This document shows, piece after piece, positions 1 through 33,458 of a stretch of 33,458 bases of DNA. Source of the DNA: an uncultured Clostridia bacterium (GTDB taxonomy: Bacteria > Bacillota > Clostridia > Oscillospirales > Ruminococcaceae); contig CANQWD010000030.1 of assembly GCA_947627465.1 (NCBI GenBank), forward strand, positions 1 through 33,458, given 5' to 3'. Position 1 is the first letter of the stretch, and every line of letters begins with the position of its first letter. A program made the position numbers and the translations under genes. Under the pieces are notes generated by a model. That model had not been told where the DNA came from. It did not search any database and saw nothing but the letters and a program-made list of their open reading frames with translations.

Positions 1-78
1 TTCCATTATACCACAAGGTCAGCTCGATGGGTTGCTTTTTTTATTTGGTGTTGCACTTATATTGTAAATCTATACCGC

Positions 79-113
79 AAAAAATCGGCGCCAAGCGTTG
101 CCGCTCGGCGCCG
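79..113 (-). terminator. Rho-independent terminator of the cysteine desulfurase operon
   Basis: A 7-bp inverted repeat (86-92 CGGCGCC with 107-113 GGCGCCG) is preceded on the plus strand by six A residues (79-84). Read on the minus strand this is a GC stem followed by a U-run, just past the stop codon at 139. Confidence 0.65.
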
Positions 114-138
114 AGATCTTTAACATTTTAAGTCGTTT

Positions 139-1284
139 TTAAATCGTCTTGCTGATACGGCGCAGCGCGGAAGCGAGCATATCCACTTCGTGCGCCGATG
201 TAAACGCCGACGGTGAAAAGCGTATAGCGCCCTTGCCGACCGTGCCTATTTTTTTATGGGCGAGCGGCGCACAGTGCAGACCGCCGCGCATGTAAAAGCC
301 GTTTTCGGAAAGCATCCGCGCCCCCTCTTCGGAGCTTAGCGCGTCAAAGTTGAACGCTACAACGGGCGCGTAAAACGAGCGGTTTTGCGGCGTAATGGGA
401 TTGTAAACCGTAATGCCGTCAATACGCGAAGCGGCTTCGCAAAAGCGTTCGCACAGCGAAAGCTCATGGCTCAGGATAACCTCGGGCGTTACCCGTTTTA
501 CGAAGTTCACGCCCTCGCCGAGCGCCACAACTCCCGCGGTGTTTATCGTTCCGCTCTCAAAGCGGTCGGGCGTGAAATCGGGCTGCAAAACGCTGTCCGA
601 AACGCTGCCCGTGCCGCCTTCGATTATCGTGTTCAGCGGAAATTCGCCGTCCGATATCATAAGTCCCGTGCCCATCGGTCCGTAAAGACCCTTGTGTCCC
701 GCCGCGCAGATGATGTTCACTCCGTCGGCAAGCGAAATAGGAAGCGTTCCCGCGCCTTGAGCCGCGTCGAGGATAAAGCATATCCCGTGACGGCGGCACA
801 TTTGAGCGAGTTCTTTTATCGGCGTCCGCAGTCCGATAACGTTGGAAGCCGCCGTGCAGACCAGCGCCGCGGTATTCGGCTGAACGGCTCGTTCCGCGTT
901 TTGGACGGTTTGTTCGACATCGGGCAGAGCCTCGAACATCGTACAGGTGCCGCCGTAATTCTTTATCGCCGCGTAAACCGGACGAATTGCCGCGTTGTGC
1001 TCCATATCGCTTGTTATAAAGTGGCAGCCGTTTTTTGCCAAGCCCTTTATCGCGTAATTCAGCGCGTGAGTGCAGTTCAGCGTGAAAATCGTGTTTTCGG
1101 TCTGCGCACCGAAAAATTCCGCGCATATCTCGCGGCTTTTGTAAACGGCTTCGGCTGTTTTCATCGAGAACCGATGACCGGAACGTCCCGGGTTTGCGCC
1201 GCAGACGCTCATTGCCGTTTGCCATTTTTGATATACGCCGCGCGGCTTCGGATAGGTCGTCGCGGCGTTGTCAAGGTATATCAC
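139..1284 (-). CDS. Cysteine desulfurase family protein (class V aminotransferase fold)
   Basis: A 381-residue PLP enzyme of the NifS/SufS-like group, expected to remove sulfur from cysteine and hold it as an enzyme persulfide. Visible signatures are the N-terminal LDNAATT, His96 in DMEHN, Asp173 and Gln176 in LDAAQ, the PLP lysine Lys198 in GHKG, and the persulfide cysteine Cys338 in RGGLHCAP. The start is GTG at 1284: an AGGAG sits about 7 bases upstream and an ATG two bases upstream runs straight into TGA. The start overlaps the end of the DUF3343 gene by 14 bases, so the two are probably translationally coupled. DUF3343 proteins often accompany this enzyme type and are thought to carry S or Se. 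No iron-sulfur scaffold or selD gene is nearby, so the acceptor is unknown. The subfamily is an inference. Confidence 0.9.
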   Translation of the reverse strand: MIYLDNAATTYPKPRGVYQKWQTAMSVCGANPGRSGHRFSMKTAEAVYKSREICAEFFGAQTENTIFTLNCTHALNYAIKGLAKNGCHFITSDMEHNAAIRPVYAAIKNYGGTCTMFEALPDVEQTVQNAERAVQPNTAALVCTAASNVIGLRTPIKELAQMCRRHGICFILDAAQGAGTLPISLADGVNIICAAGHKGLYGPMGTGLMISDGEFPLNTIIEGGTGSVSDSVLQPDFTPDRFESGTINTAGVVALGEGVNFVKRVTPEVILSHELSLCERFCEAASRIDGITVYNPITPQNRSFYAPVVAFNFDALSSEEGARMLSENGFYMRGGLHCAPLAHKKIGTVGKGAIRFSPSAFTSAHEVDMLASALRRISKTI

Positions 1285-1474
1285 ATTGCACTCCTATCGA
1301 ATTCAGCAGAGCGCAAACTTCCGCTTTGTTCGCGTTATTATCTGTCACCTTCAGCGTAAAGCCGCACCCCGCGTTTCCGAAGCCGCGTTCGACCACGCAC
1401 CGTATCCCGTGCCGCTGAAGCTGTTTCAGCGCTTTTTGTGCCGCCGTGAAGGATTTTATGTAAACAGTTATCAT
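1271..1474 (-). CDS. DUF3343 protein, putative sulfur/selenium carrier
   Basis: A 67-residue protein of the DUF3343 type. It opens with an alpha/beta segment that recalls the start of TusA-like or ferredoxin-like folds. Cys37 lies in a GCGF motif, the usual conserved cysteine of this family, and Cys64 is near the C terminus. The start ATG at 1474 has AGGAG 8 bases upstream. It is the first gene of the minus-strand pair and overlaps the cysteine desulfurase start. This supports a role as a persulfide or selenide acceptor for that enzyme, but that role is inferred from the neighbourhood and has not been shown for this protein. Confidence 0.75.
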   Translation of the reverse strand: MITVYIKSFTAAQKALKQLQRHGIRCVVERGFGNAGCGFTLKVTDNNANKAEVCALLNSIGVQCDIP

Positions 1475-1517
1475 AACTTATCACTCCTAATAGTATTTGG
1501 CGAATACCGCCTATGTT

Positions 1518-1546
1518 ATTATATGCGTTTTATTCGCGCTTGACAA
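1518..1546 (-). promoter_or_regulatory. Sigma-A type promoter for DUF3343 and cysteine desulfurase
   Basis: On the minus strand, TTGTCA (plus 1541-1546) is 17 bases from TATAAT (plus 1518-1523), about 45 bases ahead of the DUF3343 start. Its -35 box overlaps that of the divergent promoter. Confidence 0.75.
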
Positions 1547-1568
1547 TCGCAAAACTATGTGATATAAT
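1540..1568 (+). promoter_or_regulatory. Consensus promoter for the MIF-like tautomerase gene
   Basis: TTGACA (1540-1545), a 17-base spacer and TATAAT (1563-1568) match both consensus hexamers exactly, 35 bases before the ATG at 1604. Confidence 0.85.
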
Positions 1569-1603
1569 AAACCTGAAGTATTTATTCTAAGGAGGAAAAG
1601 GCA

Positions 1604-1945
1604 ATGCCATTTATCAACACAAAATATTCGGGAGACATCACTTCCGAACAGGAAAACAGCATAAAATCCGCGCTGGGAGAGGCTGTGTCTATCATCGGCA
1701 AGTCCGAAAACTGGCTTATGACGGGCTTTGAGCCGAACTGTTCGCTGTACTTTAAGGGCGAGAAGTTTGAAAAGACCGCGTTCGTGGAGGTAAGTCTTTT
1801 CGGCAGCGCGTCGCGTTCCGCGTATGAACAGCTCACCGCGGCTATCTGCAAAATTCTCGGGGAGAATTTGGGTGTGCCCGAGGATAAGATCTATGTAAAG
1901 TATTCTCCGACCGACAATTGGGGCTGGAACGGCGGCAATTTCTGA
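1604..1945 (+). CDS. MIF-like phenylpyruvate tautomerase family protein
   Basis: A 113-residue protein matching the macrophage migration inhibitory factor/tautomerase superfamily in length and in its opening MPFINT. Pro2, the catalytic base of this superfamily after methionine removal, is present. The C terminus with YVKYSPTDNWGWNGGNF resembles the MIF ending that shapes the trimer and active site. The start is fixed by AAGGAGG about 8 bases upstream and by the conserved Pro2. It is a single-gene unit with its own consensus promoter and terminator. The physiological substrate in bacteria is not known; keto-enol tautomerase activity follows from family knowledge only. Confidence 0.85.
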   Translation: MPFINTKYSGDITSEQENSIKSALGEAVSIIGKSENWLMTGFEPNCSLYFKGEKFEKTAFVEVSLFGSASRSAYEQLTAAICKILGENLGVPEDKIYVKYSPTDNWGWNGGNF

Positions 1946-1957
1946 TAAGAAACAAGG

Positions 1958-1983
1958 GCGCGGGCAGTTTTCCGCGCTTTTTT
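1958..1983 (+). terminator. Rho-independent terminator of the tautomerase gene
   Basis: GCGCGG (1958-1963) pairs with CCGCGC (1972-1977) and is followed directly by six T residues, 13 bases after the stop codon. Confidence 0.8.
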
Positions 1984-1988
1984 GCGCG

Positions 1989-2015
1989 AAAAAGCCCGCC
2001 GCAGACGGCGGCGGG
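1989..2015 (-). terminator. Rho-independent terminator downstream of spoVM
   Basis: CCCGCCG (1995-2001) pairs with CGGCGGG (2009-2015). Five A residues on the plus strand (1989-1993) form the U-run for minus-strand transcripts ending after spoVM. Confidence 0.65.
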
Positions 2016-2035
2016 TCAGCGCGGAAACAGTTGAG

Positions 2036-2122
2036 TCAGCCCAATTCGGATTTCTTTATCCCGAACATCATACGAAGCAGACCCGTAAACATTTTTGGAC
2101 TCTTGACAACTACAACTTTCAT
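2036..2122 (-). CDS. spoVM: Stage V sporulation protein SpoVM, 28 residues
   Basis: A tiny gene that automatic callers usually miss. The peptide lines up position for position with Bacillus subtilis SpoVM (26 residues) at Met1, Lys2, Lys7, Pro9, Lys10, Gly14, Arg17, Met19 and Gly21, followed by a basic tail. SpoVM is an amphipathic helix that recognises the positively curved forespore membrane and anchors the coat ATPase SpoIVA; Pro9 is known to matter for this. The start ATG at 2122 has GAGGTGAG upstream. It lies 29 bases after a minus-strand gene for a small membrane protein and just before a minus-strand terminator, so the two probably share a transcript. The gene is the strongest sign that the organism forms endospores. 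Confidence 0.85.
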   Translation of the reverse strand: MKVVVVKSPKMFTGLLRMMFGIKKSELG

Positions 2123-2151
2123 AACGCTCACCTCACAGAAAGATCACAGCA

Positions 2152-2325
2152 CTAAAGCCTCAACAGAAAAATCCCCAGAGCGATCAGCAAAACCGCGATA
2201 AACAGCAGAATAAACTTTGCCGAAAACACCACCAGACAGATAAGACCGCCCAGAAACGCTATCGCCGCCAAGATCAAAAGAGCGCTTCCCGGACCGCCCC
2301 GCTTGTGCCTGTTTCCGCACCGCAT
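2152..2325 (-). CDS. Small hydrophobic membrane protein, unknown
   Basis: A 57-residue protein that opens with a short basic, glycine-rich stretch (MRCGNRHKRGG) and then has two hydrophobic segments, at about residues 15-33 and 37-56. A two-span membrane hairpin is likely. The start ATG at 2325 is well supported by GGAGGTGAGA upstream. I do not recognise a family. It lies directly upstream of spoVM on the same strand, so a sporulation-linked membrane role is possible, but that is inference from position only. Confidence 0.65.
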   Translation of the reverse strand: MRCGNRHKRGGPGSALLILAAIAFLGGLICLVVFSAKFILLFIAVLLIALGIFLLRL

Positions 2326-2472
2326 ATTCTCACCTCCGATCGCGGAACTAGCTGATTTTATACCGATCCCGCTTTTGGCTGCCCGATAAAGATCGGATTG
2401 CTTATTTTTTTCGGAAGCTCTAAGTGGAATTAGTTATACAGCATTATATTCGCCTAAATCGGAACTGTTACA

Positions 2473-2500
2473 GAAAACGCGCGTTTTCGCGTATTTTTTT
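2473..2500 (+). terminator. Palindrome plus T-run, possible terminator
   Basis: A 16-bp perfect palindrome (2473-2488, GAAAACGC/GCGTTTTC) is followed by GCGTA and seven T residues. It lies between spoVM-side DNA and the asp23 promoter. No plus-strand gene lies just upstream, so it may stop read-through or act as a cruciform. Confidence 0.35.
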
Positions 2501-2511
2501 GAAAAAAGCCC

Positions 2512-2540
2512 TTGTTTATTGAGAGAGTTTGTGTTATAAT
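2512..2540 (+). promoter_or_regulatory. Promoter of the asp23-recN gene cluster
   Basis: TTGTTT (2512-2517), a 17-base spacer and TATAAT (2535-2540). It gives a leader of about 200 bases before the asp23-like start, which contains a strong hairpin and a repeat. Confidence 0.7.
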
Positions 2541-2577
2541 AAATAATGTATAAGGAAAATACTGTATAAAACCTGCC

Positions 2578-2604
2578 ATTTCCCCCGCCGCGGGCGGGGG
2601 AAAT
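2578..2604 (+). other. Strong hairpin in the asp23 leader
   Basis: An 11-bp perfect stem (2578-2588 with 2594-2604) with a 5-base GC loop. No T-run follows, so it is not a normal terminator. It would sit near the 5' end of the transcript from the promoter at 2512-2540 and might protect or regulate the message. Confidence 0.5.
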
Positions 2605-2650
2605 GATGTTGAAGAAAAGTTTGAACAGTATTTAATCAGGGCTTCCTTAA

Positions 2651-2699
2651 AGGCAGCGCCGCACAAAGAGTGTCATTCGGATTTTGTACGGTATTGCCT
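2651..2699. repeat. Short AGGCA-ended inverted repeat element, copy 1
   Basis: The left arm (2651-2666, AGGCAGCGCCGCACAA) is an imperfect inverted copy of the right arm (2684-2699). The same arms occur at 6366-6381 and 6477-6490 around a longer interior, so this looks like a dispersed palindromic repeat in its minimal form. Confidence 0.55.
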
Positions 2700-2742
2700 A
2701 AAAAATTAATGAAAAATGCCTTATTGGGAGGATAATATCTAT

Positions 2743-3111
2743 ATGGAAAAAATTGACAAGCATACCGCAGGCAGTATTCGGGTGTCCGAGGACGTTATTA
2801 TCAAGATCGCCGAGACCGCGGCTTGCGAGATAGAGGGTACGGCTGTGATAAATAATCATCTTTTGCCGCCGTCCACGCTCTCAAAGTTCAGAGGTCCGGT
2901 GAGGGTGAAAGTAAACGGCGAGGCCGCTTCGATCAAATTCGACATTTCCGTATTGGACGGCTATAACGCCGTTAAAGTCGCCGAGGATATCCAGCGCAGC
3001 GTAAAATCCGCGGTGCAGAATATGACGGGTTTTACCGTCACCAAGGTGGACGTGAACATTGCGGGAGTAAGCTTTAAAGAGGACGGCGCTGTCAGCGCGT
3101 CCAATGGTTGA
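2743..3111 (+). CDS. Asp23/Gls24 family envelope stress protein
   Basis: A 122-residue protein of the Asp23/Gls24 (DUF322) family, placed, as in many Firmicutes, just ahead of nusB. The motif G-x-I-x-V-S-x-x-V-I-x-x-I-A near the N terminus and the VNIAGVSF ending are typical. The family is linked to alkaline-shock and cell-envelope homeostasis, usually at the membrane through AmaP. I chose the ATG at 2743 because GGGAGG lies 11 bases upstream and homologues begin close to this residue; an in-frame ATG at 2716 has no ribosome binding site. No amaP or acc genes precede it here. Confidence 0.85.
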   Translation: MEKIDKHTAGSIRVSEDVIIKIAETAACEIEGTAVINNHLLPPSTLSKFRGPVRVKVNGEAASIKFDISVLDGYNAVKVAEDIQRSVKSAVQNMTGFTVTKVDVNIAGVSFKEDGAVSASNG

Positions 3112-3120
3112 GGTGCGCCG

Positions 3121-3537
3121 ATGAGTGAAAAACTTACACGACCCGAGGTTCGCGAGGGAGCTTTTTTGGAGCTTTATCAGATGATGTTCGGACAGACGCT
3201 CGAGGAGATAGACGAACTGAACGCCGAAGCGTTCGATATGGCGAAAAACAAACAGACCGACGAGACCGTAAAAGGCGTTCTGGAGCACGACGAGGAAATC
3301 TGCGGGGTAATTTCAAAATACTCAAAGTCGCGCGCGATATCGAGAATTGCCAAGGTAAATCTTGTGATACTTAAAATCGCTGTTTACGAAATGAAATACA
3401 GCGACAGAGTGCCGCCCGTCGCTGCAATAAACGAAGCGGTGGAGCTTGCGAAGAAGTATTCTCAGAAGTCCGACAGCGGTTTTATTAACGGCATTTTGAA
3501 TTCATACCTGAGGGAACTTGATGAAAACGGAAAATAA
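3121..3537 (+). CDS. nusB: Transcription antitermination factor NusB
   Basis: A 138-residue all-helical protein with the NusB pattern: an N-terminal R-x-x-A-x-x-x-L-Y-Q-M-x-F segment, a central SRISRIAKVNLVILKIAVYEM helix and the ending AINEAVELAKKYS...FINGILNSYLR. NusB binds boxA RNA together with NusE (S10) and promotes antitermination of ribosomal RNA operons. GAGGTG precedes the start. Its 3' end overlaps xseA by 17 bases. The Clostridia-type order lacks the folD gene found here in Bacillus. Confidence 0.93.
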   Translation: MSEKLTRPEVREGAFLELYQMMFGQTLEEIDELNAEAFDMAKNKQTDETVKGVLEHDEEICGVISKYSKSRAISRIAKVNLVILKIAVYEMKYSDRVPPVAAINEAVELAKKYSQKSDSGFINGILNSYLRELDENGK

Positions 3538-4729
3538 TGCGCGGATAGTTACGGTGTCGGAGATAACCGAGAATATAAAGGACGTTCTCGAGGATAATAT
3601 GCGGCTTCGGAACGTATACGTGCGCGGCGAGATCTCCAATTTCACGCGGCGTGCGGGACGGTTCGGCTCGGATTATTTGTATTTTACGCTCAAAGACGCC
3701 AAAACGCAGCTTTCCTGCGTGATGTTCGAGGGCGTGGACGAATTGGATATCGAGCCGCAAAACGGTATGTCCGTGGTGTGCGAGGGAATGATAACGGTTT
3801 ATCCCGCTTACGGAAGATATCAGCTTAAGTGCTACTCGATGAGCGAGGACGGTAAGGGCGCGGCAGCGGCGGCTCTTGAAGCGCTGAAAGCGAAGCTCTT
3901 GGACGAGGGTTTGTTTTCGCAGAAGCGGGAGCGCCCGAAATATCCGAAAAAGATCGCCGTGATAACGTCGCCGACGGGTGCGGCGGTACACGATATAGAA
4001 AGCGTGGTCTCGCGCCGATATCCCGTAACGGAGCTGTGCGTTATCCCCGCCTATGTTCAGGGCGTGAACGCCGTGCCGTCGCTTATCGCGGGTATTGAAA
4101 GGGCGCAGAATGTGGGTGCGGACCTGATAATTTTCGGACGCGGCGGCGGTTCGGGCGAGGACTTGGACTGCTTTAACTCGGAAGCTCTTGCGAGGGCGGT
4201 ATACGCTTCCAAAATACCGACGATAAGCGCGGTGGGTCACGAGATAAACACTACGATAGCGGATCTGGCGGCGGATATGAGCGCGCCTACGCCCTCTGCG
4301 GCGGCGGAGCTTGCCGTGCCCGATATCTCGGCGCTGAAAAACGAGACGGAAGCGCTTAAAGAACGTTCCGCTGCGGCAATGCGCCGAAAACTCTCCGATT
4401 GCGAAAAGGAGCTTTCGGCGCTGGGCAAGGACGTCCTCCTGCGTTCGCCCAAAGCAAGGATATCGGCTTGGGAAGCTCGTTTGCAGAATATTGAAGCGGC
4501 GCTGTCGCATAAAATACATCAGCGGCTGCAAATTTCCGAGCAGACGCTTTTAAGGACGGTGCAGTCTATATCGGATCTAAACCCGCTTGCCGTGCTGTCT
4601 CGCGGCTATTCGATAGCTCAAAAGGACGGAAAAGCCGTAAAAAGCGCCGAGGAGCTTAATATTGGCGATATTATAGACGTTAAACTGAACAAGGGCGGAG
4701 TCGCCGCCAAGGTCGTTAAAAAGATATAA
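3521..4729 (+). CDS. xseA: Exodeoxyribonuclease VII large subunit
   Basis: A 402-residue protein. It has an N-terminal OB-fold (about residues 8-105, with VRGEISN and YFTLKD), then the catalytic domain with VITSPTGAAVHDI (about 147-159), FGRGGGSGEDLD (205-216) and GHEINTTIADLAADMSAPTPSAAAE (239-263), and a C-terminal coiled region ending in the LSRGYSI motif. With XseB it forms the exonuclease that degrades single-stranded DNA from both ends. The start is taken as ATG 3521, with GAGGGA just upstream; a TTG one codon earlier is less likely. It overlaps nusB by 17 bases, which suggests coupling. Confidence 0.95.
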   Translation: MKTENNARIVTVSEITENIKDVLEDNMRLRNVYVRGEISNFTRRAGRFGSDYLYFTLKDAKTQLSCVMFEGVDELDIEPQNGMSVVCEGMITVYPAYGRYQLKCYSMSEDGKGAAAAALEALKAKLLDEGLFSQKRERPKYPKKIAVITSPTGAAVHDIESVVSRRYPVTELCVIPAYVQGVNAVPSLIAGIERAQNVGADLIIFGRGGGSGEDLDCFNSEALARAVYASKIPTISAVGHEINTTIADLAADMSAPTPSAAAELAVPDISALKNETEALKERSAAAMRRKLSDCEKELSALGKDVLLRSPKARISAWEARLQNIEAALSHKIHQRLQISEQTLLRTVQSISDLNPLAVLSRGYSIAQKDGKAVKSAEELNIGDIIDVKLNKGGVAAKVVKKI

Positions 4730-4744
4730 AAGGTAAGGAAAATA

Positions 4745-4918
4745 ATGGATTTTGAAGCGGAAATGAAAAAGCTGGGCGATATCGCCGCGAAAATGGAAAA
4801 GGGCGATCTGCCGCTCGAGGAATCGATGAAGCTGTATACGGAGGCGGTGGAGCTTACGAAAAGGCTTAAGGAATACATCGAAAGCGCGAAGCTTAAAGTA
4901 GAAACTTTGGAAGGGTAA
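4745..4918 (+). CDS. xseB: Exodeoxyribonuclease VII small subunit
   Basis: A 57-residue helical protein lying between xseA and ispA, with only 4 bases between its stop and the ispA start. It has the XseB signature: an N-terminal FEAEMKKLGDIAAKME helix, then GDLPLEESMKLYTEAVEL and a C-terminal helix rich in Lys and Leu. Several small subunits coat the helical arms of XseA and are needed for activity. AAGGAAA precedes the ATG. The length is normal for the family, usually 60-80 residues. It is easily missed because it is so short. Confidence 0.9.
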   Translation: MDFEAEMKKLGDIAAKMEKGDLPLEESMKLYTEAVELTKRLKEYIESAKLKVETLEG

Positions 4919-4922
4919 ACGA

Positions 4923-5810
4923 ATGGACGTTAAAGAACGGCTTGCGGACTACGCCGAAATGACCGAGGAGGCCTTGAACAGATATCTCCCCGAGACCGAT
5001 TGTCTGCAAAAAAGCGTTATCAAGGCGGCGCGGTACAGTCTTTCGGCGGGCGGGAAACGGTTGAGACCCGCGCTTGTTATGGAGTTTTGCCGCGTTTGCG
5101 GAGAAGAACCCGAAGCCGCTCTGCCTGTGGCGTGCGCCATTGAGATGCTGCATACGTTCTCGCTTATCCACGACGATTTGCCGTGCATGGACGACGACGA
5201 TCTGCGGCGCGGAAAGCCGTCCTGTCATAAGGCTTTCGGAGAAGCGACGGCTGTTTTGGCGGGAGACGCGCTCGCAATGCTTCCGTTTCAGATAATCGCC
5301 GAAGGGGGGCTTAAAAAGACGCTCTCACAAGACGCGGCTTTGAAGATCATAAAGCTTCTGGGCGAACTTTCGGGAGTATATGGAATGATCGGCGGGCAGA
5401 CGGTCGATCTGGAAAACGAAAACAAGCGTCCCGATGTTGCGGTAATTCTCGAGATGTACCGAATGAAAACGGGCGCGCTGCTGGAGTTCTGCTGTAAAGC
5501 GGGCTGTATCGCGGCGGGCGCGGGCGCGGATAAGCAGTTAGCGGCGGGCAGCTACGGACAGCGGCTCGGTCTTGCGTTTCAGATAGTCGACGATATTCTG
5601 GACGTGACCGCAGATGTGGAAAAACTCGGCAAACCCGTCGGCAGCGACAAAGTCGATGGTAAGTTTACCTATGTCTCGGCGGTCGGATTGGAAAAGGCAA
5701 GGGAACGCGCCGCGGAACTTACGGAGCAGGCCAAGGCTTTTCTGGCGCAGTTTTCCGACAACGGGTTCTTGAACGGGCTTACGGAAATGCTGTTGAACCG
5801 CGATCATTGA
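4923..5810 (+). CDS. ispA: Farnesyl/geranyl diphosphate synthase (polyprenyl synthetase)
   Basis: A 295-residue all-helical prenyltransferase that condenses isopentenyl diphosphate with allylic diphosphates to give farnesyl diphosphate for undecaprenyl and quinone chains. The first aspartate-rich motif is DDLPCMD (84-90), the second DDILD (223-227), and SAGGKRLRP (41-49) holds the diphosphate-binding Lys and Arg. The bacterial FPP-synthase type has this extra spacing in the first motif. It sits between xseB and, further on, dxs, so two isoprenoid genes lie in one cluster. A GAAGG precedes the ATG at 4923. Confidence 0.93.
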   Translation: MDVKERLADYAEMTEEALNRYLPETDCLQKSVIKAARYSLSAGGKRLRPALVMEFCRVCGEEPEAALPVACAIEMLHTFSLIHDDLPCMDDDDLRRGKPSCHKAFGEATAVLAGDALAMLPFQIIAEGGLKKTLSQDAALKIIKLLGELSGVYGMIGGQTVDLENENKRPDVAVILEMYRMKTGALLEFCCKAGCIAAGAGADKQLAAGSYGQRLGLAFQIVDDILDVTADVEKLGKPVGSDKVDGKFTYVSAVGLEKARERAAELTEQAKAFLAQFSDNGFLNGLTEMLLNRDH

Positions 5811-5863
5811 CGCGTTTGATTTTTTGGGGAACACAAAAGGGTAAAATAAAAGAGGAAGATTTC

Positions 5864-6352
5864 ATGAAAGATTTTTTTATAAACCCTATTATAGTAGTGG
5901 GGTTTGTATCGTTTTTATCAGCGCAGATCATCAAAACCATAACTTATGCAATAAAATACAAGACCTTTAATCCCGAGCGCATTACGGGCGCGGGAGGAAT
6001 GCCGTCGTCGCATTCGTCGCTGGTAATTTCGGTGGTTATCTATACGCTTAGGCTTCACGGACCGCAAAGCTCGGAATTTGCTTTTTCTATACTTATCGCG
6101 GGCGTGGTGATCTACGACGCGCTTTCCGTGCGCTATAACGCGGGGCTTCACGCCAAAGAACTGAACAAGCTGCGAAAGATAGTCGATGAATTGGATGACG
6201 AGATAACGCAGCTTTCGGGCGGCGAGGATAACGCCGACATCGACGAGCTGGTAAGTCAAAAGGGGCTTAAAGAGTTTTTGGGTCACACGCCTATTGAGGT
6301 GCTTGCGGGCGCATTGCTCGGTATAATTATAGCGATGGTATTTCCGAAATAA
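5864..6352 (+). CDS. Divergent PAP2 family membrane protein (DUF212/YuiD type)
   Basis: A 162-residue integral membrane protein with hydrophobic segments near residues 8-28, 50-63, 72-90 and 145-160. The motif GGMPSSHSS (44-52) corresponds to the PAP2 phosphatase SxxxHS box, and LGHTPIEVLAGALLG near the end corresponds to the later PAP2 histidine motif. The family is called divergent because its activity, possibly on a lipid phosphate, is unproven. The start is ATG 5864, with AGAGGA upstream, matching homologues that begin MKDF(F/L); the frame is open further upstream but has no good site. Its place between ispA and dxs fits polyprenyl-phosphate metabolism, which is only a guess. Confidence 0.8.
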   Translation: MKDFFINPIIVVGFVSFLSAQIIKTITYAIKYKTFNPERITGAGGMPSSHSSLVISVVIYTLRLHGPQSSEFAFSILIAGVVIYDALSVRYNAGLHAKELNKLRKIVDELDDEITQLSGGEDNADIDELVSQKGLKEFLGHTPIEVLAGALLGIIIAMVFPK

Positions 6353-6365
6353 TCATTTATTTTTT

Positions 6366-6490
6366 AGGCAACACCGCACAATTACCGCCCTTCGGGCTTT
6401 GTCGGCGTTTGCTTGCAAATTTTCCGACATCTTGCACAAAGTCTCCTTGACGGGCGAAAGCCCGTCTGCGTCGATTTTGTACAATCTGCC
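6366..6490. repeat. AGGCA-ended inverted repeat element, copy 2 (long form)
   Basis: Terminal arms AGGCAACACCGCACAA (6366-6381) and TTGTACAATCTGCC (6477-6490) are related to the arms at 2651-2699. The interior holds a perfect 7-bp hairpin with a GAAA tetraloop (6449-6455 with 6460-6466) and a smaller CCGCCCTTCGGGC hairpin. No gene is visible in it. It fills most of the gap before dxs. Confidence 0.55.
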
Positions 6491-6570
6491 GAAAAATTTG
6501 ACGGCGCAACCGCTCGACAATAATTGTGAGGTGCAGCCTTAAATCAAAATTTCTCTGAACGGAGGCTGCT

Positions 6571-8427
6571 ATGCTTCTCAACGATGACATAAATCACGAA
6601 AAGATCTCTCAAATGGATGCCTCGCAGTTAAAGGCTCTTTGCAGGGAACTGCGGGGTGTTATTATGCGCACCGTTATGAAAAACGGCGGACATTTATCTT
6701 CAAACCTCGGCGCTGTTGAGATGTCTGTCGCGCTGCATTATGTTTACGACGTATTCGGCGGCGACAGCATTATCTGGGATGTGGGACACCAAGCTTATGC
6801 GCACAAGCTGCTTACCGGGCGGTTTTCGCGGTTCAATACCTTGCGGCAGCGCGGCGGTATCTCCGGTTTTACGCGCCGAAGCGAATCGGAAGCGGACGCG
6901 TTCATTTCGGGGCATTCCAGCACTTCGCTTTCGGCGGCTTACGGTATTTCGACCGCTATGCGCTTAAACGGCGAGAGCGGCGCGGTCGCGGCGATAATCG
7001 GCGACGGCGCGTTTACGGGCGGTATGGCTTACGAAGCGCTCAACAATGCCGGAAAGACCGCCACAAATCTCACACTTGTGCTGAACGACAACGCGATGTC
7101 GATAGGAAAGAGCACCGGGGCGCTGGCGCGGTATCTGTCGCACATTCGTTCGTCCAAGAAATACTTCACGGCGAAGCAGCGCGTCAAGACCGCGCTGTCC
7201 TCGGTGCCTCTCGTGGGAAAACGGCTTGAACGTCAGGCTGTCGCGGCGAAAGTTTTCATTAAGGAAATGCTGTACGAAAGCTCTAATTTGTTTGAGAATA
7301 TGGGCTTTTATTACATCGGACCCGTGGACGGTCACGACCTTGAAAATATGATCGAAGCGCTGACCGTTGCCAAAGAAATGAAGCGTCCGTGCGTGGTTCA
7401 TGTTTTCACAAAAAAAGGAAAGGGTTACATACCCGCCGAGGAAAACCCCGGGGAGTATCACGCGGTTGCGGCGAACGGCGTTGTGGAGGAGTTCGCTTAT
7501 GACGACCTGCCCAATCACGAGGACGAGAGTTTTTCCGAGTGCTTCGGGCGCGAGTTGGAGCGGCTCGGCTCTGCCGACAGCCGCATTTGCGCGATAACCG
7601 CCGCAATGAAGTACGCGGTGGGCTTGAATTATTTCAAGAACAGCTGCGCAGCGCGTTTTTTCGATACGGGTATTGCGGAGCAGCACTCCGTGACGTTTGC
7701 GGCGGGGCTTTCCGTTCGGGGAATGCTGCCCGTTTTCGCGGTGTACTCAACGTTTTTGCAGCGCGGCTTCGACCAGATAATTCACGACTGCGCTATCGAG
7801 AAAACGCATATAGTTTTGGCGATTGACCGCGCGGGATTTGTCGGTGCGGACGGCGAAACGCACCAAGGCATTTTTGACGTGCCGATGCTGCGGCTTATCC
7901 CAAATACGACCGTCTACTCTCCCACGACCTTTGAGGAGCTTCGGAAATATCTGCGCCGCGCGCTTTACTCTGTTGATGGGGTAGCCTGCGTGCGTTATCC
8001 AAAGGGCGCGGAGCCGAGAATTCCCGAAAAGTTTCGTGCGGCGTTCGGCGATGTTGAGGATTTTTATTACTCGGGCAAACGTTCGCGCGTTTTGGGGATA
8101 ACCTACGGGCGGATCTCGCTTGACCTCGCGCTTGCCGCGAAAAGCGCCAATGCGGATTTTCTGCGGCTCATAAAAATCGTGCCGCTCCCCGATAAGATTT
8201 ACGAGATCGCGACGCAATATGAGAAGGTCGTGATTTTCGAGGAAAGCTCGATAAAAGGCGGCGTAGGCGAGGGGATTTTGTGTGGATTATGCAAGCTCGG
8301 TTTTCGTGGCAAGGCGCAAATTGTCGGCGTTGACGGCGAGTTCGTGCCCGCCGCCACTATGGATGAGCAGCTTGCTATGTTCGCGCTTGACGAGCTTTCG
8401 ATGAAAGACGCGCTGCTTTTTCCCTAA
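6571..8427 (+). CDS. dxs: 1-deoxy-D-xylulose-5-phosphate synthase
   Basis: A 618-residue thiamine-diphosphate enzyme that condenses pyruvate and glyceraldehyde 3-phosphate, the first step of the MEP isoprenoid pathway. Motifs include HLSSNLGAVE (41-50), DVGHQAYAHK (70-79), the GDG...N thiamine/Mg site (144-174), the catalytic Glu370 in GIAEQHS, and DRAGFVGADGETHQG in the pyrimidine-binding domain, followed by the transketolase C domain. The length is normal. The start at 6571 has CGGAGG 6 bases upstream. Unlike its neighbours it is preceded by a 218-base gap filled by a repeat. Confidence 0.96.
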   Translation: MLLNDDINHEKISQMDASQLKALCRELRGVIMRTVMKNGGHLSSNLGAVEMSVALHYVYDVFGGDSIIWDVGHQAYAHKLLTGRFSRFNTLRQRGGISGFTRRSESEADAFISGHSSTSLSAAYGISTAMRLNGESGAVAAIIGDGAFTGGMAYEALNNAGKTATNLTLVLNDNAMSIGKSTGALARYLSHIRSSKKYFTAKQRVKTALSSVPLVGKRLERQAVAAKVFIKEMLYESSNLFENMGFYYIGPVDGHDLENMIEALTVAKEMKRPCVVHVFTKKGKGYIPAEENPGEYHAVAANGVVEEFAYDDLPNHEDESFSECFGRELERLGSADSRICAITAAMKYAVGLNYFKNSCAARFFDTGIAEQHSVTFAAGLSVRGMLPVFAVYSTFLQRGFDQIIHDCAIEKTHIVLAIDRAGFVGADGETHQGIFDVPMLRLIPNTTVYSPTTFEELRKYLRRALYSVDGVACVRYPKGAEPRIPEKFRAAFGDVEDFYYSGKRSRVLGITYGRISLDLALAAKSANADFLRLIKIVPLPDKIYEIATQYEKVVIFEESSIKGGVGEGILCGLCKLGFRGKAQIVGVDGEFVPAATMDEQLAMFALDELSMKDALLFP

Positions 8428-8472
8428 ACGCGTTTCTTGCCGTTACGCACCAAGCTTCGCACGCGCTCCGTG

Positions 8473-8553
8473 GGGGCGGGCAGCCCGCCGCTTTGCGGCG
8501 ACGGCGGCTTTGCCGCCGTGTTTTGCGCGAAGCGCAAAACGGCTGCCCGCCCC
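8473..8553. repeat. Cloverleaf palindromic repeat, copy 1
   Basis: A 13-bp outer stem (8473-8485 with 8541-8553) encloses three perfect hairpins placed end to end without a single unpaired base between them: 8486-8500 (6 bp, TTT loop), 8501-8519 (8 bp, TTT loop) and 8520-8540 (9 bp, GAA loop). The whole 81-base unit is a four-way junction. Related copies are at 9941-10019 (inverted) and 11517-11599. Confidence 0.9.
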
Positions 8554-8653
8554 TCGCAGGTGCGCTGCGGGTTCGGCGCGCTTTGGGCGTGTCAGCGATT
8601 GAGATAGGGCAGGTTCGGAAAAGGACGATTTTTTCGGCGGCGGGGGTGAGGAT

Positions 8654-9160
8654 ATGGCGGGATACAGCAGCGAGGAGCATGGCTTTAGATACGAGGTGCG
8701 TAACGAAGCGGAGCAGTCGATAAAAGATTTGCATATTGACCGCGCGAGTTTTCACGAATCGCCGAAAAACGAATGGGAGCGCGTTATTAAGCGGTTTTAT
8801 TATACCTTTATCGATTATGAAAACCACCCGAAAATTCATCTTGAGTATTTGTGGCTGCATTTTCGTGAGGCTCTGCGCTATACAAAACATATTCAAAACG
8901 GCGTTGATACCCCCGATTGGACAGAGTTCGTCGGGAAAATAGACGAGCTTATCCCGAAAGAAAACCGACCCGCCGAGTATTATTACATCAACGATCAAGG
9001 ATGGGTCTACGAGGGAAAATTACCCGAGATAATTGCGGTTTTGGGCGACTGTTCGGGGCGCGTTGAGGATTTTTACATACTGCCGAAGCGCGAAAGGTTC
9101 GATTGGGTAGTTTGCTATTGCGGCGACGGAGACAGTATGGGAATTTATTTGAGGGAATAA
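8654..9160 (+). CDS. Hypothetical protein, possibly DUF6756-like
   Basis: A 168-residue soluble protein with no signal peptide and no membrane span. It has an acidic, aromatic-rich middle (KRFYYTFIDYENHPKIHLEYLW) and an ending with FYILPKRERFDWVVCYCGDGDSMGIYL. That ending recalls small proteins such as DUF6756 or SMI1/immunity-like families, in which a FYI...K..DW pattern precedes the C terminus; I am not certain of this. The start ATG at 8654 has GGGGTGAGG upstream. It lies between the first cloverleaf repeat and tlyA, with only 2 bases before the tlyA start, so it is co-transcribed with tlyA. It is not part of the usual dxs-tlyA arrangement and may be an insertion. Confidence 0.65.
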   Translation: MAGYSSEEHGFRYEVRNEAEQSIKDLHIDRASFHESPKNEWERVIKRFYYTFIDYENHPKIHLEYLWLHFREALRYTKHIQNGVDTPDWTEFVGKIDELIPKENRPAEYYYINDQGWVYEGKLPEIIAVLGDCSGRVEDFYILPKRERFDWVVCYCGDGDSMGIYLRE

Positions 9161-9162
9161 CA

Positions 9163-9888
9163 ATGCGGCTTGACGTGTATCTTACCGAAAATAAGCTCTG
9201 TAAAAGCCGCTCGGCGGCGCAGAGCCTGATAAATATCGGCGGTGTTTCGGTTAACGGCAAGACCGCCGTGAAAAACTCCTCGGAAGTTTCGGACGGCGAC
9301 GATATTCAGATCATCGGCGAACGGCTGAAATACGTAGGGCGTGGCGGTTTGAAATTGGAACGCGCTTTGGAGCTTTGGGATTTTGATTTAAACGGCGCGT
9401 TTTGTGTGGACGTCGGCGCTTCCACCGGCGGATTTACCGATTGTATGCTGCAAAACGGTGCGGCAAAGGTCTACGCGGTGGATGTCGGCAGAGATCAGCT
9501 TGATGAAAAGCTGCGCTCGGACAGCCGCGTGATATCGCTCGAACAGACGGATATCCGCGATTTTTCGCTGCCCGACGGGGAATACGCGGACTTTATCGGC
9601 GCTGATGTGTCGTTTATTTCGCTAAAGCTTATTTTGCCGCGCGTTTATGGACTTTTAAAAGACGACGGCGCGGCGGTTGTGCTCATTAAACCGCAGTTTG
9701 AAGCAGGGCGGAGCAACCTTTCCAAAAAGGGGATAGTCCGCGACGATAAAGTTCGCCGAAAGATCGTCGAGGATATGAGGGAATTCGTGGTACAATGCGG
9801 ATTTTCGGTTATCGGTACGGCGAATTCCCCGATAACGGGCGGCGACGGCAACATTGAGTATTTGCTTGCTTTATGTAAGCGCGCATAG
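9163..9888 (+). CDS. tlyA: TlyA family rRNA (cytidine-2'-O)-methyltransferase
   Basis: A 241-residue protein with an N-terminal S4 RNA-binding domain (about 1-60, RLDVYLTENKLCKSRSAAQ) and an FtsJ/RrmJ-like methyltransferase domain. The SAM site DVGASTGGFTD is at 82-92, and the catalytic K-D-K-E set is represented by Lys64, Asp148, Lys176 and the Glu in GNIEYLL. TlyA proteins methylate 16S and 23S rRNA, and some members also act as hemolysins. The start is taken as ATG 9163, at the beginning of the S4 domain and with GAGGGA upstream; an in-frame start at 9103 would overlap the previous gene. Confidence 0.92.
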   Translation: MRLDVYLTENKLCKSRSAAQSLINIGGVSVNGKTAVKNSSEVSDGDDIQIIGERLKYVGRGGLKLERALELWDFDLNGAFCVDVGASTGGFTDCMLQNGAAKVYAVDVGRDQLDEKLRSDSRVISLEQTDIRDFSLPDGEYADFIGADVSFISLKLILPRVYGLLKDDGAAVVLIKPQFEAGRSNLSKKGIVRDDKVRRKIVEDMREFVVQCGFSVIGTANSPITGGDGNIEYLLALCKRA

Positions 9889-9940
9889 TTTGTTCACGTC
9901 CACCTCTTGCGCGGTTGTGCAAGCTCCCGCGCCGCCTCCC

Positions 9941-10019
9941 GGTCGGGCAGCCGTTTCGCGCTTTGCGCGAAACGCGGCGGCTTTGCCGCCGTCGCCGCAA
10001 AGCGGCGGGCTGCCCGACC
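9941..10019. repeat. Cloverleaf palindromic repeat, copy 2 (inverted)
   Basis: The outer stem is 9941-9952 with 10008-10019. The internal hairpins, in reversed order, are 9953-9973 (9 bp), 9974-9992 (8 bp including one G-T pair) and 9993-10007 (6 bp), again with no unpaired bases between stems. Compared with copy 1, an outer G-C pair is T-A here and a T-A pair of the 9-bp hairpin is C-G, so both sides changed together. Confidence 0.9.
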
Positions 10020-10114
10020 CTCGCGGCAACGTATGGGCGCGGGTGAAAAGCGTTCGGAGTTGAGAGACGTATGGGCGCGGGGCGGTCGGATAAACGTGAA
10101 ATAGGGAAGGAGCG

Positions 10115-10975
10115 ATGAAAATGTCGGAAACACGGGTGCTTATCGGGTTTAATTCCGCAAAAGACGGATCTGTGGAGTTGGCTGCGAAAATAGCCGCGCT
10201 GCTGCGTGAAAACGGATATCTGCCATGCGTTTACGGAAAGAACTCGCTCTACGCGGAAAAAATAGGCTCGGAGATAGTGGAAACGCCCGGGATATGCAGC
10301 TTTATTGTTACGGTGGGCGGCGACGGCACTATTCTGAAATGGGGCAAAATAGCCGCGGAGTTTGACCTTCCGCTGCTCGGTGTGAATATGGGGCGGCTGG
10401 GCTTTATGGCAACTCTCGAGCCGCCCGAGATAGAACGCATACCGCGTCTTCTTTCCGAAGAAATATCCGTGAGCCGCCGTATGATCTTGGATTGTAAAGT
10501 AATGCGCGGCAACGGTGTGATTTTTTCCGAAAGCGTGATAAACGACGTTATCGTATCGCGGTCGAGCTTGTCAAAGCTGCCGGAGTATGTTGTGAGCTGT
10601 GGAGACACGGAGGTGTCGCGCGTCCGCGCGGACGGCGTAATCCTAAGCACGCCGACGGGTTCAACGGCTTATTCTCTGTCGGCGGGCGGTCCCATTCTTG
10701 CGCCCGATTTGGAGTGCATAGAGTTTACCGCGCTGTGTCCGCATACGCTGTTCAATCGCCCGATGATTTTTTCGGATAAGCAGCCCGTTACCGTGACTGT
10801 TTGTCACTATCAGAACAGCAAGGCAACGTTTTCCGTGGACGGCGGCAAAGGCATCCCCTTTTTGGACGGCGATATCCTGCGGCTGACGCGTTCACGATAC
10901 GATCTAAAGATAATCGAAGCGGGCGGCGGATTCTACGGAGCGATACACAATAAGCTGATAATGCCGATCAAATAG
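10115..10975 (+). CDS. nadK: NAD kinase
   Basis: A 286-residue ATP-NAD kinase that makes NADP from NAD. It carries the GGDGT motif (68-72), NMGRLGF (91-97) and the TPTGSTAYSLSAGGP segment that binds NAD. The first ATG at 10115 is only two bases from AGGAG; an ATG two codons later (10121) has better spacing and may be the true start. Placement between tlyA and argR is common in Clostridia. No accessory domain is seen. Confidence 0.95.
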   Translation: MKMSETRVLIGFNSAKDGSVELAAKIAALLRENGYLPCVYGKNSLYAEKIGSEIVETPGICSFIVTVGGDGTILKWGKIAAEFDLPLLGVNMGRLGFMATLEPPEIERIPRLLSEEISVSRRMILDCKVMRGNGVIFSESVINDVIVSRSSLSKLPEYVVSCGDTEVSRVRADGVILSTPTGSTAYSLSAGGPILAPDLECIEFTALCPHTLFNRPMIFSDKQPVTVTVCHYQNSKATFSVDGGKGIPFLDGDILRLTRSRYDLKIIEAGGGFYGAIHNKLIMPIK

Positions 10976-10987
10976 AGGGGTGAGATT

Positions 10988-11437
10988 ATGAACAAGAAGG
11001 CTCGTCAAGCGGCGATTTTGAGAGTGATTTCCGAAAACGAGGTGGAAACGCAGAGCGACTTGCAGCAGCTTTTGAACAACGAGGGCATAGCCGTTGGGCA
11101 GTCGACGCTTTCGCGAGATATCCGCGAGCTGAGTTTAGTTAAGCGCGTAAACGAGAACGAAGTAAACTGCTACTATTCGGGTATGAAGTCCACAGCAGCG
11201 CATTACAACAGCATTTTCGCGCAGTCTGTGCTTTCTATGGACCGCGCTCAAAACATCGTGGTGCTGAAATGCCGCGCGGGGCTTGCAAACGCGGCTTGCG
11301 CTGTGGTTGACGAGCAGGATTTCCCAACGGTAATGGGTTCCATTGCGGGCGACGACACCGTGTTCATTCTCACCAAGACCGACAACCACGCGGCGCAGCT
11401 TATTTCCGACCTGAAGCGCTTGACAATAAAGGGATAG
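10988..11437 (+). CDS. argR: Arginine repressor ArgR
   Basis: A 149-residue regulator with an N-terminal winged helix (recognition segment GQSTLSRDIRELSLVK, about 37-52) and a C-terminal arginine-binding, oligomerising domain with GSIAGDDT (117-124). It represses arginine biosynthesis and can activate catabolism as an arginine-bound hexamer. GAGGGGTGAG lies upstream of the ATG. Here it sits in the conserved argR-recN position and no arginine genes are nearby, so its targets lie elsewhere. Confidence 0.94.
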   Translation: MNKKARQAAILRVISENEVETQSDLQQLLNNEGIAVGQSTLSRDIRELSLVKRVNENEVNCYYSGMKSTAAHYNSIFAQSVLSMDRAQNIVVLKCRAGLANAACAVVDEQDFPTVMGSIAGDDTVFILTKTDNHAAQLISDLKRLTIKG

Positions 11438-11516
11438 CGCTTCACGCCGCCGAACGCCCCGCGTCTGTACGCAGCCGCTTTTCGAGCCCGGCGTCCCGCG
11501 TTCGTGCGTTGCCGCG

Positions 11517-11599
11517 GGGGCGGGCAGCCCGTCGCTTCGCGGCGCACGGCGGCTGTGCCGCCGTGGTTTTGAGCAAAGCGCAAAACGGCTGCCCGCCCC
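11517..11599. repeat. Cloverleaf palindromic repeat, copy 3
   Basis: The outer 13-bp stem (11517-11529 with 11587-11599) is identical to that of copy 1. The hairpins are 11530-11544 (6 bp with one G-T pair), 11545-11565 (9 bp, TGT loop) and 11566-11586 (9 positions with one A-G mismatch). A further hairpin follows (11596-11602 with 11611-11617). It is in the same orientation as copy 1. Confidence 0.88.
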
Positions 11600-11710
11600 A
11601 ACGACGGTGCGTTGGGGCGGCGAGGGAAACAAGCCGCGGCAATGGTGTAAAGCGAACCGAGAGGAACGGCGAGACGGCGGCATGATCAAAGAGGAAAGGA
11701 GTTTTCGCGA

Positions 11711-13360
11711 ATGTTAAGGGAGTTGGCAATAGAAAACTTAGCGGTGATAGAGAAAGCGTCCGCGCAGTTCGGCGGAAGCTTCAACGTGTTCACCGGCGAA
11801 ACGGGCGCGGGAAAAAGTATACTGATAGGCGGAATAAACGCTATTTTAGGACAGCGAACCACAAAAGATATAGTAAGAACGGGAGCTAAAAAAGCGCTTA
11901 TAACCGCTCTTTTCGACGGGCTTCCGAAAGGGGTTTGCGAAAAGCTTGAGGAGTTGGGCTTCGAGACGGAGGACGAACTTGTGCTGTCGCGGGAGATCTT
12001 CGCGGACGGCAAAAGCTCCGCCCGGATAAACGGAAAACCCGCCACCGCCGCAATGCTTAAGGAAATAGGCAGCATGCTTGTTGACGTACACGGTCAGCAC
12101 GAGAACCGTATCCTGATGTCAAACGATAATCAGCGTGACATTCTCGATAATTACGGCGGAATAACCGCAAAACTTGAGCCGTATAGGGAAAAGTTCAGAG
12201 AATTCGCCAAAACCTCAAAACGCTTGAAAACTCTGCAGGAAGAATTACAGACTAAAGAACTTAAGATCGAGCACTTAAGCGGAATTGTCGAGGAGCTGTC
12301 CGCGCTGGAGCTTGAAAAGGGCGAGGGTGAAAGTCTCGAGCGTGAATTGGAGCGAGTTCGCAGCGCGGCGAAAATTCAGCAGGCAGTGTGGGGCGCGTAT
12401 AACGCTCTCGCTGCCGAGGACGGCGTGGCGGTAAATAATCTGCTTCAAACCGCCGCCGACGCCCTCGGTTCAATAGAGGACGTTGAACCGAAAGCCAAGG
12501 GTCTCCGCGAACGCTTGAGCGCGATGCTGCCCGAGGTGAACGATATCGCGGACGAGCTGTTTAAGCTGACCGCCGATGATTACGAGGAACGCGAGGCTGC
12601 TCTCTCGGATAGGGTTTCGGCGGTTAAACACGCCAAGCGCAAGTACAATATGGACGCGGACGCGCTGGTCGATCATCTCGCGGAGTGTAAAGAGCAGTTG
12701 GCAATGCTTTCGGGCACGGACGATGAGATAGACAGGCTTACCGAGCAGCGTCACGAGCTTGCGGAGCAGGTGAAAATTATGGCGGACGAGATATCAAATC
12801 TGCGAAAAAAGGCCGCGGACAAGCTCTCCGACGAGATACGCGGACAGTTGGAATTTTTGGATATGCCGAACGTCAAAATAATTTTTGCGATAAATCCCGA
12901 TAAGATAACGATAAACGGCAGAGACAGCGTTGAAATGCTGATCTCCGCGAACGCGGGCGAGGAGCCGAAGCCGCTGAACAAAATAGCGTCGGGCGGCGAG
13001 TTGTCGCGCATTATGCTTGCGATAAAAAGCGTGCTCGCGGACAGCGACGATATCCCCACGATGATCTTCGACGAGGTTGACGCGGGAATAAGCGGACGAG
13101 CCGCGCAAAAGGTCGGAATAAAGCTCTGCGAAACGGCCCAAAAGCGGCAAGTGCTCTGCATTACGCACTTGGCGCAGATTGCCGCGAAAGCGGACGTTCA
13201 TTTGCTTATCGAAAAGCAGGTGGAGGAAAACCGCACGTTTACGCGCATTACGGAGTTGGAGCACTCCGGCAGAGTGCGGGAGCTTGCGCGTATCATTGAC
13301 GGCTCTGCGAGCGAGAGCGCGATAGCCGCCGCCGAGGAAATGCTCAATAACGCTAATTAA
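11711..13360 (+). CDS. recN: DNA repair protein RecN
   Basis: A 549-residue SMC-like ATPase. Walker A GETGAGKS is at 29-36, LVDVHGQHEN follows near 125, long coiled-coil arms cover the middle (about 155-370), and an SGGELSR signature and Walker B MIFDEVDAGISG (from residue 451) complete the ATPase head. RecN acts early at DNA double-strand breaks, tethering ends for RecA-dependent repair. AAAGGAG lies upstream of the ATG. It is the last gene of the plus-strand cluster; the spoIVB-spo0A pair that often follows in Firmicutes is absent, and pilT converges on it instead. Confidence 0.96.
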   Translation: MLRELAIENLAVIEKASAQFGGSFNVFTGETGAGKSILIGGINAILGQRTTKDIVRTGAKKALITALFDGLPKGVCEKLEELGFETEDELVLSREIFADGKSSARINGKPATAAMLKEIGSMLVDVHGQHENRILMSNDNQRDILDNYGGITAKLEPYREKFREFAKTSKRLKTLQEELQTKELKIEHLSGIVEELSALELEKGEGESLERELERVRSAAKIQQAVWGAYNALAAEDGVAVNNLLQTAADALGSIEDVEPKAKGLRERLSAMLPEVNDIADELFKLTADDYEEREAALSDRVSAVKHAKRKYNMDADALVDHLAECKEQLAMLSGTDDEIDRLTEQRHELAEQVKIMADEISNLRKKAADKLSDEIRGQLEFLDMPNVKIIFAINPDKITINGRDSVEMLISANAGEEPKPLNKIASGGELSRIMLAIKSVLADSDDIPTMIFDEVDAGISGRAAQKVGIKLCETAQKRQVLCITHLAQIAAKADVHLLIEKQVEENRTFTRITELEHSGRVRELARIIDGSASESAIAAAEEMLNNAN

Positions 13361-13365
13361 AAAAT

Positions 13366-13395
13366 CCCGACCGTTTCCGCAAAGAAACAGTCGGG
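13366..13395. terminator. Bidirectional terminator between recN and pilT
   Basis: A 12-position stem, CCCGACCGTTTC with GAAACAGTCGGG (one mismatch), lies between convergent genes. It has A-rich bases on the left and TTTATATTT on the right, so it can serve both strands. Confidence 0.8.
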
Positions 13396-13419
13396 TTTAT
13401 ATTTGTTGAATTTGAAAAC

Positions 13420-14475
13420 TCACATACCGCCGGTGAGCTTTTTCTCCATTTCAGTCGAGTTATTGGAGTATTCAAGAGCGGTCTGGAAAGATATTTTGCC
13501 GCCGTTATACAGCTTTTGCAGAGCGTCCATCATAGTGCACATTCCCATTTGCGTCGAGCCTTGAATGGTGGATTCCATCTGCGCTACCTTGTTGGTGCGG
13601 ATAAGGTTCTTGATAGCGTCCGAACCGAGCATTACCTCCACCGCCGCACATCTGCCCTTGCCGTCCTGCGTGGGAACCAACGACTGCGACAAAACGCCCT
13701 GTATCATATTTGCAAGCTGCGAACGCACCTGTTCTTTGGATTCCACGGGGCAAACGTCGATGATACGGTCGACCGTCTGCGCCGCCGAGGAGGTGTGAAG
13801 CGTACCGAAAACCAAGTGTCCCGTTTCAGCGGCGGTAAGCGCCAGCATAATGGTTTCGTAATCTCTCATCTCACCGATAAGTATAACGTCGGGATCTTCA
13901 CGCAACGCGCTTCTCAGCGCGTAATCAAAAGACAGCACGTCGCGGCCGACCTCGCGCTGGTGAATAGTCGCTTTAGCCTGAGTGTAACGATATTCGATAG
14001 GATCCTCGATAGTGATGATGTGGCAGGCGCGTGTCTCGTTGATATGCTGTATCATAGCGGCAAGCGTGGTGGATTTGCCCGCGCCCGTAGGTCCCGTTAC
14101 AAGCACCAAGCCCTTGCGCTTTTTCGCAAGCTCCAAAACGACAGGCGGCATTCCGAGCTTGTCAAGCGTCGGGATATTGGAGTTCAGCAAACGAATGGAG
14201 CATGCAAGCTTGCCTTCCTGGTGGAATACATTTACACGCTGACGCGCTCCGTTTTTAAGCTCGAACGAGAAATCGATGTCCTTTCCTTCGGTAAGCTGCT
14301 TTTCCTGTTCCGCGGAAAGTATCGACAAAATAGTGCGGTGGATTACCTGATCCGAAAGCTGCTGATAGTGCTGAAGTTCGCCGTTTACGCGAATTACCGT
14401 TGGCGCGCCGACGGTAAGGTGGATATCAGAGGCGTTCATATTACGCGCCTGCATAATAAATTCTTCGAATGTCAT
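13420..14475 (-). CDS. pilT: Type IV pilus retraction ATPase PilT family
   Basis: A 351-residue hexameric secretion ATPase. It shows Walker A GPTGAGKST (128-136), the Asp box IEDPIEY (156-162), Walker B DVILIGEMRD (196-205), the His box around His227 (GTLHTSSAAQTVDRIID) and an AIKNLIR motif close to the AIRNLIR retraction motif. These point to PilT rather than PilB. It would power pilus retraction at the inner face of the membrane. AAGGAG precedes the ATG. No other pilus gene is in the window; its only operon partner is the CobU-like gene 11 bases upstream. Symbol by family resemblance. Confidence 0.88.
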   Translation of the reverse strand: MTFEEFIMQARNMNASDIHLTVGAPTVIRVNGELQHYQQLSDQVIHRTILSILSAEQEKQLTEGKDIDFSFELKNGARQRVNVFHQEGKLACSIRLLNSNIPTLDKLGMPPVVLELAKKRKGLVLVTGPTGAGKSTTLAAMIQHINETRACHIITIEDPIEYRYTQAKATIHQREVGRDVLSFDYALRSALREDPDVILIGEMRDYETIMLALTAAETGHLVFGTLHTSSAAQTVDRIIDVCPVESKEQVRSQLANMIQGVLSQSLVPTQDGKGRCAAVEVMLGSDAIKNLIRTNKVAQMESTIQGSTQMGMCTMMDALQKLYNGGKISFQTALEYSNNSTEMEKKLTGGM

Positions 14476-14486
14476 AATTATACTCC

Positions 14487-15032
14487 TTATTTGATTTTAA
14501 ATTGAATTCCGCTTGCGGAAAAATACGCTTCTTCGCAGGAATTGGCGATACGCTGATTTACGCGCCCGAGAATGTCTCTGTAAGCGGCGGCTGCGGGATC
14601 GGGGTGAACTATCGAAAAGCCCGTTTCGAGCGTGATGATAACGATACTTCCGTGGTTTTCCAGAACCTTATCCATCGTTTCGGTAATGCCGTCGATAATG
14701 CGCTTTTCGATCTGCTTTTTTTTGTCGTCGTTCAGTTCCTCTGCGCTTTTGCACATTTCCCGTATGATCACACGGGTATACGCGGAAACGCTGTCGAAGA
14801 TCACGAACTTATGCTCGCCTACCTCGTCGGCGGGTTTGGCGGTCTGCTTATGGACAATGCTCCATTCCAGATCTTTTTCCTCGGAGTTAAAGTTTATACG
14901 GTTTTGGATATCCGTATTCAGCTTTTCGCCCATTCTTAGGTACAGCACGTTGTCGAACGCGGAAAAGCTTGTGACCGCGAAACGTGATTTTCCGCTTGCC
15001 GCCCCGCCGGTTATCAGTATTGAGTTTGCCAT
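14487..15032 (-). CDS. CobU-family nucleotide-binding protein lacking the guanylylation histidine
   Basis: A 181-residue protein that follows the CobU fold from end to end: P-loop GGAASGKS (9-16), a Val-Leu-Tyr strand, an aligned RI...W segment, a V-I-I-T-L-E-T-G strand, and the ending YRDILGRVNQRIA...SGIQFKIK, which closely matches Salmonella CobU. CobU phosphorylates adenosylcobinamide and transfers GMP from GTP through His46. In the aligned segment the two histidines (46 and 47 in Salmonella) are Phe48 and Asn49 here, so GMP transfer by the known mechanism looks impossible. The start is ATG 15032 with AAAGGA upstream. No cobalamin genes are nearby and it is paired with pilT. It may be a repurposed NTPase. 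Confidence 0.75.
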   Translation of the reverse strand: MANSILITGGAASGKSRFAVTSFSAFDNVLYLRMGEKLNTDIQNRINFNSEEKDLEWSIVHKQTAKPADEVGEHKFVIFDSVSAYTRVIIREMCKSAEELNDDKKKQIEKRIIDGITETMDKVLENHGSIVIITLETGFSIVHPDPAAAAYRDILGRVNQRIANSCEEAYFSASGIQFKIK

Positions 15033-15060
15033 AAATTCTTTCCTTTCGTTTTTTATTACC

Positions 15061-15152
15061 ATTTTAAGCAGCAAGGTTTTCGCTGTACGTTTGTCGCGTT
15101 TCCTTGCTATTACCGTTGGTGTACTAATTTTAGCAACAAGGTTTTCGCTGTA
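15061..15152. repeat. Two direct repeats upstream of the CobU-like gene
   Basis: The segment 15061-15087 recurs at 15126-15152 with few changes (core GCARCAAGGTTTTCGCTGTA), 65 bases apart. A weaker relative occurs at 19744-19765 near the tRNA. They lie in the leader of the minus-strand cobU-like/pilT transcript. The role is unknown. Confidence 0.55.
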
Positions 15153-15171
15153 ATTTTTTTATGCTTTCTTT

Positions 15172-15200
15172 ATTATACCATAACTTTACAAATTTTTCAA
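15172..15200 (-). promoter_or_regulatory. Promoter of the CobU-like/pilT operon
   Basis: On the minus strand TTGAAA (plus 15195-15200) is 17 bases from TATAAT (plus 15172-15177). It is the mirror of the dut promoter. The leader before the start at 15032 is about 130 bases and holds the direct repeats. Confidence 0.75.
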
Positions 15201-15209
15201 TAACTTATC

Positions 15210-15238
15210 TTGAAAATTAAGAAAAAATCTGGTATAAT
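15210..15238 (+). promoter_or_regulatory. Promoter of the dUTPase gene
   Basis: TTGAAA (15210-15215), a 17-base spacer and TATAAT (15233-15238). Together with the divergent promoter it is embedded in a 16-bp perfect inverted repeat (15165-15180 with 15230-15245). Confidence 0.75.
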
Positions 15239-15303
15239 AAAGAAAACGTTTGCCGTTCGCGGTAAAATCGGTATGATAAAGAGACTTTGAAAGGACGATA
15301 ACC

Positions 15304-15795
15304 ATGAAACGAATTGCGGAATTTTTAAAAGTAAGCCCCGAGCGGTTTAAAGCGGATTATCCCGAAAAAGACGCGGAAAGCGTTTACGATTCAATAAAAC
15401 TGCCGCGCCGCGCCACAAGCGGCTCTGCGGGATATGATTTCTTCGCGCCGTTCGATATCGAGCTGAAAGCGGGGGAGACCGCCAAGATACCGACGGGTAT
15501 TCGCGTGAAGATAGAGGACGGCTGGTTTTTATCGTTGTTTCCGCGAAGCGGTTTGGGATTTAAATTCCGTTTGCAGCTTGATAACACGGTCGGCATAATC
15601 GACAGCGACTACTTTAACTCCGACAACGAGGGGCACATTTTCGCAAAGATAACCAACGATTCCAAAGAGGGCAAGACCGTGAACATCGCCGCGGGAACAG
15701 GCTTTATGCAGGGCATTTTCACGGAATTCGGAATAACGCTCGACGACGAAGCCGAGGGAGTGCGCAACGGCGGCTTCGGCAGCACGACAAAATAA
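15304..15795 (+). CDS. dut: dUTP diphosphatase
   Basis: A 163-residue trimeric dUTPase that hydrolyses dUTP to dUMP, keeping uracil out of DNA and supplying dTMP synthesis. Motif 1 is ATSGSAGYDFFAP, motif 2 PRSGLGFK, motif 3 NTVGIIDSDY, motif 4 is represented by AAGTGFMQGIF, and the glycine-rich motif 5 (NGGFGSTTK) is at the C terminus. An N-terminal extension of about 35 residues precedes motif 1. AAAGGA lies upstream of the ATG. The gene is a single unit with its own promoter, next to a phage lysis cassette; phages often carry dut, but nothing here shows that it belongs to the phage remnant. Confidence 0.9.
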   Translation: MKRIAEFLKVSPERFKADYPEKDAESVYDSIKLPRRATSGSAGYDFFAPFDIELKAGETAKIPTGIRVKIEDGWFLSLFPRSGLGFKFRLQLDNTVGIIDSDYFNSDNEGHIFAKITNDSKEGKTVNIAAGTGFMQGIFTEFGITLDDEAEGVRNGGFGSTTK

Positions 15796-15799
15796 TTAT

Positions 15800-15823
15800 C
15801 GCGGCTCTCCGAAAAGAGCCGCG
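15800..15823. terminator. Terminator between dut and the lysozyme gene
   Basis: A 9-bp perfect stem (15800-15808 with 15815-15823) lies between convergent genes. Flanking A/T-rich bases are present on both sides, though the T-run is weak. Confidence 0.65.
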
Positions 15824-15830
15824 ACTTGTA

Positions 15831-16754
15831 TTATTTATAGATCATTTGATTGACGCGTCGCTGTACTTGCTCGTAGTTATACCCTGCGGCGGTCAGCTTT
15901 TTGAAGCGTTCTTCGCCCGCGCCCCATTCGCCGCGAATTACTTCCGTTGCGATTTCGTCGAGCGTTTTTTTAGGCTCGGTTCCGTAGAGTATCTCGTTGA
16001 CGCGTTTTTGCACGTCGTCGTAGCTGTATCCTGCGGCAGTCAGCTTGTCGTAACGCTCCTGTCCCGCGCCCCACAAGCCGTTAATGACTTCCTGCGCCAG
16101 TTCGTCAACGGTCTTTTTCACATCGGGCGGTACGATCGCTTTTGAGTAGCCGTTCAAGCCTTTCTCTTTGATGTATTCGGAGTAGTCGACATATCCCCAA
16201 TCTCGGTCGCAGTCACCCGAAATTCCCGGAACGTTCGCCGCGTCGTACTGCCAAATGCCGTAATCGCCCGTGTAGTAGCACTTTCCGCGGTAATCCGCTA
16301 TCCAAGCGGGGCGTTTTGCGCGGACTTTTTCGTCTACGAAATTCGTGTACCAATATGTAGAGCAGTAAACACCCGCGTAATATCCCGATTTCTCAAGCTC
16401 GCCGCAGAACGCTTCGACAAGCTGCGTGCAGAATCCCTTGCCCTTGTCGAATTGGGATTTTTCCTCGAGATCGAGATACACGGGGAAGTCAAGCTGCTTG
16501 CCTTTAAGTGCCTTGATAAACGCCTGCGCTTCCGCTTTTCCTTGCTCTATCGAGCTTGCGTAGCTGTACCAATACGCGCCGACTTTCAAGCCGTTGTTTT
16601 TGGCGTTTGCATAGTTGGTCTCCCAAGTCGGGACAGTTGAAACGGAATATCCCGCTTTGACGATAACGAACTCCACGCCCGACGCCTTGACTTTTTTGAA
16701 GTCGATGTCGCCTTGTATACCGCTTACGTCGATACCTTTCAAATTTACGCTCAT
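15831..16754 (-). CDS. Phage-type endolysin: GH25 muramidase with two CW_7 repeats
   Basis: A 307-residue lysozyme. The N-terminal GH25 barrel (about 1-200) has the typical GIDVSGIQGDIDF opening with Asp9 and the acidic DLE at 95-97. Two cell-wall-binding CW_7 (Cpl-7) repeats follow at about 215-256 and 264-307, each with TxDE(I/L)AxEVIxGxWGAGxER. It would cut the glycan strands of peptidoglycan. No signal peptide is seen, so release needs the holin encoded just upstream, whose stop codon overlaps this start (ATGA). AAGGAGG precedes the ATG. It is the last gene of the phage cassette. Confidence 0.93.
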   Translation of the reverse strand: MSVNLKGIDVSGIQGDIDFKKVKASGVEFVIVKAGYSVSTVPTWETNYANAKNNGLKVGAYWYSYASSIEQGKAEAQAFIKALKGKQLDFPVYLDLEEKSQFDKGKGFCTQLVEAFCGELEKSGYYAGVYCSTYWYTNFVDEKVRAKRPAWIADYRGKCYYTGDYGIWQYDAANVPGISGDCDRDWGYVDYSEYIKEKGLNGYSKAIVPPDVKKTVDELAQEVINGLWGAGQERYDKLTAAGYSYDDVQKRVNEILYGTEPKKTLDEIATEVIRGEWGAGEERFKKLTAAGYNYEQVQRRVNQMIYK

Positions 16755-16975
16755 ATATCCTCCTTTTTATCCGAAACGGCGGCGGAGCCGGACGAATCCG
16801 CCAGCCCCTCGCCCAAAACATAACCTACAACGGACGCGCCGCTTAGGATCGCGCCCGATATTTTATCGGCTTCCTCCTGTGAGCCGCCGAATATCACTAT
16901 CATTCCCGCGATAAATCCCGCAAGAGACACCCAGAATTTTCTCGAAGTAAGCTTGCGCTTCCAATTTATTTTCAT
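16751..16975 (-). CDS. Phage holin
   Basis: A 74-residue protein with a basic N terminus (KINWKRKLTSRKFW), two hydrophobic segments (about 15-30 and 42-56) and a charged C-terminal tail. The form and its position directly before the endolysin, with a 4-base overlap, fit phage holins of Firmicutes. It would form membrane lesions that let the GH25 enzyme reach the wall. AAAGGAG lies upstream of the ATG. Confidence 0.85.
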   Translation of the reverse strand: MKINWKRKLTSRKFWVSLAGFIAGMIVIFGGSQEEADKISGAILSGASVVGYVLGEGLADSSGSAAVSDKKEDI

Positions 16976-16996
16976 AAACGTTCTCCTTTCCGAAAA

Positions 16997-17218
16997 TCAA
17001 TCATCGCGCTCCTCGAGCCTCTCCATTCTATGCGAAAGCTGCTCGATCTGTTCCTCGACAACTGGCATTCTCCGCGCGAAGTTGTTGTGTTCCGCAACGC
17101 GCCTTTCAAGCTGCTCTATGCGGTACGCTGTCAGCTTTGAGCTTACCAAAATTCCGCCAAACGAGCCGCCGAGCGTGCCGATAAGCGATATCACCGCGCA
17201 AATTACCGTGCTGTCCAT
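16997..17218 (-). CDS. Small membrane-coiled-coil phage protein (XhlA-like)
   Basis: A 73-residue protein with one N-terminal membrane segment (about residues 5-25) followed by a charged coiled coil (YRIEQLERRVAEHNN...EEQIEQLSHRMERLEE). This is the mirror order of XhlA (coil first, membrane last), but such short proteins are usual between the tail-fibre gene and the holin in Clostridia prophages. It is probably part of the lysis machinery or anchors it; the function is inferred. Its ribosome binding site GAGGTGA includes the stop codon of the upstream appendage gene. Confidence 0.65.
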   Translation of the reverse strand: MDSTVICAVISLIGTLGGSFGGILVSSKLTAYRIEQLERRVAEHNNFARRMPVVEEQIEQLSHRMERLEERDD

Positions 17219-17222
17219 ACCG

Positions 17223-19169
17223 TCACCTCATTTCCACGCTGATTATATGGTCGTTTATGCGCTCGATAACGAAAAACGTTTTGTGGCATTCCCAACCGTC
17301 GGCTTTTGTGGCGATACCGCCCGCGCCGCATTTCGCGAAGCCGCCCGAAACGCATGTTCCGTCATCGCGAAGCGGCAAAACGCCGACCATTCCAACCGCG
17401 CTCCATTCGGGGCGGTCTTTGCGCTCAACGTACTCTTGCGACGAGTCGTAGTTCGGATTTTGAACAGTCTGTTTTTCGGTATGCGAACCGACTTTCACGG
17501 AAATCAGCTTGCCGTTTTCGTCCTCGCGCTCCTCGTAATCGTCAACCCCAATATCCTTATAAATAAGCTCGTTGAACTCGTCGCGCTGCCAACGCCCGAG
17601 CCAGTCCTCGTCTCCGTTTCCGATTACGCTCGGGTTGCCCGACGTTATGCCGACAATGTAATCCTCGGGTTCTGCTTTATGCAGTTTTCCGTCTTTTATG
17701 GTTACGAAATAACCGCGCCTGTCCTCGTTTTCGGCGTTATCGTCAAACCACGGTTTAATGTATTCGGCATAGTCCGCGCCGCTTGTTGTGTACGCCTTTA
17801 AGCCGTAGGTCGTTCCCGACGTATCAACGCGGAATATATTTTTCAGTTCAACATCGCTGCCAGTGCGCTGATATTCATTATAATCAAGTTTTTTAGGGCT
17901 TTCGCTTATCTCAAGAGTGGAGCCGTGACCCCAGCCGATGGTTAAAGCCGAATCGGTTTTCGGAACGTTAAGAATTCCCAAAACCGTATCACAAGCGCGC
18001 CCCGTAAGAGTTTTACTGCCCGCGGCAAAGCTGCATTCGTGCTCGGCTTTCGTGTACCAGCCTTGCGCGTGCGAACGATTGGCGGCGGCTATGCAGTAAC
18101 CGCCCTCGGTGTGTGCGCCAATGGTGTTCGGGCGAGTCACTGTGGAGTAACCTTCCGCATGCGAGTAGTTTCCGTAAGCAAGTGTACAGCTTCCCTCCGC
18201 GTGAGAGCGTATTCCGGATGCGTCGGTGTCTTTACCCTCGGCGTGTGAATAGTCGCCATTGGCAGATGTGCCGTCGCCTTCGGCGTGCGAGGTATCTCCT
18301 GTTGCTTTTGATAAGCGTCCCTCGGCATGAGAACGATCGCCCTCAGCGGTTGTTTCTTCGCCCTCGGTGTGTGAAGCCTGTCCTTTTGCAGAAGTGCCCC
18401 CTCCCTCTGCGTGCGAAATCTCTCCTGTCGCGGTTGTGCGAAATCCCTCGGCATGAGAACGCATTCCCTCGGCGGTCGTTTCTTCGCCCTCGGCGTGAGC
18501 GCTTGTTCCGGATGCGATAGTGCCCGCTCCCTCGGCGTGTGTGGCAAAATTTGCCGCTGCTGTACCGCTTCCCTCTGCGTGCGAACGGCTTCCCGCGGCG
18601 GTCGTTTCGCAGCCTTCTGCGTGAGAGTATGCTTCAACGGCGCTCGTATGGTAGCCCTCCGCGTGGGAGTATCCCCCCTCGGCACTGCAATTTTCTCCCT
18701 CTGCGTGTGAAGCCTGTCCGGACGCAATACTGAAAATGCCCTCCGAAAACGAATACGTACCCGTTGATTCGCACCTTGTTCCCATTGACACCGCGCAATC
18801 GGCGGTCGCTTCGCCGTTGAACGAAAACGTTCCCGTTCCAACGGGGTTTTCCGCGTCCATTTTTAAGTCAAGATCTACGTCGGAGCCGCCTCCGGAGCCT
18901 GAACTTACAGCGGAGATATTTATGCTGTCATGATCTTGACCCGTAAGCTCTGTTTTGCCCTCGCCCAGTAAATACACCGTTCCGTTGGTAGTGCTGATAA
19001 GTTTCGCCGCGCCCGCGGGTATCTCTGCCACATCATCAGCGCCCTCGCTGATGTTTGGATTTTTAGAGGCGTAGATCGTCTTTTTTCCTAAATTGTGCAC
19101 GATCGTGTTAAAACCGCCCAAATCGCTGACGCTCTGTTCTTCACCTGTTAACGTTACTGTTTTTATCAT
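17223..19169 (-). CDS. Phage appendage protein with YadA-head-like repeats and Peptidase_G2 autocleavage domain
   Basis: A 648-residue protein. The N-terminal part (1-90) is a small beta domain, followed by a Gly/Ser linker (90-96). From residue 154 to about 370 there are 16 repeats of about 14 residues, each with a SHAEG-type core (variants THAEG, AHAEG, HTEG, HAQG), the pattern of left-handed trimeric beta-rolls in YadA heads. The C-terminal third holds SGADYAEYIKPW...NEDRRGYFVT and matches the Peptidase_G2 IMC domain of phage pre-neck appendages, an intramolecular chaperone that cuts itself off after trimerisation. TAAGGAGG precedes the ATG. It would be a trimeric fibre for surface binding. 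It heads the lysis genes, with no other phage structural gene present. Confidence 0.88.
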   Translation of the reverse strand: MIKTVTLTGEEQSVSDLGGFNTIVHNLGKKTIYASKNPNISEGADDVAEIPAGAAKLISTTNGTVYLLGEGKTELTGQDHDSINISAVSSGSGGGSDVDLDLKMDAENPVGTGTFSFNGEATADCAVSMGTRCESTGTYSFSEGIFSIASGQASHAEGENCSAEGGYSHAEGYHTSAVEAYSHAEGCETTAAGSRSHAEGSGTAAANFATHAEGAGTIASGTSAHAEGEETTAEGMRSHAEGFRTTATGEISHAEGGGTSAKGQASHTEGEETTAEGDRSHAEGRLSKATGDTSHAEGDGTSANGDYSHAEGKDTDASGIRSHAEGSCTLAYGNYSHAEGYSTVTRPNTIGAHTEGGYCIAAANRSHAQGWYTKAEHECSFAAGSKTLTGRACDTVLGILNVPKTDSALTIGWGHGSTLEISESPKKLDYNEYQRTGSDVELKNIFRVDTSGTTYGLKAYTTSGADYAEYIKPWFDDNAENEDRRGYFVTIKDGKLHKAEPEDYIVGITSGNPSVIGNGDEDWLGRWQRDEFNELIYKDIGVDDYEEREDENGKLISVKVGSHTEKQTVQNPNYDSSQEYVERKDRPEWSAVGMVGVLPLRDDGTCVSGGFAKCGAGGIATKADGWECHKTFFVIERINDHIISVEMR

Positions 19170-19196
19170 TGTTATCCTCCTTAAATTAAATGTATT

Positions 19197-19313
19197 TTAG
19201 TTAACGTTCCTCCTTTCAAGCTTATGGTAGCTCATATAAAACTGCAAATAACTGCACTCTTTTTTGTCGTGCCATGACCGTATGATCTTGTGCTCTTCGT
19301 ATGCGGGGTCTCT
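19197..19313 (-). pseudogene. Possible 3' remnant of a gene upstream of the appendage
   Basis: An open frame of 38 codons without its own start or ribosome binding site ends at TAA (19197-19199). Its translation (with RDPAYEEHKIIRSWHDKKEC) reads like protein, and its last codons contain an AAAGGAGG. Upstream the frame closes just before the tRNA promoter. It may be the tail of the preceding phage gene, cut by the event that brought the tRNA next to it. Weak evidence. Confidence 0.3.
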
Positions 19314-19335
19314 TTATATTTTTTTAAAAAAGGTA

Positions 19336-19364
19336 TTGACAAACAGTAAATAATGTGGTATAAT
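19336..19364 (+). promoter_or_regulatory. Promoter of tRNA-Leu
   Basis: TTGACA (19336-19341), a 17-base spacer and TATAAT (19359-19364): an exact consensus promoter 19 bases ahead of the tRNA. Confidence 0.85.
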
Positions 19365-19382
19365 ATTAAAGTAATTTGATTC

Positions 19383-19469
19383 GCCGGTGTGTTGGAATTG
19401 GCAGACGAGACGGACTCAAAATCCGTTGGGAGCAATCCCGTGTGGGTTCAAGTCCCACCACCGGCACCA
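19383..19469 (+). tRNA. tRNA-Leu (anticodon CAA)
   Basis: The acceptor GCCGGTG (19383-19389) pairs with CACCGGC (19459-19465). The anticodon stem ACGGA/TCCGT holds the loop CTCAAAA, anticodon CAA, which reads UUG. A long class II variable arm (GGGAGCAATCCC) and a T arm GTGGG-TTCAAGT-CCCAC follow. The discriminator is A and CCA is encoded (19467-19469). Total 87 bases. Confidence 0.96.
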
Positions 19470-19490
19470 AGATGTTCTGACAAAAAAGAT

Positions 19491-19534
19491 ATTATGCCCG
19501 CAAACGGCTTTGCAAAGCCAATTGTGGGCATAAT
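19491..19534 (+). terminator. Hairpin downstream of tRNA-Leu
   Basis: A 13-position stem (19491-19503 with 19522-19534, one mismatch) encloses an inner GGCTTTGCAAAGCC. The tail TTCTGT is weak, but the position 22 bases after the tRNA suits a terminator. Confidence 0.5.
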
Positions 19535-19641
19535 TTCTGTCAAAAACAGGATTCACAGTCCACAGATATTTTCGACACGAAACAGGACTTGAACCCCCAC
19601 CTACAAAATTTTTTCGGTTGAATTTGGATAATTTAACGAAA

Positions 19642-19693
19642 GCGCCTGTGATAGATTTCTCAATTATGAGAGACCAATCATGGGCGATTTTTT
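19642..19693 (+). terminator. Terminator-like hairpin of repeat unit 1
   Basis: An imperfect long stem (GCGCCTGTGAT... with ...ATCATGGGCG) around AATTAT is followed by six T residues at 19688-19693. Confidence 0.5.
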
Positions 19694-19798
19694 CGTTTCC
19701 GAGGTCTTGACAAAAAAGATTTTGACAGGACTTGGACCCTTTTAGCAACAAAATTTTTGCTGGTGAAATTGGGCAGATTGCCCAAAGCTATAGAGAAA

Positions 19799-19852
19799 GC
19801 GCCTGTAAGTTACTTTCCCATTTATGGAAGGTAATTTACAGGCGCTTTTTTT
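19799..19852 (+). terminator. Strong terminator of repeat unit 2
   Basis: A 20-position stem (19799-19818 with 19826-19845, two mismatched or wobble positions) is followed by seven T residues (19846-19852). Confidence 0.8.
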
Positions 19853-19928
19853 GTTTTCCGACAAAGTTCGGAACAAAATCACGTTTATCGCCCCGCTAGG
19901 GGTAGAAACAAATTATGGAGGAATCACT

Positions 19929-20177
19929 ATGAACAATGAAAACAAGCAGCCCAAACCCAACTGTCCGCTGATCGGGGAAAATGGAAATATCTTCAATCTC
20001 GTCGGGCTGGCATCAAGGACGTTGAAGAGAAACGGTATGTCGACGGAAGCGTCCGAAATGACGAAAAAAGTCTTCGGAAGCAGCAGCTACGAGGAAGCCC
20101 TTGGGATCATTGGCGAGTACGTCAACATTACCTCGGTCGATGATCCCGATGAGGATTTTAATTTGAAAATGGAGTAA
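19929..20177 (+). CDS. Small mobile-element protein, unknown
   Basis: An 82-residue acidic protein with the pattern NCPLIGENGNIFNLVGLASRTLKRNGM...EEALGIIGEYVNI, which I recognise as a small conserved protein of Firmicutes integrative elements without assigned function. The start is ATG 19929, with TGGAGG 8 bases upstream; the frame is open further upstream through the terminator hairpin, which is not credible coding DNA. It is followed after 13 bases by the large ArdA-like gene. It ends NLKME. Confidence 0.65.
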   Translation: MNNENKQPKPNCPLIGENGNIFNLVGLASRTLKRNGMSTEASEMTKKVFGSSSYEEALGIIGEYVNITSVDDPDEDFNLKME

Positions 20178-20190
20178 AAGGGGGACCAAC

Positions 20191-21645
20191 ATGATCAAAG
20201 CAACAATTCAGAACAATCCGTACTGTACAGAGATACGCTTCCCTTGCTCGGAAACGGAGCTGTCGAAAAAACTCGGCGAACTTAGAATGTTTACGGAACA
20301 CCTCGCGCCTATGGCGACGGTTCTCGAAATCGAACCCGAGGAGCTGTCCGTGCTGACGGACTGTGATGTTTCACTTGACGCGCTGAACTATCTCGGCAAG
20401 CGTATGGACGGCATGAGCAAAGGTGAACGTGATCAGTTCCTCGCCGTACTGTGCTGTCAGGAGATCAGCGAGGGGTGGGGGCTGAAAAACATTATCAACC
20501 TCACCTTTAACTTAGAAAGGTTCACGCTTATAGAGGATACGGATGACGTGGAACGGATCGGACGAACACATATGCTGAATGTCCGCGGCTTCCTTTCGGA
20601 GTCCGAATACAATAACGGCGAATGGCTTGCCGAACAGGGCGAGAAACTTATAAATTTCGGCAGCGGAATCGACACCGAATACGGCAAGATTTATATTAAT
20701 AAGGATGTGCCATTCGAGGAAATCTTCAACGGTACGACATTCCCCACATATTATTGCGAATCGAATTCGGTTGCGGGAGTCGAGATCGGTTATGACAGCC
20801 TGATTGAACTTGTGGAAATACCGTGCGAGGATATCGCAATTAAAAAGGCGCTTTGCAGGCTTGACGCGGACAGCTTAAAGGACTGCAGAATTTCGGTCGA
20901 TTTGACCCGGGATATTTCCGACGAGTGGTCGGAGAAGATATCCGAGGTTGAAAAGACAAAAGACCTGTTTGGACTAAATAATTTGTTGAAACCCGTAGAC
21001 TTTAGTGTGAAGCAACAGCACGAAAGTATTTTCCAAAAGGAACTCGCGCGGAGATTGTGCGGCGAGGGATACACAGTCACAACCGACGGAGATTGGCTTA
21101 CGGTTATGTTGAACGGCGCTTCGGTTGTGAAAATTTCCGATAAAGATATTCTGTACACCGACGGGAATTTTTACGATAAAGATAGGTCGGGAGTTTCTCC
21201 ATTATCTCAAATCGTGCGCGAAATTTACGATTACTGCGCTGCCTACGAAAAAGCTGCACCGCTGAAAGCGGAGGGTTTATCGGAAAATTATCGCTGCCTT
21301 TCGGAGTTTAACGGAACGGTGCTTGCGGCAAAGCATACCGAGTACGGCTTCGAGTTTGTCACATGGGATAGAACCTATGACGGAAAAGCGCTTTGTCAGG
21401 GCAATTACTTTGAGAATTATGCGGCGGCAAAAGAAAATTTCGCAACCCGATCCGGACTTATAAATAAGGATAAGCTGTTCAGCACGGAAGAACTTGAACG
21501 GATCGGGAAATGTGTGGAGTTCACCATGCACAACTGCGGCGATCTCAATTTTGACGATTGCGAACGTCTTAAAAATCTGAACGCAAAAATCTCAGAGCAC
21601 CTTCCCGAACAGCAGCAAAGTGCAGCTCCGGAATTGTCGATGTGA
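20191..21645 (+). CDS. Large mobile-element protein with ArdA-like N-terminal half
   Basis: A 484-residue acidic protein without membrane spans. The first 230 residues, with ALNYLGKRMDGMSKGERDQF and LKNIINLTFNLERFTLIEDTDD followed by a Gly-Arg-(T) segment, resemble proteins of Clostridia conjugative elements that are usually labelled antirestriction ArdA. ArdA mimics B-form DNA and blocks type I restriction during entry. The later half (about 255-480) is of unknown type; it contains EKELARRLCGEGYTVTTDGDWLTV-like beta segments. It ends PELSM, a tail shared with two later proteins. GGGGGACC lies upstream of the ATG. The antirestriction role is a family-level guess. Confidence 0.5.
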   Translation: MIKATIQNNPYCTEIRFPCSETELSKKLGELRMFTEHLAPMATVLEIEPEELSVLTDCDVSLDALNYLGKRMDGMSKGERDQFLAVLCCQEISEGWGLKNIINLTFNLERFTLIEDTDDVERIGRTHMLNVRGFLSESEYNNGEWLAEQGEKLINFGSGIDTEYGKIYINKDVPFEEIFNGTTFPTYYCESNSVAGVEIGYDSLIELVEIPCEDIAIKKALCRLDADSLKDCRISVDLTRDISDEWSEKISEVEKTKDLFGLNNLLKPVDFSVKQQHESIFQKELARRLCGEGYTVTTDGDWLTVMLNGASVVKISDKDILYTDGNFYDKDRSGVSPLSQIVREIYDYCAAYEKAAPLKAEGLSENYRCLSEFNGTVLAAKHTEYGFEFVTWDRTYDGKALCQGNYFENYAAAKENFATRSGLINKDKLFSTEELERIGKCVEFTMHNCGDLNFDDCERLKNLNAKISEHLPEQQQSAAPELSM

Positions 21646-21653
21646 GGTGCGAT

Positions 21654-22053
21654 ATGAAGATAAAATTTAAAAGCGCTTGGCACAGAAAGACGTTTACGGA
21701 GTATATCACCGAAAATGTGAAAAATCCATATCTCAGCCGCAACGAATATATCGCGGCTGTTTTTTTATTGTCCGCAGATAAGTTTTTGTGGAAGAAAGCG
21801 CGGGGTGCGCTGACCGGATATTCCGTCAACTTCAAAAGCCTTGATATAGCGGGAATATCCACCGAGGGTTATGCGTTATTTACGGCGGCAAAAGCGGTAT
21901 ATCACGGCAGCGCGGACATTTCAATAAATGAATTGGGCGATGTGAATTTAATTGGGCGATGTGAATTTAATTGACGATTCCACCGTTATGACCATATTTG
22001 CGGGAATTATGCTGTTCAGGGACGGCATTGGACTGCTGAATTGGAGGACTTAA
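21654..22053 (+). pseudogene. Mobile-element protein frameshifted by a 19-bp tandem duplication
   Basis: It starts at ATG 21654 with GAGGTG upstream and reads for 106 residues to TGA at 21972. The unit 21931-21949 is repeated exactly at 21950-21968, which shifts the frame by one. If one copy is removed the frame stays open for 126 residues and stops at TAA 22051-22053, one base before the next gene's ATG, as expected for the original gene. The lost tail includes a hydrophobic VMTIFAGIMLF segment. I do not recognise the family; an FKSxxHRxxF opening recalls DUF6075-like proteins, but weakly. The gene is either freshly broken or reversible by slippage. Confidence 0.75.
21931..21968 (+). repeat. 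19-bp perfect tandem duplication
   Basis: Two identical 19-base units (21931-21949 and 21950-21968), followed by the start of a third (AATTGAC). 19 is not a multiple of 3, so copy number sets the reading frame. Confidence 0.95.
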
Positions 22054-22054
22054 C

Positions 22055-22432
22055 ATGATAAGATTTTTTATTAAAAACGGGAACAATTCCCTAAAGTTTG
22101 ATGCACCTACGGACGAGCTGTTTGACCATCTGGGCAGCATCGGGATCTTCGAGGATATTCCGATCACTTGCAGCGAGAAGATATATCTCGACTTCTACCC
22201 CACAGATGATAACGATAAAATCGCGAAGATCGTCTGCGAAAGGCTGCTGCCCGAGGATAGGATATCCGACGTCAATTCTCTTTGTGCAAGGCTTGACGGG
22301 CAATGGCAGATTACCGATGAGGAATTTGAAAATGCTCTCGCAGAAAATGATGTTCGCGGCGCGTTAAACATAAAAGCGGCTTACGAAAAACTGCGCGAGG
22401 ATTTGACGCAGCTAAACAATTTGAGTATGTAA
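22055..22432 (+). CDS. Small ICE protein, unknown, ending LSM
   Basis: A 125-residue acidic protein. Its first 75 residues have a pattern (FDHLGSIGIFEDIPI ... DVNSLCARLDG) also seen at the start of larger ArdA-labelled proteins of conjugative elements, so it may be a single-domain relative of the protein at 20191. The rest is helical. TTGGAGG lies 7 bases before the ATG at 22055, and the stop of the restored upstream frame is one base before it. It ends NNLSM. No function can be given. Confidence 0.55.
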   Translation: MIRFFIKNGNNSLKFDAPTDELFDHLGSIGIFEDIPITCSEKIYLDFYPTDDNDKIAKIVCERLLPEDRISDVNSLCARLDGQWQITDEEFENALAENDVRGALNIKAAYEKLREDLTQLNNLSM

Positions 22433-22479
22433 AGGTGAGAGCCTTAACATAAAAATTTATACAGATTGGGGGTGTTATT

Positions 22480-22737
22480 ATGGCAATGAGCAGTGGACGC
22501 ATCGAATTCTACAAAGAGCATTATCCGCGCGGAACCCGTGTGCAGCTCGACAGCATGGGCAATGACCCAAATCCTGTTCCCAACGGAACGAAAGGCACAG
22601 TATCATTTGTGGACGATATCGGTACTGTTTTCGTGAATTTCGACAATGGCAGATCGCTCGGGATCTGCCCCGAGACGGATAAGTTCCACAAGATCGCAGA
22701 GCAGACGGAAGCGCTGGAACCGAAAATGTCGATGTGA
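22480..22737 (+). CDS. DUF4314 family protein
   Basis: An 85-residue protein with the DUF4314 core RVQLDSMG...PVPNGTKGTVSFVDDIGTVFVNFDNGRSLGICPETDKF, a small SH3-like beta-barrel that is common in Firmicutes conjugative elements. Its role is unknown; binding of nucleic acid or protein is plausible for the fold. GGGGGTG is upstream; ATG 22480 or ATG 22486 could start translation. It ends PKMSM. The gap of 47 bases before it shows only A/T-rich leader DNA. Confidence 0.8.
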   Translation: MAMSSGRIEFYKEHYPRGTRVQLDSMGNDPNPVPNGTKGTVSFVDDIGTVFVNFDNGRSLGICPETDKFHKIAEQTEALEPKMSM

Positions 22738-22749
22738 CACATTAAAAAA

Positions 22750-23844
22750 TTGAAAAAAGGAAGTGGTTATATAGCAATTAAATTCTTTGATTGCTTTGCG
22801 GGAATAGGCGGTTTCCGCAGCGGTCTCGAACAAGCCGGATGCTTTGAATGTATCGGGTACTGCGAAATAGATAAGTATGCCGCAGCCGCTTACAAAGCCA
22901 TTTACGACACGGAGGGAGAGATTTATTATAGCGACGTTACAAGAATTGATACAGCCAAAATGCCCGACTTCGACCTGTTCGTCGGCGGGTTCCCATGCCA
23001 GAGTTTTTCGTGTTGCGGATTCGGACGAGGGTTTGACGATCCCCGAGGAGCTCTTTTCTTTGAACTTGCCCGAATTATCAAAGACAAGCGACCTGCGGCT
23101 TTCTTCTTGGAAAATGTTCCCGCGCTCATTGGGCATAACTCGGGGGAAACTTTCCGAACGATCCTTTACACGCTTTCAGAACTGGGGTATTGCGTGGAAT
23201 GGATGGTTCATAACAGCGCCCGTTTTGGAGTCCCTCAGTCGAGGCGGCGGACTTACATTGTCGGACATCGCCGTCCGGAACGCGCCGGCAAAATATTCCC
23301 TGTCGAATGCGGCGATTGCGAAAGCCCTGTCAAGATTATCGGAGGATTGCAAGGCTCAAGGGTCTACTCCGCCGAGGGAACGGCAATAACCCAATGCGCG
23401 GGCGGCAGCGGCGGAGGCGGCAAAACGGGGATATATTTCTTCGATATGAATCCGGATTTTGACTTTACCGAAAACGCGCGCTGTCTGCTCGCCCGATACG
23501 ATTCCGGCGTAAGCAACCATAAGGGCGTAAATTCGGGAATATTTATCGAGGGAGATTTCCCCGGCGCGGTAAGGTTTATCGACAAAAACGGAGTGCTGCG
23601 AATTGGCATTCTACGCAAACTGATGCCGATTGAGAGCTGGAGGTTACAGGGCTTTGATGACGATCAGTTCAATAAAGCGGCGGCGCTTGGATTAAGCGAC
23701 GGGCAGCTCTATAAAATGGCGGGAAACGCGGTTTCCGTACCTGTTATCAAAGCTATCGGCGAAAAAATCCGTGATGTAATTTTTGACGGAGGGAGTGAGA
23801 TAATTGCCAAACCATATTATGAACCGCTTGCGCTTGGAGGGTGA
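22750..23844 (+). CDS. DNA (cytosine-5)-methyltransferase
   Basis: Up to 364 residues. Motif I DCFAGIGGF (near 14-22), the catalytic PCQ (Cys83) in GGFPCQSFS, motif VI ENV (121-123), motif VIII QSRRR (163-167) and the late GNAVSVPV motif are all present, so the enzyme looks active. The target recognition region (about 185-300) is short. No restriction enzyme is beside it, so it is an orphan, likely protecting the element's DNA. The start is odd: TTG at 22750 has no ribosome binding site, whereas an AGGAAG lies 7 bases before ATA at 22771, where homologues start. Its end overlaps the next gene by 41 bases. Confidence 0.9.
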   Translation: MKKGSGYIAIKFFDCFAGIGGFRSGLEQAGCFECIGYCEIDKYAAAAYKAIYDTEGEIYYSDVTRIDTAKMPDFDLFVGGFPCQSFSCCGFGRGFDDPRGALFFELARIIKDKRPAAFFLENVPALIGHNSGETFRTILYTLSELGYCVEWMVHNSARFGVPQSRRRTYIVGHRRPERAGKIFPVECGDCESPVKIIGGLQGSRVYSAEGTAITQCAGGSGGGGKTGIYFFDMNPDFDFTENARCLLARYDSGVSNHKGVNSGIFIEGDFPGAVRFIDKNGVLRIGILRKLMPIESWRLQGFDDDQFNKAAALGLSDGQLYKMAGNAVSVPVIKAIGEKIRDVIFDGGSEIIAKPYYEPLALGG

Positions 23845-24535
23845 CCAAAGTCGCATTGACGAGTTGCTGAAAAGCGTTAAGGGTGAGGACAGCATATTGG
23901 ACTTTAACAAAATAATCCCAATGCCCGAATCACTGAATATCGAAGCGGGAAGCCGCACGGAGAAAGGGCTGAAAGCGTATAAGGATTTCATATACGTCTA
24001 CACCTTTGCCGGAACCGAGCAGAAAGACCTGCTGAATATCCCGAAAGAGAAAGAGGAAATTTTCCTCCGCACACGACAGGATATCAGGCGCGATGAATGG
24101 GAACTCGGTAAGGCAGCATTCCAAAACGAGCAGAAATACGGCGCGGCGACTTGGTACGAATGGGCAAGGCAGTCATGGGGAACAAAATGGTCGGCATACA
24201 ATGCGGAACTCGGCGAGGATAACACGATCATATTCAATACGGCTTGGTCAAGAGCAATGCCCGTGATCCAAAAGCTTGCGGAAAACTTCCCCGATCTCAA
24301 TTTCGAATACTGCTGGGCTGACGAGGACTTGGGCGTAAATACGGGAATGGCTGAATTTGAAAACGGAGAAGTCACCTTCGACGAATTTTATAACGCACAT
24401 TCCCGCGACGCGTATGAGCTTGCCGCTAATTTGTGGAATCTTGATCTCGCGGAGGAAGGCTACGTTTTTGATGTAAAAACGGGAACATATGAGTGGCAAG
24501 ATACGGACGAAACGGAAAGTCCAAACATGGGATGA
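23804..24535 (+). CDS. Api92-like/DUF1281 (YubB ferredoxin-like domain) protein
   Basis: A 243-residue protein with the signature opening MPNHIMNRLRLEGD and the segments FNKIIPMPESLNIEAGSRTEKGLKAYKDF and GAATWYEWARQSWGTKWSAYN, typical of the Api92/YubB-like family found on plasmids, phages and conjugative elements. A ferredoxin-like fold at the C-terminal half is expected. Function is unknown. The start is TTG at 23804: GGAGGG lies about 10 bases upstream, and the family begins at this MPNH. The first 41 bases overlap the cytosine methylase. Confidence 0.8.
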   Translation: MPNHIMNRLRLEGDQSRIDELLKSVKGEDSILDFNKIIPMPESLNIEAGSRTEKGLKAYKDFIYVYTFAGTEQKDLLNIPKEKEEIFLRTRQDIRRDEWELGKAAFQNEQKYGAATWYEWARQSWGTKWSAYNAELGEDNTIIFNTAWSRAMPVIQKLAENFPDLNFEYCWADEDLGVNTGMAEFENGEVTFDEFYNAHSRDAYELAANLWNLDLAEEGYVFDVKTGTYEWQDTDETESPNMG

Positions 24536-24546
24536 AAGGAGAAACT

Positions 24547-24879
24547 GTGAAACCTATTAACGCCAACGAAGCAGACTATGAGAGGTTTGAAATTCTCGGT
24601 CATGACGCGCTTTTTACTTGCTTGCGAATTGACCGCAAGACGCTCCCCGAGGGGCTTTACGCCTACGATATCCGTGACAGCGACGAATGTGACGGAACGC
24701 CCTCCGAGGTAAAAAAATTCGTGATGGTCAACCATTGGGGAACGGTCATCACGCGCGAGCCTATCGAGGGCGCGGACGAGGGAATTGTTCTCGAAGATAA
24801 AGATTATAATTATCTCGGCGAGGAAATGACGCTCGATGAGTTCGCAAATCCCGCTCCGAAGATGGAGCAAACAATGTAA
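24547..24879 (+). CDS. LPD28-like mobile-element protein
   Basis: A 110-residue acidic protein. The run FEILGHDALFTCLRIDRKTLPEGLYAYDIR and VNHWGTVITREPI...GEEMTLDEF is what I know from the LPD28 domain, often a module of large polyvalent proteins of phages and conjugative elements; here it stands alone. I chose GTG 24547, with AAAGGAG 5 bases upstream; an earlier in-frame ATG would overlap the upstream gene and lacks support. It ends PKMEQTM, partly like the MSM/LSM tails of nearby proteins. Function is not known. Confidence 0.6.
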   Translation: MKPINANEADYERFEILGHDALFTCLRIDRKTLPEGLYAYDIRDSDECDGTPSEVKKFVMVNHWGTVITREPIEGADEGIVLEDKDYNYLGEEMTLDEFANPAPKMEQTM

Positions 24880-24982
24880 TAAATAATTGTGTTGCCTGTG
24901 AAACAGCAGGTGCAGCACAACTCCAAATTGAATATAGGTTGATTGGTCACCTCGCTGTTTTGCGGCAATGCACAAGGAGGTG

Positions 24983-25819
24983 ATGACGACGAATAGCTTC
25001 ATGAGTTGGATTGGCGGCAAGAAAAGCAGCCGCGATATAATAATTCCAAGATTTCCATTGTATTATGAAAAATACATTGAAGTTTTTGGCGGCGGCGGTT
25101 GGATACTGTTCGCGAAGCCGCCCGGTAACGATCACGAGATCTTCAACGACGCAAATTCAAATATATCAAATTTGTTTTATTGCGTCCGCGAACACAGCGA
25201 TGAGCTGATCGAAAAGCTGCGGTATGTGCTGAATTGCCGTGAAGATTTCGATAGGATCAAGCACATAATTTCCGAAAAAGCGGAAATCGGCGATGTGCAA
25301 AGAGCCGCGAACTTTTATCAGTTGATAAGATATTCTTACGCAAGCTCGTGTGACAGCTTCGGCGGCAAGCCGCACAGTATGTGGTCGAATTTCCCGCTTA
25401 TTGAACAGGCTTCGCGGCGATTGCAAAAGGTCGTGATCGAGAATAAGGATTTTGAGAAACTCATCTCTGCGCAGGACAGCGAGGTGAGCTTTTTTTATTG
25501 CGATCCGCCCTATTTTTCGACCGAGGGCTATTACGAAAACGTGGGCTTTACGACCGCCGATCATGAGCGACTGCGGGATTCGCTGAAAAATATTTCGGGG
25601 AAGTTTTTGGTTTCGTACAACGACTGCCCCGAAATACGCGAATTATACGGCGGTTACGAAATGTACAGCTACGAGCGCTTGAATAACATCCGCCAACGGT
25701 TTGACGGCGGCAGTATGTTCGGCGAGCTGCTCATAGCAAATTACGACTTGAATGAAAGGCTGAATACCAATCAGCAAATTTCACTTTTTGAGATGGAGGA
25801 AAATTATGGTGACATTTAA
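24983..25819 (+). CDS. DNA adenine methylase (Dam/D12 class)
   Basis: About 278 residues. The N-terminal SAM site is SWIGGKKSSRD followed by the YIEVFGGGGWILFAK segment, and the catalytic DPPYFS motif begins near residue 174. This order marks the alpha class of N6-adenine methylases (Dam, M.DpnM type). No nuclease partner is present, so it is a second orphan methylase in the element. An AAGGAGG is only two bases from ATG 24983; an ATG at 24968 lies before it, so the start is uncertain within a few codons. The end overlaps the AbrB-like gene by 14 bases. Confidence 0.88.
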   Translation: MTTNSFMSWIGGKKSSRDIIIPRFPLYYEKYIEVFGGGGWILFAKPPGNDHEIFNDANSNISNLFYCVREHSDELIEKLRYVLNCREDFDRIKHIISEKAEIGDVQRAANFYQLIRYSYASSCDSFGGKPHSMWSNFPLIEQASRRLQKVVIENKDFEKLISAQDSEVSFFYCDPPYFSTEGYYENVGFTTADHERLRDSLKNISGKFLVSYNDCPEIRELYGGYEMYSYERLNNIRQRFDGGSMFGELLIANYDLNERLNTNQQISLFEMEENYGDI

Positions 25820-26045
25820 CAGCAGAATTACGAAGAACGGAAATATCAAGATGTCGGCGCAGCTCCGCGAAATCCTCGCGCTTGTGCCTAACGACAAGGT
25901 TACGGTAACGATTGACTGCGACTTTGATGATGAGATCAAAATTCCGCAGGCGTTTCTTGACGAGGTGGGAATCCCCGAGGACGCGGTGCTTGAGGTAAGC
26001 GCCTACGACGGCTGTGTTTTGGTGCAGGAGGCTTGTGATGACTGA
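25806..26045 (+). CDS. AbrB/SpoVT-like swapped-hairpin protein
   Basis: A 79-residue protein whose N-terminal half (FNSRITKNGNIKMSAQLREILALVPNDKVTVTI) and C-terminal half (IKIPQAFLDEVGIPEDAVLEVSAYDGCVLVQ) each look like an AbrB-type beta-hairpin, so a double AbrB domain is likely. Such proteins bind DNA as transition-state regulators or antitoxins; no toxin is beside it. TGGAGGAAAATT lies before ATG 25806. It overlaps both neighbours (14 bases with the methylase, 8 bases with BRO), so the three are coupled. Confidence 0.65.
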   Translation: MVTFNSRITKNGNIKMSAQLREILALVPNDKVTVTIDCDFDDEIKIPQAFLDEVGIPEDAVLEVSAYDGCVLVQEACDD

Positions 26046-26364
26046 TAACGAAATTATTCTTTTCAAGCACGAGGAATTCGGCGAGATCAGAACGCTGAAT
26101 ATCAACGGTGAGCCGTGGTTTGTAGCTGTTGACGTTGCGAATGACCTCGGGTACCGAAACGGTAGTCGAGATATTAACCGCCACGTCGATGAGGATGACC
26201 GTGATAAACAAATGGTTTTCGACGGCAATCAGAAAAAGGAAACCATTATAATTAACGAAAGCGGTTTGTACAGTCTTATCCTTTCGAGCAAACTGCCGAG
26301 TGCGAAAAAATTTAAGCATTGGGTTTTATGTGCTGCAGCACATAAGATCCAGTATGAAAAGTAA
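26038..26364 (+). pseudogene. BRO-N/antirepressor protein, truncated
   Basis: A 108-residue protein with the BRO-N domain: FGEIRTLNINGEPWFVAVDVANDLGY, DRDKQMVFDGNQKKETIIINESGLYSLILSSKLPSAKKFKHWV. Intact members go on with a TSEVLPxIRKxG segment and a C-terminal KilA-C or ANT domain. Here the sequence changes right after HWV (about 26324) into unrelated codons and stops, so the gene was cut at that point. Phage antirepressors of this group counter repressors. The ATG at 26038 overlaps the AbrB-like stop. Confidence 0.75.
26326..26345. repeat. 20-bp perfect palindrome at the BRO break
   Basis: TTATGTGCTG (26326-26335) is followed directly by its reverse complement (26336-26345). It begins within two bases of the point where BRO homology ends, so it may be the end or core site of the inserted tyrosine-recombinase element. 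Confidence 0.7.
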
Positions 26365-26427
26365 GTTATTATGGAAAGTAAATTTTAAATTTATCCTAAA
26401 AAACAGGGATATAAGCCTGCCTTCCAC

Positions 26428-26456
26428 TTGAATATACAAAAAGAACTTGCTATAAT
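26428..26456 (+). promoter_or_regulatory. Promoter of the tyrosine recombinase gene
   Basis: TTGAAT (26428-26433), a 17-base spacer and TATAAT (26451-26456). Transcription would start at about 26463, right at the base of a strong hairpin. Confidence 0.7.
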
Positions 26457-26461
26457 ATACC

Positions 26462-26516
26462 TATGACAAGCACTGCACAATAACCGCATTATGCGCTTTG
26501 TGTGGTGCTTGTCATA
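26462..26516 (+). promoter_or_regulatory. Long hairpin at the 5' end of the recombinase mRNA
   Basis: A 12-bp perfect stem (26462-26473 with 26505-26516), extended inward by GCACAA/TTGTGT and further short pairs. No T-run follows. It ends 24 bases before the start codon at 26540. Confidence 0.65.
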
Positions 26517-26539
26517 TATTAAGAAAGGATGGTGGGTAT

Positions 26540-27655
26540 ATGAACCTACAAGAGTTATTTGCTTCAATGGAAGCACACCTTCGTTCCGTTGGATATGCGG
26601 AAAGTACAATCCGGTCGATCAAATACAGTTGGAATCAATTTGCACTGTATTGCAAGAGAAAAGGAATTGTAAATTTTGACTTTTCTGTTGCAGCAGATTT
26701 TGCAAAAGAACATTACGGCATTGATTTTTACCAGAATGAAATTCCGCACTCTCAGCAGGAATGCCATATTTTTCGTGTCTTTAAGAGTCTGGATGAATTT
26801 CAGAGCGGACTTCCTATCACAGCCAATAGAAAGCGCCCTAAAGTTGCTATTTCCTCAACTTTCATAGAAATAATACAACCATATTTGGAAGGATACGGTT
26901 GTAAAGTTAAAAAAAGTTCACTTGATGATGCAGAGTATACTTTGCGTAAATTTTCCGAATATTTAATCAAGTGCGGAATAGAGAATCTTGACCAGATAGA
27001 TATGCCAGACATCACTGGGTTTCGTGAAACACTGAAGGACTATGCGGCTACAACCCAAAACAGTTGGATGTCGAGGATCAAAGATTTTCTTTTGTATGCG
27101 TATGCAAATAAATATACCAAGAGAAATCTTTCATGTTTGATCACAAAGCGTAAATATGAACCATCCGTAAAACCGCCTTCATTGTACAGCGAGGATGAAA
27201 TAGAGCGGCTTCTTGCCAGTGTAGATAGAAATAATCCTGTCGGGAAACGAGATTACGCAATTTTAATTCTTGCTGCCAGACTGGGAATACGAAGCGGTGA
27301 TATCGTTAATTTGCAATTTGAAAACTTTATTTGGGAGAAAAATGAAATTCATTTTATCCAACAGAAAACCGGTCAAATGCAGACGCTCCCGTTGCCTAAC
27401 GATGTCGGAGAGGCAATTATAGAATACCTACGCAACGGGAGACCGGTCAGTGAAGAAAAATATATTTTTCTAAAAGCGAATGCACCGTATACGGCACTGA
27501 ACGCTTCGACACTTCATCCAATAATGAAAAAATATGCACAGCGTGCGCACCTTAAAAATGATCCGCCAAGAAAATTCGGTCTTCATGCCTTCCGTCACCC
27601 GTATGTCAAGTACAAGACAAAAAATATTTCTGAAAATCTTGAAAAAGATTCGTGA
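26540..27655 (+). pseudogene. Tyrosine recombinase/integrase, C-terminally truncated
   Basis: 371 residues remain. A core-binding domain appears twice in pattern (about 1-60 and 115-210), followed by the catalytic domain with the first arginine in ARLGIRSGDI, a lysine in IQQKTGQ and the H-x-x-R box GLHAFRH. After this box the sequence becomes PYVKYKTKNIS... and stops; the second His/Trp and the catalytic tyrosine are missing, so it cannot act as a recombinase. The break (about 27600) is 18-70 bases from the end of the serine recombinase operon, which probably inserted here. AAAGGATGG precedes the ATG. A/T content is visibly higher than in the flanking cargo genes. Confidence 0.8.
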
Positions 27656-27672
27656 ACATTTTGTGTCGTGGC

Positions 27673-29187
27673 TTAAAAGAACGTGCGCGGTTGGTATTTC
27701 AATTCAATCCTGTTGTCGGGGAAAACGTAGACGCGCTTTATCAGCAAGTCCACAAGCGATTTTGTGAGAGTGTCGGCAGCGTTCAGTTCGTCGGCTATTT
27801 TCTTTTGTAATTGTTGTTTCTCTTGCTTGTCACGGTCGGATTTTGCTTGCGCTGCAATTACCGCGCTAACGTTCTGCTCATAGACGAGTTTAACATCAAG
27901 TTCCGCCTTCCTCGCCTTGTAGGTTTCCGCGTCAAGCTCGCCAAGGACAAACTGCTCATAAAGTTTGCGCTTACTGTCCTGTAAAAAGCGCAGCTTCTTT
28001 TCGTGTTCCTCTTGCAATGGCGAATTTACATTCGCATTGTTTTGAAGATCATCAATCCCGAAAACGCATTTTGCTTGCGCGTTTATTGTATCGAACACGA
28101 TCTGTTCCAACTCTTTGATAGGTATCGACAAGCCGTAGCAAGCCATATCGGGAAGTTTTGACGAACGCCTGCATTTGTAATGCCGTCCGTTGGATACGTT
28201 CATTGCGTGGTCGCAACAACCGCAGAACACTTTCCCGCGCAGAAGATAATCGCGAGTTTGTTTGTTTGGCAGCTTGAATTTGCGGATATTGCTTTTCGCG
28301 CGTTCAAACAATTCTTTGCTGATGATCGGCGTGTGGTGGTCGGGAATTTTTATCCATTCGCTCTCATCCTTTTGGCGAATGTGCCTACTTCCGATTTCAA
28401 CAACGCGCCGTTTTCCCATAATATACATTCCCGTATATCGCTCGTCGGCTAAAATCCTTAAAACGGTTGATGATGACCAAACGCCGTTGGTTCTGGAAAT
28501 ATCGTGATAATTTTTCCCCTTACTTGCCTTATGTTCACCCGGAGTGGGGATTTTTAGCGCGTATAATTTACGCGTTATCTCTCCCGCTGAAATACCATCA
28601 GCTGCCCATTCAAATATCTGCCGCACGTTATCGGCGGTTTCCTCATCGGGAACCATTCGTCCGTCCGCACCCTTTTGATAGCCATACGGACAAATTTTGC
28701 TCTGATATTCGCCGCGTTTCATTCGCGCGAGTTTTGCGGTCTTACTCTTTATCGACATATCACGGCTGTAACACTCGTTTATGAGATATTTGAAAGCTAT
28801 TTCAATGCCGCCCGTATCTCCCTTGTGTTCATTCGTGTCAAAATTATCGCTCACGGAAATGAACCTAACGTGATACAACGGGAAAACCTTTTCTATGAAA
28901 TAACCCGTTTCAATTGAGTTTCTTCCGAAACGCGATAAATCCTTTACGAGAATGGTGTTGACTTCTCCGTTGCGAACCTTTTCCAACAGACGCTGAACGG
29001 CGGGACGCTCAAAGTTAGTTCCCGTGTGTCCGTTATCCACAAACTCCTCTATCTTGCAGTCCCCGTATTCGGGAAGTGACATAGCCTTTTCACGGAGAAG
29101 ATTTTGCTGATTTTCTACGCTCAGGCTGTCGTATTTTTCGTCCTCAATGGAGAGCCTGATGTAAAGCGCGATAATACTTTTTGACAT
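27673..29187 (-). CDS. Large serine recombinase 3 of a three-gene operon
   Basis: A 504-residue large serine recombinase. The resolvase domain has the nucleophile Ser13 in YIRLSIEDE and the arginines of VKDLSRFGRNS. A recombinase domain (GYQKGADGRMVPDEETADNVRQIF...YTGMYIMGKR) follows, then a zinc ribbon with CGCC...C...C and a coiled coil rich in Lys and Glu. The ending RTFF is normal, so it looks complete. I chose ATG 29187, which shares one base with the stop of the preceding recombinase (TGATG), with GGGGGGA upstream; this is strong coupling. It may excise or integrate the element jointly with its two partners. Confidence 0.9.
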   Translation of the reverse strand: MSKSIIALYIRLSIEDEKYDSLSVENQQNLLREKAMSLPEYGDCKIEEFVDNGHTGTNFERPAVQRLLEKVRNGEVNTILVKDLSRFGRNSIETGYFIEKVFPLYHVRFISVSDNFDTNEHKGDTGGIEIAFKYLINECYSRDMSIKSKTAKLARMKRGEYQSKICPYGYQKGADGRMVPDEETADNVRQIFEWAADGISAGEITRKLYALKIPTPGEHKASKGKNYHDISRTNGVWSSSTVLRILADERYTGMYIMGKRRVVEIGSRHIRQKDESEWIKIPDHHTPIISKELFERAKSNIRKFKLPNKQTRDYLLRGKVFCGCCDHAMNVSNGRHYKCRRSSKLPDMACYGLSIPIKELEQIVFDTINAQAKCVFGIDDLQNNANVNSPLQEEHEKKLRFLQDSKRKLYEQFVLGELDAETYKARKAELDVKLVYEQNVSAVIAAQAKSDRDKQEKQQLQKKIADELNAADTLTKSLVDLLIKRVYVFPDNRIELKYQPRTFF

Positions 29188-30791
29188 CAAAATCCCCCCT
29201 TTTCTTCCGAACGGAAAATGACATTGATATTGTGGTCGTGACTTATTTCTATACGCTCTATCAAGCGATCTATCAGATCGGCGGTAAGCCGTTCTTCGCG
29301 CTTGAAATCGTCCGCGCAGCTTTGGACTTCGTTACGCCGTTTGCTCTCACGCCCAAGACGTTCTATATCGCCGCTTATACGCTCTATATCCTGTTTAAGT
29401 TCGTCGGCTTGCTTTGCGTAGGCACTTTTGAATTCTTCATAATCGCCGCTTGTAATAACGCCGTTTACAAGACTTTCATAAAGTCCTTTAACAAGACCTT
29501 GAACGCGTTCCAATTCGCGCTGTTTTAAGGTCTTTTCTTTTTTCAGCCCGGTAATCGTGCTGTCCGTTTTGACCATTTGCGCGAAAGAGCAGCCGAGCGC
29601 GGAAAGTTTTTCTTTTATCGCCGCCGATACGAAATCAATCACAATGCTCTCGTCAATGTTTACTCCGATACAAGCGTCTTTGGAAATCCTATTCGGAGAT
29701 AAACAATGTAGACGGTAAACGTCGGCTTTGGTTTTGCGCTTTGCTCTTTGGCGGTGCAGAGGCTTTCCGCAATGCGGACAGAATATCTTTCCTTTGAAAA
29801 TGTTTTCGGTGTAGTGGTCAATAGGCTTGCTCTTACATTTCTCGCGAACGGCGGCGCGAATTTCCCGCACTCTTTCAAATATATCAAGGCTAACAATCGG
29901 TTCGTGAGTATTTTGAACAATAATATAGTTTTCGGGAGAAACATCTTGTTGTTTATGCTCTACGATTTGGCTCTTGCCTTGCACCATATCTCCCGTGTAA
30001 ACAGGATTATCCAAGATACGAGAAACCGTAAACGTAGTCCAATTCCGATTTAGGGTATAATGTTTGTCGCGTTCGCTCGTTTTGCTTTTGTAAACGCTTG
30101 ACGTATCAATACCCATTTCATTCAGCCGTACCGTGATAGTATTCAGACCGCAGCCCTCTACAAACCACTCGAATATCTGCCGCACTATAGGCGCTGTTTC
30201 CTCGTCGATTATCAGCTTATGACAATCGTCGGGGGATTTTTTATACCCAAACGGCGCTCTGGCACCGATATAATCTCCGGCGAGCATTGCTTGATGTGCT
30301 GACGCTTTGATTTTTCTTCCTATGTCAAGCGCGTAAGCCTCGTTGACCATATTTTTCAGCGGAAGCAGTATCCCGTTTTGAGGATTATTTTCATCGGCGG
30401 TATCGAACATATCATTTACGGCAATAAAGCGGACTTTGTGCTGGGCAAAATATTGCTCGATATAATAACCCGTATCAATTGAATTTCGTCCGAGACGCGA
30501 TAAGTCCTTGACGATCACGCAATTTATTTTACCGCTTTCAATGTCAGACAACATTCTTTTGAAACCGGGACGGTCGAAATTCGTACCCGTCAGACCGTTA
30601 TCTATATATGTATCACAAATGTGATATTCGGGTTTATCAGCCACATAATCGTTGAGAATAAGCTGCTGATTTTCAATTGAATTGCTTCGCCCCTTGCCGT
30701 CCTCGACCGAAAGTCTGATGTAGAGCGCGGTATTTAATGCCGCCGCCCGAACAGGCTCTGTAATGAGATTTTTTCTGCTTTTTCGTGCCAT
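29187..30791 (-). CDS. Large serine recombinase 2 of a three-gene operon
   Basis: A 534-residue large serine recombinase with an extra basic N-terminal stretch of about 20 residues. Ser28 lies in YIRLSVEDG; the VKDLSRLGRNS arginine motif, the central recombinase domain (GYKKSPDDCHKLIIDEETAPIVRQIF) and the zinc ribbon CPHCGKP...CLSPNRISKDAC are intact. A coiled coil and a basic C terminus follow. GGAGGG lies 8 bases before the ATG, inside the 3' end of recombinase 1, and the start overlaps that gene's stop by one base (TAATG). Confidence 0.9.
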   Translation of the reverse strand: MARKSRKNLITEPVRAAALNTALYIRLSVEDGKGRSNSIENQQLILNDYVADKPEYHICDTYIDNGLTGTNFDRPGFKRMLSDIESGKINCVIVKDLSRLGRNSIDTGYYIEQYFAQHKVRFIAVNDMFDTADENNPQNGILLPLKNMVNEAYALDIGRKIKASAHQAMLAGDYIGARAPFGYKKSPDDCHKLIIDEETAPIVRQIFEWFVEGCGLNTITVRLNEMGIDTSSVYKSKTSERDKHYTLNRNWTTFTVSRILDNPVYTGDMVQGKSQIVEHKQQDVSPENYIIVQNTHEPIVSLDIFERVREIRAAVREKCKSKPIDHYTENIFKGKIFCPHCGKPLHRQRAKRKTKADVYRLHCLSPNRISKDACIGVNIDESIVIDFVSAAIKEKLSALGCSFAQMVKTDSTITGLKKEKTLKQRELERVQGLVKGLYESLVNGVITSGDYEEFKSAYAKQADELKQDIERISGDIERLGRESKRRNEVQSCADDFKREERLTADLIDRLIERIEISHDHNINVIFRSEEKGGF

Positions 30792-32410
30792 TATCCCGCC
30801 CTCCTTTCATCGGACACTTGATTGATAAATTCCATTGCTTTTTGGTATTCGTCCTGATAATTAAAGCGTATCTCAATGCTTTTGTCGGCATTTATGATAA
30901 TACTCTGTATCAAACGCGCTACCGCACTTCTGTCTATATTCTCCATTTCGGAGAATTGTGTAAAGTGGTTTATCCAACGGGTTCTATCCCCGCGGTTCTC
31001 CACCACCTCCGCTAATTTGTCGTTCCAACTCTGAATAGCGGTCTTGATGTCTTCGGCTTTCGCGGAGTATTCTTGCTTGTACTGCAAAAATTCCTCTTTG
31101 GATATAACACCGTTTACAAGGTTCTCATATAAGTTACGCTTAAAGTTTTCGACTTTTGCAAGCTGTTCCTCGTTGGACTTTATGTAGCCCGTGTACTCGC
31201 TCACAAGTTCGCGGTTTATGCGCTCTCTACTAATACTGTTGATAATGCCATCAAGCGAAATCACGCTGTTGATGTGGGCTTTAAGGCTTGTTTGAACGCA
31301 GTCCGTCAGATCGCTTTCCTTTATCATTGATGAGGACATACAACCGCCCTTTTTACCCGCGGGACAGAAATAATAAACATATTCCTTACCCTTATAACGG
31401 TTTATTTTTCGCGTCATTCTCCCGCCGCAGCAGCCGCATATCAGAACGCCCGAAAAGAGGTACACCGTATCGGACTGCGGCGAGGTGCGAGTATCAAGCC
31501 GTTTCAGCTTTTGCACCAAATCAAAATCCGCTTTGTCAATAATAGCTTCGTGAGTTCCCTCAACGCGAACCCATTCGGAGGACGGTTTTGTTTCGCGCTC
31601 CTTTAGTTTAAAATGCGGCGTGGTCTGTTTGCCTTGTACCATTGTTCCCGTGTAGATCTCATCGCTTAAAATCCGAATGACCGTTGTCGCAGACCATTTG
31701 CAATTTTCTTTGTCGGCGTAGCCGTTTTTCGCGTAAGGAAATCCGTTTGAACGCTTATAGGCAAGCGGCGAAAGAATGCCCGCTTTGTTCAGTTCCTCGG
31801 CTATATGAGCGGCGCTATAACCGTCAAGCCGCTTTCGGAAAATGTCGCGCACAACATTTGCCGCGAATGTATCAACGATCAGGCTCTTGTGCTTATCGCC
31901 CGTCTTAAGATAACCGTAAACCGTAAACGCACCGACAAAATCTCCCGTTCGGCGTTTGATGTCAAGTGCCGTCCGCGTTTTCACGGAAATGTCGCGGGAA
32001 TACGCTTCGTTCATTATATTTTTAACGGAAACGGATATTTCGTCGGCTTTTTCGGTCAAGGTATCCAGATTATCGTTAATAGCGATAAACCTAACGCCGT
32101 ATGCGGGAAAAATCCTCCGAAGATAACGCCCCGTTTCGATATACTCACGACCGAGCCGCGACAAGTCCTTAACGATAACGCAATTAGCCTCGCCCCTTTT
32201 GATAAGTTCCATCATTTCCATAAAGGCAGGACGGTCAAAAAGCACTCCGCTGTAACCATCATCTACTTTTTCGGCAGCTACCTCAATTTCGGGGTGCTGC
32301 ACGATGAAGTCATCAATCAGCTTTCTCTGGTTGGAAACGCTGTTGCTTTCAACAGACTTGTCGTCCGTGTAGGACAGTCTGATGTACTTGATAGCCTTGA
32401 ATTTTTGCAT
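30791..32410 (-). CDS. Large serine recombinase 1 of a three-gene operon
   Basis: A 539-residue large serine recombinase: Ser13 in YIRLSYTDD, VKDLSRLGRE arginines, a DDGYSGVLFDRPAF segment, the recombinase domain, and a zinc ribbon CGCCGG...CPAGKKGGC. I chose ATG 32410, with AAGGAG 10 bases upstream; a GTG three codons earlier lies too close to the ribosome binding site. The ribosome binding site is part of an 11-bp stem in the leader, so translation is probably gated. A consensus promoter lies 90 bases upstream. All three paralogues keep their catalytic serine and zinc ribbon, which argues that each is used. Confidence 0.9.
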   Translation of the reverse strand: MQKFKAIKYIRLSYTDDKSVESNSVSNQRKLIDDFIVQHPEIEVAAEKVDDGYSGVLFDRPAFMEMMELIKRGEANCVIVKDLSRLGREYIETGRYLRRIFPAYGVRFIAINDNLDTLTEKADEISVSVKNIMNEAYSRDISVKTRTALDIKRRTGDFVGAFTVYGYLKTGDKHKSLIVDTFAANVVRDIFRKRLDGYSAAHIAEELNKAGILSPLAYKRSNGFPYAKNGYADKENCKWSATTVIRILSDEIYTGTMVQGKQTTPHFKLKERETKPSSEWVRVEGTHEAIIDKADFDLVQKLKRLDTRTSPQSDTVYLFSGVLICGCCGGRMTRKINRYKGKEYVYYFCPAGKKGGCMSSSMIKESDLTDCVQTSLKAHINSVISLDGIINSISRERINRELVSEYTGYIKSNEEQLAKVENFKRNLYENLVNGVISKEEFLQYKQEYSAKAEDIKTAIQSWNDKLAEVVENRGDRTRWINHFTQFSEMENIDRSAVARLIQSIIINADKSIEIRFNYQDEYQKAMEFINQVSDERRAG

Positions 32411-32416
32411 AAAAAA

Positions 32417-32463
32417 CACACTCCTTTTTTATACGGAAAACTGCCCGCAATCAAAGGAGTGTG
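32417..32463 (-). promoter_or_regulatory. Ribosome-binding-site-sequestering stem in the serine recombinase leader
   Basis: Plus-strand CACACTCCTTT (32417-32427) is the exact reverse complement of AAAGGAGTGTG (32453-32463). In the minus-strand mRNA the AAAGGAG of recombinase 1 is thus locked in an 11-bp perfect stem with a 25-base loop. Confidence 0.75.
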
Positions 32464-32496
32464 GTTATGCTGATATTCAATTCTTTTTCCAATCTT

Positions 32497-32525
32497 ATTA
32501 TAACACACTTCCGCGTGAATGTCAA
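32497..32525 (-). promoter_or_regulatory. Consensus promoter of the triple serine recombinase operon
   Basis: On the minus strand TTGACA (plus 32520-32525) is 17 bases from TATAAT (plus 32497-32502), an exact match to the sigma-A consensus. It lies just below the 3' end of the small gene at 32538. Confidence 0.85.
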
Positions 32526-32537
32526 GACTTTTCCAAA

Positions 32538-32747
32538 CTATTTTATCAATCCCTTAATACATTCTTCCAACGTTTGACCGTTCTCGGAGAAACTTGCTTT
32601 AACGGTGTACTTACCGCATTTAAACAAGTACGGATTTTTGATTTGTTTTACAAAATCCGAAATGCGTTCCTCTTTCGGCAGATTGCGGTTTACCGACACG
32701 CTCCGTATATCGACCAGCTCCGCAGTTGTTGCGTTTGTTTCTTGCAT
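32538..32747 (-). CDS. Small protein associated with serine recombinases (DUF6870-like)
   Basis: A 69-residue protein with the pattern DLPKEERISDFVKQIKNPYLFKCGKYTVKASFSENGQTLEECI-like, in which a conserved KNPY-x-F-x-C-G core recurs in small proteins that precede serine recombinases in Clostridia elements; I associate it with DUF6870, with moderate confidence. It could be a directionality factor or a regulator, but this is a guess from position. AAAGGAGG lies 8 bases before the ATG. Palindromic operator-like sites are upstream. Confidence 0.65.
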   Translation of the reverse strand: MQETNATTAELVDIRSVSVNRNLPKEERISDFVKQIKNPYLFKCGKYTVKASFSENGQTLEECIKGLIK

Positions 32748-32803
32748 AGGATAGACCTCCTTTTGCTGTTATATTTGCTTATGCCAAAGCATTTCTTTCA
32801 AGC

Positions 32804-32910
32804 TGTGCTATATTGTGCAAATTCACGCAACACGCAAAGAATGAAGTTGTGCTATATGTAGCACAAGTTCACAGCACTTCTAAATAATGAAGTTGTGCTA
32901 CATATAGCAC
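32804..32910. promoter_or_regulatory. Three related GTGCTA...TAGCAC operator-like sites
   Basis: Site 2 (32847-32866) and site 3 (32893-32910) are palindromes with GTGCTA and TAGCAC arms around TATG and CATA; both are preceded by AATGAAG and lie 46 bases apart. A degenerate site 1 (32804-32819) has GTGCTATATTGTGC. They sit upstream of the small gene at 32538-32747 and look like repressor or recombinase binding sites. Confidence 0.6.
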
Positions 32911-32944
32911 GCAAAAATACTCTCGCGCAAGCAAATATATAAAA

Positions 32945-33003
32945 ATCGGGCTGTTTCGTTTACCTTTATCACTCTGCGAGTGAGGTCAGCGGCGCAGCCC
33001 GAT
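32945..33003 (-). terminator. Hairpin with U-run at the end of a structured minus-strand leader
   Basis: A 9-bp perfect stem (32945-32953 with 32995-33003) contains an inner TCACT...AGTGA hairpin. On the minus strand it is followed by TTTTTATATATTT, as in an intrinsic terminator or attenuator. Confidence 0.6.
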
Positions 33004-33386
33004 AATTATTATTTATAGCTGCAAATCAAAGCAAACAGCGAGTATGAACGCAACTCGCACATAGGGCTTTCACCTCTGCCCATTCCTATGGATCAGACCT
33101 CACGGTAAGTATCATTATATCGCAAGCTGCGGGGCGCTCTCGTTTCTTTACTACTCGGCGACTGCGTTATCGTCTTTCGGCTAACCAACTCGTAAATTCT
33201 CGGTTATTGTTATTCTCGCGCAAAAATAATGTGTGGTCACGGATAATGAATAACCTAAAAAATAGGCGGCAGAAACAAATCATCGCGCTTTCCGTCAAAG
33301 ACAGCGCGGCTTGCGACTTTTGTGTTTGCTTTGCTATTTAATTTTCAAAGAACTGTTACGAACCGCCCAAAGGCTTGTCCCTAACT
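33004..33386 (-). ncRNA. Candidate structured non-coding region, no gene seen
   Basis: Nearly 400 bases without a credible gene but rich in hairpins: 33038-33043 with 33053-33058, 33060-33065 with 33085-33090, 33202-33208 with 33249-33255, and 33284-33289 with 33303-33308. It ends, on the minus strand, at the terminator-like stem at 32945-33003. It could be a regulatory leader, a stable RNA or a transfer/attachment site. Only structure supports this. Confidence 0.35.
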
Positions 33387-33395
33387 AGAGCCTGT

Positions 33396-33458
33396 TCACA
33401 TTAAAATTGCATCTAAAACCATAGCCATATAAATAACCGCAAGAAAAACGATATCAAG
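33396..33458 (-). CDS. Possible C-terminal end of a transposase, cut by the window edge
   Basis: A minus-strand frame of 20 codons runs from the window edge to TGA and gives a hydrophobic ending (FLAVIYMAMVLDAIL). It overlaps GAGCCTGTTCAC (33388-33399), a sequence like the terminal inverted repeats of some insertion sequences. Short hydrophobic tails like this close some DDE transposases. Very limited evidence. Confidence 0.3.
   Translation of the reverse strand, partial: LDIVFLAVIYMAMVLDAILM

Follow-up and report, generated by a model that had tools for sequence, protein, structure and literature searches.

REPs are palindromes of 20-40 bp, most of them carrying a GTAG or CGTC tag at one end and tied to tyrosine (HUH) transposases, according to the available part of PMC3733652. 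Bacterial MITEs are described in the accessible text of PMC2229807 as long stem-loops, many of which have 5'-TA termini and target duplications. Repetitive hairpin-forming elements in sponge mitochondria and double-hairpin elements in fungal mitochondria are intergenic and patchily distributed, and they keep their stems while the loops change (PMC2800124, excerpted text). Finally, GNA or GNNA loops with a C-G closing pair form extraordinarily stable DNA mini-hairpins, as reported in excerpts of PMC4686876 and PMC8373063.

The repeat described here was found in a window of 33,458 nucleotides (the whole stretch of DNA that was analysed) from an uncultured Clostridia bacterium (genome G000). Like REP/BIME repeats and REPINs with their RAYT, it is palindromic and intergenic and is present in many copies and in both directions; however, it is about 80 bp long, has three hairpins within a closing stem and comes without Y1. 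It resembles bacterial MITEs (ERIC, NEMIS/Correia, RUP, CIR, YPAL), which are non-autonomous, intergenic, strongly foldable elements of about 100-200 bp, but it has no visible target duplication, and the word "cloverleaf" is absent from the accessible text of PMC2229807. With the mitochondrial elements it shares double or triple intergenic hairpins, stems kept against changing loops and a patchy spread, whereas these elements belong to organelle genomes, and the excerpted text of PMC2800124 mentions neither a closing stem nor GNA/GNNA loops. The loop rule and the C-G closing pair of the DNA mini-hairpins (PMC4686876, PMC8373063, excerpts) are the same as in the repeat, yet these hairpins come from oligonucleotide and aptamer chemistry and represent a loop property rather than a genomic repeat family. 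We judge the family to be a genus-restricted, non-autonomous, structured intergenic repeat, and we found no name for this kind.

The window contains three copies in both orientations, each with a stem of 12-13 bp closing three hairpins and foldable on either strand (Table 1). Their coordinates and the cloverleaf shape had been given in the original prediction and were confirmed with small corrections of the shape. Copy 1 has an outer stem of 13 bp, hairpins of 6, 8 and 9 bp and, as predicted, a junction without an unpaired base. In copy 2 (outer stem of 12 bp; hairpins of 6, 7 and 9 bp under strict pairing), the same prediction holds only if the basal G-T of the middle hairpin (A-C on the other strand) is counted as a pair. 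Copy 3 (outer stem of 13 bp; hairpins of 6, 9 and 9 bp) departs from strict pairing twice, with a T-G in its first hairpin and an A-G mismatch in its third. The predicted paired changes between copies 1 and 2 (outer G-C to T-A; hairpin T-A to C-G) are indeed present. When folded as single-stranded DNA, every strand of every copy forms four helices meeting at a junction, with z-scores of -5.7 to -9.1; for none of the six folds did any of 200 shuffles reach the same stability. A finder based on geometry alone (outer stem of at least 7 bp, three hairpins of at least 5 bp, gaps of at most 1 nt) recovered copies 1 and 2 and missed copy 3 because of its mismatch; it returned no structure in ten dinucleotide shuffles of the window, nor any in 400 kb sampled from this genome or in that sample after one shuffle.

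Table 1. Cloverleaf copies in the window and the intergenic gaps that contain them (positions in the window)
Feature	Position	Strand	Details
Cloverleaf copy 1	8473..8553	+	Outer stem 8473-8485/8541-8553; hairpins 8486-8500, 8501-8519, 8520-8540; T-rich arm last
Cloverleaf copy 2, inverted	9941..10019	-	Outer stem 9941-9952/10008-10019; T-rich hairpin 9953-9973, middle 9975-9991, short 9993-10007
Cloverleaf copy 3	11517..11599	+	Outer stem 11517-11529/11587-11599; hairpins 11530-11544, 11545-11565, 11566-11586
Gap 1, dxs to DUF6756 gene	8428..8653		226 bp; contains copy 1
Gap 2, TlyA-like FtsJ/S4 gene to nadK	9889..10114		226 bp; contains copy 2
Gap 3, argR to recN	11438..11710		273 bp; contains copy 3

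Most of the relatives examined lack these gaps of 226-273 bp entirely or almost entirely; the window copies are therefore insertions at sites that are empty in relatives, a feature of MITEs found here at all three gaps. In the 16 of 18 relative loci holding dxs, the next gene starts -7 to 11 bp after it. Gap 2 measures at most 26 bp in 29 of 29 relatives with locus sequence (NadK locus sequences came from 30 of 40 matching genomes), and gap 3 at most 40 bp in 16 of the 25 measurable ones. In G024, gap 3 is 313 bp long and contains a cloverleaf of its own, and in eight other relatives it is 101-713 bp long and contains none. In BLAST, copy 1 matches copy 2 at 89% and copy 3 at 91% identity, whereas other near-full-length matches reach at most 82%; the three window copies may therefore be descendants of one another. 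The flanks of copies 2 and 3, predicted to be related, can be aligned on one side.

The repeat was found at 21 places in this genome (18 distinct ones among 28 matches of model R1 and three from other searches) and in 12 of the 43 genomes of the genus (E 1e-3), a group of uncultured gut bacteria. None was detected in 244 sampled genomes of the rest of the order (1e-4), where 19 candidates were scored per genome under strict filters that weak copies could escape. A weak match in G030 does not fold as a cloverleaf. Genome G054 is rich in the repeat, with 53 matches from the 40 scored of 222 candidates. In 257 kb around matches, the finder revealed 21 three-arm structures and no two-arm or four-arm ones. 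For 28 of the 35 places listed for parsing the structure could be parsed, the remaining seven including window copy 3 (one listed coordinate, L085:7084, was wrong; the second L085 copy is L085:6486-6572). An end arm carries a T-run in 24 of the 28 parsed copies, and the outer stems start with GGGG, GCGG, GGAC and similar; the closed junction, the three arms and the T-run persist between copies that share little sequence. A second hairpin with G-A mismatches adjoins the cloverleaf in 20 of 57 places. By a crude ORF call, the copies lie mostly between long ORFs, and a few (e.g., in L090 and L091) overlap longer putative ORFs. Copy 1 with its flanks had no match among plasmids and phages (blastn, E 1e-3). 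The T-rich hairpin pattern matched one viral contig.

The pairing itself covaries strongly. On 23 rows, which were picked by a finder requiring Watson-Crick pairs and then padded and trimmed to one template, 207 cells changed on both sides versus 7 on one side, and 95.7% of the cells are paired (37-45% when slid). The rows correspond to the 28 parsed copies minus four without the end-arm T-run and one duplicate; two of them (L085, L096) were shifted by MAFFT and retained. A model search gave 72 matches at 57 places, 56 of them distinct, and these 56 (G054 excluded) contain 1782 Watson-Crick, 18 G-U and 58 mismatched pairs. From copy to copy the pairs remain Watson-Crick, and G-U pairs are rarer than mismatches. 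In a control of four tRNAs only, 6 of 99 pairs are G-U and none is mismatched (Fisher p 0.001 against the repeat). The further copies, the empty sites and the covariation support the original reading, in which the repeat is either a non-autonomous element or a structure under selection at the DNA or RNA level; between DNA and RNA, the evidence favours DNA.

The loops are mostly of a DNA type. Triloops are GNA/TNC in 64 of 94 cases in the repeat versus 8 of 65 in other hairpins of the genome (p 9e-13), and tetraloops are GNNA/TNNC in 40 of 56 versus 11 of 47 (p 1e-6), with stems of at least 5 bp in the elements and at least 7 bp in the control hairpins. Taken together, the 56 elements contain 150 tri- and tetraloops, of which 104 are of the mini-hairpin type, and C is the closing base in 98 of these 104. 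In the window copies, only two of nine loops are GNA/TNC, most being TTT/AAA. The 35 intact-stem copies of G054 have T..C loops in 35/35 cases in arm 1 and 35/35 in arm 2 (70/70, one strand), despite 10 and 6 different loops, respectively, whereas arm 3 has them in only 16 of 35. Similarly, the 5' hairpin loops of G054 are T..C in 18 and G..A in none of the 20 parsed (25 inspected). Outside G054, loop sense is concordant between arms in 53 of 72 pairs, and both senses occur. RNA structure was sought in the body preceding the G054 cloverleaf, and only weak, short helices were found there.

Two or three species share some copies at a single common site, and these copies are conserved in place. 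Summed over seven comparisons (ten minus three repeats of a site, i.e., G016/G019, G045/G019 and the first copy of G024/G056), the stems are identical at 526 of 572 positions (92%) and the flanks, whose identities are rough, at 1293 of 1944 (about 66%). Compensated changes number 11 and are partly clustered, e.g., in the middle hairpin of G016 versus G019/G045; they are outnumbered by one-sided changes, of which 14 create or remove a mismatch and 4 produce a G-U pair. In the first copy of G024/G056 only 46 of 64 stem positions are identical, and in G056 an arm has been lost from one copy.

As for the mobiliser, the Y1/RAYT partner proposed in the original prediction was not found. Y1 (PF01797) is absent from G000 as far as this genome is assembled (97% completeness) and from 11 of the 12 repeat-carrying genomes; Y1_Tnp is present in 9 of the 43 genomes, only one of which, G051 with a fragment, carries the repeat. 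Y1/RAYT, IS91 (Y2) and IS110 were all rejected as mobilisers, showing no correlation with repeat presence. When the flanks around the G054 copies, around two copies in G016 and around 19 copies that adjoin the G-A hairpin were compared by eye, neither a target duplication nor a clean or common 5' end was seen. The two sides of the outer stem form an inverted repeat, and in G054 conserved sequence continues past it on one side. Between two near-identical G016 copies 7 kb apart, no obvious autonomous element was seen by eye. The T-rich arm was also considered as a source of RuvC-like cut sites; this idea was abandoned, since every T-run with a G or C after it would qualify.

We are evenly balanced on the following explanation: the family may be a non-autonomous intergenic DNA repeat, restricted to the genus, in which what is conserved is the shape, kept by selection and read by a protein that spreads the copies. 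The shape would be a four-way junction of the closing stem and three hairpins with DNA mini-hairpin caps, often adjoining the G-A-mismatch hairpin. In the cell, one strand would fold while single-stranded (during replication, repair, transcription or transfer), and copies would move when a putative trans-acting protein recognises the folded form and spreads it into intergenic gaps, presumably by a mechanism at the DNA level; after insertion, selection would keep the shape in place. Indeed, the retention of Watson-Crick pairs, the few G-U pairs, the DNA-type loops and the adjoining G-A hairpin point to folded DNA, not RNA, as the target of selection. Several observations weigh against this explanation: the mostly TTT/AAA loops of the window copies, the mixed loops of G054 arm 3 and the GNRA-compatible ones of its arm 2, the excess of one-sided changes at shared sites, the poorly conserved first copy of G024/G056 and the lost arm in G056, the failure of the Y1, IS91 and IS110 families to track the repeat, the absence of a visible target duplication or clean 5' end, and the selection of the 23 covariation rows by Watson-Crick pairing. 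A more specific proposal, which we advance only tentatively, is that the heritable signal is neither the sequence nor its RNA but the folded single-stranded-DNA shape itself, i.e., a nuclease-resistant, Holliday-junction-like structure with mini-hairpin caps, a paired G-A-mismatch hairpin and a putative structure-specific copying protein.

Paired changes could also arise without selection, if a quasi-palindrome was inherited or moved once and template switching copied arm into arm. Template switching at short inverted repeats is known to homogenise arms and invert loops (PMC8604942, available part), and the clustered compensated changes in G016 and the two loop senses outside G054 fit such neutral upkeep. 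However, stems should then drift, whereas at shared sites they are far better conserved than the flanks; arms 1 and 2 of G054 show no loop inversion, and the overall architecture persists across copies little alike in sequence, so we regard this explanation as unlikely. An RNA element, transcribed and folded in the messenger to set stability, processing or attenuation within operons, appears quite improbable, even though the repeats lie in operon gaps, the window repeat with short flanks folds very stably as RNA (-69 to -76 kcal/mol) and such roles have been proposed for REPs (available part of PMC3733652). Against it stand the scarcity of G-U relative to mismatches, the presence of both orientations within one operon and the excess of GNYA over GNRA tetraloops outside G054 (28 versus 12). 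In G054, the ratio is 24 versus 4 in arm 1 and 17 versus 18 in arm 2; the latter fits the RNA GNRA rule about half the time, so the loop alone does not discriminate DNA from RNA there. Furthermore, no Rfam family matches the repeats in the window at gathering scores, which also counts against RNA.

The repeat might instead serve the host as a DNA site that extrudes under negative supercoiling, being a REP/BIME-like supercoil sink or a site for a host protein, with its spread incidental. Conservation in place between species, the location mostly between long ORFs (by the crude call) and a junction foldable on both strands agree with this, but the patchy presence (12 of 43 genomes) and the empty orthologous gaps speak against an essential role, and we consider such a site just as improbable as the RNA element. 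The last alternative, a REP/REPIN mobilised by a Y1 (RAYT) transposase, would likewise be palindromic, intergenic and multi-copy; with Y1_Tnp reduced to a single fragment among the carriers, and with a length and shape unlike the 20-40 bp REPs tagged GTAG or CGTC (PMC3733652, available part), it is hardly credible.

Covariation is usually taken as evidence for RNA, but here the few G-U pairs and the DNA-type loops suggest selection on folded chromosomal DNA. These two features provide simple tests that could be applied to further families of repeats. A protein reading the junction, if there is one, would represent a new route for the spread of small repeats, and four-way-junction enzymes could then be studied on the repeat as a natural substrate.

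The genome that carries the window (G000; 2.52 Mb, 97% complete) belongs to an uncultured Clostridia bacterium, and its relatives by NadK are uncultured, metagenome-assembled Clostridia and Oscillospiraceae, with sources that include 'Lapin' isolates and one water-deer colon. The three cloverleafs of the window (an outer closing stem and three hairpins, designated here as arms 1 to 3) are all located in gaps of a single operon, whose genes encode, according to Pfam, DXP synthase, DUF6756, an FtsJ/S4 protein (which we take to be TlyA), NAD kinase, the arginine repressor and a RecF/RecN/SMC protein (presumably RecN). As in the original prediction, both orientations occur within this operon, copies 1 and 3 following its direction and copy 2 opposing it. 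As for the flanks of copies 2 and 3, a flanking part can be aligned between the two and resembles, by eye, the body of the repeat in G054, another genome of the genus. DNA folding of both strands of every window copy resulted in four helices at one junction.

Features of the window and of other loci of the genus (G, genome; C, contig; L, fetched locus)
Feature	Sequence	Position	Strand	Remarks
Cloverleaf copy 1	window (G000 C30)	8473-8553	+	gap 1, dxs to DUF6756 gene
Cloverleaf copy 2	window	9941-10019	-	gap 2, FtsJ/S4 gene to nadK
Cloverleaf copy 3	window	11517-11599	+	gap 3, argR to recN
648-aa protein	window	17226-19169	-	many SHAEG-type repeats and a Peptidase_G2 self-cleaving domain, as in phage tail fibres
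Three large serine recombinases, side by side	window	27676-32419	-	Resolvase, Recombinase, zinc ribbon; as in some integrative elements
pemK RNA (RF02913)	window	33059-33118	-	42.1 bits; close to contig end
Cloverleaf	G000 C31	31500		within about 135 bp of contig end
Cloverleaf	G024 C136	11291		within about 135 bp of contig end
Cloverleaf	G024 C2	14838		within about 135 bp of contig end
Cloverleaf lacking one arm	L139 (G056 C90)	2868-2926		closing stem and other arms intact
Inverted-repeat element in argR-recN gap	L053 (G018)	about 2832-3036		starts GGCAACACC, ends in its complement

The search for empty sites proposed with the original prediction found them, as the three gaps are closed or short in most relatives measured. 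Gap 1 spans 226 bp in G000; of 18 relative loci, 16 contain dxs, and in these only -7 to 11 bp separate it from the gene that follows. Gap 2 is 226 bp long, versus -44 to 26 bp in all 29 relatives fetched. Gap 3 (273 bp) was measurable in 25 relatives and is at most 40 bp long in 16 of them; in G024 it reaches 313 bp and contains a cloverleaf of its own, and in eight other relatives it is 101-713 bp long and free of cloverleafs. Each insert is therefore about 215-240 bp long, of which the cloverleaf makes up about a third. The corresponding gap of G018 holds a different inverted-repeat element, a start similar to which lies beside a G000 cloverleaf (left of L076:6970), and that of G048 (L051) an apparent partial copy of the recN start.

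The copies are not restricted to the three noticed originally. BLAST with copy 1 as query revealed additional ones, a covariance model built from four copies gave 28 matches in the genome (18 distinct places), and further searches added three places. A second model, built from 23 copies, matched 12 of the 43 genus genomes (E 1e-3); the 244 other genomes sampled from the order gave no match at 1e-4. Sequence divergence is large, and the subfamilies have little in common except the structural plan, i.e., a closing stem followed by hairpins of 5-9 bp (first), mostly 6-11 bp (middle) and mostly 7-11 bp (last); 24 of 28 parsed copies have a T-run on the 5' side of an end arm. The subfamily in G054 is young, with dozens of copies (53 model matches) that have near-constant stems, variable loops and about 110-235 bp in common upstream of the cloverleaf. 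In this genome (L136, L155-L184), the repeat copies have a mosaic appearance, as if assembled from alternative blocks, and are surrounded by other short, TAGCTAG-rich repeats. Since some cloverleafs are found near contig ends, assembly may break at them.

A finder with geometry as its only criterion recovered two of the three window copies and nothing in 10 shuffles of the window; it detected no cloverleaf in a 400-kb genome sample, nor in one shuffle of that sample. Around model hits, it found 21 three-arm structures and no two-arm or four-arm ones in 257 kb, and ten three-arm structures and one two-arm structure in a further 196 kb, so that three arms are a property of the family. A second hairpin lies 0-1 nt from the cloverleaf in 20 of 57 places (one being a truncated match). 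It consists of a 6-9-bp stem, a G-A/G-A internal mismatch and a further stem, often with T-G near its start, and is present in G000, G011, G014, G016, G021, G051, G056 and, by eye, G054. Its outer stem shows paired changes (GGCTTTTCC, AGCGTTTTC, CGCGTTTTT) with the G-A step unchanged, a constancy that is partly by construction, as the search script required the step; it was visible before any search did so.

Three results speak for DNA rather than RNA: scarce G-U pairs, loop type and loop sense. The 56 distinct model hits contain 1782 Watson-Crick pairs, 58 mismatched and only 18 G-U pairs, whereas four tRNAs from fetched loci have 93 Watson-Crick and 6 G-U pairs and no mismatches. Like these four, any structure that functions as RNA should accept G-U pairs more readily than mismatches. 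Triloops are GNA/TNC in 64 of 94 cases (8/65 among other hairpins of the genome) and tetraloops GNNA/TNNC in 40 of 56 (11/47); 98 of these 104 loops are closed by a C-G pair. When placed on G-C stems, GNA and GNNA loops form the known extraordinarily stable, nuclease-resistant DNA mini-hairpins (PMC4686876; PMC8373063, the latter citing Nakano 2002). Against the loop argument counts that only two of the nine loops of the window copies are GNA/TNC. At the third loop position, pyrimidines outnumber purines by 28 to 12 (control, 6 versus 5), unlike in the GNRA rule for RNA; in G054, the ratio is 24 to 4 in arm 1 and 17 to 18 in arm 2. Loop sense agrees between arms of the same element in 53 of 72 pairs. 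In G054 it is fixed in two arms (70/70 loops); the 5' hairpin has T..C in 18 of 20 cases, and arm 3 has T..C in 16 of 35 loops and G..A in one.

Some copies occupy an identical site in two or three species. Over seven comparisons, stem identity is 526/572 and flank identity (up to 150 bp each side) 1293/1944; three of ten comparisons, being site repeats, were excluded from these sums, one of them with only 46/64. In eleven pairs both bases changed and Watson-Crick pairing was retained. Such changes need no selection if they arise by template switching, which makes the two arms of a short inverted repeat more alike and can invert the loop between them (PMC8604942). This process may well contribute, but neutral upkeep seems an improbable explanation of the whole, because it predicts neither slow stems next to fast flanks nor a uniform sense in all 70 loops. 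At the C31 site shared by G000 and G056, all three loops differ, yet each has T as its first and C as its last base in either species. The cloverleaf shape is thus conserved, though not absolutely, as one-sided changes occur (14 that create or remove a mismatch and 4 that give G-U, next to 3 changes of other kinds) and a copy in G056 has lost one of its arms.

Several candidate mobilisers were considered and rejected. The Y1/RAYT-type partner proposed originally did not hold up: Y1 transposases are present in 9 of 43 genomes, with a single fragment among the 12 repeat-bearing ones. IS91-type matches occur in four of the 43 genomes (two repeat-bearing), above the cut-off in two (one repeat-bearing), and IS110 in seven (three repeat-bearing). 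Copy 1 with its flanks had no blastn match in plasmid and phage collections.

No Rfam family matches the repeats at gathering scores, and, to judge from titles and the openings of abstracts, no bacterial repeat of this shape appears among the matches listed for open PMC papers. The most similar repeats are REPs, bacterial MITEs and the triple-hairpin elements of sponge mitochondria; the mitochondrial elements, like the cloverleafs, retain stems and vary loops (PMC2800124). We therefore call the cloverleafs structured intergenic repeats of a form without match in Rfam or the literature listed; the bold case is that the repeat is read as a DNA shape.
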